From: Pelagomonas calceolata | Lineage: Eukaryota > Sar > Pelagophyceae > Pelagomonadales > Pelagomonadaceae | Direction of reading: 5' to 3' | Length of the DNA stretch: 64,000 bases | Assembly (NCBI GenBank): GCA_918797485.1 | Contig: CAKKNE010000004.1 | Coordinates: forward strand, 4,588,001-4,652,000 | Part shown: in pieces, positions 1 through 64,000 of the stretch | How positions within the stretch are numbered: position 1 is the stretch's first letter | How the letters are laid out: every line of letters begins with the position of its first letter | Translations under genes and position numbers: made by a program | The notes under the pieces: generated by a model | What the model was told of the DNA's origin: nothing | Databases searched by the model: none | The model's input: the letters and a program-made list of their open reading frames with translations, nothing else

Positions 1-184
1 GCCAGCGCTATTGCTATTGCAAGCTGCATGGCAAAAGGCTGCGTCTGCAGCGTCGAAGGCGTGCAAGTGTGCTGACACACGTCGCCGGCGTGAAGCTGTG
101 GTCTTGAACAGCACGGGGCTAGTGCGTAACGGGTATTTTATGCAGCTATGCAGCTCCAATTGCCAATTGCCCACGCCGCACCGA

Positions 185-208
185 GCTAGCGGCATGTAAG
201 ACACTAGC
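185..208 (-). promoter_or_regulatory. Class A near-palindromic promoter motif
   Basis: Read on the minus strand it is GCTAGTGTCTTACA, then TG, then CCGCTAGC. It differs from the copy at 2957-2980 by one base. No gene start was identified nearby, so its target is unknown here. Confidence 0.5.
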
Positions 209-825
209 AGAATCGGAACGCACATGCAGCCATTTGAGTACCGTTCGGTTCGCTAATGGTCCAAAGAGATCAATGGGACACGTACCGGGGGCCGAAAAAG
301 GAAATTTTTTAATTCGCGGCCGAGGGCGCCCTACAGTCTATGGCGGCCGCGCCGGTTTAATCCTGTCAATCCGTGGTCCTGAGATCTCCCTGGGGTCGTT
401 TAAGGTGGTACTATACATGGTTAGTCGCCTACGCCGCATGCGCCGCCGCTTCGAGGGATTATCGGCCAATTCTCTCAACACTCCAAGCCATTCGAGCATG
501 AATTACTTGGCAATGGCTTCCAGAGCCCTCGGGGGGCCCAAGCGCCGGCGTATGCGGCGCAGGCTACTACCCACTACCAGACCTACCCCGAGAGGCCTCC
601 AGGAGCCGATCTGCCCCCGAAAAAAGTGTGTAATTTGGGCCCGATGGCGCCCCGTCCCCGTAAAAAACGTCAATTACCCGAGGGCCCCCAGTAGTCGCCG
701 TAGCGGTCTCGTTGGACCCCATACTACCCCAGCGATAGTCAATTACAAGTATATGACATCTACACCACGAGAAGGGTACTTTTGGTTGCCCAGGCTCGGG
801 ACGTGAACATCTTGATCTGGACCTC

Positions 826-1205
826 GCGCAAGTCGGTCGATCATGGAACAAATGATCGCGTTATGATCCATGGTGAAGGTACACGGGCTGCTGGTCGCAG
901 GTCCAGGTCTGAAGCTCGAATTGGCGAGATGTTGGGCCCGCGAGACAGTCGACCCGCGCCGAGCATCTTTGGGTCTCGGAGCAATGTAGTAGCCAATCAG
1001 GCCGGTTATCTGGCCTGTCCCATACCCGAAGCGCCTAGAAAGCAAATGTATTTCACAACTCACCGGTCTGGGGCCAATTCAGTGCCCCGCGTACGCACCG
1101 TCGCCCGCGGAGAACGGGCAAGTCGGTCGATTGTGAATAGAACAACGGCGTTATGGTCCATCTGGATGGTGGCGTCGCTGATACTCGCGGGTCTAGGTTC
1201 TGATG
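826..1205. repeat. Diverged direct repeat, two arms
   Basis: About 826-920 and 1117-1205 are two same-strand copies of a roughly 90-bp unit. Both begin with GCAAGTCGGTCGAT and share a GCGTTATG-TCCAT block about 35 bases in. I judge identity at roughly 70 percent by eye. No terminal inverted repeats or coding capacity are evident. It may be a decayed tandem duplication or fragments of a dispersed repeat. Confidence 0.45.
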
Positions 1206-1512
1206 TCGTTTTCGCAAAAACATGAGGGCGTGAAGTCGACGAATCGCGCGGAGCTTTTGGCGCCCGTTATATATATAGGCAACTGTACTAGCGCTCTAGA
1301 TGGAATCTACCAACAATAAACGGATGGAAACGAACATAAATTCGAGAGTCGTCTAGTAGAATTCTTCTCCCGCCCTCCGAGCGCGGGCCGTCGGCTCCGG
1401 TTCCGTCGATTGTGTATGAAAACTGGGCTGGAGTTGATATGATGTACCATTTGGACGGTAGATGGCGCCGTCGATCGCTGGTGTATTTTGGCGAGCCGCA
1501 AGACATAGTCAT

Positions 1513-1533
1513 CTAGCGCATCGACATACTAGG
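1513..1533 (-). promoter_or_regulatory. Class B near-palindromic motif
   Basis: On the minus strand this reads CTAGTATGTCGATGCGCTAG after a leading C. It is nearly identical to the class B copy at 12644-12664. It lies 120 bp beyond the stop of the minus-strand gene at 1654, so its target is not clear. Confidence 0.4.
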
Positions 1534-1653
1534 ACGCATCTCACGCCGGCGAGGATATGTTCCTGGCCCCTGCCCGTCAACGAATGGCCTCGCGGGCATG
1601 TGTTGAGACCTACCACACCACACGCCATCGACGCGAGGTATAAGACAACCACA

Positions 1654-2760
1654 TTACACTCCTTGCTCCGCAGTAGGCGCTGGGGTCGGTTCCGAAGGAG
1701 GCTCTGCCGCCGGCCCGGCAATGGCTTCCTCCGCCATCTCGCACGCCGTCCGGAACATACCCAGGAACATGCCCGCCTCGGCGAAACCAGCTGAAGCCTC
1801 GAGGATGTCAGGAGAAGGCAGCGGCGGCACGCCCGCCCGTCGCACGGCCGCCGCGACCGCGTCCCGATCCCCGGGCCGGTCCTCCAGCAGGAACCGCAGC
1901 TGGCAGTGTACTACCAAAGCCTCGAGCGCGCTGCCCGCACACATATCGTCGAGGCCCTGGAGCGCGTCCTCGTTTTCGATAGCAGCGTCGAAGGCGCGCC
2001 AGTGCGCGGCGCAGTGAGCCGCGGCCGCGTTCGCCGCGCACGCTCGAGCCACGACCGCGTCCGCATCGTCACTTTTGGAAAGAACGGCAGCAACCGCGCG
2101 CGCCCACGCCGGCACGCCGCGACGAAACGGCGCCAATCGTTGTACGACGTCCTCTCCCACTTCAACGGCGCAGAAGGCCGCCCCCGACAAGTCGCGCGAG
2201 TCGTACGTCAAGGCCTCGCAGCACAGATCCAGAGCCGCGCGCCCCCTGCCTCTTTCTAACTCATCTCGCGCCAAATCAACTAATGATTGCACCCACTTCG
2301 CGCCCTCCTCCACTTGCGAAGCTAACTCGCCGCCATAGCGCTCAAGGGCGTCGAAGCCGACGTCGTGGTGGTCCCGCGTTTTCGCGGCTTCTACTTCCTC
2401 CCAGGGCCGCGCCGCCCCGCGCAGCTTCCAGGTCGACGGGTCCGACCTACGATATGCGGCCTTTTCTTCCTCCGTCCGCTCCGGCGGCGGCGGGATGTAA
2501 TTCCGGAGCCGGTCCCTGCCTCGTTGCACGGCGCGCTCGCACCGCACGCGCTGCATGCGATCCAAGCGCTTCGCGCGGCTCTCGAGCGTGTCCCTTGTTA
2601 ATAGAACGTGGCCGTAGCGCGTCTTCGGCGCTTCATTTTGTATTTCTTCGATCTCCTCCCTGTCCACGGTTTCGGGGCCGCACGCGTTCATGCGCTTCGG
2701 CGTCTTCCAGTTTTGTTTCGCTTTGTGGCGCTGGGTCTTGGAGCGCTTGGATTTGGCCAT
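1654..2760 (-). CDS. Hypothetical basic/helical protein, 368 aa
   Basis: I do not recognise this protein. The ATG at 2758-2760 begins a strongly basic, possibly nucleolar N-terminus (MAKSKRSKTQRHKAKQ). A charged stretch with a PPPPERTEEE segment near residues 90-100 follows, then a long Ala-rich helical region (about 150-340) of TPR-like texture, and a Pro/Glu-rich tail. No signal peptide or membrane segment is visible. The gene is intronless in this reading. It is divergent from the complex I subunit gene at 3180, and a class A motif lies almost midway between the two start codons, suggesting a shared promoter region. The coding call rests on length and amino-acid character. Confidence 0.7.
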   Translation of the reverse strand: MAKSKRSKTQRHKAKQNWKTPKRMNACGPETVDREEIEEIQNEAPKTRYGHVLLTRDTLESRAKRLDRMQRVRCERAVQRGRDRLRNYIPPPPERTEEEKAAYRRSDPSTWKLRGAARPWEEVEAAKTRDHHDVGFDALERYGGELASQVEEGAKWVQSLVDLARDELERGRGRAALDLCCEALTYDSRDLSGAAFCAVEVGEDVVQRLAPFRRGVPAWARAVAAVLSKSDDADAVVARACAANAAAAHCAAHWRAFDAAIENEDALQGLDDMCAGSALEALVVHCQLRFLLEDRPGDRDAVAAAVRRAGVPPLPSPDILEASAGFAEAGMFLGMFRTACEMAEEAIAGPAAEPPSEPTPAPTAEQGV

Positions 2761-2956
2761 TTTTTGACGACGTCGAGCTGTAGTCTTTTATCGCTTGCCT
2801 CAGCAGTGCAGTGTGCAGTGCTAGCTTTTAGCAGTGTCTTGAGCGCTCGGAGCGAAGCAGCGCCGCGTGCTCGATCGATGAGCTACTATGCGTTGGTAAC
2901 ACGGTACGTATGGCGATTGGCACGGCCGCGCCGTCGCTTTTGGTGCTGGCTTGCAG

Positions 2957-2980
2957 GCTAGTGTCTTACAAGCCGCTAGC
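2957..2980 (+). promoter_or_regulatory. Class A promoter motif between divergent genes
   Basis: GCTAGTGTCTTACA, AG, CCGCTAGC. The arms GCTAGTG and CGCTAGC are imperfect inverted repeats. The motif sits about 197 bp from the ATG of the minus-strand gene (2760) and 200 bp from the ATG of the plus-strand gene (3180). Confidence 0.6.
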
Positions 2981-3179
2981 TCGCCATTTTCCCCATCGGC
3001 GTGCAATCGAGCTAAAAACGCGTCGCGCAGCGGCCTAATTGACTCCACGAGACGCCCAAGCCAGGCCAGCAGCCAGCTCGAGCGAAAAACCGCGGCCCGA
3101 AGCCCCCGCGGCCTCGCAAACCACTGAAACCAGACAAGCAGCAAAGAGGCAAAGGGCGAGGACCAGAGGCAAAGCCAGG

Positions 3180-3635
3180 ATGTGGCGCCATGCTTTGAGA
3201 CCGGCGCGCGCCGCCGCCCTGGCGCCATCGACGCGCCGCGCCCCTCAACAACGGCGAAGGATGGGAGGAGGAGGAGAACCGGGCACGCTCTTCGGCGAAA
3301 AGCCCGGCGACGCCCCCCAAGGCTGGGAGCCCATCATCTATTCTTGCTACGCGGCCTGCGCCATCTTGCTCGGCGTGGGCCTCGCGAACAAGCCGACGAC
3401 CTCGATCAACTCCTGGGCCAAAGAGGAAGCGGCCGTCCGTTTGAAGCGCAAGGCCGACGGGGAAGACGTCGAGTACGGCAAGCACTACGCGGACGCGTCG
3501 CGGGGCCTGGGCTGGGAGTCGTACGCCGGCGGCCGCGTGCGCGCCTACTCGCCGACGGTCGGCGGCGCCTTCGACAACCTCCAGAAGTCGCTGACCAAGG
3601 AGATCGGCCAGGCGCCGGTCCGCGAGGAGGAGTAA
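3180..3635 (+). CDS. Mitochondrial complex I subunit ESSS/NDUFB11-like
   Basis: A 151-aa protein that resembles the ESSS (NDUFB11) accessory subunit of NADH:ubiquinone oxidoreductase. Residues 1-28 are Arg/Ala-rich without acidic residues, as in a mitochondrial presequence. A GWEPI segment leads into one membrane span (about residues 50-66, YSCYAACAILLGVGLA). The family-like matrix/IMS tail follows: INSWAKEEAAVRLKRK, comparable to the MKEWSRREAERLVKYR region of animal NDUFB11. I chose the ATG at 3180 because it gives this presequence; an in-frame upstream ATG at 3039 would add 47 residues. It would act in the inner-membrane arm of complex I. Its 3' end lies 7 bp from the convergent coiled-coil gene. 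Confidence 0.7.
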   Translation: MWRHALRPARAAALAPSTRRAPQQRRRMGGGGEPGTLFGEKPGDAPQGWEPIIYSCYAACAILLGVGLANKPTTSINSWAKEEAAVRLKRKADGEDVEYGKHYADASRGLGWESYAGGRVRAYSPTVGGAFDNLQKSLTKEIGQAPVREEE

Positions 3636-3642
3636 CTGTAAA

Positions 3643-4719
3643 CTAACTTATCATGTCGAGCATGGCCTGCGTTTGGGCCGACGATTTCCGCCTCTGATCA
3701 AGCTTGCCGGGCTTCCGCCGCCGCGACGGCACGGGCGGCGGCGACGCGGCGATGCCGTGGGTCTCTAGTCGCTCTTTCAATTGAATATTGTTCTCCTTGA
3801 GCTTGACGAACTGCTGGAAGCGCGGGCCCCGCGGCAGGGCCCGCAGCGCCTCCATCTCCTCAGTAAGACGGGCGACTTCCTCGGCAAGTTCCGCGTTCCG
3901 CCTCTCGAGTTCAGCAACGCGCGCCTCGGACGCGCTCAGTCTCAATGATGCCTCCTTGTTGGACAATTCAGCGGCAGCAACGGCGAGCCGCAACCGCTCG
4001 GCCAGGCCCATCTTCTTCCGCTGTTCCAAAGCAGCGGCCGCGTCGCGCTCCTCTGCTGCTTTTTTAGCTTCGTCGGCGGCCTTGCGAAACTGGTCGGCGA
4101 GCCGCTTTGCTTGTAGCGCCTTGGCCTCGGCCTCTCCACTCTGCCCGTTCAGCTTCGACAGCGCGGCCTCGGCCTTCTCCCGTCTTTTCTTCTGCGCCGC
4201 CGCGTCCCGACAGTATTGCGCTTCTCGTCTTTCGGAAGCCTCGGCGCGCAGTTCCAACTCGCGCAATTTCTCGTTCAATTCACTCCGCTCGTGGTCGGCC
4301 CGTCTCTGTAATTTCATGGCCTCGGCGCGCGCCGCCTCGGCGGCCGCGCCCGCGCTCGCGACGGCCGCGGCACATTCGGCGCCCGCTCGGGCCAGCGCGT
4401 CGGCCGCCTCCCTCCTCTGGTCCTCGGCGCTTAACCGAGCCTGCCGCTCCGCTTCGAGAGTTTCGTTCGCGACGCGACCTTCCGCCTTGGCCCGCTGTTC
4501 TTTTGCTGAAGCTTCGAAGGCCCGCGCTTGCGCGGACAGCGTCGTGAGGGCGTCCTCGAGCTCCTCTATTCGTATGTCTCTTGCCTCCACCGCCGACTCT
4601 AGTTTGCGCTGGGCCGCCTCGGCGCTATTCGTGCGCTCGAGCGCGGTCGCGTGGTCCCTCTGCAGGATGCCGTGGGCCTCGGCCAGGCGGGCGAGCTTGT
4701 AGCGGGGGTCGCTGGCCAT
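3643..4719 (-). CDS. Coiled-coil protein, 358 aa
   Basis: Almost the whole protein from about residue 5 to 310 is Ala/Glu/Arg/Lys-rich heptad sequence typical of a long parallel coiled coil. The tail is Pro- and Lys/Arg-rich (SPPPVPSRRRKPGK). The start chosen is the ATG at 4717-4719 (MASDPRYKL); upstream codons remain open to about 4815 but look like leader sequence and nearly reach the promoter motif at 4838. There is no signal peptide or membrane span. Coiled-coil similarity alone does not identify it; a structural, centrosomal or flagellar role is possible. Confidence 0.7.
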   Translation of the reverse strand: MASDPRYKLARLAEAHGILQRDHATALERTNSAEAAQRKLESAVEARDIRIEELEDALTTLSAQARAFEASAKEQRAKAEGRVANETLEAERQARLSAEDQRREAADALARAGAECAAAVASAGAAAEAARAEAMKLQRRADHERSELNEKLRELELRAEASERREAQYCRDAAAQKKRREKAEAALSKLNGQSGEAEAKALQAKRLADQFRKAADEAKKAAEERDAAAALEQRKKMGLAERLRLAVAAAELSNKEASLRLSASEARVAELERRNAELAEEVARLTEEMEALRALPRGPRFQQFVKLKENNIQLKERLETHGIAASPPPVPSRRRKPGKLDQRRKSSAQTQAMLDMIS

Positions 4720-4837
4720 AATGCCTGCCGGAGCGATGGGCGGGGGCGCCGGGCGGCTCCCGGGAAAGTTCCTTGCGTCCACGAGGCGCCAACGACGCCT
4801 TCTTGGGCAGCCCAATCTGGCAGCCCACCGGCGCTTT

Positions 4838-4862
4838 GCTAGAGTCTTTACGGGCCGCTAGC
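4838..4862 (+). promoter_or_regulatory. Class A promoter motif (variant)
   Basis: GCTAGAGTCTTTAC, GGG, CCGCTAGC. One base longer than the common form. It lies 119 bp upstream of the minus-strand ATG at 4719 and 186 bp upstream of the plus-strand ATG at 5048, between divergent genes. Confidence 0.5.
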
Positions 4863-5047
4863 TGCGCAAGTCTGCAGCCCCCCCGGGCTGTTCGGGCAGC
4901 CCCGCGGCGCGCCGGCCACGCGCACGATCGGTTTCCAGCCGCAGGAGCCGGCGCGACGACCGCTCTTGCTCCAATTCTGCCAGGGAGGCCCTTGTGTGTG
5001 GCACACACCACCAGACGCCGGCCGCAGCGCTCGAAGCGCTCGCAGCG

Positions 5048-5323
5048 ATGGCGCGAGCGATGCGCCGCCGAAGCACGAGCCGCGGCGCGAACCTCGCGGC
5101 CTGGCTCTACACGTTCGGCGCCGTCGCGATCCTCGCGGCGTCGACGGGCCTCGGCGACCACTCGGTCGTCGAGTTCCTGTCGGCCTTCAGCCAGTTCTTC
5201 TCCTTCGCCGCGTGGGGCTACTTCGCGTACCGCGTCGCGCGCTGGTTCCTGCCGACGGTCGCGGGCGTGCGGAGGCCGCCGCCGCCGCGCGGCGACGAGG
5301 CGGACGAGAGGTATTATGATTAA
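5048..5323 (+). CDS. Small two-span membrane protein, 91 aa
   Basis: Not recognised. After a basic start (MARAMRRRS) there are two hydrophobic stretches: about residues 15-34 (AAWLYTFGAVAILAAST) and 45-68 (SAFSQFFSFAAWGYFAYRVA). A short Pro/Arg-rich acidic tail follows. The ATG at 5048 is the first one giving this topology. The gene is convergent with the U-box gene, whose stop lies 39 bp away. Confidence 0.55.
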   Translation: MARAMRRRSTSRGANLAAWLYTFGAVAILAASTGLGDHSVVEFLSAFSQFFSFAAWGYFAYRVARWFLPTVAGVRRPPPPRGDEADERYYD

Positions 5324-5361
5324 CAAGTATTAGTGTGTGACAATATAATACACTTAGGACA

Positions 5362-8163
5362 TCAGTCCGCGGCGCGCCCGCGGTGCTCCTCGAGCAGCGC
5401 CGCGATCAGCTTCTTCGCCATGTGGTTTGGCACGAGTTGCGTGGTCTCGAGCGGCTCGTTCGTCGCGGGCGAGGTCCCTCGGCCCGTCGCGAGCCACTGT
5501 TCGATCGCCACGCGCTCGTAGGTATGGCCGTCGCCGACGCACATAACCGGATCCTTCATTATTTCGCAAGTGATGCTGCAGCAGAGATCTTCCGGCAGCT
5601 CCCTAATTCGCAAACGGGATATCTCAGCCCGGTGTTCCCGCAACTCTTCCTCTAGAACGGACTGGTGCTTCGCGACGTTATCCAAAACTTCTTCGGCCTC
5701 GAGCTTCTTCGTCTTCGCCGCGGAGTGCGCCGCTCCCAGTATGGTCAGGCACGTCATTTGCGAGACGCCTAAGCCAATGAGGTCCGCAGGGTCGAGGTCG
5801 GGGAGATACTCATCGTTGATCTCCTCCGCTTCGAAGATTGGTAAGAGATGAGGCTCGCCGAGGTGCTCGAGGACGCGCGCGACGATCTCGAAGCCCTCGG
5901 GCGCGGCGGGCGGCTCCTCCTTCGACTCCTCGCGGCCCACGGGCTCCTCCGTTTTTTCCTCGGACGCCGCTGCCCAGGCCGCCATTGCTTGTAGGGAATC
6001 CAGGTTCTCGCGCTCCCACGATTCCCGCTCGCGCGCTTCCCGCTCGCGCGCCGCCGCCGCTTCGCGATCGAGCGCCGCTCGCGCCGCTTCCGCCGCGGCC
6101 TCACGGTCCCGCACTTCCTGCTCGCGCGCCGCCGCGGCCTCGCGCTCCCGCTTTTCGTCTTCGCGCGCGCGTGCGGCGGCCGCCTCGCGACTCCGCGCGG
6201 CTTCCGCGGCTTCCGCAGCGGCCTTGCGATCCAGCCTCACTTGCTCGCGCACCGCGGCCTCGGGCTCCGGCGCCGTTGATTCCAGCGCCGGCTCCTGCAC
6301 GTCGCGTGCGCGCGTCGCGTCGCGTCGCCGGCCGCGATGGGCTCGCCGGCGGACTCCCGAGCGTTCGTCGCGCTTCGACGCCCGCGCGCGGGCCGCCGCT
6401 TCGCGTTCGGCCTCCAACTCCAGCTCGCGCTCGAGTTCTCTGGCGGCACGCTCGGCGGCCGGTTTGCTGACGAACAGATAAGCGACGGAGAGCACGCCCA
6501 AGAGCACGACGCCGAAGGTGACCAGTAACATGGTCCGGCCCTTCTTAATCCGATCGTGGCGGGCGAGGAGCTCCGCCACTCTAGTATGCCCTTTCATCTT
6601 GGCGAGGTCAAAAATGGACCCGCCTCCGTTGAGGGGGGCTCTGACGTCGGCGCCGGCGTCGATAAGGAGTCGAACAATGTCCTCGTGTCCTTCACCGGCG
6701 GCGTAGTAGAGCGCGGTTTTTGTCTCACTCGACCCGCCGTCCGGGTCCGCGCCGGCGCGGATGAGCGCGCGAACGAGTTCCGTCCGGCCGTAAAGCGCAG
6801 GGATGTGCAGCGGATGCGTCCCACCATCGGACAAGGCGTTGACGTCGTAGCCCAGCGCCACCAAAGGCTCGACCACTCCGGCCTCGTCGCCGAGTTCGCC
6901 GATATAGTGGAGGGGAAATGGGTGCAGGCGCAATGTCTCAAGAGCTGCGTCGAGGCGCTCGCGGGAAAAGCGGCCCTCCGCGACGACTTTCTCGAGGCGG
7001 CCGATGAAGTCGAGGTACGGCTCGCAGCCTTTCGCGAGTCTTTTGTCGGCGCCGTGACTCACGAACAGGCCGATGAGGTCCCTTCTATCCTCGGCGCATG
7101 CGAACGCAAGGGAGGTCATTGCGTCTTCGCCGGTAGGCTCGTCAATGTTGGCGCCTCGGTCGAGGAACGAATCGGCGAGAGTAAGCGCGGTTAAGCCGTC
7201 ATGCCCTTCCTCTATTAATCTTGAATACACGTGCCGAAAGTCAATCTCTCCTACGGTAAAAGCGTGGCCGTTCTCCTCTGCGATTTCCGCGGGGAGGACG
7301 CCGTCCTTGTTCCCGATCGTGGCGTCGGCGCCCAGCCAAGTCAGGAACTCGACGAAGGCGTGACTACCGCGTGAAGCAGCTATAAATAGTAAGGTCCGCC
7401 CGTTGTGGTCTCGCGCGTCGAGGTCCGCTCCCCCTTGGTACAAAGCCACAAGGCAGCCCGCTGACCATTCAGCGACGGGTAGTCCAACAGTTAAACAGTG
7501 AAGCGCCGTAAATCCTCCGCCCACCCGCTGAGACGGCTTGGACGGCTTCGCTCCTGCTTTTATGAGCTTTTTTACCAATTCGACGTTACCTTGATTCGCA
7601 GCGGTCGCGAGTGGGGTCCAACCCCCGGTGCTGATGATACTCAGGTCCGCACCGAGGTCAATCAGGGCGCGTGCGGTATTGCTGTGGCCATGACGCAAAG
7701 CCAGCACCAACGGAGTCTTCACATCGTCCGAAGAAGGGCCTTCAACTGGGTCGATCTTAGCCCCTCCGTCGCGAACCAACTGCCGCACAATGTCCACGCG
7801 GCCCCATTGCGCCGCGACGTGTAGCACCGTCACCGGGCCCGTTGGCGCGCTGGGTAAAAGTCGGGCGTTCGCGTCCGCACCCAGTCGCAAAAGGTCTCGG
7901 ACCGCGCCGGCTTCCCCTTGCTGCGCGGCCAGGTGCAGCGGTCGGTAGCCCTGGTGATCGATGTGAAATTCCAAGTCCTTGTAGTTGATCGCCCGAGCAA
8001 GCTGGCTCCTGGCGCTTGTACGGGCCTCATCGAGGAACTTCTGCTGTGCCGGAGGGAGGGGATCGTCTTTAGTAAAATCCAACTCGTGCAGGCGGGGAGG
8101 CGCGTCGTCGACTTGCAGCGCGCGCACGTAGACGGCGGCCGCGGCCCAGACGAGGAGCCGCAT
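5362..8163 (-). CDS. Ankyrin / TM / coiled-coil / SAM / U-box ubiquitin ligase
   Basis: A 933-aa protein with a rare arrangement. Residues 1-16 form a signal peptide. Ankyrin repeats run from about 68 to 540 (GYRPLHLAAQQGEAGAVRDL, GGWTPLATAANQGNVELVKK). A membrane span lies at 545-565 (MLLVTFGVVLLGVLSVAYLF). A Glu/Arg/Ala coiled coil covers about 569-725, a SAM domain 758-817 (VARVLEHLGEPHLLPIFEAE) and a C-terminal U-box 854-925 (CCSITCEIMKDPVMCVGDGH, YERVAIEQWL). U-boxes recruit E2 enzymes. The topology predicts lumenal or extracellular ankyrins and cytosolic SAM/U-box, so a membrane E3 ligase is likely. The Arg-rich patch at about 604-622 (plus-strand 6298-6355) is compositionally like local introns and could be a retained in-frame intron, but no clean target duplication was found. 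Confidence 0.85.
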   Translation of the reverse strand: MRLLVWAAAAVYVRALQVDDAPPRLHELDFTKDDPLPPAQQKFLDEARTSARSQLARAINYKDLEFHIDHQGYRPLHLAAQQGEAGAVRDLLRLGADANARLLPSAPTGPVTVLHVAAQWGRVDIVRQLVRDGGAKIDPVEGPSSDDVKTPLVLALRHGHSNTARALIDLGADLSIISTGGWTPLATAANQGNVELVKKLIKAGAKPSKPSQRVGGGFTALHCLTVGLPVAEWSAGCLVALYQGGADLDARDHNGRTLLFIAASRGSHAFVEFLTWLGADATIGNKDGVLPAEIAEENGHAFTVGEIDFRHVYSRLIEEGHDGLTALTLADSFLDRGANIDEPTGEDAMTSLAFACAEDRRDLIGLFVSHGADKRLAKGCEPYLDFIGRLEKVVAEGRFSRERLDAALETLRLHPFPLHYIGELGDEAGVVEPLVALGYDVNALSDGGTHPLHIPALYGRTELVRALIRAGADPDGGSSETKTALYYAAGEGHEDIVRLLIDAGADVRAPLNGGGSIFDLAKMKGHTRVAELLARHDRIKKGRTMLLVTFGVVLLGVLSVAYLFVSKPAAERAARELERELELEAEREAAARARASKRDERSGVRRRAHRGRRRDATRARDVQEPALESTAPEPEAAVREQVRLDRKAAAEAAEAARSREAAAARAREDEKREREAAAAREQEVRDREAAAEAARAALDREAAAAREREARERESWERENLDSLQAMAAWAAASEEKTEEPVGREESKEEPPAAPEGFEIVARVLEHLGEPHLLPIFEAEEINDEYLPDLDPADLIGLGVSQMTCLTILGAAHSAAKTKKLEAEEVLDNVAKHQSVLEEELREHRAEISRLRIRELPEDLCCSITCEIMKDPVMCVGDGHTYERVAIEQWLATGRGTSPATNEPLETTQLVPNHMAKKLIAALLEEHRGRAAD

Positions 8164-8497
8164 TTTCCGCCGACTTGTTTTGACGCGCGACGCGAAGTAG
8201 CGATGCGCGGGTAGCAGCGCGTACGACGCAGAGCAAGTTGTGCCTTTTGGAGGCCCCCAGCAAAATGCCTCTTGCGGCGGTTATCGATACCAAAAAGACG
8301 GGTTTGCAGCACGCAGCGCTCAAAAGTGAACGACAAATACGCCGCGCTGAGTCTTGCGCGACGACAGGCGCCTCCGTGGGGCGGGTCGTCTCGACGACCT
8401 GTTTGCTAGTGTCTCACACCGCTAGCTGCGCCGTCGACGCGAGCCTCCTGAAAACTATGATTCAGCACTCCTTACGCGCAGGAGAAAAGAAGAGAAG
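8164..8497. promoter_or_regulatory. Intergenic region with a class A motif
   Basis: This stretch lies between the ATG of the ankyrin/U-box gene and the stop codon of the GTPBP1-like gene, both on the minus strand. A 22-bp class A motif occupies 8405-8426 (GCTAGTGTCTCACA followed directly by CCGCTAGC), about 240 bp upstream of the ankyrin gene ATG. No other feature was seen. Confidence 0.5.
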
Positions 8498-10538
8498 TCA
8501 CGTCCCGAGCGGCGTCACGACCGGCGCCGCCTCCTCGAGCGCCTCCTTCTTCACTTGCATGGGCTTCACGTCGACGTCGTCGTAGAGTACCCTTTTCACG
8601 ACCCCAATCCCTCTTGTATTTCCTTCTCTGAATATTATAGGTGTCCCTGGCGACAAGTATTCAGGATAGTGCTGGAACCGGAACCGTACTCGTGCCCTCG
8701 TTCCTGAACGTAATAACTCGACGTTCATGTCCTGGACGGCGGCGACTTGCCGTACCGTGCGAGCGTGGACGACGGGCTGGTAGCCTCGTTTGATTGTTGT
8801 TGGGTGGTGCAAGACAAAGACCTCCGCGGCGAAGGCGCGTGTTGCCCTTGGTTTCAATTCAGGATCCAACAACACCATGCCCTTCCTCACATGAGCTCGT
8901 TTCAGTTGCCTATCCGTCTTGTTGCCGTCTACCACTTTCACCGCAAAAGAAGCCGATTGTCCCGCTCGCACTTCATCGACGGCAACCGCTTTCGTGTGAA
9001 TACCCTTCACTTGTACCCTCTTGAACTGTCCCGTCGTGTCCGGTCCTAGCAACAAGACGGGCCCTTGGCCATGCGTTAGACGTACGGAGCCCTTCAGTAC
9101 GGTACCAGCCACCACTACCCCAACGCCCGGAACATTAAACGCGTCGTCAATACAGAACTCTACACGATCGTTGCGCTTGTCGACCCAGTCCCTTCTCGCT
9201 GGCAAGGCATTTAAGAATAGCCTCAAAAGATCCAAATTCTCTCCATTTACATTTGATACTTGAAATACGGGTACGAGTCGAGCGCCTTCGGCGAGTTGGC
9301 GAGCACAAGAGAGGCACCCGCCCGCATCCTTCACTAAATAAGGCATCTTGCGCACGTTCCGGCCTTTGAGCAATTTACAAAGACCGTCGACCGTCTCCTG
9401 GAGGACGTTGGCTGGCGCGAGATCGATTTTTGTGATGACCGCGAAGAACGGTAGGCGTAGAGCGAGTAGGAGTCCGATGTGCTCCCGCGTCATCTTCTGC
9501 ACGCCCGCGTTCGCGCCCAGGACGACGGCGCCGAAGTCGGGCACGGCGCCGGTCAGCCCGAAGACCGTCGTCTTGAGGTAGCGCTCGTGGCCGCACAGAT
9601 CGACGAACGTGACGAGTTTCGAGCTTTCTTTGAGGACCTCCTCCTGCGTGTGCGGCCTTACGCTCGAGTAGTTCGTTACACTACCATTGGTGCCAAAACC
9701 TAGGGTCAGTTGCGACACAGAAGACGTCCGGCCGTTGTCGACCTCGTGCTTGTGGCGGAAGCAGTGGCCCCGCGCCAATCCGCGGCCGTTGTCGAGCTGG
9801 CCCCTTGTTAAGACGCCTGCGCGTCGCGACGTTGTTTCTCTCGGCTGCGCGACGGCGTGGAGGGCGACGGTACGCGACGTTGTTTCTCTCGGCTGCTCGA
9901 CAGCGTCGAGGGCGACGGTACGCCATCGACGCGACGTTGTCTCTCTCGTCTGCGCGACGGCGTGGCGACGGCGCCACGCGGAAGGCACCGCCGGACTCCG
10001 ACAACGCGCCGACGAGCGTCGACTTCCCCGAGTCAACGTTCCCGACCACGGCTACTCGCAGTTCGATGAGGCCGGCACCGCCGTCTAAAGGCCGCTCCCT
10101 TACGATGGCCTCGATGACGTGCCCGACGCTCCGCCCTTCCCGACAATGTAGGACCGTGACCTCGGCGCCGACGGCCGCGGCCATCCTCCTTAGAGTCGAC
10201 AGCGACTCATTTAAATCATTCTCATCTAGGCCGTGGGGCTTGCCGTCGTCCCCTACACCTAGTTCATACAAAGCCTCGCCGAGGCCCTCCGTGAGCCGGT
10301 ATCGCAGTTGCGTCACCAACCGATCGAAGCGGTCGTCGTCCACGTCCACGAGCTTCAGTTTGTATTCGATGTTGCCCTCGTCGCACTCCGGCGCGAGCTG
10401 CTCGGCGGGGCCCCCGAAGAGCGAGTCCGCGACCGGGAGCTTCGCTTCTATACTTTTCAGGTTGTCCAAGCTGTTCTCGGGCGTCACCCGGTTTGATGTT
10501 CCCGGCGATGGGGGTCGTATCCTCTCTTCGGCGCCCAT
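8498..10538 (-). CDS. GTPBP1/GTPBP2-like translational GTPase
   Basis: Two exons, 10538-10010 and 9816-8498, give 615 aa. The N-terminal domain (about 1-150) is followed by an EF-Tu-type G domain: P-loop GNVDSGKST, then DNGRGLARGHCFRHKHEVDN, DLCGHERYLKTT, and TKID. Domains II/III follow (DAFNVPGVGVVVAGT, FVLHHPTTI, RFRFQHYPEYL). This order and these motifs match GTPBP1 (GP-1), a trGTPase linked to ribosome rescue and mRNA decay. The ATG at 10536-10538 is chosen because the upstream extension has only a TTG. Splicing restores GKSTLVG/VLTRGQLDNG, collinear with animal GTPBP1. The donor needed is GC (GCGCGTTG), not GT. Confidence 0.85.
9817..10009 (-). mobile_element. Introner-like intron of GTPBP1 gene, GC-AG
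   Basis: This 193-nt segment interrupts the P-loop region. Removing it restores both frame and conserved sequence. The donor side begins GCGCGTTG and the bases after the acceptor are GCGTCTTA, a decayed 8-bp target-duplication candidate (5 of 8 identical). It ends GACGCGCAG. The interior is made of three tandem repeats. The intron call is firm; origin from an introner is inferred from the layout. Confidence 0.6.
9826..9980. repeat. Three tandem repeats inside the GTPBP1 intron
   Basis: Three copies start at 9826, 9874 and 9931, each opening with GCGACGTTGT and continuing with CTCTCG and CTGC-CGAC blocks; spacing is 48 and then 57 bases. The extra nine bases in the second copy are GCCATCGAC. 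A fourth, partial relative (TCTCGGCTGCGCGACGG) occurs near 20074-20092, upstream of the coiled-coil gene. Confidence 0.7.
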
Positions 10539-11079
10539 TTTGTCGTGGCGTATCCGCGCTGGAGAATAGCTCTGATTCCCTGCTGTGCTGTTGCTCACTT
10601 CCAACTCGCTTGCTGGTGCGGTTCGCTGCGTTTCGCGAAAGCAGCACCACGCAGTGTGTCGTTAGAGGTCGTGTATCCGTTCTGCGCGACCGATATCAAG
10701 CGCCAGCGCTGATTCTTGGGCCGCTGTCTGCGCTCAAGCTCCTCAAATCTCTTTCTTCGAAACCGCCGTAACAAAGCTCGCAGGCGTCCCCAAGGCCTTC
10801 TTTCAACCGTGAAAGTAAAACGACGCGTTTTTAGGCTCGGGAAACTGCGTGCGGGTGCATCCTGTCATCACGACTGTGGATGCAAATAACTCGACGCAAC
10901 GACCGGCATTCGTGACAGCAACACACGTTTCTGCTACTCTTAACTACCACTTGTTGCAAACCGAAACGCTTCGCAGCTGCGGTGAGGCGCAATAATAGTT
11001 GCATACCTTGCATTGCACAGCAAGCCATCCTGCAGCAGCAAAACGAGGCGCGATTGCAACAGCAGCAGCAACCAAGAGA
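10539..11079. other. Divergent intergenic region
   Basis: This lies between the GTPBP1-like gene (minus) and the LEA14-like gene (plus). No class A or B motif was found. The right end holds CAG/CAA-rich sequence just before the ATG at 11080, probably 5' leader. Nothing else was recognised. Confidence 0.4.
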
Positions 11080-11820
11080 ATGCCGCTCGCCCCACCCACA
11101 CCAAAGGTCGCCCGCTCCTTCAGCGAGTCCGGCCGCGTGCCCGAGGAGGCGCTCCGCGTGCCGCGCGAGCGCGAGGTCCATTTCGAGGTGGACGGCCCGC
11201 ACCAGGACGCGCCGCAGAAGCCACGACGGCGGCGCTACGGCCTGCTCTTCTTATCAATGGCAGTAGTAGCCTACTTCTGGCCGCTGCAGAGCGCGCCGCC
11301 GGTGAAGCGGATGCGACTGCGCCTGAAATCCCCGAAGATCCCCCAGAAGCTTCAGATCCTCACCGCGCGGCCGACGCGCTTCCGATGGCGGAGAAATGGT
11401 GCCATCGAGCTCGAGGCGAACGTGATCATGCGCATGTGGAACGACCACCCCGTTCCCCTCAAAATCCGCGCGCTGAACACGACGATACTCTTGCGATCGT
11501 TATTTTCCGAGGAGCGCTACGCCGTCGGGTACAAGACGGCGACGCGCATCAAGGTGCCGCCGAAAGGGCACGCGGACGTGCCCGCGCAACTTGTTATTTA
11601 CGGGCTGCGGTTGTTCATGTTTCCCGCAATCTTCGTGGACGTCCTATCGGAAATCTTCTACGCTTTCCGCGCGGGCCGGCGGCCGGTGCTGAACGTGCCG
11701 TTGGAGGGCTTCATCAAGCCCTGGCCCGCGGGACGAGTGGATGTCGCCTGCACGCTGAACCAGCCGTTGGACGCCGTCGGCGTGCCGGTCACCAATATCT
11801 GCCGGGCTAAGTTATTATAA
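11080..11820 (+). CDS. LEA14/WHy-like single-span membrane protein
   Basis: 246 aa. A Pro/Arg-rich cytosolic N-terminus (about 1-52) precedes one membrane span (YGLLFLSMAVVAYFWPL, about residues 54-70). A beta-rich ectodomain of about 160 residues follows, with the texture of LEA type 2/WHy domains: a run describing a basic protein core (GAIELEANVIMRMWNDHPVP, LKIRALNTTI) and a later PPKGHADVPAQLV strand. The family binds or shields membranes and proteins under stress; function here is an inference from fold-like similarity. The ATG at 11080 follows CAG-repeat leader sequence. The gene ends 6 bp before the convergent rhodanese stop. Confidence 0.55.
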   Translation: MPLAPPTPKVARSFSESGRVPEEALRVPREREVHFEVDGPHQDAPQKPRRRRYGLLFLSMAVVAYFWPLQSAPPVKRMRLRLKSPKIPQKLQILTARPTRFRWRRNGAIELEANVIMRMWNDHPVPLKIRALNTTILLRSLFSEERYAVGYKTATRIKVPPKGHADVPAQLVIYGLRLFMFPAIFVDVLSEIFYAFRAGRRPVLNVPLEGFIKPWPAGRVDVACTLNQPLDAVGVPVTNICRAKLL

Positions 11821-11826
11821 GTTAAG

Positions 11827-12479
11827 TTACTCGGCGAGGTCGTCGAACCCCAACTCGTAGAGCTCCGAGATCCCCTCCTGGAGCGCGACGACATCGTCGC
11901 AGCCGAGCGCCTCCAGGGCCGCCTTCGCCGGGTGGACGCGGATGCCGGCCGCGCAGTGCAGGTAGAGCCGCTTCGTCGCGTCGAGGGCCTCCTTTGGGCA
12001 GGCGCCCTGCTGCAGCGCCGAGAGCGGCGCGGAGGTCGCCTGCGTGCGGTATTCGGTCACGTCGCGAGGAGTCGGGGGGGCGGTGAGTGATGAAGTCGCA
12101 TCGATGGCGCATGAACTCTTCAAGTGCTGGGACAGACGTGTTCTCGTGGATAGCGTACGCCCAACACGCCATCGCCGCGACACTCGCAAGTGAAAGAGTT
12201 GCAGCAGACGAGATGCGCCCACCCGATGGCAGCGACATCGCTTGCAACTTTGATTGCGGCACTGAAAGTCGCGGACGCGAAGTGGGCGGCGGCCCACTCG
12301 TGGGGCTCGCGCACGTCGAGCAGGAGCGCGTCGCCGCCGGCCACGTCGGCCTTGACCGTCTCGAGGTGCGGCGGCAGCACCCGCGCGGCGAGGCCTCGGC
12401 GAGCGGTTCGTGTTGCACTCTGGAGAAACGCATTGCTCGACCGCGCCACGATGGCTGCGATGAGTACGCGTACCATCAT
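11827..12479 (-). CDS. Secreted or plastid single-domain rhodanese
   Basis: Two exons, 12479-12273 and 12039-11827, give 139 aa. An N-terminal signal (MMVRVLIAAIVARSSNAF) with Phe at the expected cleavage point suggests the heterokont plastid route or secretion. The rhodanese fold follows: LLLDVREPHEWAAAHFASA, SAPLSAL, and the active-site loop LHCAAGIR with the catalytic Cys. It would transfer sulfane sulfur. The two halves lie in different frames; splicing joins FASA to TSAPLSAL in the usual rhodanese register. The required donor is GC. A class B motif lies about 165-185 bp upstream of the ATG. Confidence 0.8.
12040..12272 (-). mobile_element. Introner-like intron of rhodanese gene, GC-AG
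   Basis: 233 nt. The first 8 intron bases are GCGACTTT; the first 8 bases of the next exon are GCGACCTC (6 of 8 identical, and both copies lie in the same codon register). The intron ends CGCACGCAG. The interior contains GTCGCGGCGATGGCGTG, a core also found in MetRS intron 1. No GT donor gives the correct frame, so the donor appears to be GC taken from the duplicated target. Confidence 0.65.
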
Positions 12480-12848
12480 GTGCTCTCTGAGTGGAGTGGT
12501 TGCTGATGAGTGGTTCCTGATGCCCAACGGCGCTCGCGTGAAATCGCTGGGAGTATGAGACGTAAAAACTGCTACAGAAACGTGAGATACGTCCTGTGTA
12601 GTGCTAGTCAGGCTGCACAAGTTCGACGGCTTTGGGTTGTTTCCTAGTATGTCGATACGCTAGCTCTCATTTTGCGCCCACTAGTCCTAGCACCGTAACA
12701 ACATGAAGTCACATCACGATAAATGAGAAAAAACAAGGAAATGCAGTTAAGGACTAAAAGGGTGTGATGGGGGTCGGAGCTAAATTCCCGAATGAAACGG
12801 GTCGTGGCTAGGCGGCCTAGCCCTAAGCAAAGCAAACGAACCAGAATG
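12480..12848. other. Intergenic region between two minus-strand genes
   Basis: Apart from the class B motif at 12644-12664, this holds AT-richer sequence near 12690-12780 and no supported gene. It should contain the rhodanese promoter and the 3' end of the upstream-lying gene's neighbour. Confidence 0.4.
12644..12664 (+). promoter_or_regulatory. Class B near-palindromic motif
   Basis: Arms CTAGTA and TACGCTAGC flank the 6-base centre TGTCGA. It differs from the copy at 46517-46537 at only three central positions and lies upstream of the rhodanese ATG. Confidence 0.45.
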
Positions 12849-13493
12849 TCAAATCAGATTTTCATACGTTGCTATGCTACGGATGGAGCTGTGTTTGAGT
12901 AAAAGTGCCTTCGTAAAACCGTTAACCCGAAACCTTTCTAAATCAATCCGAGATCGCAGGCGCTCCCTCGGGAGTTCTTCTCGTTTACCCCGCCTGTCGC
13001 AGTCCGGCCCGTGCTCAGTAAACAAGACTTTGTATCCCGTTTCCGTCACCTCTTCGACGACGCAGCCTTCGTAATCGGCGTAGCCCCCGCGGTACGGGGC
13101 ATCGGAGGCGAGCAGCTCGGCTCCGACCGCGAATTCGTCGGGGTCCTGCTGGGCTTTGCCGTAGTTGAATATTTTTATGATCATGGGTTCTTCCAACATG
13201 TCATTCAGCCGATCACCCCTCGCGCCCGTCCACCAACCTTCATACCCAAAACCCTGCTCGTATAGCGACCTGGCAAAATCCTCGTCGCATTGGATTTTTG
13301 AGTGGTCGAACGTAAACACGTGCGGATTCCGCTCGCGTTCCGCCCGCGCCTCCTCCGCCCGGCGCTCCGCTTCCTCCTCCCGCCGGTCCCGTTCCTCCAG
13401 GGCAGCCTTCCGGTTCTGCGCGGCGTCCGCCTTGAGCTTGCTCGCCCCTTCCTTCGCACGCTTGGACCCCTTTGGCGTCTTCGCGCGCGGCAT
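12849..13493 (-). CDS. Hypothetical basic protein with Tudor-like segment, 214 aa
   Basis: The ATG at 13491-13493 starts MPRAKTPKGSKRAKEG, a basic nuclear-type N-terminus. A charged coiled-coil stretch (about 20-65, rich in Glu/Arg) follows. Then comes a globular part with GAELLASDAPYRGGYADYEG and GCVVEEVTETGYKVLFTEHG, whose beta pattern recalls Tudor/SMN-like or KOW-type barrels. I do not recognise a specific family. No signal or membrane span. Upstream open sequence to 13673 has Gln/Arg-rich leader character. Confidence 0.6.
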   Translation of the reverse strand: MPRAKTPKGSKRAKEGASKLKADAAQNRKAALEERDRREEEAERRAEEARAERERNPHVFTFDHSKIQCDEDFARSLYEQGFGYEGWWTGARGDRLNDMLEEPMIIKIFNYGKAQQDPDEFAVGAELLASDAPYRGGYADYEGCVVEEVTETGYKVLFTEHGPDCDRRGKREELPRERLRSRIDLERFRVNGFTKALLLKHSSIRSIATYENLI

Positions 13494-13749
13494 TCCGTAC
13501 CGTCTGTGGTTGCTTGTCTGCTGTGGCTGCTTGCCTGGGCCGCAGCGATTGCGCGGGCTGCTCGGGCCTTGGCACCGAGTGTGTTGATCTTGTTGGAAGA
13601 GTCTCTTCGCCGTACGCGCGGGCTGCCTTATGCAGGTGCCCAAGCTATGCAAAGCGCTCTCTGTGGCAGCCAAGGCCCAAGCGCTTCGGAGACCGGGACT
13701 CTTCCTACTAGAGCCCAGCGGTTCCTAAGTAAAACACAGGGATTTTCAG

Positions 13750-14175
13750 TTACACACTCTTGGCCGTCACTCGTCCGCTAGCAAGCTTCGCCTTGTCCCA
13801 CGCGCCCACACTCAACCAGACGTTGAGCGGGTACGCGGGGTCCGGGTTGAGCGTCGCCGACGGGTCCGTCCACTCTATCAAAACGCGGCCGCCCGACGCC
13901 ATCCGGACCGTCGCCTGGAGGGGCACCGGGGGCTTGTCCGGTTTGGCACTTTTGGAGAAGTCGACGGTGGCCGTCGACGTCGTCGCGTCGAGCTCCGTGG
14001 TCAAGTGCCAGCGCGGCGTTTCCTGCGAGAGCGTCAGGTACCATTTGCCGTCCTTCGTCGAGATGCTCACGTCCTTCGCGTCGCCGTCGTGCATGTCGGC
14101 GAATCTGGTTTTGGGCATGACACCGGCGTTGACCGTCTGCAGCGCGCAGGCCGCGAGGAGGACTCGCGACAGCAT
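13750..14175 (-). CDS. Secreted protein of unknown function, 141 aa
   Basis: A clear signal peptide (MLSRVLLAACALQTVNAG) is followed by about 120 residues of predominantly beta character (KDVSISTKDGKWYLTLSQET, ATVRMASGGRVLIEW). No Cys pairs or known catalytic motif are visible. The ATG at 14173-14175 is the first in frame. It is divergent from the MetRS gene across a 405-bp gap. Confidence 0.6.
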   Translation of the reverse strand: MLSRVLLAACALQTVNAGVMPKTRFADMHDGDAKDVSISTKDGKWYLTLSQETPRWHLTTELDATTSTATVDFSKSAKPDKPPVPLQATVRMASGGRVLIEWTDPSATLNPDPAYPLNVWLSVGAWDKAKLASGRVTAKSV

Positions 14176-14580
14176 CTCTGAGAGGGTTGATACAGTAATC
14201 GGCTTGCTTACTGCGCGTTGAGCAGCACAGTGTCAGAGGCTGATTCAGCCAAAGCAGTGCAGCGCGTCGTGCGGTGTTGCTGTGCTTGCGCTATGAGCTT
14301 GTGAGAGGTTGGAAAGCAAACTGCCGCGCCTGATCACACCTGTCACCACGCAGAGCGGCGGGAACTCGGTGGGAGGCAGAGCTGGCTAGCTAGCGTACCG
14401 AAAGCCTCTAGAAAAAGCACAATCCGCAGCTTGGAATCGCGCGAACAAGGGCATTCCAGCAGTAGTTGCAGTGCGCGAGTGACAATAGCACTCCCAGCAC
14501 GCAGCGCTAGCGGTCACAGCACTCAGCACGAACGACAGAGCAGTAGCAGCTCCGTAAGCAGTGAGAGCCACCAAGCGATC
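14176..14580. other. Divergent intergenic region
   Basis: Between the secreted protein gene (minus) and MetRS (plus). It contains a half-site of the class B type (GCTAGCTAGCGTACCG near 14384-14400) and GCAGTG/GCAGCAC-rich sequence seen in other promoters of the window. The reading frame open from 14431 into MetRS lacks an ATG before 14581, so it is treated as leader. Confidence 0.4.
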
Positions 14581-17274
14581 ATGAGCGCACGCGCCTCCGA
14601 CGCAGCGATAGATGAGCGCAGCAGCACCCTAGCACTCGTGGGTGCCGCGGGCGGCGGCGCGCCGAAACCGCCAAAGGCTCCCAAGGCGCCGAAAGCCGCG
14701 GCCCCGCCGAAACCGCCTGCCGCCGCGAAAAAGGGCAAGGGCAAGAAGAAGGAAAAAGTGGACATAGCCATGGAGCCGGCCCTGCCCCTGGCCGACCTGC
14801 TCGGCTCGACGAACTTCCCGCAGACTGAGGGAGAGTACTACGTGACGACGGCGATCAATTATGCTAATGGTGCCCCGCACATGGGCCACGCCTACGAAGC
14901 TTTAGTTACTGATGTGGTCGCGCGCTACCACCGCTTGAGCGGAAAAAAGCTGTGTGGAAATCAAACAGTGAGTTTCGAGCAGTTACGGGGACGACGACGT
15001 CGCGGCGATGGCGTGGGGCGTCCAAAACTTGATTTTCACACAGGCAAGAAGACCTTCATGCTCACGGGCGCGGACGAGCACGGCCAAAAGATCGCGAACA
15101 CCGCTGCTGCACAAAATATAACACCGCAAGAGTTGGTAGATACGTGCGTGGCTCGCTTCAAGGCCTTGGACGAGCGGCTCGACGTCGCTTACGACGACTA
15201 CTTACGAACGACCAGTGAAAGGCACAAGGCGTGCTGCCGGGAGCTGTGGCGGCGGTGCGCTAGCAAGGGTGATGTCTTTTTAGAGAGATATGATGGCTGG
15301 TACGACGAGCGGGCCGAACAGTTCGTAAAAGCAAGCGACGCGAAGCTCCAGAACTACAAGGACGCCGACGGCATTCCTCTGAAGCGGACGACGGAGGAGT
15401 GCTACTTTTTTAGGTTAGGTAAATATGCCCCGGCCGTGCGGAAGCACATCGAGGCGAACCCGGAGTTCGTCCAGCCCGAGGCGCGAAGAAAAGATGTGTT
15501 GAAGATGTTGGATGATGCCGAGGAGATCGAGAAGTTATCTATATCTCGCACAACCTTCGACTGGGGCGTGGGCCTGCCCGAGGGCTTCGACGAGGGGCAC
15601 GTGCGCGTGCAGTGTCTGTCTTTGCGCGGCGATGGCGTCGACGCGACGCGCGCGACCGGGGCGCCTCCGACGCGACGACGGCGTCAAGGCGCCATCACCG
15701 CGGGGGATCGACGCGCGCGAGGAAGCCGCCGCGAACGGGGCACCTCCGTTCGCCGTCGCCGCGTCGATGGCGCCTCGCATGACGCCGTCGACGCGACGCG
15801 ACACCGAACGCAGGTCATGTACGTCTGGATCGACGCGCTGACGAACTATGTTACTGGTGCGGGCGGGTTGGGCGAGCATAATGGCAAGGACTTCACGAAG
15901 GGAGGCGGAAGGTGGCCCGCGGATTGTCATATTATAGGCAAAGACATTGTTAGATTTCATGCGATCTACTGGCCGGCGTTTCTCATGAGTGCGGAGCTAC
16001 CTCTACCTAAGTCGGTATTTTGCCATGGATTTGTGCTTGACAGTGTCGGTGCGAAGATGTCCAAGACCTTAGGGAACGTCGTGGATCCCAATGCGCTGCT
16101 AGATGACGGCGTACAACCGGATAGCTTCAGGTACTTTTGTGTGAAAGATGCGTCGCCGGGTGCGGATGTGAAGTTCTCCAGACCAGCATTAGTCCTAGCC
16201 CACAACACGGAGCTCGCGGACGCGTTCGGCAACTTGCTTCATCGCGCGACGGCGTTAGCCTCCTCAAAATGTAATGGACAAGTTCCTGCCCCTGTCAAGG
16301 TAGAGGTAGGTAAACCTTTTGATCTGGCATCGTTACGAAACGACTCAGTCAAAGCCATGGCTTCGTTAGACGTCGGTGCGTATGCGAAACGGGTGATGGC
16401 GTGCTGCAGAGACGCGAACAAGTGGGTCGCCGACCTGGAGCCCTGGAAGATGAAGGACGATGCTGCGGACAAGAGGCAGGAGGTCTTGCGGTTGCTACTC
16501 GAAGCGTGCTACGCTCTCTCGTTGTTCCTGGCGCCGCTCGCGCCTCGCGCGGCGACGTTCGCGTTGCGCCGAGTCGGCGGTCAACCCATGGCAACGTCAA
16601 AACTCAAAGCGGACTTCTCGAACCTGCAGACGGGAGCTCGTGTCACGCCCGGCGCGCCGTTATTTGCGCAAATTGAAGTCGACGGCGGCGCGTCGGCGGC
16701 TCTCGCAAAGGAGAAAAAGAAGAAGGTCGTGTCGAAGAAGCCCGAGGCCTTCGTCGACTATACGGATGCCGACGACACGGCCGCGTCGCGGTTGGCGCTC
16801 GTCGTGGGGAAGATCGTGGAGGTGTGGCCGCATCCTGATAGTGACAAACTGTTCTGCGAGAAGATCGACTGTGGGGAGGCGTTCGGCGGCGTGCGGGAGG
16901 TCGCGTCGGGCCTGCAGAAGCACTACAAGGTCGACGACTTGAAAGATCGGGTGGTACTCGTCGCGGCGAACCTCAAGGCCAAGAAGCTCGCCGGCTTCCC
17001 GTCGCACGGCATGGTGCTCTGCGCGACGGCGCCGGACGGCTCGCTGTCCTGCGTCGACCCTCCAAAATCCGCCAAGCCGGGCGACGTCGTCGCGCTCGCG
17101 GGCCTCAAGAACCCGCCCGCGTCGGAGTCCCAGGTCGACAAGAAGAAGCTCTTCGCCAAGGCGCAGCCGCACTTCGTCGTCCGCGGGAACGTGTGCTACT
17201 ACAAGGACAAGCCGTTTGATATAAACGGGGCGCCGTGCACGGCGGCGGTCGCGGACGGGGCGTCGATTAACTAG
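14581..17274 (+). CDS. Methionyl-tRNA synthetase with C-terminal EMAPII-type domain
   Basis: Exons 14581-14953, 15044-15600 and 15814-17274 give 796 aa. The Ala/Lys/Pro-rich N-terminus (about 1-60) is followed by the class I catalytic core: YYVTTAINYANGAPHMGHAY (HIGH motif as HMGH), LTGADEHGQKI, EGH/VMYVWIDALTNY, and KMSKS-type GAKMSKTLGN. An anticodon-binding helical domain and a C-terminal OB-fold tRNA-binding domain of EMAPII/Trbp111 type follow (LVVGKIVEVWPHPDSDKLFC). It charges initiator and elongator tRNA-Met. The whole region reads open without splicing, but both introns interrupt blocks that are gap-free in other MetRS proteins. The ATG at 14581 is the first in frame. Confidence 0.9.
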   Translation: MSARASDAAIDERSSTLALVGAAGGGAPKPPKAPKAPKAAAPPKPPAAAKKGKGKKKEKVDIAMEPALPLADLLGSTNFPQTEGEYYVTTAINYANGAPHMGHAYEALVTDVVARYHRLSGKKLCGNQTVSFEQLRGRRRRGDGVGRPKLDFHTGKKTFMLTGADEHGQKIANTAAAQNITPQELVDTCVARFKALDERLDVAYDDYLRTTSERHKACCRELWRRCASKGDVFLERYDGWYDERAEQFVKASDAKLQNYKDADGIPLKRTTEECYFFRLGKYAPAVRKHIEANPEFVQPEARRKDVLKMLDDAEEIEKLSISRTTFDWGVGLPEGFDEGHVRVQCLSLRGDGVDATRATGAPPTRRRRQGAITAGDRRARGSRRERGTSVRRRRVDGASHDAVDATRHRTQVMYVWIDALTNYVTGAGGLGEHNGKDFTKGGGRWPADCHIIGKDIVRFHAIYWPAFLMSAELPLPKSVFCHGFVLDSVGAKMSKTLGNVVDPNALLDDGVQPDSFRYFCVKDASPGADVKFSRPALVLAHNTELADAFGNLLHRATALASSKCNGQVPAPVKVEVGKPFDLASLRNDSVKAMASLDVGAYAKRVMACCRDANKWVADLEPWKMKDDAADKRQEVLRLLLEACYALSLFLAPLAPRAATFALRRVGGQPMATSKLKADFSNLQTGARVTPGAPLFAQIEVDGGASAALAKEKKKKVVSKKPEAFVDYTDADDTAASRLALVVGKIVEVWPHPDSDKLFCEKIDCGEAFGGVREVASGLQKHYKVDDLKDRVVLVAANLKAKKLAGFPSHGMVLCATAPDGSLSCVDPPKSAKPGDVVALAGLKNPPASESQVDKKKLFAKAQPHFVVRGNVCYYKDKPFDINGAPCTAAVADGASIN
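14950..15043 (+). mobile_element. Introner element, MetRS intron 1
   Basis: A 94-bp element with terminal inverted repeats CTGTGTGGAAATCAA and TTGATTTTCACACAG. It is flanked by GAAAAAAG (14942-14949) and GCAAGAAG (15044-15051), 8-bp target duplicates matching at 6 of 8. The acceptor is the final AG. The left duplicate begins GA, so the donor predicted by the usual rule is not canonical; the only GT that keeps frame is inside the left repeat (intron 14954-15043), which adds four residues. The element has no stop codon in frame. Confidence 0.85.
15601..15813 (+). other. Intron 2 of MetRS, stop-free
   Basis: 213 nt, GTGCGC...CGCAG. Removing it joins GFDEGH to VMYVWIDALTNY exactly as in other MetRS proteins. 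It is a multiple of three without stops and would add an Arg-rich 71-residue insert if kept. It includes GCGGCGATGGCGTCGACG blocks like those of other introns here. No convincing target duplication was found. Confidence 0.8.
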
Positions 17275-17355
17275 TCGTTTCTATATACTTAGGGCAGCGT
17301 TGCAGTCCGGGATAGGACAAAAGGGGATCCGCTGCAGAGCTTGTTGTTGGAGTGT

Positions 17356-18293
17356 CTACCACACGCGAGGATCACCGTCTTCCGTCACGGGGTAGAACTC
17401 CTTCTCGTCATACCTCAAGTCGGTCAGTTGGCCGTCCGGCCCCCACTGCCGGAGATTGAGAACGAGCTTGTAATCATTCGGGTCTCCGTTATTCCCGGTA
17501 TCCTCAAAGTAGCCATAGTAGTAGTTAAGGAACGGAGGGTCGGGATGAAGAGCGCGGACTGCGGCGCCGAGTAGCAATCATCATTTCCCCAGTCGTCCCA
17601 CCAGCACGGGGACTTGTCGTCCTTGCTGTTTTTACCGGTAATGAAGATATTAGATATCTGCGCGTTCGAGATAGACTTCGTCTTATCGGCGCTGAGGACG
17701 TAGTCGTTACCATGTCCGCCTTCGCCGCAATCCGACGCCGTGCAGCCCGGCGCCTCGAATACGGCACCGCCGCAGAGCCCCGTCGTCGAAGCGTCCATAA
17801 CAAGCCGGTTATTGTCCAACGAGACGTACGTGAAGTCCTGGAAGTTAGTGTTGTCGCCGAGGATGAACCCGATCTTCTTCGACTTGTCCATGCTCAAACA
17901 GTTTGTCTCTTCATTGACAGGACCGTAGGCCGTGATGACGGTGTTAGCCACGCCCGACCCGACGATGGACATGCCGCTGGGGACCGCGTACTGCGGGGGG
18001 CCTAAGGCGAAATCGCCCGACCCGAGCTTCACCGTCGCGTAGCCGGCGCAGCCGTCGAGGCACGTTCTGAGGTCCTTGTAATTAGGAGCCGCCCCGCCGT
18101 CGCAGTTGCACGTGCCTCCTTTCGAGAGGTTGACGACCTCCTTGGCGGGCGTCATCTGCGTCGCCGTCGCGGCGACAGCCCCGAGCGCGAACGCGGCGAT
18201 AGCGGCGACGGCGACGAGGCCCTTGATCTTGTTGTTTTTCTTCGGCGCGAGGAGCGTCGACTCCTCGGCGGGCACCGTGTTGTAAAGCGCCAT
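17356..18293 (-). CDS. Membrane-anchored beta-helix-like (pectate-lyase-like) protein, frame break
   Basis: Starts at ATG 18291-18293 (MALYNTVPAEESTLLAPK). A type II anchor (GLVAVAAIAAFALGAVAA, about residues 25-42) precedes a Cys-containing region and a run of short beta repeats (SGMSIVGSGVANTVITAYG, NFQDFTYVSLDNNRLVM, ISNAQISNIFITG) typical of parallel beta-helix carbohydrate-active proteins. Near 17540-17575 the frame changes: the original frame degenerates, while another continues well (NYYYGYFEDTGNNGDPNDYK, LVLNLRQWGPDGQL) to a stop at 17356-17358. A one-base indel in gene or assembly, or an unrecognised short intron, would explain it. Enzymatic activity is not established. Confidence 0.55.
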
Positions 18294-18693
18294 CCTTCCT
18301 GCGCGGAGGTTAGCCGTGAACAGGTCGAGACCGCGGCGCGAGCGGCGAGCGCGACCGAGCGACCGCTGCGGCGGCGCTCGCGGTCCGCGGGCGCTGTCGC
18401 GTTGCGGCGAGGGCTTATCGCGGCGCCGCGGGCGGCCTGGCGAGGCGCGGCCCGCACTGGTCAAGATGCATTGAAGCAGAGGGAATTTGTGAGAAAAAAA
18501 ACGCGGCAACGCGCCGGCTTGTAGAGTGTATGGGTCTTGTCAGTAATGTAGTGGTCTTTACGCGCTATATCTCTAGTCTGAGACACAGCACGCGCAACGC
18601 AGGAATCGGTGGCTGCAAAAGCTAATTCCGGAGAAAAACCCGCCACTCGCCGATGAGGAGGTCAAAGGAACCATGTTATGATCGCTACGAAGC
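18294..18693. other. Intergenic region, minus-strand upstream side
   Basis: Arg-rich open sequence continues upstream of 18293 but lacks coding character. A weak class A-like string (TAGTGGTCTTTACGCGCTA) lies at about 18550-18568, with TATATCTCTAG nearby. No gene recognised. Confidence 0.35.
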
Positions 18694-20004
18694 CTAAGCC
18701 GCCAGCCGCACGCTCGGCGAAAACGGCTCCGCCGACGCCTCGCGCGCGGACCGCACCATGCCGTCCAACCTTCGATCGAGCGCCGTCATGTTGTGCTCGT
18801 AGCCCTCTCCCCTGTTCGAGAACCAGTCGACGAACTTCAGCGCAATGTCCAGCTCCGCGCGCGCTTTAGCGGAAGTCTCCTCGAGGCGCGCCACGCGGCC
18901 GCGGCACTCGGCGACGGCGCCGTGCGGCGCCGCGAGCAGGTCGCGCACCGCACCGTCGACCAATCGCCGCGCGAGCGCCGCCGCGGCCTCGGCGCCGCGC
19001 CGCGCCGCCGCGCGGTCCTCGCTGCTCTGCGAACTCGCCCTAGATTCTTCGGCGGCGAGGTCGGCCGACACGCGCGCGAAGCCCTGCTCGACCTCGCGCT
19101 TGAGCTGCTGGAGCTGCTCGAGCGTCGACGCGTGGTGCGCCACGTGCTGGGCGTGCGCGTCGCGGTGCGTCGTGTTCGCCAGGGCCTCGTCGAGGGCCTG
19201 GTCCCTTTCTTCCCGCTTCACCGCTTCTTCCCCAACCACGGCGACGATCGCGTCGACCTCGCGCTGCAGCGCCGCCGTGACCACGGAGGAGGCCTCCAGC
19301 TGCTCATGAATATGCGACCGTTCATCCGACGCCTTGGAGGCACGCTCCTCCAACGCTTTTACAGTAGCGTTCGTCCGGTCGATGAACGAATCGACGTCCC
19401 GCAACCGAATGCACGTCGCGCGGAAGGCCGCCTCGTCCACTCCATCGACCTTAGTAGCGACGACGGCGTCCGTGGCATCTAAACGACGCCCGAACGCCGC
19501 GAGCTCGTCCTCCAGCGCGAGCGCGTGGTCCTTCGCGGCCCCGCGCAACTCGAGCGCGTCGAGGCGCTCCGTGAGCGTTCTATGGGATTCCAATGCGTGG
19601 TCGTGGCGCCCGGAGTGCTCCGCGTGCCGGCCATCAATCAAGTCAGCTAGGCGCGCGATGGCGGCCGCATTCTCGGCGACCTGGCGGTTCAGGGGCACGT
19701 GGTGGTGGTGCTGGTGCGGCTGCTGTTGTGTCGCCGCCGTCGCCGACGGCGCCGTCGACGGCGCCTCGGACGCCGTCTCGTTGATCGACTCCGCGTCGAG
19801 CGACGTCGCGGCCTCGAGCCGCGCGAGCTGCGCCTCGAGGCCGGCGCAGCGCGCCTCGAGCGTCGCGTTGTGGCGCGCGGCCGTCTGGAGCGCGGCGATC
19901 TCCGTCTCCTGGTGCGCGAGGCGCGCCATGAGCTGGCCGAAGAGCTGCTCGAGGCGCGGCAGGTTCAGGATGCCCTGGAGGGGCGTGGGGCCGGCGGCGG
20001 CCAT
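18694..20004 (-). CDS. Coiled-coil protein, 436 aa
   Basis: The ATG at 20002-20004 opens MAAAGPTPLQGILNLPRLEQ. Heptad-like Ala/Leu/Glu/Arg sequence covers about residues 15-70 and 105-400, interrupted by a Ser/Thr/Ala and Gln/His-rich linker (QQQPHQHHHH near 92-101). A short conserved-looking segment, LDIALKFVDWFSNRGEGYEH, lies near the C-terminus, which suggests a folded end rather than pure coil. No signal or membrane span. Family unknown; flagellar or cytoskeletal scaffold is a guess. Confidence 0.65.
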   Translation of the reverse strand: MAAAGPTPLQGILNLPRLEQLFGQLMARLAHQETEIAALQTAARHNATLEARCAGLEAQLARLEAATSLDAESINETASEAPSTAPSATAATQQQPHQHHHHVPLNRQVAENAAAIARLADLIDGRHAEHSGRHDHALESHRTLTERLDALELRGAAKDHALALEDELAAFGRRLDATDAVVATKVDGVDEAAFRATCIRLRDVDSFIDRTNATVKALEERASKASDERSHIHEQLEASSVVTAALQREVDAIVAVVGEEAVKREERDQALDEALANTTHRDAHAQHVAHHASTLEQLQQLKREVEQGFARVSADLAAEESRASSQSSEDRAAARRGAEAAAALARRLVDGAVRDLLAAPHGAVAECRGRVARLEETSAKARAELDIALKFVDWFSNRGEGYEHNMTALDRRLDGMVRSAREASAEPFSPSVRLAA

Positions 20005-20413
20005 GGTTGTTCACAGCGTTCACAGCGGCGGCGGCGTCAAGCGCTGGGCACACACCTCTGGCTTGGCTGTCTATCTCGGCTGCGCGACGGTGGCGCGGCG
20101 TTTTCTTGGCAGCGTTTCGTGTCGAGACTGTCGCCGGCCTACTGCACAGCTTGGTTTTTGAATCGCGTTCGTTTGCGTGTCGGCGTTTTGAAAAAGCTCT
20201 GTTTGGCACAGCTTGTCAAACGGTGCGAGCTGGCGCGACCAACCACAGACCCGTCTCTCTGGCACGCGACGCGTCGGGAAAGACCATCTGACTACCGCGG
20301 CGGGGGGCCAGAGCGTGCGGGGTTGGAACTGGGCTGGACCTCATGGAGGCTGCAAGCTGCCCGCGGGAGGAGTGCGATACGAGTGCCGTAGCACCAGGAA
20401 AAACCCATCAAGC
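20005..20413. other. Divergent intergenic region
   Basis: Between the coiled-coil gene (minus) and the UBA/ubiquitin-like gene (plus). It holds TCTCGGCTGCGCGACGG near 20074-20092, a relative of the GTPBP1 intron repeat, possibly a 5' UTR intron remnant. The frame open from 20213 into the next gene starts with TTG only. No class A or B motif was found. Confidence 0.4.
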
Positions 20414-21472
20414 ATGGGCTGCTCCGCGTCCGCCGAGGCGGCTCCTGATCTCCCGCCGCCCCCGGCAGGAACCAATGTTGGAGACGGCACGAAGGTCCTG
20501 CTGGCGTGCATGACGCAACATTGGAGACGACGCAGGGACAACTGGCTCGGCTTCGACGAAAGCAACTGCATGCGCGCGATGAAGATTCGCGAGCGCGCCG
20601 TCGCGTTCACGCTGCACGCGGTGAACGCGCGGCAGCAGCACACCTACACGCTCGAGAGCGAGGGCGGCTGGCTCGGGCGAGTGGATAGCGAGAGCATACA
20701 AATGATGGCCAACCAGCCGCGGGAGCGCGCCGCGCGCGTGCGCGTCAACCTGCGGCGCTTCCGGCAGACGGGGCGGGTGACGCTCCTGTGCGTCGACAAC
20801 AATAGGTACATTTCCCACCGGAACCATGGCTGGATGGTCGCCGACTACGGCAACGCCGAGACCGCCGGGAAGCGCATCGACTACTACATGGCGGTTGTTT
20901 CCGGCCGAGGCGCGGCCCGGCTCGTGCCCCCGGGCCACGTCTCGGGCGCCGAGGCCGCGCGGATGGCGGCGCGGGCGCCGCCGGCGCCGGCGCCGCAGCG
21001 GCCGAGCGCCCGGCCGCCGCAGCCGCAGCCGCGGCGCGCGCGCGCCGAGGACTACGACGAGTTCATGGCCTTCACGGGCGTCGACCGCGCGACGGCGGAG
21101 CGCTTCGTCGACGGCGCGCTCGGCCGCGGCCTGAGCCTCCGCGACGCGATCCGCGCCTTCTTCGAGGGCCAGGGCTCGCCGAAGCCGCCGCCGCCGCCGC
21201 CGCTCGAGGTCTCGTTCCGCACGAACGGCGGCCAGACCTTTTCCGCGGGCGACCTCGGGGCCGAGGTCACGGAGGCGAGCGCCGTCGGGGAGCTGCGGGC
21301 GCTCGTGGCGAAGCACTACGACAGCGAGCCGAAGCGCATCCGGCTCGTGAGCCGCGGGAATATTCTGCGCGACGACGCGCAGACGCTGGGCGCCGCGGGC
21401 GTCCGCCCGAAGGACAAGCTCATGGTCGTCGTCATGAAGGGCGCGACGCGGTTCTCCAAAGGGCGGAAGTGA
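20414..21472 (+). CDS. N-myristoylated UBA plus ubiquitin-like domain protein
   Basis: 352 aa. The start MGCSASAE has Gly2, Cys3 and Ser at the right places for N-myristoylation and palmitoylation, favouring the ATG at 20414. A beta-rich domain of about 140 residues (about 30-175) follows, with trefoil-like texture (VTLLCVDNNRYISHRNHGWM). A Pro/Ala linker precedes a UBA-like helix bundle at about 211-253 (YDEFMAFTGVDRATAERFVD). A C-terminal ubiquitin-like beta-grasp lies at about 263-347 (IRLVSRGNILRDDAQTLGAA). Shuttle factors usually place the UBL first and UBA last; here the order is reversed. A role delivering or sensing ubiquitinated cargo at membranes is inferred. Confidence 0.65.
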   Translation: MGCSASAEAAPDLPPPPAGTNVGDGTKVLLACMTQHWRRRRDNWLGFDESNCMRAMKIRERAVAFTLHAVNARQQHTYTLESEGGWLGRVDSESIQMMANQPRERAARVRVNLRRFRQTGRVTLLCVDNNRYISHRNHGWMVADYGNAETAGKRIDYYMAVVSGRGAARLVPPGHVSGAEAARMAARAPPAPAPQRPSARPPQPQPRRARAEDYDEFMAFTGVDRATAERFVDGALGRGLSLRDAIRAFFEGQGSPKPPPPPPLEVSFRTNGGQTFSAGDLGAEVTEASAVGELRALVAKHYDSEPKRIRLVSRGNILRDDAQTLGAAGVRPKDKLMVVVMKGATRFSKGRK

Positions 21473-21517
21473 CGTAATTCTATAAGGTATATTTGTTGCG
21501 ATCCTCATGTTACGGTG

Positions 21518-23533
21518 CTAGACGGGCCCCGCGAGGCGACCACACCGCCCCGATACCAGGTCGCCGAGGTCGCGCGCGAGCTCCCCCGCGGCCGGCCTCT
21601 TCTCCCAGCGCGGGTCCAGCATCGCCGCCAGCAACGCCCGTTCCCGCGCCGCCGGCAGCGCTTTTTCCCGCGCCTGCCTGGCGAGGAGCCGGCACTGCGC
21701 GGCGGGATTTCGTATCGCCGGGGGCGCCGCGCGGAGGAGCCCGCCGAAGCTCGTCGCGTTCCAGGCTTTGATCGGTACGGCCGTCGTGTCGCGACCGCCG
21801 AGCCGTTTTCTCGTGGCGCCGTACTCTTCATTTAACCGCAGCAACCACTCGCGAAGAGCTCTTCGATCTCCCCAATCGCCACCGCACCGCAAGAGCAGGA
21901 ACACGAACCCGGCGCTCCAGACGTCGCTCGCCGGCGTCTTCCGCACGTGGCCCGCCTCGGGTGCTAGCACTCGCGAGCCCGCCACGTGCGGACACCGTCC
22001 CGCGCCGACGACGCACGCCCGCCCAAAGTCCGAGATTTTCCACCGCATGGCCGGCCCCGCGCCCGCGAACAGCAGATTGCCGGCGTGGACGTCCTGGTTG
22101 ACGATGCCGGCGGCGTGCGCCGCCGCCAGGCCCCGCAGCAGGTCGTGCGCCGCGCGCAGCGCAAAGCACGACCGGTAGCGGCGGCGCGGCACGTACTGGC
22201 GGAGCGGGCCGGTGTCGTTCGCGACGAGGAGCTGCAGCAGATTGCCGTCCATTTTTCCGTAGGCGGCGACGCGGTCGCGCGCGCCGCGGCGAAAGCACGC
22301 CTCCGCCGTCAGCACGTGCTCGCCGGAGACGTTCAGCAGCGCCGGCAGGAGGTCGCCGGCCAGATGATCCGCGAAGGTCGCGCCCGCCTTCAGGACCACG
22401 CGTCGCCGCGTGCGCGTGTCCGTGGCGGCGTCGACGGTCAAGACGACGCCCGTGCGGGGCCCCAGGGGCGACAACCGCGCGCGATCGACGAAGCGCGCCT
22501 CGTCGAAGGGCGCGTCGCAGAAGCGGTCGAGGCGCTCGTCGCTTGCGACGGCGGCGGCCAGGAGTGTGCGCCGCACGCGATGCGACGCGGCGGCAAGGTC
22601 GAGGACCTCGACGCGCGCGCCCGGCCCGCGGGCGCGGAGGACGAGCGCCGCGCGGTGCGGGCGCGCGACGATCACGTCGCCGCGCACGACGACGGGCCGC
22701 CGTCTTACGACGCCGTCGCAGCCGCACGCATCGTCCACGTAACTCGCGTTAACGACGGCCGCGGCGAGCAGGCCGAACGCGCGGGGCGTCGTGGCGTCCT
22801 CGACCGCGCCCGCTTCGACCGCTTTGCGGAAGGAGTCCTCGTACGCGTCAGCGCCGCGGGCGGCCGGGGACGAGCCGAGGGGCACGGGCGCGGCGCAGCG
22901 CGGCGCGTGGGCGGGGCACGGCACGCGCAGCGAGCCGACGTTCACGACCGCGGCGCGCCCGGCCGCGAACCACGGTGCGCCGGCCGGGAGCGCGTAGGAG
23001 GCCCGCGGGGGCTGCCCCGTCATGTTCAGCACGTCGTCGGCGTCCTCCGCGTCGTCCGTGACGTGTACGATGAAGTTCGCGCCGCAGCGCGCGAGGTCCT
23101 TCGACACAGGCGGGTCGTACCGCGACCGGAGCGCATGCTTGACGGCGTGCATGGACGTCGAGCCGGCGGGGGCGTAGGCGGTGAGCACGTACGCCTTGCG
23201 GTAGTCGAGCGCTTCCAGGTGCGCAGCTTTGACGCGCATGCACTCCACGAATTTTCCCGGATTCGTGTTGGGCAGCTTTCGGTACACGCGCCGGGCGAAC
23301 TCGGTCACGTTGCGCATCGCGAAGGGCTCGACGCGCAGCACGTGGACGCCCGCGCCGCGGAAGGCGTCCAGCGCGGCCTCGACGTGCCGCATGCCGTGCT
23401 GCCAAATGATGGACGCGTGCCAGAGGCCGCGGGCCCTGCGGCAGGGCCGCGATCCGGCACTCCATTCGGGCGGGAACGCGGGCGCGAGCGGCTGCGCGGC
23501 GGCGAGGCAGGCGAGCGCCGCGATCCGGCGCAT
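21518..23533 (-). CDS. Secretory-pathway protein kinase-like protein
   Basis: 671 aa from the ATG at 23531-23533 (MRRIAALACLAAAQPLAPAF), a signal peptide. An N-terminal globular domain (about 35-170, LWHASIIWQHGMRHVEAAL and GANFIVHVTDDAEDADDVL) of unknown type comes first. A kinase fold follows at about 390-620: VVLKAGATF (candidate VAIK-like Lys), GIVNQDVHAGNLLF in place of HRD...N, KISDFGRA (DFG) and APEAGHVRKTPASDVWSAG (APE and helix F). The catalytic Asp, the Asn and the DFG Asp are all present, so activity in the lumen or outside the cell is possible. It is not a standard family I can name. The gene is GC-rich and intronless. Confidence 0.65.
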   Translation of the reverse strand: MRRIAALACLAAAQPLAPAFPPEWSAGSRPCRRARGLWHASIIWQHGMRHVEAALDAFRGAGVHVLRVEPFAMRNVTEFARRVYRKLPNTNPGKFVECMRVKAAHLEALDYRKAYVLTAYAPAGSTSMHAVKHALRSRYDPPVSKDLARCGANFIVHVTDDAEDADDVLNMTGQPPRASYALPAGAPWFAAGRAAVVNVGSLRVPCPAHAPRCAAPVPLGSSPAARGADAYEDSFRKAVEAGAVEDATTPRAFGLLAAAVVNASYVDDACGCDGVVRRRPVVVRGDVIVARPHRAALVLRARGPGARVEVLDLAAASHRVRRTLLAAAVASDERLDRFCDAPFDEARFVDRARLSPLGPRTGVVLTVDAATDTRTRRRVVLKAGATFADHLAGDLLPALLNVSGEHVLTAEACFRRGARDRVAAYGKMDGNLLQLLVANDTGPLRQYVPRRRYRSCFALRAAHDLLRGLAAAHAAGIVNQDVHAGNLLFAGAGPAMRWKISDFGRACVVGAGRCPHVAGSRVLAPEAGHVRKTPASDVWSAGFVFLLLRCGGDWGDRRALREWLLRLNEEYGATRKRLGGRDTTAVPIKAWNATSFGGLLRAAPPAIRNPAAQCRLLARQAREKALPAARERALLAAMLDPRWEKRPAAGELARDLGDLVSGRCGRLAGPV

Positions 23534-23998
23534 CCGCACTCACGCCGAGTTCCGGGCCGCGTCGACACACTCTGCAGAGCCTCTGCAGAGCCTCTCAGGC
23601 ATTCTCTCAATCATGCATTCGCACGACGCGATGCGCATGCGAAGGCTGCCCAGTTCGACGGCATCGCACAGGCTGCCCGGCAGAGCACGGCTGCTCTCGG
23701 AGGGGAACGCGCGTCGCCAGCGGCCGGTAAGACACTAGTTGGCGCTCTCCTTGGGGCTTTGAGGGGCAGCAAGTCTCGTTTTTTGCAACCGCTAGGCGAG
23801 GGGGGCTATAACAACATACATACTAGCATGAGATTTGAAGACACGCCTGGCATGGGCAGGGAGGGAAAGCTTATGCTAAGGACTAGGCATTGCAGCACTG
23901 AGAATTGTGCCTTGCGACGTCTGCTCGCTGCCCGGGCAGCGAGCGACAGCGTGCCGGCTGAATCAATCAACTAGTGAGCCAGGACCTGCCAAACCCTT
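23534..23998. other. Divergent intergenic region with class A motif
   Basis: Separates the kinase-like gene (minus) from the 7.4-kb receptor-like gene (plus). It includes the class A motif at 23716-23738, a tandem CTCTGCAGAGC pair near 23569-23592, and AT-richer sequence near 23800-23880. No gene recognised. Confidence 0.45.
23716..23738 (-). promoter_or_regulatory. Class A promoter motif between divergent genes
   Basis: Minus-strand reading CTAGTGTCTTACC, GG, CCGCTGGC. It lies 183 bp from the minus-strand ATG (23533) and about 260 bp from the plus-strand ATG (23999). Confidence 0.55.
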
Positions 23999-26900
23999 AT
24001 GGCGCAGCACGACGGAGGGGGCAGCGTGAAAGCCATCGTGAAAGCGGAGCCCGTTGGAGGGCTCTCGTCCCTGCTGCTGGACGAGGCGATGGCTGCCGAG
24101 GCGCCCTACCCTTGCGGCCGCTGCGGAGCGTTCCACGGCAACGAGAGCGGCTACTGCTCGGCCTGCTCCGCCGGCTGGTTCAACTATTCCCTCGTCGCGA
24201 AGACCGGTCGGCTCCAGCGGCGATCGTACCTCGCGCTCGTGACGCTCGTGATGAGCTACTTCGAGACCAGCGACCGGCTCGTACTCTCGGTGTTCGTCGG
24301 CTCGACGGGGCTCATCGTGTTCTTCTGGTTCCTCACCAAGAGTATCGCCACCGCGGCGCCGGCCTGGATCGCCGCGCTCGTGCTCTACGTCGTCGCGGTG
24401 CTCTACTTGATCCCGACGATCCGCGGCACCGTGGTCACGATCGAGGACGTCGACAAGATCAGCGCGCTATTCGACGCGGCCACCAAAACGTGCCTCGATG
24501 GTGTGGCGGAAACTGACGCGGGGCCGGAGCCTCACAAATGTGAAGGCGAACAACTTGTGCAGCCGACTTCCGAGCTGCGGCGCCTCTACGTCCTGGCGCG
24601 CGCGCGGCTCGCGGGCTTCGAGGTGGAAGTCGTCGAGTGCCTGGCGCGCGCGGACCGCGAGCCGACGGAGCCGCGCGAGACCAAGGCGGCGCAGCTCAAA
24701 CAATTGTTCCGCGCGCGGGAGAAGGTCGCCGTGGATTACGGCGGCAGAGGGGAGCGCCTGCGCGACGTGTTGCGGGCTTCGATCGTGTGCGAGACGGTGG
24801 GCGAGTTACAGACGCTCGGGGACGCGCTGAGGGCTCTCGAAGCGGCCGGAACCGTGCGCGTGCTGCAGATAAAGAACCGGTTTCGGGGGCATCCGACGCC
24901 GTCGGGGTATCGCGACGTCAACGTCAGCCTCCTCTACCACGGCTTCATCGCCGAGCTGCAGATTCACCTCCGGGCGATCATGTCCATCGCGGAAAGGCAG
25001 CACGTCGCCTATGAGTACGCTCGAGAGATGGACTTGATGGGCGTGCTCGAGAAGCCGGTCGAAGACACAAACTGCATGGCCTCGGTGCGCCGCCAGGGCA
25101 TCACCTACCTCGTCGCGAGGATGGTGCCCGCGACGCTGAGCGTCGTGATCGGCTGGCTCTACGTCGACGCCTTCTGCCTCAGGGGCGCCAATCTCATCGT
25201 CAAGCGGGCGGATCTGTTACCGACGCGCAAATCCAGTCCACCCTACGTCTTGCTGCGAGTGTACGGCCTCATCTTGGCCGCGCCGTACTGGGCGAACGCC
25301 TTTCTACTGTGTCGCGCCGCCGGTTTCTTTGGCGAAAAGGCGCGGCAGCAGCGGCACGAGAAGACGCGCGTCGCGATGCTCTACGAGCGCTACTTTGGCT
25401 ACGACGGCACGCTGTTTGTCTGGAAGATCTTCTGCTTCCAAATCTGCGAGGTGGCCCTGCAGTCCTTCGGGAAACTACCGCTATTCCTCATTTGGTCGTC
25501 GCCCTTCGACTGCCTGCGTGCGACCTGTAGAAATAGGATAAAATCGAAAAGCTTCGGGAAGGCCATGAGCGAGGGCCGGAGCGCCTCCTTCCTACACGCG
25601 TTCGTGATATTTTTCTTCGCGGCGCTCCTGGTCAACGTCCTCTATCCGACCTTCCTTCTGCGGACGCGGCACGTCTTCTATCAGCGGAACTTCTCCTTTA
25701 TTGCTGACACGGTGCTCGACGTCATATACGCCCTCGTGCCCTTTATTTTTCTCGGGCTCGGAGTGCGCTCCCAGCCGATGATCATCCCCCACGACCCAAT
25801 AGAATACACTTCCAACCTGTTTCCCATGCTTCACGCTCATTTTGTGATATCAGTCCTGGAGAGAGCGGCGGAAGAGCGGCGGGCGCTGCGAAAAGAAGCC
25901 GTCGTGACGGCGTCGGGCGTGTCGGATAAGTTGAGTGGCGGTGACGATGAGGAAGGCGCGACCGCGGCGCCGGGCGCGGCCGGCGACGGGGCCGTATCAA
26001 CCAGCAAATACGCGCCGCAGCTGTATGTGGCGCTCGTCGTCGCATGCGTCGCCTCGTGGTGCGTCGCTTTCTGCGCGATTGGCCTCGAGCTGCAGATCAC
26101 TACTACCGCGTTCTTCTTTGTGACAAGTCTAGCGCTTCCACTGGCCGCGCGCGCCGCCGGGCGGCCGTCGTTCTCGACGTGGATGCCGGCGCTCGGCCTC
26201 GGTCCGGTTTACATAGCGATATTCTGGGCCCGCGCCAGCCCCGTGTTCTTGTGCTGGGCTCTCGTCGCGCACGGAGCCCTAGTCCTTTTCTCGGCGCCGG
26301 AGACGGATACTGGGCCGCAAACGCGCGCGTCCATGGCGGCCGGGCAGGGCCGCCTGCCGCGCTGGGGCGCTGCCGCGTACTTTCTCATTACGGCCGGAAG
26401 CGTCGTCACCGCGACAATGCTCTACCTTTCCGGTAACGCTGTATACTCGACGTGTCAGCCGTGTGAATGCGATGCGAAAGGCGTCCTCCTCAATTGCGAC
26501 GTGTTCGCCGAGGCGGAGTCGTTGACGTTGGTGAAAGGACTGAACGTGAATGCGTTCGTCAAAGAACTCTACCTTACTAACAAGGGCATCACCGAAATCC
26601 GCCCGGGCGCGTTCAAAGGGCTCCCGAACCTTGAAAAGCTCGTTCTGAAGAACAATAAGATCGACGGACTCGAGCCTCGGACCTTCGAGGGCCTCCACTC
26701 GATCCATCGCATCGAGCTCCAGCGAAACGACATCACATCAAAAGCAAAAGTAAAGTGCGGCGCGCTCGACGGTGCCCGCCGCGACGATGCTGGCATCAAC
26801 GTGAGGGTTGACCGAGACGAACTCTTCTGCAGCGAATATCGACACATCTCCCACATCACGCCGTGTTCGTGCTATGACATCCCGGACCAATGCACAACGG

Positions 26901-29900
26901 CCACCCAGGAACAGCTGGATTCGTACTACGTCCCCAAGCTTTCCGATGATTCGTTCATCGCGCTCTCGTGGAGAGATGCGGAGCGGTACTGCGAGAGCCC
27001 GTGGGTGATGGCGTCCGGCAGCGCGCACCTAGTGACCATTAGATCTGAGGCGGACCTGGACGCGATGAACGAACTCATGGGGTGTCGAGACTTCTGGATT
27101 GGCTACGACAGGCAGGGAAATGACACGTCCTGGAAGTGGACCTCCGGCGACGCGAGCACGTTCGAGGAGTGGGGCGGACGCGGGCCGGGCGCCTCTCGGG
27201 GCGGTTTCGATTGCGCCACCCAGTCCAACCTCGGGGAATGGTACCCCATGTTGTGCGAGCTACCAGTCCGGTATCCCTTCGTCTGCGAGCTGGCCGAGGG
27301 CTCCGCCTGGACGTGGCCTACGGCAGCGCCGACAACGATCGCGCCCTCTGTTTCGCCAAAGCCGACCATGGACCTGGACCTGCCCCTAGCTCTGGCAATC
27401 GATGGCACGAAAGACACTTTCTACTACGATGCGCCGCTCTGGACAAACGATGAGCTTTTGGACGAGGGCGGAGAGTCGAAGACAGACGAATTCTTCACGC
27501 CCTCGACCACGTTTACGGTCGTGATGCGGACGGGGTCTGAGGATAGGACGCTTATCATCGAGCTCAGTCACCCGAAGAGCCTGAAAGAATTATTTAGCGG
27601 TGGCTACACGAAAACGTCGGCCAGTTTAGACGAGTGGCGCGGCCTCGTGCCGAACGCGGGGTACCAAGAAAACTGCAACCACCAGGGCTTCAACGTGGCC
27701 GCGGACAACTGCTATGTTGACGACTTTTCGGACTGGAAGTGTAGACTGCGCCTCGGGATCTGGTTCAACGAGCAAAACGACTGTCGGTCATCAGATAGCT
27801 TCGTAGGCCTCGGCGCGACCGAGTGGTCGTCGGGGTCGGTCTGCGAAGAGGCGGACGAGGGCCAATGCCTCAACGTGCCTTCGTTTACGCGCATCTATGT
27901 AGGCGGTGTAACGGCACCGCCGACCTTCTCGCCAGAGCCGTCCCGAGCCCCGACCACCGCCGTTCCGACGTCGTCGCTGGCCCCGACGTCGTCACTTCCT
28001 GTCCCGACTATCGCGTGCGGAGAGACTCGGACTGGTTCCACGGTCAACGAAGCGCATTGGCTGTCAGGCAACGACGCGCCCGACCACTTCTATTTGATCA
28101 CGCCTTCCGAGACTGCGTACTATCACTTCTCGACCTGCGGATCGAGTTTTGACACGACGCTATACCTATATCATGTGCAGAATTCCAGTAGCTTTGACAG
28201 CTGCCTCCGGGAACCGGCACCGCACGCGGGCTTTGTGGAGAATATCGAGAAGAATATGGACGATGAAGGATGGCAAAACTGCGTCTTCAAAATGCCAAGT
28301 TCGTCTAGGGATGACCTTGAGGATTTCTGGACCAAGCAGGAGTTAGAGGCCGGCGAGACGTATGTACTGCAGGTCACCGGACATGCGGACCAAGAGTGCT
28401 GGGAGGACAACGAGCGCGATGCGTCGGCCGCCGGGGATTACGTCCTGTCGGTCGAGTGCGCCGATGAACCCGTCGACACTTGGTGTCTCGGTTTTGAGTG
28501 GTGCACGGATAAACAATTAGGGGAGGACGGAACTGGATTTTGCAACGAGGTGCGAAATGACTTGGACGGCTACTGCGTGACCGACGCGGACTGTGAGGCA
28601 AAATCGAGCTGCTACGCGGACTGCGCGGCTACACCGGGCTGCGACCAGCCTTTCCTTATGTGTGACGAGGGCGTCTGCCACTCATACATTTTAGACGAAC
28701 GGTGCGACGGTCAAGATGACGACTTTGACCTAGGTGATGGTTATTCGTGTTGGTCGGATGATGAGGGCACCGGTTGGCGCGAGGCCCATTGCTCCATGTT
28801 TGCGCGGATGGATCCTCCAGATTACTCCTCCCTGGACCTAGCCTTCCGGGCAAGAGATTGCTATGAGTACACGGAGGGCCCGCAGGTGGAGTACCGGACA
28901 ACAATGTTCCTGCCTGCTATCACACCCCAGGACTGCCTCGATCAGTGCGCGGACGAGGAGTGGTCAACGGCCGCCATCATATCGGCCGACGGCAGTCTTT
29001 GCGAATGCGTCGGCGGAGAAGTGCTAAAGTGTTATCTCCGGGCAGCTGGCACGCCAGATACGAGTACGATTGACGCGCTCGCTGGAAAAAAACGTGTGTG
29101 TCACACGAGAGACGTTGACCTCGGCGGCGCCGAGTACAAAGACGTTTGTAGCTACGACTACCCGTGCGAGGGCAGGTGTCATAGCAGCTACACTACGATG
29201 CAGTGCGACGGAAACGGACATATCTGGCAGGGGGAACAGTGCGACTCCTGCGACTCCTCAGGCTGTGAGCCATACGACCTGACGGCGCAGTGGGGAGGCT
29301 GGGTGGTATGTGATCCGGCCACAAATGCGTGGGGCTTTGACAATGATTTCAACGGTGTGCTCGACTGGGTGTCCGGTTATATTATGCCATGCTCGTATGA
29401 TGAATGGTGCGAACGGGCGGAATGCGAGCCCTCTGGCGACGTCACTTCCTCTCCTAGCGGCACGACGAACCGCGGCACCGGGAACGGGTATTGCTCCGGC
29501 GGCCTGGAAGAATGGATGGGCTGCGCCAAATCGCCGGCGGATTGCTGGGAACTGTGCGTGAGCGACCACCTCGACGACCTCGTGGCCATCAACTGGGAGA
29601 AGGACGACGACTCGTGCTACTGCCAGACCGGCTGCCAGTGCATGAAGGACATCGGCGACGACGAACTCTACCTCATCACGCGCGACTCGGCGGTCGCGCA
29701 GCTGCCGGATATGTGCGACGACGACGACGACGACGACGACGAGGAATGTTACATCGAGACGTCCGACGACCTCAGCTCCTCTCCGAGCGGCACCACGAAC
29801 CACGGCGCCGGGAATGGATGGTGCTACAGCGAACTGGACGACTTATTGGGCTGCGCGGCGTCGCCGGGCGATTGCTTTAGTATGTGTGAGGACTCTTTCG

Positions 29901-31420
29901 GCGACGATCTCGTGGCCATTGACTGGGGGGACGAAGGCGACTGCTACTGCCAACACGACTGCGAGTGCATGGAGGACGTTGGTGACTCGGAGGATACCTA
30001 CCTCATCACGCGCGACTCAGCCGTCGCCGCGCTGCCGCACGAGTGTGGCCCCGGCGAAGGTGAAAACGCGGATGAGGACGAGGACGGCGACGAAGACGAG
30101 GAGTGCTGCGTCCATCACACTTACTGGGCCGACGGCTCGTTGGCCGGGACTACGTGCCCTCAATGCTGTTCGCCATTCGACGCCTCTACGATGAGCAGCA
30201 TCGGAAATGCGGGCTGTACGGGCTATTCCGATGCCGGTGAGGTGGCACCACCCTTCCTCGATTGCAGGCAGGAGGCGATCGACGCGGGGAGCTGCGGAAC
30301 GGGGCACATCTGCGCGACGTGCGCCGACTATGGCGTTCCCACGGGCCAGTACTGGTCGTTTGTCGGCTACGCATCGTGCCCCGACTGGGTGGTGGACGCC
30401 CTCTACGAGGATGCCGAAGACGGCGGCAATTGCGAGTCACATTTGGACGAGGATGGCGACGAGGACGATTGGACCGACGGCCCAGCTGGCTATTGCGATG
30501 GCGATCAAGAGGTCGAGCTAGGCGAGACGGCCTCGCGCGAGGAGTGCATCGACGCCTGCGAAGAGGCAGGATACGAAGCCATGGCGTGGGACACAATCGG
30601 GGGGGAGTGCTACTGCTTCATAGAGGAGTGGTGCGACTGCGTCGAGGAGTACGCCGTGGACTACGAGGACTGCTGGTGCGGCGAGACCGACGACGGGTTC
30701 GACCCCGAAGGCATGTCCGAGAGCGAGTGCGCCGCGGCGGGATGTGACCACTATTCTGAATTAGGGGGGGCCTGGTGCGAATGTGAGGAAGCCATGTGCG
30801 CGTCGGCCGGGGGGCAGTGGCAGTGCGAGGCCTTTGGGCCGATGGCTTTCAAGGGCTTTACGCGAGGGGTGTGTGACGACGAGGACGGCGACGAGGACGG
30901 GGACGAGGACGACATGGTTTGCGACTACGACTATACTCACTCGTACGGTGGTAACTCCTGCCGAGGTCCTTCCGCTTGCGGCTGCGGAGAGGACTCCTTC
31001 TGTAATTTCGTCGACGGAGACAGCGGGGGATGCGAGGCATGCTCCGACTTCGACAGCGTGTCGGAGTGCTACTACGGCAACGACATGCCGAGAGACGGCA
31101 AGGTCGATTGTTCTTCGTGTTGTTTCCCCCGGGAAAACCCCGGCAGCTACGTAAATCCGTTCGACGAGTCGGACCTTGCTCAATGCTTCGAGTGCGTGAG
31201 CGAAGAATGCGAGGAAGACGCGACGTACGAGACTATATGCAGCGGCTGCCTCGGCGAGGAGTGCAATGCGTGCAAGTTAGCCTTTGGCGCGGACGACCTC
31301 GAGGCCTTCGTGAGCGGCGGCTGCGACTACTTCGATGACGACTCGGACTCGGACATCGGCAGATGGTTTTGGTTCGAGGGCTGCGGGCTCCTGCGGGGGT
31401 GTGCGTACAGCTGCTCGTAG
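23999..31420 (+). CDS. Giant membrane protein: RelA/SpoT-like, multi-TM, LRR, C-type lectin, WSC-like
   Basis: A single open frame of 2,473 aa. A zinc-type Cys cluster lies at 39-56 (CGRCGAFHGNESGYCSAC), followed by two or three spans at about 77-142. A RelA/SpoT-like nucleotidyltransferase fold covers about 190-350 (LRDVLRASIVCETVGEL, KNRFRGHPTPSGYRDVN, FIAELQIHLRAI). About eight further spans lie between 365 and 812. The extracellular part has an LRR segment (850-912, LYLTNKGITEIRPGAFKG), a C-type lectin domain (985-1098, WIGYDRQGNDTSWKW), Pro/Thr linkers, CUB/PPC-like Cys-rich modules, two tandem WSC-like repeats (about 1817-2015) and acidic Asp/Glu runs. This suggests a surface sensor with an intracellular nucleotide-binding module; activity is an inference. 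Confidence 0.8.
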   Translation: MAQHDGGGSVKAIVKAEPVGGLSSLLLDEAMAAEAPYPCGRCGAFHGNESGYCSACSAGWFNYSLVAKTGRLQRRSYLALVTLVMSYFETSDRLVLSVFVGSTGLIVFFWFLTKSIATAAPAWIAALVLYVVAVLYLIPTIRGTVVTIEDVDKISALFDAATKTCLDGVAETDAGPEPHKCEGEQLVQPTSELRRLYVLARARLAGFEVEVVECLARADREPTEPRETKAAQLKQLFRAREKVAVDYGGRGERLRDVLRASIVCETVGELQTLGDALRALEAAGTVRVLQIKNRFRGHPTPSGYRDVNVSLLYHGFIAELQIHLRAIMSIAERQHVAYEYAREMDLMGVLEKPVEDTNCMASVRRQGITYLVARMVPATLSVVIGWLYVDAFCLRGANLIVKRADLLPTRKSSPPYVLLRVYGLILAAPYWANAFLLCRAAGFFGEKARQQRHEKTRVAMLYERYFGYDGTLFVWKIFCFQICEVALQSFGKLPLFLIWSSPFDCLRATCRNRIKSKSFGKAMSEGRSASFLHAFVIFFFAALLVNVLYPTFLLRTRHVFYQRNFSFIADTVLDVIYALVPFIFLGLGVRSQPMIIPHDPIEYTSNLFPMLHAHFVISVLERAAEERRALRKEAVVTASGVSDKLSGGDDEEGATAAPGAAGDGAVSTSKYAPQLYVALVVACVASWCVAFCAIGLELQITTTAFFFVTSLALPLAARAAGRPSFSTWMPALGLGPVYIAIFWARASPVFLCWALVAHGALVLFSAPETDTGPQTRASMAAGQGRLPRWGAAAYFLITAGSVVTATMLYLSGNAVYSTCQPCECDAKGVLLNCDVFAEAESLTLVKGLNVNAFVKELYLTNKGITEIRPGAFKGLPNLEKLVLKNNKIDGLEPRTFEGLHSIHRIELQRNDITSKAKVKCGALDGARRDDAGINVRVDRDELFCSEYRHISHITPCSCYDIPDQCTTATQEQLDSYYVPKLSDDSFIALSWRDAERYCESPWVMASGSAHLVTIRSEADLDAMNELMGCRDFWIGYDRQGNDTSWKWTSGDASTFEEWGGRGPGASRGGFDCATQSNLGEWYPMLCELPVRYPFVCELAEGSAWTWPTAAPTTIAPSVSPKPTMDLDLPLALAIDGTKDTFYYDAPLWTNDELLDEGGESKTDEFFTPSTTFTVVMRTGSEDRTLIIELSHPKSLKELFSGGYTKTSASLDEWRGLVPNAGYQENCNHQGFNVAADNCYVDDFSDWKCRLRLGIWFNEQNDCRSSDSFVGLGATEWSSGSVCEEADEGQCLNVPSFTRIYVGGVTAPPTFSPEPSRAPTTAVPTSSLAPTSSLPVPTIACGETRTGSTVNEAHWLSGNDAPDHFYLITPSETAYYHFSTCGSSFDTTLYLYHVQNSSSFDSCLREPAPHAGFVENIEKNMDDEGWQNCVFKMPSSSRDDLEDFWTKQELEAGETYVLQVTGHADQECWEDNERDASAAGDYVLSVECADEPVDTWCLGFEWCTDKQLGEDGTGFCNEVRNDLDGYCVTDADCEAKSSCYADCAATPGCDQPFLMCDEGVCHSYILDERCDGQDDDFDLGDGYSCWSDDEGTGWREAHCSMFARMDPPDYSSLDLAFRARDCYEYTEGPQVEYRTTMFLPAITPQDCLDQCADEEWSTAAIISADGSLCECVGGEVLKCYLRAAGTPDTSTIDALAGKKRVCHTRDVDLGGAEYKDVCSYDYPCEGRCHSSYTTMQCDGNGHIWQGEQCDSCDSSGCEPYDLTAQWGGWVVCDPATNAWGFDNDFNGVLDWVSGYIMPCSYDEWCERAECEPSGDVTSSPSGTTNRGTGNGYCSGGLEEWMGCAKSPADCWELCVSDHLDDLVAINWEKDDDSCYCQTGCQCMKDIGDDELYLITRDSAVAQLPDMCDDDDDDDDEECYIETSDDLSSSPSGTTNHGAGNGWCYSELDDLLGCAASPGDCFSMCEDSFGDDLVAIDWGDEGDCYCQHDCECMEDVGDSEDTYLITRDSAVAALPHECGPGEGENADEDEDGDEDEECCVHHTYWADGSLAGTTCPQCCSPFDASTMSSIGNAGCTGYSDAGEVAPPFLDCRQEAIDAGSCGTGHICATCADYGVPTGQYWSFVGYASCPDWVVDALYEDAEDGGNCESHLDEDGDEDDWTDGPAGYCDGDQEVELGETASREECIDACEEAGYEAMAWDTIGGECYCFIEEWCDCVEEYAVDYEDCWCGETDDGFDPEGMSESECAAAGCDHYSELGGAWCECEEAMCASAGGQWQCEAFGPMAFKGFTRGVCDDEDGDEDGDEDDMVCDYDYTHSYGGNSCRGPSACGCGEDSFCNFVDGDSGGCEACSDFDSVSECYYGNDMPRDGKVDCSSCCFPRENPGSYVNPFDESDLAQCFECVSEECEEDATYETICSGCLGEECNACKLAFGADDLEAFVSGGCDYFDDDSDSDIGRWFWFEGCGLLRGCAYSCS
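29445..30045 (+). repeat. Tandem WSC-like module duplication in the giant protein
   Basis: Two adjacent coding units, about 29445-29715 and 29775-30035, encode SSPSGTTN-G-GNG followed by a Cys-rich carbohydrate-binding-like module ending YLITRDSAVA-LP. Both keep the Cys spacing, and the DNA is visibly similar throughout. The linker between them is a run of GAC codons at about 29716-29745. It looks like an internal duplication. Confidence 0.7.
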
Positions 31421-31561
31421 CTTTCCGAAGCGCCTCTTCTACCTTCTTTGCGAGAGCTTTTTGCTGTTTCCTTCCCGAACTCAGATAGGGACTCGAATAA
31501 CAATATACATCCTAAATAAAGCGCGCGCCTGGTCCAGCAGATATTAGAACCACTTACGCTC

Positions 31562-32929
31562 CTAGACCGCCTGCGCGCGCCGCTCGGCCTCGTTCGCGCG
31601 CTCGAGCTTGACGACCTCGGCCTCGATCTTCGACGCCTGGGCCGAGAGGTAGGCGAGGGACTGGTGATGCGCGTTCACGATCTTCATAATATCTCTGGAT
31701 TTCTCGTCGCCATTCTCGTCGTGCGACAGGTTCAACTTCGTCACGACGTCCTTGAGCTGGTCGAGCATGCCCCCGAGCTGCGTCTCGAGGCGCACGCTCA
31801 AATCATAAGCGTGCTCCCGCTCGACGTCGGCGTCGAGCGGCGGCCGCACGGCACTTCTCGCGAACAGGTCGTCGACGTGGCGCTCCATCGCATCTAAATC
31901 CCCGTCCAGGTCGTCCTGGTAGGCCCGCACCTCGTCCAGCACTTTCTCCGTGCGCTGCTGCGCGACCACCAGCTTCTCCGCGTACGCCGACACCTCGACG
32001 ATTTCCCGCTGCGACGCCCGGATCTCGTTCTCCCACTCCCGTAGCTGCTCCGTCTGCTTCGTGAACTCCGCCACGTCGGCCTCCAAACTCGCCTTCCAGC
32101 CCTGGACGATCTCCTCTACCGACTTGTTGCGCACGTCGGCGGGCGGCGCCGGCACGGCGGCGAGCGGTTGCTGTTGCTGTTGCGGCGCGGCGGCGCCGAA
32201 GGAGAGTGTGGGTGCTGTTGTGGCAGGGGCTGGTGCGGCGGCACCGAATGACAGCGCGGCGGCGGGCGCGGGTGCCGGTGCGCCGAACGACAGCGTCGGC
32301 GCGGCGGCGGCCGGCGCGGGCGCCGCGGCGGCCCCGAAGAGCCCTCCGGCGGCAGCTGCGGGCGCCGGCGCGGCGGCGGGAGTTGCACCGAACAGCGGCG
32401 CGGGCGCGGCGGCGGCCGGCGCTCCAAAGGAGAACCCTCCTGCCGCCGCGGGCGCCGGAGCCGCAGCGGGTGTGGCCGCCGCGGGCGCCCCAAACAGGCC
32501 GCCCGCAGCAGCGGGAGCGGGCGCCGCGGCGGCGCCGAAGGCCGCGGGCGTCGCGGACGCCGGCGCGCCGAAGGAGAAGCCGCCCGCGGCGGCCGGTGCG
32601 GGCGCCGCCGCGGCTGGCGTGGCCGCAGAAGGTGCGCCAAATAACCCCCCAGCGGGGGCCGCCGCGGGCGGGGCGGCCGGAGCGCCGAATGAAAAACCAC
32701 CGCCAGCCGCCGCGGCGGGTGCGGGCGCGGCGGCGGCCGGAGCGCCAAATGCTGGCGCCGTCGTGCCACCAGCTGGCGCTCCAAAGCTAAATCCGCCCGC
32801 GGGCGCAGGCGTCGCCGCTGGCGCGCCAAAGGCTGGAGCGGCACCTCCCGCAGGGGCGCCAAAGGAGAAGGTCGCCGCCGCCGGCGCAGGGGCCCCGGCG
32901 GGTGCGGGCGCGCCGAATGAAAAAGCCAT
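31562..32929 (-). CDS. Nucleoporin NUP62/Nsp1
   Basis: 455 aa. The ATG at 32927-32929 begins MAFSFGAPAPAG. Residues 1 to about 260 are FG repeats, mostly FSFGAPA and GGLFGA units separated by Ala/Pro spacers, the disordered transport barrier. The C-terminal 190 residues are the conserved Nsp1/NUP62 coiled-coil domain (SVEEIVQGWKASLEADVAEF, TEQLREWENEI), which assembles with Nup54/Nup58 partners in the central channel. An in-frame extension upstream of 32929 is not FG-like and has no conserved start. The FG part has strongly biased GCC/GGC codon use. It shares a short divergent promoter with PAM18. Confidence 0.9.
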   Translation of the reverse strand: MAFSFGAPAPAGAPAPAAATFSFGAPAGGAAPAFGAPAATPAPAGGFSFGAPAGGTTAPAFGAPAAAAPAPAAAAGGGFSFGAPAAPPAAAPAGGLFGAPSAATPAAAAPAPAAAGGFSFGAPASATPAAFGAAAAPAPAAAGGLFGAPAAATPAAAPAPAAAGGFSFGAPAAAAPAPLFGATPAAAPAPAAAAGGLFGAAAAPAPAAAAPTLSFGAPAPAPAAALSFGAAAPAPATTAPTLSFGAAAPQQQQQPLAAVPAPPADVRNKSVEEIVQGWKASLEADVAEFTKQTEQLREWENEIRASQREIVEVSAYAEKLVVAQQRTEKVLDEVRAYQDDLDGDLDAMERHVDDLFARSAVRPPLDADVEREHAYDLSVRLETQLGGMLDQLKDVVTKLNLSHDENGDEKSRDIMKIVNAHHQSLAYLSAQASKIEAEVVKLERANEAERRAQAV

Positions 32930-32981
32930 GCAAGAAGAGTAGTACGAGCACCACAACGACGCGCGGCCGCGAGTCGAGCTT

Positions 32982-33004
32982 GCTAGCGGTATGTAACACA
33001 CTAG
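32982..33004 (-). promoter_or_regulatory. Class A promoter motif between NUP62 and PAM18
   Basis: Minus-strand reading CTAGTGTGTTACA, TA, CCGCTAGC. It lies 53 bp upstream of the NUP62 ATG and about 182 bp upstream of the PAM18 ATG. Confidence 0.6.
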
Positions 33005-33186
33005 TCAAACTCGACGCTTGTCTCAGCGGAGGCCTTATCACGTTGGAGCCATCGCTGTATTAGCGTATCATAACGCATCGCTGATTCGATACGGTTCTGC
33101 CTCGCGAACGAAATTGGAACCGGCACGCCGTGCCAATCTCAGGAGCCACACCTGCACGTCAATCAGCGCACGCCGCAAGAGCAACC

Positions 33187-33738
33187 ATGTCCTCGCTCCT
33201 CCTACGCACAGCGAGGCGCGCCGCGGGCCCGCACGCGCTAGCGAGAGCAGCGGGCCCGCGCGCGACGCTCCGGAGGAGACCACTCCCCACACCACCCACG
33301 CGGCACGACAGCACGACGGCCCTGGTGGTAGCGGGCATCGCCGTCGGGGCCGGCGGCATTGCGTACAAGGCGGCCGTGCACCTCTCAGGCCAAGCCGAGG
33401 AGTCCCTAAAGGCCGCGCGCGAAGCAGCACAAAAGGCAGCCGAGGAGCGCAAGCAGAACCCCGAACCTAAAAAGAAGGATGGCGAGAAGTCGAGCTTCGC
33501 GACGTGGTTCGACAGCGCGGGCCGGCGCCACTACGAGGGCCCCTTCGAGTCGCCTATGACGCGGCGCGAGGCGGCGCTCATCCTCGGCGTGCGCGAGACG
33601 GCCACCGCGAAACGGATCAAGGACGCGCACCGGCGCATGACGCGCATCAACCACCCCGATTTGGGGGGCTCGGCCTTCCTGACCGCGAAGGTCAACGAGG
33701 CGAAGGAGATGCTCATGAAGGGGAAGGGCGACGATTAA
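33187..33738 (+). CDS. PAM18/TIM14 J-protein of the mitochondrial import motor
   Basis: 183 aa. The Arg-rich, acid-free N-terminus (MSSLLLRTARRAAGPHALAR) is a mitochondrial presequence. One inner-membrane span lies at about 45-62 (LVVAGIAVGAGGIAYKAA). A charged linker is followed by the degenerate C-terminal J domain of this family: MTRREAALILGV, HRRMTRINHPDLGGSAFLTA, including the HPD tripeptide that stimulates mtHsp70. Length and layout match DNAJC15/DNAJC19 and yeast Pam18, with an added linker. The ATG at 33187 is the first in frame after the promoter motif. Confidence 0.9.
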   Translation: MSSLLLRTARRAAGPHALARAAGPRATLRRRPLPTPPTRHDSTTALVVAGIAVGAGGIAYKAAVHLSGQAEESLKAAREAAQKAAEERKQNPEPKKKDGEKSSFATWFDSAGRRHYEGPFESPMTRREAALILGVRETATAKRIKDAHRRMTRINHPDLGGSAFLTAKVNEAKEMLMKGKGDD

Positions 33739-34019
33739 CTTTGAATGTGTTTTTATTTGCGTCGACGGCGTGTTGTTGCCCAGGGACCAGTTTCCGCGTG
33801 TCGTCGGGAACAGTGGCCGCCACCTCCTGAGGCCTTGCAAGCGAGTCGAGGGACCTTCCGCAGCAGCGAGGGACTCTTGATCCCTGTAGCAGCACGTGCA
33901 TCCCCCACTCCCATCGGCACCGCAATCTACCGTTCCCCTCCGTCCACCTCCTCGCTGCTGAGGTCCATTGGCGGAGGAGTCAGAACGCCAACGACGCAAC
34001 CAAAAAATGGAGAAAATAC

Positions 34020-35321
34020 TTAGTCCCAGAGCGCCAAAGCCTCATCCAGGGACGACACCGCCGCGTCGAGCTGCGCCTCGTCGATCACGAGAGGAGGCGC
34101 GAGACGAATGATGTTGCCGTGCGTCGGCTTGGCCAACACCCCGCGGTCGCGCATGGCCAGGCAGACGTCGTAGGCCAATTCCCCGGGCTTCTGGGCGTCG
34201 TCGATAATTAACGCCCGGAGTAAGCCCCGTCCGCGCGTGTCGAGGGCGATCTTCCGCTTACTGACCAACCTCTTGAGCTCCCCGTCCAATATATCACCCA
34301 TCCGCTGGGCGTTCTCGACCATGCCCTCGTCGATCAACGCGTTGAGGGCGGCCATCGCGACGCGCGCGGCGACGGGGTTCCCGCCGTAGGTGGAACCGTG
34401 CTCGCCCGGTCTCACGTTGAGCATGATCTCGGAATCGCACAAGACCGCTGACACGGGATAGGCGCCACCGCTCAGAGCCTTGCCCAGCACGAGGATGTCC
34501 GGTCTGACATTAACGTGGTCGACCGCGAGTAATTTACCAGTACGTCCAATGCCCGTCTGGACCTCGTCGGCCACCATCAGACAATTGTACTTCTCGCACA
34601 GAGCTTTCACGCCGGGCAAGTAGTCGTCGGGCGGCACCACTACCCCCGCCTCGCCCTGGATCGGCTCGAGCATCACCGCGGCCACGTTCGCACCGTGCTT
34701 CTTCAATGCAGCTTCCAGCTTAGCAAGGTCTTCGTAGGGCACCAAGTCGAAGCCCGGCGCGTACGGACCGAAGCCCTCCTTGCACGTCGGGTCCGAGGAC
34801 GACGACAGAGCCGCGATGCTTCTACCCCAAAAATTGTTCTCCGCCATGATGACGACGGCGTCGCCTTTCACGCCCTTGACGTCGTAGGCCCACCTTCGTG
34901 CGAGTTTGACTGCCGTTTCCGAGCCTTCTACTCCACTGTTCATGGGCAGCAAGCGCTCGTAGCCAAACAATGACGTCATGAACTCGCAGTACTCCCCGAG
35001 CACATCATTGTAGAAAGCTCGCGACGTCAAGCCGAGCGTGCCCGCCTGGTCCGACAGAGCCTGGACGATTTTTGGGTGGCAGTGGCCTTGGTTGACGGCA
35101 CTATAAGCTGATAAAAAATCCAGGTACTCCTCTCCATCAGCATCCCAGACGCGGCAGCCGTCGCCCTTCGCTAGCACTACCGGTAATGGGGCATAATTTT
35201 CAGCTCCTACCTTGCTTTCTCTGGCTACTAACGAGGCGGACTTCGGTCCTAGTGGTTGGGGCGCGAAGGCGGACAAGGTTCTTGCCTGTCTGCGTGCGAT
35301 CGTCGTCGCGGCGCGCATCAT
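34020..35321 (-). CDS. Ornithine aminotransferase, mitochondrial
   Basis: 433 aa. The ATG at 35319-35321 opens MMRAATTIARRQARTLSAF, a mitochondrial presequence. The class III PLP aminotransferase core follows: YLDFLSAYSAVNQGHCHPKI, MNSGVEGSETAVKLARRWAY, ADEVQTGIGRTGK (cofactor-binding Asp) and ILVLGKALSGGAYPVSAV with the PLP lysine. These are diagnostic of ornithine delta-aminotransferase, which converts ornithine and 2-oxoglutarate to glutamate semialdehyde and glutamate. No intron interrupts the coding region. Upstream of the ATG, the opposite strand carries the intron-core string GTCGCGGCGATGGCGTG (about 35335-35352), so a 5' UTR element is possible. Confidence 0.9.
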   Translation of the reverse strand: MMRAATTIARRQARTLSAFAPQPLGPKSASLVARESKVGAENYAPLPVVLAKGDGCRVWDADGEEYLDFLSAYSAVNQGHCHPKIVQALSDQAGTLGLTSRAFYNDVLGEYCEFMTSLFGYERLLPMNSGVEGSETAVKLARRWAYDVKGVKGDAVVIMAENNFWGRSIAALSSSSDPTCKEGFGPYAPGFDLVPYEDLAKLEAALKKHGANVAAVMLEPIQGEAGVVVPPDDYLPGVKALCEKYNCLMVADEVQTGIGRTGKLLAVDHVNVRPDILVLGKALSGGAYPVSAVLCDSEIMLNVRPGEHGSTYGGNPVAARVAMAALNALIDEGMVENAQRMGDILDGELKRLVSKRKIALDTRGRGLLRALIIDDAQKPGELAYDVCLAMRDRGVLAKPTHGNIIRLAPPLVIDEAQLDAAVSSLDEALALWD

Positions 35322-35872
35322 TCTTTGTGTACTGTCGCGGCGATGGCGTGTGTGTGATTTGGGTTTGCAGCCTGCCAGTGATTGCAGTGCTTGTTTTTTT
35401 GTGGCCCTGCGAAGCGATTGCAAGCTCTGCAGGTTGTAAGGTGCGGAATGTAATGTCGAATGCTACCGTGTCGTGTACGGCTGCTGCGAGCGTGCACGCC
35501 AGTGGCTAAATCGCTGGCTCGAGCAAGCTCTGCGACCTGCGGACTGCGACTTGATCGCCCGGCCACCGCTCCACTAGGTCTTTCAGCAGCCTTCAGACCA
35601 CGTGCCCAATGCACATGCGGGGAGCTTTCGCGCTACTCTAGGCCCACTAGGGGCTGCCCATCCACAGCGCAAAGCGCAACGACGCTGCGCCCAGACGCAA
35701 GCCCCGTCGAGGCGAGCGACACGGCGGTGCAGTCTGGAACACATCGCACGAGTGGCGTCCAACGCGAGGACGCGAGGACGCGCGCGCAGCCGACGGGGCA
35801 GCCCTAAGGCTCAGTGCTTGGGCGCCACCGATACGCTGCTGCCGGCGCGGAGCCACAAAACAACCAAGAAAG
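35322..35872. other. Divergent intergenic region
   Basis: Between ornithine aminotransferase (minus) and the PDZ-like protein gene (plus). It includes TGTCGCGGCGATGGCGTG near 35334-35352, matching the core of introner-like introns, but no paired terminal repeats or target duplication could be assigned. No class A motif was found. Confidence 0.4.
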
Positions 35873-38800
35873 ATGGTCGCCACGCTCCAGGGCCACCGCG
35901 ACGCCGTCAAGGACCCGGCCCACCGCGCGAGATTGTGGGCCCGGCCCGCCACGAGCGACGAGCCGCAGCAGGTCGACGCGCTGCTGACCTGGGTCGAGAA
36001 TTTATGGAGGGAGCTCAAGATCAAGGAGGAAGATAGATCGTTATTCCTCGAAGCGAACAACCTACCTTCCAGAAATTTAGTGGATAGGCTCCAGCGCACC
36101 GTTTATGCGGAGCTGGTGTCTGAACCGACAAAGCGGCCGAAGTCCGCGTCTTCTTCCAGACCCAAAACGGCGCCCTTCCCCGATGCAAGGCGCCAGAAGG
36201 ACGTCGACCAACGGTGCGCGCCGCTCGCCGCGCACGCGAGGTTGCTACTACGCTTCCGGAGGGCTACGCTACGCGCGTTGCGGGAGATCGAGTCCCGAGA
36301 GAAGCTCGTCAAACGAGTCAAGGACTGCTTTCGAAGGTATCGGGGCGCACCACCTGTCCCAAGAAGGAAGAAGCGCACGTCGACGATTTACGACGACGAC
36401 GACGAGGCCCAGCCGCCCTCATCCGAAACGCAGATCAAGGAGGCGCTGGCCGACCTGAAAGCGACCTTGCGACCGTTGAACGAAGCCACGGCGCGCGTCG
36501 TCGCCGCCGTCGCGGCGTGGCGCTGCTACCAGTGGCGGCCCGAGCCCTTCCTCTGGAAGGGCCGGGACTACCTCGAGAAATGTACGACGGATCTCCATTT
36601 TCTCGGCGAGTGCGCCGCGCCCGAGGGCGTGCGGAAACCCGATAGAAGACTAGCTGCCGCGTTAGGGCCCTGGGCGTCGCATCCGGCCACGAACTGCGTC
36701 TGGTGGCACGAGCGGACCAAGTCCGAATCCGCGCGCGAGGCGCAGAAAAACGCGGAGTTACGGGGCCGGGACTCGCTGAGGAGGTGGATCCGCCACACGT
36801 TGGACGTTGCTGCGGCTTCTCGGGAGGAGGACCGGACTGCCGCTGCGGACGCTGCAGCTAGAGCGTGTCTGAAGTTGTACGCTCCTGGCAAAGGGGATCT
36901 CCCGGACCTAAGCTCAGCGAGAACTTTATTGCTGGACGAGCCGTGGCTGCGGAGCGGCGTCGAGAAGGAACGAGTCAGGATGGCTAGAGCCAAGGTGCCT
37001 TTGCCTTGTTTGAGGTGGCTGCCACCTTGTGTCGATGCTCCAGCAGTACTAGCGGCGGCCAACGTCTTCCACGGCGCCAAGTCGTACCAGCAGCTCCAGA
37101 CGGCCGAGCGGCAATTACGAGTACGCTGTGAGGGCGAATTTACGAGAAGACTCAAAGAACGGGCCGCGACCGACCCGGACGCCTTCAAGAAGAAGAAGCG
37201 CCGGCGCCGACGACGGAAATCCGTGGACGCGCCGGCCCCGGCGCCTCTGAAACAAGTGACGTTCCAAACGGCGCAACACGCGACGATGGCCGCGAACATC
37301 TTCGCGAAGAAGGACCAGTTGGGCTTGAGGAAGCTCCAGCTGTCCTTTAGACTTAGAAGAGATAAAAGATTGACGGAGATCGCGCACGCGAAAAAGGCCG
37401 CGCATGCGTTGAAGCGAAAACAACTGGCGCGGGGCGGTGCGGCTCTTACCTGCCTTGAATTTGATGATAACAAGCGCTTTTCGTCGCAGTTCAAGGTGGA
37501 AGATGACGTGGTCCGTCGACAGATAGACTACCTGGACCTGAGGCTCGACGAGCCCCAGAAGCACTTCGACCTCGAGTCTCTACCTGGTCGCGGTGATCGT
37601 GATGGTCGCGGGTGTGAGTTGAGAGAAAGGCTGCCGCCCTGTTCCGGCGTGGATGCTCCTAGGGATGAGATGCGGACCGAGCACTGGGAGAAAGGGCTCT
37701 TGTCGGGTGTCTATGCCTATGCGCGACCACCTTCTCTCACTCCAGCCGTCAAGGAACGGAAGAAGAAGCAGAAGGCGCGGTACAATCAAGGCTGGGGCTC
37801 TTCACCTTCAAAGAAGAAGGCGCCGCCGGAGGCCCGCGCGCCGCCGACGCCGCAAGCGGACGAACCTGATGATGTACAGGAGGAGTTGCGCGCGGCGACG
37901 TACCACCCGAGAGATGGGTATTTGGTCGACGGGTCCAAGGCGTCGTCTGAGGAGTTAGTGTGGTGCTTCCGCAAGGGTCAACGGTTGGCACTGGTCATGG
38001 GTCGCATGCCCCACGAGAAAGTGCGGGCCATGTGTACGGTCGTGGCGTATGCGAATGGTACCTATTCCTGTGTTTGTGACGACGGCGAGGGGATTACCCT
38101 GGACCCGACCGGGCATCGCACGAGGACTCTTGAGATTCCGCTAGACAAAAAACGGGAGGTCCGAGGTTTACAAAGAACGCATAGGATAGCGGAGGCGCCG
38201 GCGCCGGCGCCGTCCGCTTCAGAACCGTCCCTCGGCTTCGACATCGATGAATCCAGAGAAGTCGCGCGGGTGGATCCTGGCTCATGGGCGGAAGAACTGG
38301 GCATCGCCCACGGCTGGGTCCTGAAATCCGTGGACAAGAACCGCATCGCGGACCACCAGTCGTTCGTCGATGCGGCGCTGACCATCGCCAAGGTGAGGAG
38401 GAAAGGCTCGGTCCAATTGGACTTCGAGGTCCCGTCGTTCGAACTGTGTAAACCATCAGTTGAATATCATACCGGACAAAGACTAACGGTGCTGTACCAT
38501 GGGCGATGGCGCGACGCCATGACGCTGAAGAAGCCGTGGGAAGAGCATCCTCGAGTCGAGGAGCGGCACCGGCATCGCTTGAGGGTCTTCATGAACCAAT
38601 CACACGTAGAAACCTGCGTCCTCGGTTTGAATCATATGAACCACGCGATCCTGTTCGGGGAAGCGCCGGATAATGAAAATGCGTATCAGGCGTGGAAGGA
38701 AGAACGCCCAGAATGGGGCGACATGTTCGACGCCGTGCGCAGTAGATGCTTGTCAAGGGAGAAGCGGGGCAAACGGAGGCAGTCCTACCACGCTCTGGTC

Positions 38801-40267
38801 AATGGTCTAACGGGTCGGCCGAAGTGGGCCTCTGATAATTACGACGGCCCGAAGTATCAAGCGGAGTCGTTCTCGAAGACGGCGCCGCGCGTCTACACGT
38901 GGAAGCGGCCGTCGGGCTGGGGCTACACGGAAGCGGCGCCGTGTGCGACGGACGGGACGCTGTGGGAGTCTATAGCAGACCTCCCTTCCCTAGTCAAAGT
39001 TTTATTGTCGAGGAAAGGCGACGATCACAACCGGGGTTCGCAATCGCAGTGCCGCGTCCTACTCGTCAATGGGCCGCAGGAGGACACCGCGGCCCTCTCG
39101 AGGCAACGCCGCATGTTGTTAGAACAACGAGCCTCGTTCCGACGGAGCCAATCCTCCTTGACGCCTTCCCATACGCCCGTAACCTCGAAGCGAGGTTCAT
39201 TTGACCAGACGCCGCCCGCGACACCAAAACACAACTCGGGAACGACAACGCCCAAGGAACCGAGCTTCTTCGAGGAGCAGCAGCGGCGCGCAGCTCGCGC
39301 CGACGAGTTGATTGAGGCCATCCCCCTGAACGAGATCGGGGGCGTGGAAACCAAAAAGCTCATGGCCGAGATGGCCGTCAAGCAGGCCGTGCGCCAGCTC
39401 TGCGCGAACTGGCGCAAGCGCAGCATGCAGATGTATGCTGATGTAAGGACGTCAAAAGGCCATCTTAGGAGTTTGATGATGGCGTTGTCTGCGACGCGGC
39501 AGTTCGGCGACCCGTCGACGCATTTCATACCTTACCTCGTGAAGGCTGGTAGCTTGCATCGCGTGGCACGAAAATCAGGCAAAGGTAGTGTGTTAGAACA
39601 CTACTTCGAGACGTGCTACGGCCAGTCGTATCGACCTAGATATAGGTTTTTACTACAAGCCCTGCACACGAACCGGTTGGTGCTGTTGATCGACGCCACG
39701 GATCAGAAAGATAATAAACAGAAGGCCGTCGAAGCCTTTACGGAGACGAGTGCGAATTCCGTGGTGGACGATTTCCTCCTGCAAAGGGTCGTGGTCGAAG
39801 TGCCGCGCTGCGTCATCACGGGCGACTTCTCCGATACGACGCTCGAAAAACTAAGGCAACGCTTCGCGACCTTGGAAGTGCGGCAAGGGTTAAAAAGTGA
39901 CCACGACGACGGCCTGGACTGCTGGTACGCGGCCCAGAACGAGCACTTCTCCTTCGTGCCGTCCCAGAAGGAGGATAAGGAGGACGACGAGGCGTCTTTT
40001 GGATTGACGGCGGCGCCGTACCGCGGCACGGCTTTTGCTGAAGAAGAGGATCTTTCACCGATGAAGGTCTACGGGCCGGGCCGCATCTACGCGGAAACAA
40101 GCTATAGGTTGCTGCGGGGGTCGCAGGATGCTTCCGAGGAGAACAAGGAGGATCTGATTGAGTTGTTGAAAACAACGAAGCGGCAGCCGATCTTCGGCGG
40201 CAAAATTGAAGAAGCGGCGGCCGGGCCCGTGAAGCGGATGCCCGGGTCGCGGGCGAGCAGAGACTAA
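35873..40267 (+). CDS. Large PDZ-like domain protein, 1,464 aa
   Basis: Not recognised as a named family. The N-terminus has a helical segment (DALLTWVENLWRELKIKEED). Charged helical regions and Lys/Arg-rich patches run to about residue 600 (KKKKRRRRRRKSVD near 440), followed by a Pro-rich linker near 640-670. A PDZ-like fold lies at about 787-857 (LGFDIDESREVARVDPGSWA, EELGIAHGWVLKSVDKNRIA). Several barrel-like segments precede and follow it (GQRLALVMGR, GQRLTVLYHGRWRDAM). A more conserved-looking C-terminal globular part covers about 1180-1400. The frame is open for 4.4 kb without introns. A cytoskeletal or ciliary scaffold is possible but unproven. Confidence 0.7.
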   Translation: MVATLQGHRDAVKDPAHRARLWARPATSDEPQQVDALLTWVENLWRELKIKEEDRSLFLEANNLPSRNLVDRLQRTVYAELVSEPTKRPKSASSSRPKTAPFPDARRQKDVDQRCAPLAAHARLLLRFRRATLRALREIESREKLVKRVKDCFRRYRGAPPVPRRKKRTSTIYDDDDEAQPPSSETQIKEALADLKATLRPLNEATARVVAAVAAWRCYQWRPEPFLWKGRDYLEKCTTDLHFLGECAAPEGVRKPDRRLAAALGPWASHPATNCVWWHERTKSESAREAQKNAELRGRDSLRRWIRHTLDVAAASREEDRTAAADAAARACLKLYAPGKGDLPDLSSARTLLLDEPWLRSGVEKERVRMARAKVPLPCLRWLPPCVDAPAVLAAANVFHGAKSYQQLQTAERQLRVRCEGEFTRRLKERAATDPDAFKKKKRRRRRRKSVDAPAPAPLKQVTFQTAQHATMAANIFAKKDQLGLRKLQLSFRLRRDKRLTEIAHAKKAAHALKRKQLARGGAALTCLEFDDNKRFSSQFKVEDDVVRRQIDYLDLRLDEPQKHFDLESLPGRGDRDGRGCELRERLPPCSGVDAPRDEMRTEHWEKGLLSGVYAYARPPSLTPAVKERKKKQKARYNQGWGSSPSKKKAPPEARAPPTPQADEPDDVQEELRAATYHPRDGYLVDGSKASSEELVWCFRKGQRLALVMGRMPHEKVRAMCTVVAYANGTYSCVCDDGEGITLDPTGHRTRTLEIPLDKKREVRGLQRTHRIAEAPAPAPSASEPSLGFDIDESREVARVDPGSWAEELGIAHGWVLKSVDKNRIADHQSFVDAALTIAKVRRKGSVQLDFEVPSFELCKPSVEYHTGQRLTVLYHGRWRDAMTLKKPWEEHPRVEERHRHRLRVFMNQSHVETCVLGLNHMNHAILFGEAPDNENAYQAWKEERPEWGDMFDAVRSRCLSREKRGKRRQSYHALVNGLTGRPKWASDNYDGPKYQAESFSKTAPRVYTWKRPSGWGYTEAAPCATDGTLWESIADLPSLVKVLLSRKGDDHNRGSQSQCRVLLVNGPQEDTAALSRQRRMLLEQRASFRRSQSSLTPSHTPVTSKRGSFDQTPPATPKHNSGTTTPKEPSFFEEQQRRAARADELIEAIPLNEIGGVETKKLMAEMAVKQAVRQLCANWRKRSMQMYADVRTSKGHLRSLMMALSATRQFGDPSTHFIPYLVKAGSLHRVARKSGKGSVLEHYFETCYGQSYRPRYRFLLQALHTNRLVLLIDATDQKDNKQKAVEAFTETSANSVVDDFLLQRVVVEVPRCVITGDFSDTTLEKLRQRFATLEVRQGLKSDHDDGLDCWYAAQNEHFSFVPSQKEDKEDDEASFGLTAAPYRGTAFAEEEDLSPMKVYGPGRIYAETSYRLLRGSQDASEENKEDLIELLKTTKRQPIFGGKIEEAAAGPVKRMPGSRASRD

Positions 40268-40358
40268 TGTGACAATTAACAGATAGGTAGACGTGGGCGG
40301 GGGGAAACAGACAAGGGGCCATGCGACGCTATCGCCGCGGCGGCGTACCGGTGGAGGC

Positions 40359-41261
40359 TCAAAGCTCGATGCACCCGCCGATGCCCTGGACCAGGCCCAA
40401 ATAACTGAGGTGGTCGACGACCGACGTGCAGCCGAGCGGGTAGCACGAATTGCTACAAGCGTCGTCTTCATGAGAGGCCGAGTCGGCGCAGTAGATCAGA
40501 TCGGGCTTGACTTCATCCTTCTGGTAGGCCTCGTGCGGCGTGTGTAGGTAGCCCAAATCCTCTTGGGGAAGGTGGGGCACGACGTCGTCCCGGTGCGTCA
40601 CGCGCCAGTTCTCCGCATCGCCCAACAGGGACGTGAACGCCTTGGCGAAACTTGCTGACCCGACGCGCGGGCAGCCGAACGTGTACGACCCTTTTAGTTG
40701 AGTACCGTTGTACACCGAGCCCCTCAATTGGTCAAACGCAGCAAGGACAGCCACGGCGCCGCCCGCCGAGTGGCCGTAGAACCTCACAGGGGTGAACAGA
40801 GTCGTAGGATCGAATTTCGCCTTCGCCTTCGTGAGTTGGTGGGCGACGTCCTCCTTGAGGAAGTTGTACCACCGCCAGAAACCCCGCTCGACGGCCACGT
40901 CCTTGTAATCGGCGTAGGGCCGTATCTTGACGAATTTCGCGTCTTGCCACCAGTTCCGGTCGTTCTCGGTGCCTCGGAACGAGACGAAGAGCGATCGGTC
41001 CGACGCGTCCCAGCCTATAACGGCGCGCGTGGCGTGGTTGTCCACCACCTTCGTGACGATGATGGTCTTCCTTAGTTCGGCCGGTAATAGGGGCTGGTCC
41101 TCGGTCGCGGTGCAGTACGAGGCTTCTGCGAGCAGGAGCGCTCTTGTCAGGTTGTACGTCGGCGGCGGCGATGGCGTGGGCTTGCCATCGATCGCGTCGA
41201 GACCATTGATGGCCGCAGCGGTGGCCACGTACAAGGCCAGCACCGCCCAAGGGCCCTGCAT
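40359..41261 (-). CDS. Secreted class 3 lipase
   Basis: 300 aa. A signal peptide (MQGPWAVLALYVATAAA) is followed by an alpha/beta hydrolase of the fungal lipase-like class 3 family. SLFVSFRGTENDRNWW corresponds to the oxyanion strand region. GHSAGGAVAV is the nucleophile elbow with the catalytic Ser. RVTHRDDVVPHLP carries the expected Asp, and SVVDHLSYLG the His. Cys pairs near the C-terminus (CADSASHEDDACSNSCYPLG) fit extracellular disulfides. It would hydrolyse triacylglycerol or galactolipid. The ATG at 41259-41261 is supported by the signal peptide. It is divergent from the translin-TRAX gene with a class A motif between. Confidence 0.85.
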   Translation of the reverse strand: MQGPWAVLALYVATAAAINGLDAIDGKPTPSPPPTYNLTRALLLAEASYCTATEDQPLLPAELRKTIIVTKVVDNHATRAVIGWDASDRSLFVSFRGTENDRNWWQDAKFVKIRPYADYKDVAVERGFWRWYNFLKEDVAHQLTKAKAKFDPTTLFTPVRFYGHSAGGAVAVLAAFDQLRGSVYNGTQLKGSYTFGCPRVGSASFAKAFTSLLGDAENWRVTHRDDVVPHLPQEDLGYLHTPHEAYQKDEVKPDLIYCADSASHEDDACSNSCYPLGCTSVVDHLSYLGLVQGIGGCIEL

Positions 41262-41689
41262 GGCGTTTACTTATCCCCGGCGTCTCCGCGGGCGCTGACC
41301 GCTTCGAGGCACTTTTGCAGACTGTGGCGATCCCGTGACGCGCTGAGCCGGCCAGCGCGCGCCGCAGCGCCACGCACTGCTTGTTCTTTGCCCAAGCACC
41401 GTATGCAACTAGCGTCGATAAAGACACTAGCAAGCACGGACTCCAGCTTTTGACAGCCTGTTATCGCTGCAACACTGCACGTTGTACAGCTTACACGCTG
41501 AGAAAGTGTTGCACCAGCACGTAGCTGCTGCACTCAAGAACTGTGCATTTGTGCGTGCTTGACGGGCACAAAACACTCACCTCGCCAAAGCACTGCACAG
41601 CACCGCTGTGCAACCGCTCGCGGAAGGCAAAAGGTCACCGCGTAGCGCTGGCGCTGCTCCGCCGCCTCGCGCGACGCAGCATCAGCCTC
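41262..41689. promoter_or_regulatory. Divergent intergenic region with class A motif
   Basis: The motif is at 41409-41431 (minus-strand GCTAGTGTCTTTA, TCGA, CGCTAG), 148 bp from the lipase ATG and about 259 bp from the translin-TRAX ATG. The rest is GCAGTG/GCACTG-rich. No gene recognised; the frame open from 41543 begins with GTG and looks like leader. Confidence 0.5.
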
Positions 41690-43015
41690 ATGCCGAAACC
41701 CGCCCCGCCGACGCCGACGCCGCGGCACCGTTTACCTGACTGGGACGCGCTCGGCGTCAGGCAGGAGGAAGAACGACGACGCCACAAGGCCGCCGGCGAC
41801 GCGGCGAATGCCTCCGGTAGGTTAGCGAAGAAGGCGGCCTTAGAGCTGCAACTAGGAAGAACAAATGACGCGAAGGCATGTACAGAACAAGCTAGAAAAG
41901 CTCTAGACGGAGCTGGTGAAGACGGCTTCAACCAGGAGACGAAGCAGCGAGCTTACGCCTTGAAACCCATCGCCGAGCAGATCCAGACCGTGGAGTCGAC
42001 GCTGCACTTTTTAGAGACCGGTCGATTCCCGCCGCCGTCGGAAGGCCTCGACGACTCTGAGTACATACAAGGCTTATTGGGCGGTGCGGAGAATCTCGCG
42101 AAGTACGCCGTCGGCCGCGCCACGGCCGGCGATGCTTCCAGTATTGCTGTGTGTCGAGATGGCGTGAAGGCCTTGCAAGGTGCTTTGCTCGCGTTCGACT
42201 TCCGCAACGGGCCCCTACGAAGGAGGTTCGACGGTCTGAAATATCAGGTGAAACGGTTGGAAGACCTCCTGTACGAGCAGTCGTTGATTGGTAAAACTAT
42301 CGATAGTGTCACACAAGTCGACGAGGACGACCCCTGCCTGAAAGCACTGGCCGAGATCAAGATTAGGTTCGACGAGGCGGACCAAGCTAGGGAGAACGTC
42401 ATCAAGAAGTCGCGGGACGTCCAGAAGGCCTCGAAGCAGGCCATCTTCGCGTGCCATCGGGGGGATGCCGCGAAAGCTGCGAAACTACTGGAAACCGCAA
42501 AGACCGCCGCCGAGGCCATCCTTAATGATGAGACGTTGGTGAAGAAGTGGCCCGCGTTGCGTTTCGGTTCCTTAGCTGCCGCTCTCGAGGAGTACGCGGA
42601 AGCTGCATTATTTATGAAGTGGCTCGAGGCGAAGAAAGACCCTTCGGCGCCCTTGGTTGCGTCGCAGCACGCGCTGGGCCTACCCTTGTCGGACGAAGAG
42701 TATCTCGGTGGGGTGTGTGACTTGACGGGCGAGGTCGGCCGCGTCGCGGTCGCCGCGGCGACGGCTCGCGACCTTGGCACGGTGCGGCGCGTCTTCGAGA
42801 CGGACGTGGCCGTCATGGAGGCCGTCTCGGGTTTGAACTTGCCTCCCAAATTAGCGAAGAAGATCGGCCCCTTGGAAATGTGCGTGCGCAAGGTCGAGCA
42901 CCTGCTCTACGAGCTCGCGCTGGCGGCGGCGAATCCCCTGGCCGCGAAGCGCGCGGCGTCGTCGGCCGGCGAGGAGGAGCCCGCGGCGAAGAAGGCGCGG
43001 GACGACGAGGAGTAG
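41690..43015 (+). CDS. Translin-TRAX fusion protein (single-chain C3PO-like)
   Basis: 441 aa holding two complete translin-fold domains in tandem. Domain 1 (about 15-205) is translin-like: YIQGLLGGAENLAKYAVGRA, TAGD, and LRRRFDGLKYQVKRLEDLLY, matching the human LRKRYDGLKYDVKKVEEVVY end. Domain 2 (about 214-420) is TRAX-like: FDEADQARENVIKKSRDVQK, EEYAEAALFMKW and YLGGVCDLTGEVGRVAV, which keeps the Glu pair and the D-LTGE acidic residues used by TRAX as ribonuclease site. Translin and TRAX are normally separate and form the C3PO octamer (RNAi activation, tRNA processing). A Lys-rich tail (AAKKARDDEE) could be a nuclear signal. The ATG at 41690 follows GC-rich leader. Confidence 0.85.
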   Translation: MPKPAPPTPTPRHRLPDWDALGVRQEEERRRHKAAGDAANASGRLAKKAALELQLGRTNDAKACTEQARKALDGAGEDGFNQETKQRAYALKPIAEQIQTVESTLHFLETGRFPPPSEGLDDSEYIQGLLGGAENLAKYAVGRATAGDASSIAVCRDGVKALQGALLAFDFRNGPLRRRFDGLKYQVKRLEDLLYEQSLIGKTIDSVTQVDEDDPCLKALAEIKIRFDEADQARENVIKKSRDVQKASKQAIFACHRGDAAKAAKLLETAKTAAEAILNDETLVKKWPALRFGSLAAALEEYAEAALFMKWLEAKKDPSAPLVASQHALGLPLSDEEYLGGVCDLTGEVGRVAVAAATARDLGTVRRVFETDVAVMEAVSGLNLPPKLAKKIGPLEMCVRKVEHLLYELALAAANPLAAKRAASSAGEEEPAAKKARDDEE

Positions 43016-43106
43016 AAGTGACTAAGTAGTTAGTGTGGCTACTTACGCAGGTACATTAGTAGTTGGCGCGGGTCTCGCCTTGACGTTATAGGCGCGGGCT
43101 AGACTA

Positions 43107-43580
43107 CTAGTACGCATCTGGGCGACTAGCGGCCTCAATGGACACCATTAAGTCATAAGCCTCTGCATCTGCGTGACTAAATAATGCACCGGCGTTCGGG
43201 TGTCTAGTTGGCTTCGGCACCCAAGACGGTGGCTTCGTGACAATGCGGCAACCATCTTCGCCCATCTTGCACGGACGGACACCACGGGCGTCGCCGAATT
43301 CGACATAGTAGATGGTCTCGCCGCCTGACACTTCTTCTTTTACGACTGTGCCGTAGCTGACCTCGTCGTAGGGCTCGTCGGACTCGATCCGAGTGACGTG
43401 CTCTCCGGCGACGGCGACCGTGCCAACCCCATCACCTTCATCATCGATTGCTGCTTGCGCCACCACTTGTCCGTCGATGGTCTCGTGGCCAAATACGCGG
43501 AGAGCGTCGAAGGACCCGCAGCTCAAAGTTGTAGTCTGCTCCACGATTTTCTCGTTACCAGGCGTACCATTGGCGGCCAT
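43107..43580 (-). CDS. Small acidic protein with Tudor-like segment, 157 aa
   Basis: Not recognised. The ATG at 43578-43580 opens MAANGTPGNEKIVEQ. A beta-rich middle (VSYGTVVKEEVSGGETIYYV, EFGDARGVRPCKMGEDGCRI) looks like a small Tudor/KOW-type barrel. The C-terminus is helical (HADAEAYDLMVSIEAAS). No signal or membrane span. Neighbouring genes give no functional hint. Confidence 0.5.
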   Translation of the reverse strand: MAANGTPGNEKIVEQTTTLSCGSFDALRVFGHETIDGQVVAQAAIDDEGDGVGTVAVAGEHVTRIESDEPYDEVSYGTVVKEEVSGGETIYYVEFGDARGVRPCKMGEDGCRIVTKPPSWVPKPTRHPNAGALFSHADAEAYDLMVSIEAASRPDAY

Positions 43581-43827
43581 GGGGCTTATGCCAGCTGCGG
43601 GTCAATGTACAAAAATGAAGCCTTGTGGGCCTCACACACTACGCGTGCGCACGCGTCCCGAAGCCCCGTCCCTTAGGGCACCGGCGCACTTCTTGAGTCG
43701 CTGTAGCCACGGAGCGGCCGAGTGCGTCCGTAAGCCCGGCGCGCACAAGCCGTCCATCAAAGCAGGTTTTCATTATTGACACCTGGCTAGCCGGCTAGGT
43801 CACGCGGACCCGCGTCGGCCGCAAGCG

Positions 43828-44946
43828 ATGATCCTAACGACGTGCGCCGCCTGCGCCAAGTCAATCGACCACGACGCCCCCGCGCACTGTGTGAATTGTC
43901 AAACTAGATACTGCAGTGACCGGTGCGAGCGCTACGACCGGCGCCGCGGCGGGCACGGCAAAATATGCGGCGCGATCGCGAGCGGCGGCGGCGCCGAACA
44001 ACACCACGCTAACCAGAAATACGATGAGGCCGTCGCGGACGCTGTCGAGATATGTGCGTACGACACGGAAGGCCAGACTTGCTTTATTTGTATGGACGGC
44101 GATGCTGAGGAAGGTCTCGTTCGCGGCTGCGCGTGCCGTGGGGCGGCGGGTTTCGTGCACGTGTCGTGCTTGGCGCGGCAGGCGCAGGTTTTGGTCGCGG
44201 AGGCCGAGGAGAGGGATTTGGACGACGACGCGTTCAATGCGAGGTGGCGGCGGTGGGAGAAGTGCGGCCTGTGCGAGCAAAAATACCACGGCGTCGTGCG
44301 GTGCGCGCTCGGGTGGGCGTGCTGGAAGACGTACGTGGGCCGGCCAGAGGAAGACTGGGCCCGGCGCATGGCCATGAGCGTGGTAGGAAACGGTTTATAC
44401 CATGAAGGTCACTACGCGGACGCGTTAGTCGTGCAGGAGGCCGAGTTGTCTATGCTGCGGCGCCTTGACGATACAGACTTCGTCAATATTCTCGCAGTGC
44501 AGAACAATCTTGCGGGCACGTATCAATATCTCGGACAGTCCGAACAGGCCCTGCAGCTGAAGCGAGACGTATACTCTGGATATGTGAAGCTCAAGGGCGA
44601 GGAAAGTAGAAACACCATGGTGGCAGCCAACAACTACGCGAATGGCCTTCTCGTGCTACGGCGGTTCGAAGAAGCAAAGGCTCTGTTGCGCAAAATATTA
44701 CCCGTGGCGCGGCGTGTTCTCGGAGAGAGTGATACACTCAAGCTCACGATGAGGAAAATTTACGCGATGGTGCTCCACAAGGACGACGACGCGACGCTCG
44801 ACGATCTCCGTGAGGCCGTGAATACGCTCGAGGAGTTGGAACGGACCGCGCGGCGCGTGCTCGGTGACGTGCACCCAATCACAGAAGGGATGGAGGACGA
44901 ATTGCAAGACGCGCAAGACGCGCTCTACGCCCGCGGGTTACCCTGA
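43828..44946 (+). CDS. MYND / RING-CH / TPR protein
   Basis: 372 aa from the ATG at 43828. A MYND zinc finger occupies about 6-47 (CAACAKSIDHDAPAHCVNCQ, CSDRCERYDRRRGGHGKICG). A RING-CH (RINGv) finger lies at about 84-153 (CFICMDGDAEEGLVRGCACR, FVHVSCLARQAQ, CGLCEQKYHGVV). The C-terminal half is TPR of the kinesin-light-chain type (NILAVQNNLAGTYQYLGQSE, ALQLKRDVYSGYVKLKGEES). RING-CH domains act as E3 ligases; TPRs would select substrates. Stramenopile genomes, including pelagophytes, carry many such proteins, to my knowledge. No introns. Confidence 0.8.
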   Translation: MILTTCAACAKSIDHDAPAHCVNCQTRYCSDRCERYDRRRGGHGKICGAIASGGGAEQHHANQKYDEAVADAVEICAYDTEGQTCFICMDGDAEEGLVRGCACRGAAGFVHVSCLARQAQVLVAEAEERDLDDDAFNARWRRWEKCGLCEQKYHGVVRCALGWACWKTYVGRPEEDWARRMAMSVVGNGLYHEGHYADALVVQEAELSMLRRLDDTDFVNILAVQNNLAGTYQYLGQSEQALQLKRDVYSGYVKLKGEESRNTMVAANNYANGLLVLRRFEEAKALLRKILPVARRVLGESDTLKLTMRKIYAMVLHKDDDATLDDLREAVNTLEELERTARRVLGDVHPITEGMEDELQDAQDALYARGLP

Positions 44947-45002
44947 GGACTCCCAGGAGGTTTAATATATAGTTAGAAGGGGCATGTATGTGAACAGGGA
45001 AG

Positions 45003-46274
45003 TCAAGGCGCCGCCCCGACCGTGACCACCGCCCGGTCCGGGTCCTGGACGTCGTCGGGGTCCGGGCTCAGCGGCGCGGCGGCCGCGAGCGCGCCGGCGA
45101 CGGCGTGCAGCAATATAGGAGCGAGGAGGTCGCCGTTCGTGAGGGCGAAGGCCGACCCCGCCGAAGCAGCCCTTACCATGGCGCCGAGCGGCGGCAAGGC
45201 ACGACCCGATGAGGGGGGGTCCGGGAAGGCGTCGAGCCAGGCGAGGCAGATCGTGCGATGTAAAACCTCGGCGCCGTCGTCGGACTTCAGGGACGCGCGG
45301 ACCGCGGCGTTCTCCGCCCGCAAGACGTCGTCGTCGTTCGACGTTCTCAGCGTTTCCGCGGCGAACGCAAAGAGGGCCACGAGGGCAATTCCGGAAACGG
45401 CCGCGAGGCCCTCGCCCGTCGAATCGATCGGCGCGGGCTGGAGCGAGCGTGCTGTCTCGACAATTGCCACCTGCAGCCCACCATGTAAAGCAGCCACCCT
45501 AGGCCCCGACGCCGCGAACTCGAGCGCTTGCGCGACGCTCCGCCACTTCAGATCCGAGGCGCGCCACGCCCTTGGAGCCTTGGGGCCGAGCGCGCCGGCC
45601 GCGCCGTCGGCCGCCGTGGCCTCGAGCGCGCCCGCCACCCTACCAAACCACGGCGTCGCCGAGGCTCTGACATCAGCCGCGGCCCAGGTGAACAACAAAG
45701 CGCACGTCGCAAGTCCAAAGGAGCCGCCCGGCGCGTTGGACCACACCTCAAACCGGTCGACGAACGCGTCGCCCAGGACATCGTCCGAGCGGCACGCCGC
45801 CCACAACGCGACTTGCGCGGCCGCGAGCACGAGCGGGCCGATGACCGGTCGGAAGGCGAGCTCGCGGCCGAGCGACTCGAGGGCCTCCCGCGGCGATTTG
45901 TCCCCGGCTTCCGCCTCGGTGTCCGCTTCGCGCACGACCTCCTGGAGCTTCGAGGCGGCGTCCCGGGCCGCTTGCGCTTCCGTATCGGACGCCTCGTCGG
46001 CGATGCGCACCTCGAGGATGCGCGCGGACAGGGCCCTCGCGAGCGCCGGTCTTCTTCTAGGTCGGCCCCGCGGCGGCTTCGTCCACGAGCCCCGCTCCTC
46101 GTCATAGACGTAGCCCATCTTCTTCAGCATCTCGATGCGCTCCTCGGAGACCTCTCGTCCCAGGTTATCTTTGAACGCCGAGGCTCTTAAGGCGGGACGT
46201 GTCCTTTGTGGTGTGGGGGCGACGTAGGCGCAGACCGTGGCGCCGAGCAGCGCGGCGGCGACGACGGAACGCAT
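45003..46274 (-). CDS. Plastid-targeted multi-span membrane protein, 423 aa
   Basis: Bipartite heterokont plastid presequence: signal peptide MRSVVAAALLGATVCAY, then a basic transit region with LRASAF, where Phe of the ASAF-type motif marks cleavage. A short motif follows (EERIEMLKKMGYVYDEERGS), then a helical charged stretch (about 75-130) and several hydrophobic segments (about 140-165, 190-205, 295-315, 365-400). I do not recognise the family; function in the plastid membrane is unknown. The ATG at 46272-46274 is fixed by the presequence. It is divergent from the gene at 46703, with a class B motif between. Confidence 0.65.
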   Translation of the reverse strand: MRSVVAAALLGATVCAYVAPTPQRTRPALRASAFKDNLGREVSEERIEMLKKMGYVYDEERGSWTKPPRGRPRRRPALARALSARILEVRIADEASDTEAQAARDAASKLQEVVREADTEAEAGDKSPREALESLGRELAFRPVIGPLVLAAAQVALWAACRSDDVLGDAFVDRFEVWSNAPGGSFGLATCALLFTWAAADVRASATPWFGRVAGALEATAADGAAGALGPKAPRAWRASDLKWRSVAQALEFAASGPRVAALHGGLQVAIVETARSLQPAPIDSTGEGLAAVSGIALVALFAFAAETLRTSNDDDVLRAENAAVRASLKSDDGAEVLHRTICLAWLDAFPDPPSSGRALPPLGAMVRAASAGSAFALTNGDLLAPILLHAVAGALAAAAPLSPDPDDVQDPDRAVVTVGAAP

Positions 46275-46702
46275 GGCTGCGAAGTTCTAGCCGGTGTTCT
46301 TGCGAAGTTCTAGCCGGTGTTCTCGCGAACGTTGTGCGGCTTCAGAGTCTTCTTTTTGGCTGGGTGCTCTCCTAGACCGCAGATCTCGCGCTAAGCTGCT
46401 GCAGCAAAGACGCAGCGACAACGTAGGAACGATTTGACTATGTCAATTCGCAGCGCACAGCGCCAGGTGGCGTATGCAGGCTTGGCTCCGAAGACTTTTA
46501 AGCACTCGATTTTGGGCTAGTACGTTGCTACGCTAGCCGGCGTTTTTCCTAGCTATCCGTACCAGGACTCCGTGGCTCTTATCTTTGGCAGCGTCGTGCT
46601 TGTAAGTGTAAGTTTAATTCGTCACTACTCAGCCAAACTGCGGCATCACCTGGGTGGCAGGGGGCGTTGGCGTAAAAGAAAGGAGCTCGGGGCAGCATTA
46701 TC
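46275..46702. promoter_or_regulatory. Divergent intergenic region with class B motif
   Basis: A class B motif sits at 46517-46537: arms CTAGTA and TACGCTAGC around centre CGTTGC, extended by GG/CC to a longer palindrome. There is a short direct repeat of GCGAAGTTCTAGCCGGTGTT at 46278-46323. The motif is about 166 bp upstream of the plus-strand ATG. No other gene recognised. Confidence 0.5.
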
Positions 46703-49700
46703 ATGATCCGCACCGTCCTAGCCGCCGCCGTAGCGCGCGCGGCCCTGGCGGACCTCCACGCCCTCGCCCCAGCCACGAGAGAAGAGCACCGTCCCGCCGT
46801 CAAGCGCAGCGCGGAGAGGGCGGCCAAAGCGTCGCGGCTCCTCGCGGATCACGGCCACCTGCTCCCCCCGGCGCTGCGGCAGAAGGGCCAGGACATTCTG
46901 AACGAGCACGAGTTCCGTCTGCACGTGGCCCTCGACAGCGCGAACCCGGGCCTGGCGCTCGCGGCCATCGAGAAGAAGGAATCGGGGTACCTCAAGGCCT
47001 TTGCGAAGCTCGGAGGCGACAACGCGGTGTCGAAGGCCCGCAAGCTGCCGAAAGACGACGAGCGCACGAAGTTCCGCGCGACGCGCGTGGTGCTCCGAGA
47101 GGCGACGGGCATCGACGCCGAGGAACCGGTCTGGGGCGCGCCGTTCCGGGCGCTCGAAGCGCTGTTCGGCGATGGCCACGCGCCGATGGAGGCGCTCGGC
47201 GTTTCGGCCAAGTTCTTCGAAGATGGAAGGTCTCTGACGAAGCGGTACCACGTCGCGCTCCAGCCGCCGTGCGACTGCTGGACGTTTGGGCGCGCCGCTG
47301 TTGTTGAGCAAGCGAGAGGCGTCGCCGAATCCCTGAAAGCGCCGCCGCTCGTCGACACCTGGCTCGATGCCATCGCGGCCGACGACACCGGGAAGCTGCC
47401 GAGCATTGGGTTTGGCGTGAGCGCGGACGACGGCGCGTGCAAGCTCTACGTCCTGAATTTTGGCGGCCACGAGCTCCCTACCTTACCGCTCGTCGATTCG
47501 TTACCGCCGACCGCGCGCAAGCCGGACCGGGCCTCCTCGGTCATGGTCTCGGTCGAGTGGAAGTTCGGCGACGCGAAGACGCAGCTGCGCCAGTACGCCG
47601 TCGAGGCGTCCGCGGATGACGTCTCCGTCGCGCGCCACACGCAGGGCGAGCGCTTCGCCGGCGACGAGCTCGTGGCGGCGCTCGACCGCGCGTTCGGGGT
47701 CAAGCAGAGCGAGGACATCGCCGTGACGGCGCCGTTTCAATACGACAAGGCCACGACGCCGCCGGTCGCCGCCGCGCCGCTCGCGAAGTCGGGCCTCAAG
47801 CTGAAGAACGGCGGCGACCTCGACGCGAACGCGGATGCCGACGCAAAGCTGGCGGCCCTGCTGAACAACGCACCGGGCGCCGAAGCGTGGCTCGCCCGGT
47901 CGCGCGTCGTACGACATGCGGTCTCGAACGTCCAGTTCGGCGAGGGCTTTGTTACGTTGTACAGACACCCGACGGTGTTCGGCTTCGTGGACCCGTCCTC
48001 GTCGCCGCAACACCTCGCGCTGAGAAACGCGCTCGCCAAGAGGACGCGCGCGACACGGCGGCGGCTCGACGACATGACGGCGTGCGACCTGGCGGAGGAG
48101 ACCTTTATGGACAACATGATTTGGGGAGGGGAAAGCGAGTGCAAGGACGACAAGGAGGCGTTCCCCGGCATGTGTCCGGCGTCGTGCCAGGCCGACATCG
48201 AAGATCTCATCGCTGCGTGCGACGAGTGCGCCCTCACGGACGCCGTCTGCGACGCGACCGTGGACACCGACTTGTACCCCAGTCTGGCCGGGGAGCTGCG
48301 GTTCGAGTACAAGGCGCCCGTGGTCATGGCCGGCGGCGACATGGACGACGACTGTTATAAGTACCTAGACGAGAACGAGGACGAGGAAGGCCTCGAGGGC
48401 CAGCTCGAGGACGACATGCAGTGCCTCGACCGGGACGAGCCGGACTTCGACTGCTGGGTCGAAGACCACGAAAACGGCGACGGCACGGCCACGATCGGCT
48501 GCGAAGGCTGTTCGTCGGACGGGACACAATCCGGCTTCGAGGCTGCGATGGCGACGTTCTTCCAGAATCTCGTCGCGAGCACGGGCGGCCCGTGCAGCTT
48601 CGACGCCAGCGCGTCCCTGGTGGCGCTGGGCGGGGCGTCCGGCTCGCCCACGAATTCGAAGTACAGCGACCTCGACAGCGAATTAGTCCCGGACGACATG
48701 AAAGTGCGATTCCCCTACGGCGACAACGGACTGTTCGACGTGATGAGCCTCTGGGGCCCCGAGGGCTGCCGGTACCCGTACTACGGCTACCTGCCGGACG
48801 CGCCGCTCTGCGACGAGTGCTCGTCGATGTTCGAGGCCAAGGAGGACATCCTAAAGGGTCTGTGGGATGGCCCGTGCAACTCGGAAGACCCGCCGGGGGA
48901 CGACGACTCGCTGCCGCTGCCGCCGAACTACCCCGGCTGCGGCTGCGACTGCGCGGACTTTCTTCGGAGAGACCTCTCCACGTGCTCGTCCGACTCGTGC
49001 GTCAACGTCGCGCAGGAATACGCCTCTCCGAATACCGTCTGCAGCGGCTCCGACGTCAGTTGGGACACGACCTCGTCTGCGGATGGCTGCGCCGACACCT
49101 ACGGCGACGGGTCCTTCGCCTCAATCTGGGGCGACGCGTGCCTCGACGACGACGGCGAGGTCCAGGGCGCCTCCGAGCAGTGCTACGAGACACTGGACGA
49201 CCTTCAACCGACCTTCCGGCCTACGACGTTAATGCCCTGCCCCGACGAAGAGAGCGCTTACCTGACGTGCGTGAATGCGGCGGCCCAAAACGGGGTTGAC
49301 GCGTCGGCCGGCCTCGGATGGGGTTGCTGCGACCAGGACGCCGTCGACGGTGGATCCTTTCCGAGCACTTGCGTCGGCATGCAAACGTACTCCGAGTTCC
49401 AGGACGCGTGCGGCGATCCGGCCCCGGAGTGCGCGGCGGAATGGTCGACCTACATCGAGTGCGTGTACGCGGAAGTCGTCGACGTGATAAATGGGGATCT
49501 CACTGGGGCGGCTCCGCTGAACTGCGACCTCAGCTGCACGCTGGACCCGACACCAGCGCCAAGCCACCACCCGACCCCGCCGCCGTCGGTCAGACCGACG
49601 CCCCGCCCCACGCCGGTACCAAGCCGCCGCCCGACCCCGCGGCCGTCGGTCAGAGCGACGCCCCGCCCCACGCCGGTACCAAGCCGCCGCCCGACCCCGC

Positions 49701-51577
49701 GGCCGTCGGCAAGACCGACGCTGCGCCCCACGCCAGCGCCGAGCCCCCGACCTACGCCGCGGCCGTCGGCCAGACCGACGCTGCGCCCCACGCCAGCGCC
49801 GAGCCCCCGACCTACGCCGCGGCCTAGCGCGAGACCGACGCAGAGACCCACTCCTCGGCCGACGCCTATTCCCTCGCCACTACCGACATCGCGCCCGACG
49901 TTGCGTCCCACGCCCGGACCGACGCCGCTGCCGGGAAATCCTACTCAACGGCCTACCCCACAACCGACTCCCAGGCCTACGCCGCGCCCGACTCAGCGGC
50001 CGACGCAGCGCCCGACTCCCAGGCCCTCGCAGCCACCGAGTCCTAGGCCGTCGCCCGCGCCGACGCCGGCCCCCACGCCGTCGCCGTCGCCGGCCCAGAC
50101 GGTGGTCGAGGTCGCCTCGTCGGTCAGTCTCGAAGGCGTGGTGGCCGACGAATTTAATGCGGACGAGGACATGAAGGAGGCGTTCGCGCAGTCCATCATC
50201 GACAGTTCGGACGGTGTCTTCGACGAAGTGGTTGATGTGGAGGCCGTCGTCCGCCGGCGGCGCCTGCAGGCGGAGTATCCGCCTTCTCCGGCGCCAACGC
50301 GGGAGGCAGATCGTACTCTGGCGCCGACGCGGGCGGCCGCGGGCCTCGCGGACGTCTCTTACACGGGCGTCGCGCGCGTCGACGGCACCGAGGACGCCGA
50401 GGCCGTATCGACGGATTTATTGGAGAAGGCCGCGGCCGCCCTGACGACCGCGGTCGACGACGGGAGCTTTCTGACCAAGCTTCGGACCAACGCCGCGGAA
50501 CGCTCGCCCGAAGCCGCCGCCGCGTTCAACGCCATCACCCTCGACGAGACGGCGACGCGAGCTCACATCGGGCGAGCAAGCCGCGTGTTTGTCGTCACGA
50601 CACCGGAGCCGACCGCGGCGCCGACGCCAAAGCCATTGTCTCTGCCGACGCCAAAACCGACCCCAGCACCGACGCCGCGGCCGTCCCTCACGATGTCGCC
50701 CGTATCTTTGGTCTCAGGCGGCGGCTCTGGCTCCGGATCTGGCGCAGCGGGCCCGGACGCGGCGACGGCGGGCGGCGCGGCCGCCGGCGCGCTCGTGTTG
50801 CTCCTGGCCGCCGCCGGAGCCTTCTTCTTCTACCGTCGAAACACTGCTGCTAAGAAGTCGCAGGACGTTGAGGCCAACGCGAACGGGGTATGCGACGAGG
50901 CCGGCGGATTGGAGGCGCCACCTCAAACAGCCCTCATCACCTCCAAGGTCGACGAGCCGCCGCCGCCGCCCGCGCCGGGGCTGCTTGCCCGGGCCCTGAG
51001 TCGCCGCGGGAGCGACGCTGCCGCGGCCGCGCCCACCACTACCGTTCGCGGCAAGAAGAAGCGCGGACCGGTTAAGGGGGCGACAGCAAAGGCGGACAGC
51101 AAGATCCGCATGGTCTACGCGCCGATGCGGACGTGGTACGGAGCACCGGCGCGGCGCGCGCTGCGCCAGCGGCACGGAACGTACCCGGCGACGCCGGAGG
51201 CGCTCGCAAACTGGAAGTCGTTCGGCGCTGTGACGACGGCGTTCCTCGACGATCAGGACGTCGCGTCAACAGGCGCGCCCGCAGCGTCGGCCGCGGAGCC
51301 CCCGGCCGCGGCGCCGCCGGCCGCCGCGCCAGTGACGGCGCCCTGGGCGCCCCCCGCGCCGGAGGCGCGCGGCTGGTTCGGCTGGGGCGCGGGCGGCGAC
51401 CCCGCTTCTCCGTCGCCGCCGCTCGAAGGTGTCCTCGTCACACCGCCGACGGCAGTTCCCGTCACGGCATCGGTCGTCGCGTCATCGGCACCCCGAAACT
51501 TCTGCCCGACCTGCGGCAACCGGCTCGCGGACGGCGCGAACTTCTGCATGGCGTGCGGCCGTTCCGTTTCTTCCTGA
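46703..51577 (+). CDS. Large type I surface protein with Pro/Thr stalk and cytosolic zinc ribbon
   Basis: 1,624 aa, uninterrupted. A signal peptide (MIRTVLAAAVARAALA) precedes an N-terminal domain to about 440. A Cys-rich, acidic ectodomain (about 455-950; CASCQ-like and CDCADF clusters) follows. A Pro/Thr/Arg stalk of PTPRPTP-type repeats covers about 952-1130. Two copies of an SEA-like protist module follow (SLEGVVADEFNADEDMKEAF, then DVSYTGVARVDGTEDAEAVS), with a second P/T stretch. One span lies at about 1354-1375 (GALVLLLAAAGAFFFYRR). The cytosolic tail ends in a double-Cys zinc ribbon (FCPTCGNRLADGANFCMACG, about 1599-1620). It looks like a wall- or matrix-linked receptor or adhesin; ligand unknown. 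Confidence 0.75.
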   Translation: MIRTVLAAAVARAALADLHALAPATREEHRPAVKRSAERAAKASRLLADHGHLLPPALRQKGQDILNEHEFRLHVALDSANPGLALAAIEKKESGYLKAFAKLGGDNAVSKARKLPKDDERTKFRATRVVLREATGIDAEEPVWGAPFRALEALFGDGHAPMEALGVSAKFFEDGRSLTKRYHVALQPPCDCWTFGRAAVVEQARGVAESLKAPPLVDTWLDAIAADDTGKLPSIGFGVSADDGACKLYVLNFGGHELPTLPLVDSLPPTARKPDRASSVMVSVEWKFGDAKTQLRQYAVEASADDVSVARHTQGERFAGDELVAALDRAFGVKQSEDIAVTAPFQYDKATTPPVAAAPLAKSGLKLKNGGDLDANADADAKLAALLNNAPGAEAWLARSRVVRHAVSNVQFGEGFVTLYRHPTVFGFVDPSSSPQHLALRNALAKRTRATRRRLDDMTACDLAEETFMDNMIWGGESECKDDKEAFPGMCPASCQADIEDLIAACDECALTDAVCDATVDTDLYPSLAGELRFEYKAPVVMAGGDMDDDCYKYLDENEDEEGLEGQLEDDMQCLDRDEPDFDCWVEDHENGDGTATIGCEGCSSDGTQSGFEAAMATFFQNLVASTGGPCSFDASASLVALGGASGSPTNSKYSDLDSELVPDDMKVRFPYGDNGLFDVMSLWGPEGCRYPYYGYLPDAPLCDECSSMFEAKEDILKGLWDGPCNSEDPPGDDDSLPLPPNYPGCGCDCADFLRRDLSTCSSDSCVNVAQEYASPNTVCSGSDVSWDTTSSADGCADTYGDGSFASIWGDACLDDDGEVQGASEQCYETLDDLQPTFRPTTLMPCPDEESAYLTCVNAAAQNGVDASAGLGWGCCDQDAVDGGSFPSTCVGMQTYSEFQDACGDPAPECAAEWSTYIECVYAEVVDVINGDLTGAAPLNCDLSCTLDPTPAPSHHPTPPPSVRPTPRPTPVPSRRPTPRPSVRATPRPTPVPSRRPTPRPSARPTLRPTPAPSPRPTPRPSARPTLRPTPAPSPRPTPRPSARPTQRPTPRPTPIPSPLPTSRPTLRPTPGPTPLPGNPTQRPTPQPTPRPTPRPTQRPTQRPTPRPSQPPSPRPSPAPTPAPTPSPSPAQTVVEVASSVSLEGVVADEFNADEDMKEAFAQSIIDSSDGVFDEVVDVEAVVRRRRLQAEYPPSPAPTREADRTLAPTRAAAGLADVSYTGVARVDGTEDAEAVSTDLLEKAAAALTTAVDDGSFLTKLRTNAAERSPEAAAAFNAITLDETATRAHIGRASRVFVVTTPEPTAAPTPKPLSLPTPKPTPAPTPRPSLTMSPVSLVSGGGSGSGSGAAGPDAATAGGAAAGALVLLLAAAGAFFFYRRNTAAKKSQDVEANANGVCDEAGGLEAPPQTALITSKVDEPPPPPAPGLLARALSRRGSDAAAAAPTTTVRGKKKRGPVKGATAKADSKIRMVYAPMRTWYGAPARRALRQRHGTYPATPEALANWKSFGAVTTAFLDDQDVASTGAPAASAAEPPAAAPPAAAPVTAPWAPPAPEARGWFGWGAGGDPASPSPPLEGVLVTPPTAVPVTASVVASSAPRNFCPTCGNRLADGANFCMACGRSVSS
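49556..49855 (+). repeat. 60-bp tandem repeat encoding the Pro/Thr stalk
   Basis: Five head-to-tail copies of a 60-bp unit, exactly in phase, each encoding about 20 residues of the form SRRPTPRPSVRATPRPTPVP. Neighbouring copies differ at only a few bases, so the array is probably young or kept uniform by recombination. Shorter, more degenerate P/T repeats continue to about 50090. Confidence 0.85.
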
Positions 51578-52632
51578 TATCACCTCCCCCCCCTTTTTTT
51601 CCATCCGAGGGGTCCTCAGGCCCCGAGTAAGACGCTATGTACAAAAGTAATCGCGTGTGCCTACTCCGCCGCCGCCGCCAGCGCGCGCCGCTGCGCGGCG
51701 AAGATCTCGCCGATGATCGCGTCGAGGCCGTCGCCGTGCTTCACGGCGGAAGACGGTCGGCCCGGCGCCGCGCATCTTGAGCGCGTCGCGGCGCATCACG
51801 TCCAGGTCCGCGCCGACGGCCGGCGCGAGGTCGAACTTGTTGACCACGAGGACGTCGGCCTGCGTGATGCCCGGCCCGCCCTTGCGCGGCACCTTGAGCT
51901 GACGAGTCCGTAACAATGACACGAGGACGCGGAGGGGCGGCCGCGCGAGGCGCTCGAGGACGGCTTCCTCGTCGTCCTTCTGCGAGTCGTCGTCCGAGCT
52001 GAAGGGGTCGGCGGCCGCCTCGCCTGCGCGCGGGGGCCGCGGGTGTCGGCGCTTTGAATTTGGGCCGCTTTTTTATGCTATCTTCCAAACGGTCTCGCGC
52101 GGCGCGAGGGCGGCCTTTTTCGACGCGGCGCCGCGCCCGTCGCGGTCTGGGCCGTCTGATAGCTCTTGGGCCGCGGCATTTCTGGTCTCGGGGCCACTGC
52201 TGGCGGTGATTGGGGCAGTAAAAGGTCGAGCTCTGCCTTTGTTTGCTAAATGCCTCTCCCTAAACGGCAAAATTCGAGAAGGACGCACGACGCTTCCAAG
52301 AGACCCCCTTCCGCCTCCCAAACGAGATGGCCGAGCTTTTGCTGAAAGCAGCACGAACGTCGTCGACGACGCGCCCGCGGCTGGGAATATCTCCCTGCCC
52401 CACTACAATCGTGTCAGGAGGCGTCCAATACGCATTGATTTCACTGTCAATTGACTCCCCGCATGATCGAAAACCCGATTTGCAGACTGCAGGCTGCACT
52501 TTGCGTCGTCGCGCACGCAGCATCAACGGACGCTACTTACCTGTTGATGCTCGCATAGTTCGACACACCTCACAGACTCATCGCTCTCCTAGTTTCGTCA
52601 TCGCTGCTGCCGCAGCCATCAGAAGCACCACC
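51578..52632. other. Intergenic region with a UreG remnant
   Basis: After the surface-protein gene the stretch holds a poly-C/poly-T tract (about 51586-51600), the UreG-like fragment at 51661-51899 on the minus strand, and probable leader of the methyltransferase fusion. Open frames around 52073-52526 show no family resemblance. Confidence 0.45.
51661..51899 (-). pseudogene. UreG (urease accessory GTPase) C-terminal fragment
   Basis: The minus strand encodes [20 protein letters not shown] then [20 protein letters not shown], matching the NKxD region and following helix of UreG, and ends [15 protein letters not shown] with a stop at 51661-51663. The two parts are in different frames, the break being near 51745. 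The P-loop half of UreG is absent upstream; instead there is an acidic Ser/Asp/Glu stretch and an Arg-rich run. It is most simply a decayed or transposed partial copy. A functional UreG may lie elsewhere in the genome. Confidence 0.7.
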
Positions 52633-54865
52633 ATGCACCTGCTTGCCCTCGTCGCAGCAGCAGCACTGCGCCGCACGAATGCCCTATCCGCACCAAACCT
52701 GCGCCCGCGCACCGTGCAACAACACCTGCGGCCGCGCACCGTGCAACTCGACACGGACTGGCACGCCACGATCTACGAACGCGACGACATCGCGGCCAGC
52801 GTCGAGGCCTGGATGGCGACCGACGATAACGTAGTTGACCCCTTCGGCGGCGTCGCCTGGCCGGGAGCTGTAGTAGCAGCAAGAAAACTGCGCAACCACG
52901 GCGTCGCGGGCAAGGTCGTGTGCTGCCTCGGCTGCGGAACCGGGGTTGAAGTGCTCGCCGCAGCATCGCTCAACGCGTCGCGAGTGATTGCCCTGGACTA
53001 TTCTGATGAAGCCCTCGAGCTTTGTGAGAAGGGCGCGGAGAACTACACCTGCGTCGAGACTTGTCATTTTGACGTGCGCCGCGATACCATACCAGCGTGC
53101 GACGTGTTGGTAGCGGCCGACGTCTTCTACAGCAAGGATTTATCAATAGCCTGCGGCCGGGCCTGCGGCGCTGCTTTACGTACAAATAAAAGGCCGGTCC
53201 TGATCAGCACGGACTCGCAGCGGTACGCGGGCCACACGGCCGCGTTCCTCCAAGCCTTAGACGTCGACTTGGCGAGGTTCGAACGAACGACGCTCCCGGA
53301 CTTCGTCGGGAGTGGACTCTTGGTGGAAGGGGACCAGACCTACGACGCGCACGTCGACGTTTTGATGCTTGACTTCGCTGGCGCGGACGACGAGGTCTTC
53401 ACGACGGCGCGCGTGCTGCCGGGCGGCTGTGTGGGGTTGTGGAGCCATCATAAGGAGCGGATCGGAGGGGGCGAGGTCGAGGCGCTCCTGGCCGCGTTCG
53501 GCCGCAGCGACGGCCTCGTCCGGCTCTCCAAAAAGTCGGACGGGAGCATCGTCGCAGCTTATAGGGAGCGGCGGACGTGCGAACGTATGGACCTCATCAC
53601 GCTGCCCTGCCCGCCGCGGCCGCCGGGCGTGCCGCCGGGCGTCAAGCACGGCGCGTGGGGCGGCTACCGGGCAGCGATCGCCGAGGCGATGGCGCACGGC
53701 GCCGACGCGGCGCTCTTGGTGGATGCCGACGGTTGCATCGTCGACGGCGACCGGGCTCTTCCAGTAATTCTCGGCGCCGACGGTATTATAAGGCACCCCG
53801 GGCCGGCGGACGGCGCCGTCGCGAGCGCGACGCTCGCCGCCGTGCTGAAAGAGGCGCCGCCGTGCGAGGTCCGCGAGGAACGCCTTTCAATGGAAATGAT
53901 CTTGAATGCGAGGGAGGTCGTGCTCCTCGGCAGCGGCGTCGGCTGCGTTGCCGTACAGAGCGTCGACGGCGTCGTGCTCGACACCTCCGGAGACGAGCTC
54001 GTGTCGACGTTCGCCGCGGCGCTGGACGCCGCGCATCAGAATGACGCGCTGCGGCCGAGCATAGAGCATCCTTTATTAAGACGCCTCGCGGTCGGCGAGG
54101 AGGTCGGGAACATAAGGCGCCTGTCATCCAAACCGTCGGCCTTCTACGTGCGGTCGCTGCTTAGCGAGAGGGACTGCGGCGCGATCAAAGCGATGGCGCA
54201 AGTGGCGAACATGACCCAAGCGAGGACCTATGGCGGCGGCACGACCGCGCGGACGAAATGCGAGGTCTCGTGGATCTCACCGCCCCCTGCTTTAACAGCC
54301 GACGTCGCCGTGATGTTCTTCAGCCCGGAAGCGCTCGAGCGGCCGGGCGGCGGCTGTGATGCGCCTGTGTGGAGAAAATATCGCGTCGATGGCGTGACAC
54401 GAGGTGCATACGGTCATCATACGCCCGCCGCTCGCGAAACGCCGCCGCGCCTGAAATTTGATTTCCACAGGCGAAGACCTCCAGGTGCTGCGGTACGCCG
54501 AGGGGGGTGGATATTCGATGCACCACGACGGGAACGCGCGCGCGTTGACCGTGCTCTACTACCTGAATGGCGTCGGTGAGACGTGGCTGCCCCTCGCCGA
54601 CGCGCCGCCACGGCCGAAGAACGGCGAGGACGCGATGGCCCGCGCCGCGAAGCTCGACCCGGATACAGACGGTGTCCGCGTCACGGCGCCGGCCGCGGGC
54701 GACGCACTAGCGTTCTTCTCGCTCGACGACAGCGACGGTTCCTACGACTGGTCCGCCGTGCATCGAGCTTTACCCTCGACCGGCGAGAAGTGGGTGGCGA
54801 ACCACTGGTTCCGCGTCGGAGGGCTCGGCCTGCCTACGCCTGATCCCCGGGAAGACATGTTGTAA
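52633..54865 (+). CDS. Methyltransferase / class IV aminotransferase / prolyl 4-hydroxylase fusion
   Basis: Exons 52633-54355 and 54471-54865 give 705 aa. A signal-like start (MHLLALVAAAALRRTNALSA) is followed by three enzymes. (1) SAM methyltransferase, about 35-240: VVCCLGCGTGVEVLAA, VIALDYSDEAL, LVAADVFYS. (2) PLP class IV aminotransferase/aminodeoxychorismate lyase-like, about 250-480: DDEVFTTARVLPGGCVGLWS, VKHGAWGGYRAAIAEAMAHG (candidate PLP Lys), DADGCIVDGD. (3) 2OG-Fe(II) prolyl 4-hydroxylase-like, about 500-690: EDLQVLRYAEGGGYSMHHDG (HxD iron motif) and later VHRALPSTGEKWVANHWFR (distal His and 2OG Lys). An ATG at 52327 is also in frame but gives no better N-terminus. The substrate chain is unknown. 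Confidence 0.75.
54356..54470 (+). mobile_element. Introner in hydroxylase domain, diverged
   Basis: Intron of 115 nt whose element part (54365-54470) starts CTGTGTGGAGAAAAT and ends TTTGATTTCCACAG, a shortened form of the terminal repeat seen in three other introns here. Removing it joins RPGGGC to EDLQVLRY in frame. The donor GT lies 9 bases left of the element. The left flank GTGATGCG and the right flank GCGAAGAC are only a weak duplicate (4 of 8), so this insertion looks old. CGTCGATGGCGTG occurs inside. Confidence 0.7.
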
Positions 54866-54885
54866 TGTGTAGAATATATCAACTT

Positions 54886-54909
54886 GCTAGTGTCTTACAG
54901 GCCGCTAGC
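54886..54909 (+). promoter_or_regulatory. Class A promoter motif upstream of MYND gene
   Basis: GCTAGTGTCTTACA, GG, CCGCTAGC: the best consensus copy with those at 185 and 2957. It lies 78 bp upstream of the ATG at 54987 and 21 bp after the stop of the fusion gene. Confidence 0.6.
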
Positions 54910-54986
54910 TTCGTCAGGGCAAACGGGGTTACGCCTCATTCAGTCGAGCGCGTGCGTGGATCGGCATCACAAAAAGAGCCTACATC

Positions 54987-55700
54987 ATGGGCCGGAAGCG
55001 TCTTCAAGGCAAACGGCGCCATTTCATTCGCAACTTTGCAAGAGAAGAGGGGCTAGCCCAGCAGGCTAGCATTGATACCAGAGACCCCGACAGAGATGTT
55101 GTGCTCACCGATATGAGAATCGGTGCTCGCTTCCGACATGCTGTGAGATTCGCTTCACAAATTTCGGATGCCGACCTCAGGCTCATTAAAGAGGAATCGA
55201 CGAGAGCTATCCTGATTGATAAAACTAAGCGATTGAAGAAAGAATGCCCCCCGGGTTACAATCAATGGGCTTACGCGATGACGATGATGCCAGACGATTC
55301 TGGTTACTTTGATGAATACTTGAACCTGGTGATTTATTTGCGGGCCGTTACCAAGGGCACGGACAGTGCAATAAAGGCTATGAATCGTTGGTATCGCATA
55401 AGGCCGCATTGGCTCCGCATCAGGCGGCGCATCTGTGATCATTGCTGTGCGAGAACCGATCTTTCCAAACCGCGATACCTCGTGTGCAGCGCGTGCGGCG
55501 TGGCGCGGTACTGTTCTAAGAAGTGCCAAATCAAGGATTGGGATCATCATCAGACTTGCTGCGCGATGTTGAATCGGGAGCTGGTATACAGCGAAATAAC
55601 TGTCGAGAAACATAGGAGCTATTCGGAAGAAGAAAGAGAGAGGTTTGAGAGAGAGAGCATAAGAGCGCGAGAGCGGTTCAGAGAGAAATATGGAAGATAG
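54987..55700 (+). CDS. MYND zinc-finger protein, 237 aa
   Basis: The ATG at 54987 opens a basic N-terminus (MGRKRLQGKRRHFIRNFARE). A helical middle of unknown type follows. A MYND finger lies at about 150-192: CDHCCARTDLSKPRYLVCSA, CGVARYCSKKCQIKDWDHHQ, TCC. The C-terminal tail is Arg/Glu-rich. MYND fingers bind short Pro-containing peptides. Base composition is clearly less GC-rich than in neighbours (frequent GAGAGAG and AAGAAAGA runs), which could reflect a different history or relaxed codon bias. Confidence 0.75.
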   Translation: MGRKRLQGKRRHFIRNFAREEGLAQQASIDTRDPDRDVVLTDMRIGARFRHAVRFASQISDADLRLIKEESTRAILIDKTKRLKKECPPGYNQWAYAMTMMPDDSGYFDEYLNLVIYLRAVTKGTDSAIKAMNRWYRIRPHWLRIRRRICDHCCARTDLSKPRYLVCSACGVARYCSKKCQIKDWDHHQTCCAMLNRELVYSEITVEKHRSYSEEERERFERESIRARERFREKYGR

Positions 55701-55746
55701 TTGTAGAATCTAACTGTATGTTTTAACAATAAACACCACAATAAGA

Positions 55747-58700
55747 TTACACTAGCGCCTGCGACGCCTGCTGCTCCACCTCAACCGCCACCTCCTGGAG
55801 CGTCGCGAGCCGCTCGGCCCCGAGCTGCGCGCATAGGGCCTCGAAGTCGCCCGCGCGCTTGCACGCGTGGAGCGCCCGGACAAAATGCTGGTTCGGGTCC
55901 TCGTCATCAAGAGGCGACTCGTACAGGTAGTTGTCCCCATCATCATCATCGTCGTCGTCGTGGAGCCACGCCTCGGCCGCGTCAAATTCAGCTAATCTTG
56001 CCCTAATTCCAGCGAGCTGCTGCGCGCCCATGCCGTTCTGGACGGCCTCCCGATCGTCGTCATCATCATCGTCCTCGTCGTCGTCGTCGTCGTCCTCGAC
56101 CCACTCGTCCTCGGCCGACGCGACGGCGTCGTCATCATCATCATCCTCCTTCCCGTAGATCTTGTCCTCCTTGTTCTTCCTCATGTTGGCGAGGACGTCG
56201 ACTAACGCCGAAAGCATCTGGGGTCTTGCTTGTTGTACTTTTGGCGGGCACGGCTCTACGGATAATACAGCAGACAATCCTAAAGCATATAGTTTACGAG
56301 AGAGCATGCCTTTTGCGTCTGGTGCTAATTCGAGCCACTTCGTCAGGAGCAGTTGCGTCTGAGCTGGTGTTACTTTGCCCTCATCTAATGCATGTAACGC
56401 TAATTGAGGGTTGTAGATCAGTAAGGAGTTCCACACATCTAGTAAAGCCGCACCTAACCGCGGCCGCCAGACGGCATCCGGCGACAGGCCAACCACACCG
56501 TCGGGCTTCGTGCCTATTTCATCTGCTCGAGGCGGGCCCAACGCTCGTTCCAAAGCGGCCGCGACCAAAGGCGTGCACCTTTGTCTGACATATTCATCGA
56601 CCCGACCTCGACAGTTGTGCAGCACCGACAGTAAAACATGAGTAGCCTTCCGGCAGTCTTCTTCCCCACCTCTCGTCTGGTTATCAGGCCACAAAAACCT
56701 CTCAGGAACACCCACCAAACTCTCCAACCGTGACGATGCCAAAAACTTCTCCGTGTCTCTCGACACAAAGTTGTCTAGAGACGGCACGAGCTCCGCGATG
56801 TAATCGCACCTGTGTGGAAATCAAAATTTTACGGCGCGTTCCACGCCATCGACGCGACGCCTGCTCGATGGCGTCCCGACACACTGATTTCCACACAGAA
56901 TCGCACGCGAACCCGTGGAACGCCCGGATCATCTGGTCGAACAAGCTCCACAACTCGTCCGAGAAGGGCGTCGAACCGTGGTACGTGAGATAAGATACCA
57001 CTTCGATGCCGTTCTCGAAGTACTCCAGAAACTCCCCCGACTCCTCAAAAACTCTGTGTAGTACGGGCCTCAGATACGGTTCGAGCTGCGCGTAGACGTT
57101 GTTCTCGTTATCATCTAGTGACGCAAGTACAGCGGCCATCGCTTCCACGCACTGGACCGCCGCCATGGACGCCTCCTCGTCGTCGTCTTCCCCCGCATAC
57201 GCGTGGAAGGCCTCGGCGAGTTTCTGGGCTAGCGCTACCGCGTAGGGGGCTATATCTTTGCCATACCTATCTACGACTATCTCCAGAGCTTGGACGACGT
57301 CATCAGAAGCCGCTTCTCGCATCACTCGGAAGCAGGCATCCAACAACGTGCCCAAATGTGGTCTGAGTAACTGATCGAATTGCCCGACGTCCGACGCGAG
57401 TAAACTTCTCACGAGACCAAACGCTTCGACGCGTACTGGTAGGTCCGGGTCGTCTAACGATCTCAATAAAGCAGCACATACCCTCTGATTTATTTCTGTC
57501 ACTGCAGTATGCTCCGAGAAGCGTTGTAGCGTTTCACACGCGCGACATCGCAAAATCCCGAACGGCGAGCCCTGTTCGAGGTCTGGTAACACATGCGTAG
57601 CTAGCAAGGCAGCAATCAAAGGCGCCCAGTTGTTTCGCGACTGCAACTCGTCCGCAATCGCACCTAAGGCACATAACGCGCCGTCCTTCTGTCTCGCCGT
57701 TTCTAGGGACGGTGCCTGCTGGTAGGCTTCCAGTACGGATGCGATTCTCTGCAATAACGGATCCAACACCACCTTGCCCTTGCACCGCACGAGATCACCG
57801 ACTAACGCCGTCGCCGCCGCTCGAGGTTCATAAAAGTCCTCGAGCGGGTCGTGGGCCCTCCTGACAAATTCTTGGGGATCCTCAGTAAAGCGTTTTATAT
57901 CCAAGGGCGTGGGACACATCGTCGGTAACGTGCACTCGAACAACACGAACTCCAAATGAGGTTTGAGTAATTTGTACAACGATCCGACTTCGACGGCTGA
58001 ACAGACGTAGGTGAAAGCTAGCTGTCTCACCCGTCGAGACACCCACCTACCACGAGCGGAAGCAGCTAACAACCCGAGCATACTATTCAAAAGTAGTGGA
58101 GCCACGTCGGCCGCGAACCTCCGCGCGAACTGCTTCGCGCCGTCTTCGGCGAACTTCGGCCTCCCATATCGCGTTAAGAATCTAGTGGCAATTTGCGCCG
58201 CCCACTTCTTGAGCTTCCAGGCCGGCTGCGTCTCCACGGCGTCGTCCTCCTCCGGGTGTTGGGCGGACGGCGCCGGCGCGTCCGACTCGAGGACCATCCG
58301 TACGTCCTCGAACCACCCTAGCACGACGGTGTCGTCGTTTAAGGCCACTCTCGGTAGCGCGAACTGCGTACAAGACCAGAAGATCTTGAGGATGAGTTTT
58401 GCTAATGATGCCGCGTCGGCGTGCTGGCCTGTTGACGGTAATACGGTCCTTAACAAATCTCGCAACAAAGGGAAGGCCTGCCTTACCAAATGTTCCAAAG
58501 GCCCTCTTGTGCTATTGTCGGCATCATCAGGAGAATTAGGATCGAAGGACTTGTACTCGTAGCGCTTGGCCACTTTTCTCAGAGCCAACAACGCGTTATG
58601 TACCGAAGTAGGATCGGGTTTGGCGTGGATCACTCTTAGTAGTGCAGGAAGGAGATCGGGCCACCGCTCCGGAAAGTCGCGCGTCGCCAATTCATTAACA

Positions 58701-59035
58701 GCTTCAGCGAGCTGGTCCCGCACCGGCCCGGTCACGTCGGGCCGCATGAGCGCGTCGAGCACCGCCGTCCGCGCTTGCGCGCGGTCCGGCTCGCTCCCAA
58801 AAATGTCGTCCTCGCCCCACTTTCTCTTAATTAGATTCTTGACGGTAATGGCCGCGGCCTGGCGCGCGTCCTCGCGGACCGGCGCCGCCGCGACCTGCAC
58901 GAGGAGGAATAGCGAACCGCGCATCGACGTGAGTTGTGCTATGCCTTCTTCTGCGGCCTTTCTGGTTGCGGCGTCTGCCGAAAACGTGTGGATTAGCGTG
59001 TTTATGACGGCTTCGGGGTTCGGTTGCTGCGCCAT
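55747..59035 (-). CDS. Importin-7/8-like nuclear transport receptor
   Basis: Exons 59035-56907 and 56809-55747 give 1,063 aa, close to human importin-7 (1,038). The N-terminus MAQQPNPEAVINTLIHTFSA, DAATRKAAEEGIAQL and the HEAT-like repeats (AITVKNLIKRKWGEDD, ELATRDFPERWPDLLPALLR) fit the importin-beta N-terminal Ran-binding region. Further family-like blocks are CPTPLDIKRFTEDPQEFVRR and SRNNWAPLIAALLATHVLPD. The C-terminal part has long Asp/Glu runs, as in importin-7. The two exons lie in different frames; removing the introner gives HGFACDYIAELVPSLDNFVS. It would carry ribosomal proteins, histones or signalling factors into the nucleus. Confidence 0.9.
56810..56898 (-). mobile_element. Introner element in importin gene
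   Basis: An 89-bp element with ends CTGTGTGGAAATCA and TGATTTCCACACAG. It is flanked by perfect 8-bp duplicates, GTGCGATT on the gene strand (plus strand AATCGCAC at 56802-56809 and 56899-56906). The intron is 56810-56906: GT comes from the upstream duplicate and AG from the element's own end, so splicing restores the original sequence exactly. Internally, CGCCATCGA and TCGATGGCG form an inverted pair. It is near-identical to the element at 62230 apart from small indels. Confidence 0.95.
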
Positions 59036-59541
59036 GGTGTTGTGCAGCGTGCAGGCTGCAGCTCTCGCTAGTATGCGTTTGCTTGGTTATCTGATCGCAC
59101 GCGTGTGGTCCGGTTGCAGCAGCGTTGTCGCAACCTTTGCTGCCTCACTGACTGCGACAGGACCAGTGTTTCTGCAAATCGCCAAGCAAAATGCTTGTGA
59201 GCAGCATAATGACTAGCGTGCTCGCCCACTAGCCCATTCCCAGCTTTATCTTTGGCCAGTTCCTGTGGCTCTCGAGCGGCTCTGTCGACGCTAGACTCTG
59301 CGCGTAGGCTCGTGTCGCGCACAGGGGTCCCAGATCTCGAAATTCAGGCCTCGTCGTGCGTGAAACCCAAAATTTCTCGCCAGGCTGCGATCTGAGAAGG
59401 CAATCGCAGACGCGCGCGCACACCATCGCTCTCAAACACACTCGCCGACGGCGACGAAAAGGCCCGAGGTAAAAGAGGCGTCGACATCAGCACGGTTTGA
59501 CCACGCGCCGCGGGCGTCGAGAGTCGAGACGACATCGGATC
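59036..59541. other. Divergent intergenic region
   Basis: Between the importin gene (minus) and the small membrane protein gene (plus). A weak class A-like site is at 59213-59233: minus-strand GCTAGTGGGCGAGCACGCTA. Another CGCTAGTATGCG half-site is near 59077-59088. No gene recognised. Confidence 0.4.
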
Positions 59542-60127
59542 ATGGCTCGCCGGCGCATCTGCGCCCTCCTTCTCGCCGCGGCCGCGACGGCGTCCGCCGA
59601 CGTGAACGAGACCGCCGCGAGCGAAAGCCGGGCCCGGGCCTTGGCGGCCCAGTCCTACGACTGGCTCGTGACGACGAAGAGCCAAATCGCAGCGCAATGC
59701 GGCGCGCACGCCCCGGCGGCGAAGGCCTTCGCGGCGCAGCACGGCCCAGGGTTCCTCGGCGGTGCCATCACGGCGTTGCTGTGCATGCTCCTCGGTGGTA
59801 AAAAGCCAAACAAGAAAGGCGCTCGCCGCGCCTCGATGGCGGAGGCTACACAGGTGCGCCGCCGGGCAGGTCTACTTCCAGCCGAACTACGCGATCGACG
59901 ATAGCATCGCGCGGGACGGCTTCTACCAGTTCTTCGGCCAGGATTCCGTGAGACGCGCCATCGACCAGCACTACCATTATGTCAATATGATGCCGACGAT
60001 GGAGAAGGCAAAAAAAGGCCTCGGGCTCGCGCCGCTCGCCCCCCGCCGCCCCGCGCCGGGGCCGCGCGTCCGCCACGGCGGCTCCGCGCCGCCGACCTCG
60101 GGCGCAGCGGTGGCGGCGGCGCCTTGA
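59542..60127 (+). CDS. Small secreted/membrane protein of unknown function, spliced
   Basis: The ATG at 59542 begins MARRRICALLLAAAATASAD, a signal peptide. A helical segment and a hydrophobic stretch (GFLGGAITALL) follow. The frame must then change to reach a convincing C-terminal half: VYFQPNYAIDDSIARDGFYQ, FFGQDSVRRAIDQHYHYVNM, and a Pro/Arg tail. The preferred model is an intron 59781-59853 (73 nt, GTGCATGC...CTACACAG, containing CTCGATGGCG), giving 170 aa and ITALLCAAGQVYFQ. A 16-nt GT-AG segment (59854-59869) or a one-base indel would also restore frame. No family recognised. Confidence 0.5.
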
Positions 60128-60275
60128 GGCATACAGAGGCGTCGAGAGGGCTCGGGGCGCGTCGCGACCGGTCGTTCGCCAACCCGCACAGTTCGAACTT
60201 CAGGAGAGCATTGCTCGACATTCAGCACTTCAGAACCATTTATATGCGCCTCGACGCCTCGAGGTCCACATATAG

Positions 60276-60817
60276 ATGGCCGCGTTACGCCGTCTCTCTT
60301 CCGCGAAGATCCCTGCGGGCGCCGCGCTGACGACGCGCCGCCTCTCAAGCAGTCAACTCTCAGACACTGCAGCTCGTCGCCTGTCAGTCGAGTCGTTGAG
60401 CCTCTCGCCGACGATACCGTATGAACGCAGACCGAGCGGGGGTCCTCTCACGCCCCGGCCCACGCTCACGCCAACTAACACGCCGGCGAACCTGAACGCG
60501 CTCCTCGCGCCGCCCGCGATGCCGCGCCGCGCGTCGACCTATCATGATACCGAGAAGGCGAATAGCGGCGAGTTGGACAACAGCGGCGGGTCTGCGAGCG
60601 GTGCCGATATCATCAGGAGAGAAAGAGGCGTATTCCCGCGGACGCCGTCGACGCCACGTCGAAGCGTCGCAACGCCGTCGTCGCTGTATCCGCTTCTGCT
60701 CGATGGCGTTCTTCGCGCAGGTCGACGGGCAAGAATAGGCCGCTCGGGCGAGAGCTCAAGCCGACGCTCCCTCGGGTCCTATCTCGCGCCAACGCCTCCG
60801 TGGTGGACGAGGAGTAG
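60276..60817 (+). CDS. Ser/Arg/Pro-rich small protein of unknown function, spliced
   Basis: Exons 60276-60646 and 60721-60817 give 155 aa. The ATG at 60276 opens MAALRRLSSAKIPAGAALTT. The body is a disordered, Ser/Thr/Pro/Arg-rich sequence with repeated RRLS-type phosphorylation-like sites (RRLSSSQLSDTAARRLSVES). The C-terminus after splicing reads TPSTGKNRPLGRELKPTLPR then VLSRANASVVDEE. Splicing is supported by a 7-of-8 target duplicate. Unspliced, the frame runs on through unlikely sequence. Function unknown. Confidence 0.5.
60647..60720 (+). mobile_element. Introner-like intron, second end type
   Basis: 74 nt. It begins with GTCGACGC and the next exon begins GTCGACGG, a 7-of-8 target duplicate whose GT serves as donor. 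It ends TTCGCGCAG. There is no CTGTGTGG end; instead, the sequence after the duplicate (GTCGAAGCGTCGC) resembles the reverse complement of the right end (GCGCGAAGAACGCC). CTCGATGGCG is inside, as in other introns here. Confidence 0.6.
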
Positions 60818-61282
60818 GGACGCGGGCCTTCTTGCGGAGTTTTGTTGTTGCAGTTTTGACTCCTTCCCCTTCCCTCCCCCCTGCTATTATCTTATAACAC
60901 ACTACCAACGTAGCCGCGCCTCCAGGGCGCGCGGGACGTTCGACGCGGGCTCGCGCTCCTGGGTCAGCCTCTCTCTCTCGGGTCCAGCGGTGGTCGCGGA
61001 CAGTCTCATACGGAGAGCCAGAGCCCTGGGGCGAAAAGCTGAAAAACCCGCACTCAGCCAATATCGCGCAGCCCAGCTCGACGCTACGGGTCCCCGCAAC
61101 CTGCAGGGGGCACTGACAGCGCATAAATACACTGCTCTCTTCGCGCTCCCAGCGAGCAGCGCAAGACTGGCCGGAACGAAGCTCTCAGATCCACACAGAG
61201 AGCGCTCTCTGCCAGGTGGCTGCGAGATAGCGCCCGCGAACACCGGTGTGAAGAACGCACACAGATAACGCACCGACACAAG
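60818..61282. other. Intergenic region
   Basis: Lies between two plus-strand genes. It holds a CT-rich tract followed by TATCTTATAACACAC (about 60860-60902), which may be a core promoter region, and no supported gene or class A/B motif. Confidence 0.4.
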
Positions 61283-62977
61283 ATGCTGCGCCTCCTCGCC
61301 GTCGCAGCGATGGCACGCGCCTTACCGCGCAACGACGGCAAGTCCGACGAAAAGCTCAGCCACGAGGCCCAGACCTACTACGACCCGGCCGCGCAGACGT
61401 TCGCATTATATACTCTGTTAGGAGTGCCGACAAATGCGACGTTGACCGAGATCGACCGGGCCTTCGTCAAGCACAAGAACGATTTAGAGAGGAACAGGAA
61501 AAACAAGAAGAACGTCCAGATCTATGGGCTGATCTACAAGTCCTTGGATGAGGACGAGGACGGCTTGTTGAGTGCAGAAGAAAGTGAGAGTCTCGTGGAG
61601 GCGTTGGGTCTACGATTCGATGAGGAGGACGATCATGTGCAAGAGTCCGTCGCCAAGTTCCGGAGGAGGACCTGCACGGACAAAGACGCTGTATTTAGTT
61701 CAAAGGAACACCTCATGATTGTGGCGACCTACGCCTCGCTGCGCACGGCGCGCGTGACGCTCGGTGATGCGGAGATGCGGACTAAGTATGATGAGCAGGA
61801 GCGCATCAAAGCGCGGGAGTATGCTGAAGACGTCGACGACGACAATACGTACCTGGGCGCCGCGAAGCGCAAAGTTTTTGGCGTCATCTACTACGGGATC
61901 TATGGCGGCATTGTAGTGTGGACAATTGTAGCGGTCATTGCGTGTCTGGCGTACGTGGCTTGCAAAGCGCTCGCGTCCATACCGAACGCGCCGCCTCTGT
62001 TCGGGCGGTGCGCCGACCGCTGCGGAAGCGTCTTGATTTGGATTAACCCAGGGTGGAGTACGGTGTGCACACTCGCGTTTTGCGCGCCGAGTACGGTCCT
62101 CGCGGCGATGTTGTCAGCTTTTGCGGTATTCTTGTTCCTCTTTAGTCTGCTCGCGAAGACGCCCGTCGTTCTTCAGAGGGGGCTTTGCGCCTTGATCATT
62201 GCCGCACTGCTCGCGTGGCTCGTACCGGCCTGTGTGGAAATCAACCAGTGCGTCGGGTGCTGCCACGCCATCGAGCAGGCGTCGCATCGATGGCGTGGAG
62301 GTCGACGCGGAACGCGCCGTAAAATTTTGATTTCCACACAGGTACCGGCCGTAAAAAATGTGCTGACGCGCCCACGGGAACATGTGAGACGCCTCGTCCA
62401 GGGCCTGCGCGGCCTCGGTAGAGAGGCCTGGGGCGTCGGGAAGGTTTTGGTGCCGGGTGCGGCCCTGGGACTGGTCTACTCGATGTTCGAGGTGGAGCTC
62501 GAGACGCACCTGCTCACGGCTTTAGCGGGAGGCGTCGTTGTCATCATGGCGGTGAAGCCGCTGCGGAGCCGCGCGTTCCGCTACCTCGGCCAGGCGCTGG
62601 CCGACACGGGCGTCACTCAGCCGCCGAGCGAGGCGCCGCGCATCCTCGAAGCCTTGCAGCGCCTCGCCACTTTACCCGTGGAACTATACGTTCCGATCAA
62701 CGTCCTGGACGACGCGCAAGTCAAGGCCAAGCTCGAACGAGCCGGCTTCTCGCGCCGCGACGGCGCCGCGACGCCGAGCCGCGCCGAGCTCGAGGCGGCC
62801 TACGACGACGCCTATGGCGCCTGCACCGTGTGCTTCGCTCAGTTTGAAGCCGGCGACGAGTGCGTGCGCCTCCTCTGCGGGCACGTCTTCCACCGCGACT
62901 GCGTGGTCCAGTGGGTGAACACGCGGACGGAGTCGGGCCGCGTGCCGACGTGCCCCCAGTGCACCTGTGACATGTGA
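61283..62977 (+). CDS. Membrane RING-H2 ligase with degenerate J domain and EF-hand
   Basis: Exons 61283-62221 and 62342-62977 give 524 aa. After a signal-like start (MLRLLAVAAMARALP), the first part of a J domain appears (LYTLLGVPTNATLTEIDRAF). Its second part (YASLRTARVTLGDAEMRTKY) comes only about 90 residues later, and HPD is missing. Between them is an EF-hand-like loop (LDEDEDGLLSAEESESLVEA). Several membrane spans follow (about 210-235, 260-325, 375-430). A C-terminal RING-H2 (CTVCFAQFEAGDECVRLLCG, HVFHRDCVVQW, CPQC) ends the protein. It could be a calcium-responsive ER membrane E3 ligase. Without splicing, a 40-residue insert would be added in frame. Confidence 0.8.
   Translation: MLRLLAVAAMARALPRNDGKSDEKLSHEAQTYYDPAAQTFALYTLLGVPTNATLTEIDRAFVKHKNDLERNRKNKKNVQIYGLIYKSLDEDEDGLLSAEESESLVEALGLRFDEEDDHVQESVAKFRRRTCTDKDAVFSSKEHLMIVATYASLRTARVTLGDAEMRTKYDEQERIKAREYAEDVDDDNTYLGAAKRKVFGVIYYGIYGGIVVWTIVAVIACLAYVACKALASIPNAPPLFGRCADRCGSVLIWINPGWSTVCTLAFCAPSTVLAAMLSAFAVFLFLFSLLAKTPVVLQRGLCALIIAALLAWLVPACVEINQCVGCCHAIEQASHRWRGGRRGTRRKILISTQVPAVKNVLTRPREHVRRLVQGLRGLGREAWGVGKVLVPGAALGLVYSMFEVELETHLLTALAGGVVVIMAVKPLRSRAFRYLGQALADTGVTQPPSEAPRILEALQRLATLPVELYVPINVLDDAQVKAKLERAGFSRRDGAATPSRAELEAAYDDAYGACTVCFAQFEAGDECVRLLCGHVFHRDCVVQWVNTRTESGRVPTCPQCTCDM
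62230..62341 (+). mobile_element. Introner element in RING gene
   Basis: A 112-bp element with terminal repeats CTGTGTGGAAATCAA and TTTTGATTTCCACACAG. It is flanked by perfect 8-bp duplicates GTACCGGC (62222-62229 and 62342-62349). The intron is 62222-62341 (120 nt): donor GT from the left duplicate, acceptor AG from the element end. No stop codon in frame. The last 33 bases are identical to those of the importin element. Confidence 0.95.
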
Positions 62978-63434
62978 GTAAGATGAGTATAGATATCCTG
63001 CCAGTGGACCGCTCAGATAGGCTGTCGCGTCGCGCGGCGTATTCGGGTCTTTCTTTTACAAGCGCGGCGACGTCGTCGACGCGGTCCCTCCGTGCCCGGG
63101 CGCGTGCGATGGTGTCCCCTTAACTGCCAGAGCCCGCATTTCAGCGCAGCGAGGCGTACGCGAGCAGAATGGCACCTCACCACACTCGAACCTAGGGGTC
63201 CGCGCCGGTGCCTCGAGACGTCGCCGGCGCCCCGGGAGCGTCAACCAGAGCCTGGGGAGTCCTGTATCGTCGCGATGCAGGCTCAGATAGCCTAACTAAT
63301 GTAAGTCCGCCGCCACAGCGCGCTCGCATCGAGCGCCTCTGCCGCGCGGGAGAGGCAAGGCGAGGCAGCCCCCGGCGCTTTTTCGGTCGTATTAGCTTCC
63401 AAATAAACCGGGCGAGGCAGCCCCACCCCCAAAG
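62978..63434. other. Intergenic region
   Basis: Between two plus-strand genes. No class A or B motif, repeat or supported gene seen. The sequence just before 63435 is C/A-rich leader. Confidence 0.4.
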
Positions 63435-64000
63435 ATGCCCAACGTCGAGGACGAGCAGCACATCGTGCTGCCGGGCGCGCCGCCGGCCCACCTCCTGAAG
63501 CGCACGATGATCAAGGACTGCATCGGGCGGTGCCGCGCGACGTCCTACGATTTGCCCAAGGACGTCATGCACGTCTACGGCTACATCCAGGAGAAGGACA
63601 AGGCCGACGCCCGCGAATGCATTGGGGGCTGGGACCAGTTCACGCCGTCGGCCTGCTCGTCGGCCCAGCGGAGCTTCGTGAAGACGAACCTCGAGGCCTT
63701 GAAGGCGGGGAACATCACGGCCAAAAGCCAGAGGGAGTACCAGATCGCGAACCCGAACATTTTCAGTGCGCAAGCCAAGCCCGGCCACAAGCCGGATCGG
63801 CACAACAAGCCGCCCTTCGACGGGCCCTACGGCTTCGTGCCGAAGACGGGCACCGAGCCTTTGACACATACCATCGAGGGCCGCTACATGGGCCAGGGCG
63901 ACGACGACGCCGACTACCCGGACATCATCTCCATCAAGAAGGCGAACAAGCTGCCCGGGCCCAAGCCGACCAAAGCGAGCCAGGGCCACGCCGTCAAGGC
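63435..64000 (+). CDS. Hypothetical protein, truncated by window edge
   Basis: The ATG at 63435 opens MPNVEDEQHIVLPGAPPAHL; at least 188 residues are visible and no stop occurs before the edge. The sequence is hydrophilic with conserved-looking segments: YDLPKDVMHVYGYIQEKDKA, SQREYQIANPNIFSAQ, RHNKPPFDGPYGFVPKTGTE, EGRYMGQGDDDADYPDI. No signal or membrane span. The repeated Tyr-Gly and Pro-rich short motifs recall axonemal microtubule inner proteins, but I cannot name a family. Confidence 0.65.
   Translation, partial: MPNVEDEQHIVLPGAPPAHLLKRTMIKDCIGRCRATSYDLPKDVMHVYGYIQEKDKADARECIGGWDQFTPSACSSAQRSFVKTNLEALKAGNITAKSQREYQIANPNIFSAQAKPGHKPDRHNKPPFDGPYGFVPKTGTEPLTHTIEGRYMGQGDDDADYPDIISIKKANKLPGPKPTKASQGHAVK

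What the first reader, a model, noticed from the sequence alone, without database searches (positions are those of the whole stretch)
2957..2980. Class A motif: a recurrent 24-bp near-palindrome in promoters
GCTAGTGTCTTACA, two variable bases, CCGCTAGC recurs at 185, 2957, 4838, 8405, 23716, 32982, 41409 and 54886 (weakly at 59213), in both orientations. None lies inside a called gene, five lie between divergent starts, and distances to ATGs are about 50-260 bp. Targets include complex I, NUP62, PAM18, lipase and translin-TRAX. I know of no described pelagophyte element like it.
Basis: partly seen in the sequence, partly recalled or inferred. Interest (0 to 1): 0.75.

Follow-up and report, generated by a model that had tools for sequence, protein, structure and literature searches.

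The report
Genome-wide two-way promoter element in algae
A short, nearly mirror-image DNA word sits midway between back-to-back genes thousands of times in the genome of a tiny ocean alga and is kept in a related alga, which suggests that one unknown protein helps organise many of its two-way promoters.

Summary
The window lies in a 32.4-Mb, 8-contig genome that fits Pelagomonas calceolata. The 24-bp consensus (up to 2 mismatches) occurs 1,831 times genome-wide, against 0 for the reversed control. It belongs to a broader frame, CTAGTG-N4..16-CGCTAG, with 4,133 copies against 58 for the control. In 264 kb of unselected sequence, 0 of 41 sites lie in coding DNA, which is 79% of that sequence; 27 lie in divergent gaps, 12 in tandem gaps, 1 in a convergent gap and 1 at an edge. 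Allowing one mismatch in the arms, 39 of 57 divergent gaps carry an element. Sites sit near mid-gap, about 200 bp from the starts. It is not a true palindrome: the asymmetric form outnumbers the symmetric forms 4,133 to 153 and 52. Contigs of a pelagophyte relative, misfiled in a bacterial MAG, keep both arms in 4 of 4 orthologous promoters compared. Best reading: the binding site of an unidentified general regulatory factor at promoters, mostly bidirectional ones. Neither the factor nor any open-chromatin effect is shown. Mobile-element and RNA-hairpin readings are disfavoured.

The parts
185..208 (-). element, exact consensus
   Evidence: no gene called on its left within the window
2957..2980 (+). 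element, exact consensus, midway between divergent ATGs at 2760 and 3180
4838..4862 (+). element variant (3-bp spacer, 4 mismatches) in a divergent gap
8405..8426 (+). element with no spacer, tandem gap upstream of the ankyrin/U-box gene
23716..23739 (-). element, 3 mismatches, divergent gap
32982..33005 (-). element, TGTTACA core variant, between Nsp1/NUP62-type and DnaJ/Pam16-type genes
41408..41431 (-). element, intact arms with variant core, between lipase and translin genes
54886..54909 (+). element, exact consensus, tandem gap upstream of a MYND-finger gene
59213..59232 (-). arms-only member (CTAGTG..CGCTAG with unrelated core), mid divergent gap
1513..1532 (-). related 'TGTCGAT' core member CTAGTATGTCGATGCGCTAG
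12644..12663 (+). related 'TGTCGAT' core member CTAGTATGTCGATACGCTAG, tandem gap
14390..14411 (-). arms with one mismatch, mid divergent gap (222/230 bp)
46517..46536 (+). arms with one mismatch, mid divergent gap (249/212 bp)

Best explanation
It is the double-stranded DNA binding site of one abundant, sequence-specific general regulatory factor (or a tight family of them) that marks promoters in this pelagophyte lineage, above all shared promoters of divergent gene pairs. The protein would grip two related but non-identical outer arms (CTAGTG and CGCTAG) across a flexible core, 6-12 bp in the sampled perfect-arm sites and most often TSTTACANNM. Bound mid-gap, it would keep nucleosomes off so that transcription can start on both sides; upstream of tandem genes it would do the same for one gene. 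SHOWN: copy number, asymmetry, exclusion from coding DNA in the sample, position relative to starts, mixed orientation, conservation in a relative. INFERRED: that a protein binds it, that it clears nucleosomes, and that it acts on both genes.
For: Copies: 1,831 (control 0); perfect arms 4,133 (control 58). Coding: 0 of 41 sites where 79.2% of sequence is coding, binomial p 1e-28. Perfect-arm sites: 41 noncoding, 0 coding; arms with up to 1 mismatch occupy 39 of 57 divergent, 18 of 88 tandem and 2 of 56 convergent gaps, 12 sets of shuffled arms on average 1.4, 1.5 and 0.25. Mid-gap placement: rms offset 0.149 of gap length against 0.288 for uniform, 0 of 20,000 simulations as small, 27 sites in 26 gaps. 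Tandem gaps: median 196 bp to the downstream start (sd 61) against 88 bp to the upstream stop (sd 182), n=20, 8 of them fetched because they hold exact copies. Orientation in tandem gaps 12 same, 8 opposite. Sharp edges and no flanking homology. Core and arms predict each other: 23 of 33 noncoding TSTTACA words are directly preceded by CTAGTG, 0 of 10 coding ones. Conservation: 4 of 4 orthologous promoters compared between two diverged lineages keep both arms in the same orientation, while flanks anchored without gaps match at 2-11 of 20 per 5-bp bin; in one pair the core is swapped (TGTCGTGC for TCTTACATGA) with the arms kept. In the brown alga Ectocarpus, also a stramenopile, close divergent pairs share one nucleosome-depleted region (PMC7784034, abstract and passages).
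Against: No chromatin, TSS or binding data exist here, and no binding protein was sought. The specificity, more than 30 bits (inflated by choosing perfect arms), far exceeds the ~14 bits needed to mark about 4,000 sites (my arithmetic), unusual for a single factor. Density per base is only about twofold higher in divergent than in tandem gaps (27 per 24.7 kb against 12 per 21.7 kb). 18 of 57 divergent gaps lack a copy at up to 1 arm mismatch, and at 2 mismatches the signal nears background: 43 divergent gaps against 20.8 for shuffled arms, 5 convergent against 4.4. Orthologue pairs were picked because the relative has the element, and in one of the four (L064/L068) much of the promoter is conserved, not the element alone.
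Confidence: 0.7

Rival explanations
1. A miniature mobile element (MITE-like palindrome) that inserts into open promoter chromatin and has spread passively.
For: High copy number, near-palindromic ends, information beyond what a site needs, both orientations. Flanking matches are mildly raised at k=4 (5 of 350 against 1.6 expected) with one match each at k=5, 6 and 7 against 0.5, 0.1 and 0.2.
Against: No element body; conservation stops within a few bases of the 24-mer. Flanking matches at expectation for k=2 (23 against 22.5), little above for k=3 (8 against 5.4), none at k=8 or 9. Arms stay constant while core and spacer vary (those sites were chosen by their arms) and across lineages in diverged flanks. 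The genome's evident intron-type repeat ACGCCATCGA behaves otherwise: 34 of 43 copies in tandem (intron-like) gaps, 1 in a divergent gap.
Confidence: 0.08
2. An RNA hairpin in transcript leaders or ends (the U-G wobble makes the forward strand a near-perfect stem).
For: The forward strand folds at -9.0 kcal/mol against -5.3 for the reverse; the class B strand likewise -7.1 against -3.0. The constant T/C asymmetry of the arms is what a U-G pair would give.
Against: Orientation to the downstream gene is mixed: 12 same, 8 opposite. Sites lie midway between divergent genes, where one orientation cannot serve both. Symmetric, fully paired versions are rare rather than favoured: 153 and 52 sites.
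Confidence: 0.05
3. An architectural or boundary element, or a replication-origin mark, that separates rather than co-activates the two divergent promoters.
For: Mid-gap position, high information content and orientation indifference fit a CTCF-like or origin-binding factor equally well.
Against: Also present upstream of single tandem genes at a similar distance from the start, where no pair needs separating. At one perfect-arm copy per ~8 kb it is dense for origins.
Confidence: 0.12

Closest known systems
Yeast general regulatory factor sites (Abf1, Reb1)
   Same: Sites proposed to establish nucleosome-free regions; up to 90% of sites of such factors lie in those regions in S. cerevisiae, and the repertoire changes between yeast lineages (PMC2897762, passages).
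   Different: Here the site is about 24 bp with two mirrored, non-identical arms, and occupies 39 of 57 sampled divergent gaps. Protein unknown. Yeast motif sequences were not compared by any search.
Ronin/THAP11 hyperconserved promoter motif of vertebrates (partly shared with ZNF143)
   Same: A conserved promoter sequence of many genes, with binding immediately upstream of start sites; Ronin derives from a domesticated transposon (PMC5695914, summary and passages).
   Different: Sequence unrelated to CTGGGARWTGT by eye; no such protein shown here.
Shared nucleosome-depleted regions of divergent pairs in the brown alga Ectocarpus
   Same: Stramenopile; divergent gaps of about 400 bp (median 409 there, 440 between my coding calls here) serve both genes (PMC7784034, abstract and passages).
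   Different: The abstract and passages that I saw name no sequence element.
Introner elements (pelagophytes; intron lengths peak near 210 bp in P. calceolata)
   Same: High-copy short repeat said to be of this kind in the same genome (PMC9481584, passages).
   Different: Introners are introns; this element sits mostly between genes, is 24 bp long and has no body.

Membership tests
general regulatory factor-type promoter site | concentrated upstream of starts, absent from coding DNA | tested here: met
   0 of 41 coding; median 196 bp to downstream start in tandem gaps, n=20
general regulatory factor-type promoter site | no strand bias relative to the gene | tested here: met
   12 same, 8 opposite of 20 tandem sites; position only, function not tested
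general regulatory factor-type promoter site | kept between species | tested here: met
   4 of 4 orthologous promoters compared keep both arms; pairs chosen on the relative's copy
general regulatory factor-type promoter site | bound by a protein that clears nucleosomes | not testable with these tools
   needs chromatin and binding data
general regulatory factor-type promoter site | identified cognate factor | not tested
   no search for the binding protein was made
MITE / terminal-inverted-repeat element | target-site duplication | tested here: not met
   no consistent excess, k=2-9; k=4 mildly raised (5 against 1.6), one match each at k=5-7
MITE / terminal-inverted-repeat element | shared internal body or homologous flanks | tested here: not met
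   conservation ends within a few bases of the 24-mer
RNA stem-loop regulatory element | fixed strand relative to the transcript | tested here: not met
   12 same, 8 opposite
Introner element | lies as an intron inside genes | tested here: not met
   27 of 41 sites in divergent gaps
Ronin/THAP11 site | CTGGGARWTGT motif | tested here: not met
   consensus by eye against the motif printed in PMC5695914

The most novel reading that the evidence does not exclude
A lineage-specific, single-factor promoter code: one large DNA-binding protein with two inverted, non-identical recognition modules (perhaps a domesticated transposase, since the arms look like degenerate terminal repeats) organises most bidirectional promoters of a widespread ocean alga. 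The arms would be fixed and the interchangeable cores would carry sub-class information, for example which co-factor or programme applies.
Probability: 0.25. Interest if true: 0.88.

Novelty: new variant of a known kind. Interest (0 to 1): 0.74.

Why it matters
How transcription start regions are specified in pelagophytes appears little described: no title or abstract start in my search listings reports such an element (some lists were capped), and the main texts of PMC9481584 and PMC13284251 do not use the words promoter or motif. An element found in 39 of 57 sampled divergent gaps, conserved in a relative and easy to score in sequence makes promoter architecture in this group directly testable, gives a handle for isolating a main promoter factor, and supplies a practical gene-start signature for annotation and transgenics.

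Tried and rejected
Mobile element: looked for target duplications and shared flanks, none convincing. RNA hairpin: folds well on one strand but orientation to genes is mixed. True palindrome: rejected by the counts of symmetric forms. Viral origin: 0 matches of two class A patterns in the viral contig collection, which may leave out near records. Coding bias: the TAG stop inside CTAG could deplete the word in genes; the centring, tandem-distance and divergent-against-convergent results are within noncoding DNA and do not depend on it. Length bias: convergent gaps are short (median 84 bp); restricted to gaps of at least 150 bp the contrast is weaker, 26 of 57 divergent against 1 of 13 convergent, Fisher p 0.012. 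Whole-MAG counts are no evidence by themselves: the reversed control exceeds the real pattern in G001 (20 against 9), G002 (100 against 1) and G003 (21 against 1); the case rests on the orthologue alignments. L050/L059 (G002) was not shown to be pelagophyte and is left out of the conservation count; by my estimate several chance matches are expected in a collection of that size. L052/L056 (93.8% identity) is too close to inform and is also left out of the 4 of 4; L053/L067 and L060-L063 were not mapped to G000 because no search was left. A global alignment of L049/L054 did not line the element up because its distance to the gene differs; the BLAST found it. A composition profile showed AT-richer flanks near the element but is confounded by coding DNA further out.

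Full report
WHERE THE WINDOW IS. The window is G000:C4:4588001-4652000 of a 32,445,274-base genome in 8 contigs. Six nuclear contigs totalling 32.4 Mb plus one plastid and one mitochondrial contig is what the P. calceolata genome paper reports (PMC9481584, passages seen). I take the genome to be that species or very near it; no tool named it.

THE OBSERVATION. The stated consensus is exact at three of the nine stated places and within 1-5 mismatches, some with spacer changes, at five more; 59213 keeps only the arms. Genome-wide the consensus with up to 2 mismatches occurs 940 times on one strand and 891 on the other; the reversed-pattern control gives 0. In the window and 200 kb of chromosome 1, a loose search (up to 6 mismatches) gives 67 rows, some of them the same site twice; reversed half-sites give 15 and shuffled half-sites 10.8 on average of 10.

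GENE CONTEXT. No annotation was available, so I trained a small hidden Markov model on the 264 kb; it% coding, with 57 divergent, 88 tandem (some may be introns) and 56 convergent gaps. Pfam recognises 11 of 15 translated flanking stretches, 2 of these only below the curated cut-off, which supports the frames. Of 41 sites (up to 3 mismatches to a degenerate consensus, spacer 0-4), none is coding, 27 are divergent, 12 tandem, 1 convergent (a copy with 3 mismatches), 1 at the window edge. Within divergent gaps the sites lie near the middle; in tandem gaps they keep a steadier distance to the downstream start than to the upstream stop. At 2957-2980 the flanking ATGs are at 2760 and 3180, 197 and 200 bp away. 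Per base the density is 1.09 per kb in divergent, 0.55 in tandem and 0.15 in convergent gaps.

ANATOMY. Aligning 59 copies with the 2-bp spacer (taken from 70 sites, 29 of which lie in stretches fetched for an exact copy), conservation covers about TT-GCTAGTGTCTTACANNCCGCTAGC-T and drops to nothing within a few bases on both sides. To reduce circularity I selected sites by the arms alone and read the core, then by the core alone and read the arms. Arms-selected sites (41 in 264 kb, all noncoding) have spacers of 10 bp in 26, 9 in 6, 8 in 4, 6 in 2, and 7, 11 and 12 in one each; the 10-bp core is mostly TSTTACANNM. Core-selected: 33 noncoding TSTTACA words, 23 directly preceded by CTAGTG and 24 followed by CGCTAG within 8 bases; 10 coding ones, none with either. 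Genome-wide the frame CTAGTG-N4..16-CGCTAG occurs 4,133 times against 58 for the control, CTAGTG..CACTAG at 153 sites (control 15) and CTAGCG..CGCTAG at 52 (control 92). The element is therefore directional despite its palindromic look. A second core class, CTAGTATGTCGATRCGCTAG, occurs 179 times with up to 2 mismatches, control 0; many of the listed one-mismatch copies have G for the sixth base. Allowing one mismatch in the 12 arm bases, 39 of 57 divergent gaps hold an element (shuffled arms 1.4 on average); with two mismatches 43 do, against 20.8.

CONSERVATION. An exact scan of the prokaryote genome collection gave 5 contigs from 3 MAGs. L049, L058 (the site of L051), L064 and L065, all from the MAG labelled Spirochaeta sp. 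MED672 (G001), match G000 DNA at 81-89% in their main pieces, with one promoter piece at 70%, so these contigs are misfiled DNA of a pelagophyte relative. In all 4 orthologous promoters that I could compare, G000 has the element too, in the same orientation, with both 6-base arms identical; the flanks aligned without gaps match at 2-11 of 20 per 5-bp bin over the first 30 bp on each side (alignments; L049/L054, where BLAST finds the 23-bp element beyond the end of the 83% match). In L065/L069 the core differs in sequence and length while the arms stand. In L064/L068 the core differs by one base and one insertion, but other promoter blocks are conserved too. The pairs were chosen because the relative has the element. 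A fifth pair, L052/L056 (93.8%), is too close to inform.

MECHANISM. Mixed orientation and mid-gap position argue for a double-stranded DNA site rather than an RNA; unrelated flanks, absence of clear duplications, core turnover and conservation argue against a passive mobile repeat. The genome's own intron-type repeat (ACGCCATCGA/TCGATGGCGT) shows the contrasting pattern: 34 of 43 copies in tandem, intron-like gaps and 1 in a divergent gap. The best reading is a general-regulatory-factor site; I infer that it keeps a shared nucleosome-depleted region open, as divergent pairs share one in Ectocarpus (PMC7784034, abstract and passages) and as is proposed for such factors in yeasts (PMC2897762, passages). 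The arms are related but unequal, which suggests two related modules in one chain or a heterodimer. These steps are not shown.

LITERATURE. Searches for a pelagophyte or stramenopile element of this kind showed none in the titles and abstract starts listed (20 of 42 papers listed; 7 of 8; 15 of 57; 4 of 4; 10 of 29; 6 of 6). In the main text of PMC9481584 the words promoter, motif and palindrome do not occur, nor do they in PMC13284251; supplements were not read. The giant-virus early promoter motif reported for Aureococcus virus is A/T-rich and unrelated (PMC5917014, passages). The library holds open-licence papers only, and no named pelagophyte genome beyond this one was searched.

Noticed in passing
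window 56806-56899 and 62265-62343: A ~70-nt sequence occurs in inverted orientation at two places in intron-like gaps (arms of 38 and 35 nt, each 97% complementary). Its ends ACGCCATCGA/TCGATGGCGT occur 43 times in 264 kb, 34 of them in tandem (intron-like) gaps: a likely introner family.
   Followed up: partly
L049, L051-L053, L057-L058, L060-L067: MAGs filed as Spirochaeta (MED672) and Desulfobacteraceae contain contigs of pelagophyte DNA: contamination of prokaryote genome collections. Homology to G000 was shown for 5 loci only (L049, L052, L058, L064, L065); the others are presumed.
   Followed up: partly
G000, for example C1:1196660: A symmetric-arm word CTAGTGAGTTTTGCGCCACTAG recurs identically at nine places in the capped list, six of them in C1:2.72-3.01 Mb; it looks like a separate repeat and contains an E2F-like TTTTGCGCC (recalled).
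   Followed up: no
L060-L063 (G001:C141): Four same-strand coding stretches of the relative each have one element about 130-360 bp upstream, all in the same orientation.
   Followed up: no
L064/L068 promoter: Beside the element, blocks CTTTGACTCCAAACGACTAG and GTGCACGCCCGGGGAGTCCCAAAAGCCTCACAGCCTCT before the right-hand ATG are also conserved between the lineages.
   Followed up: no
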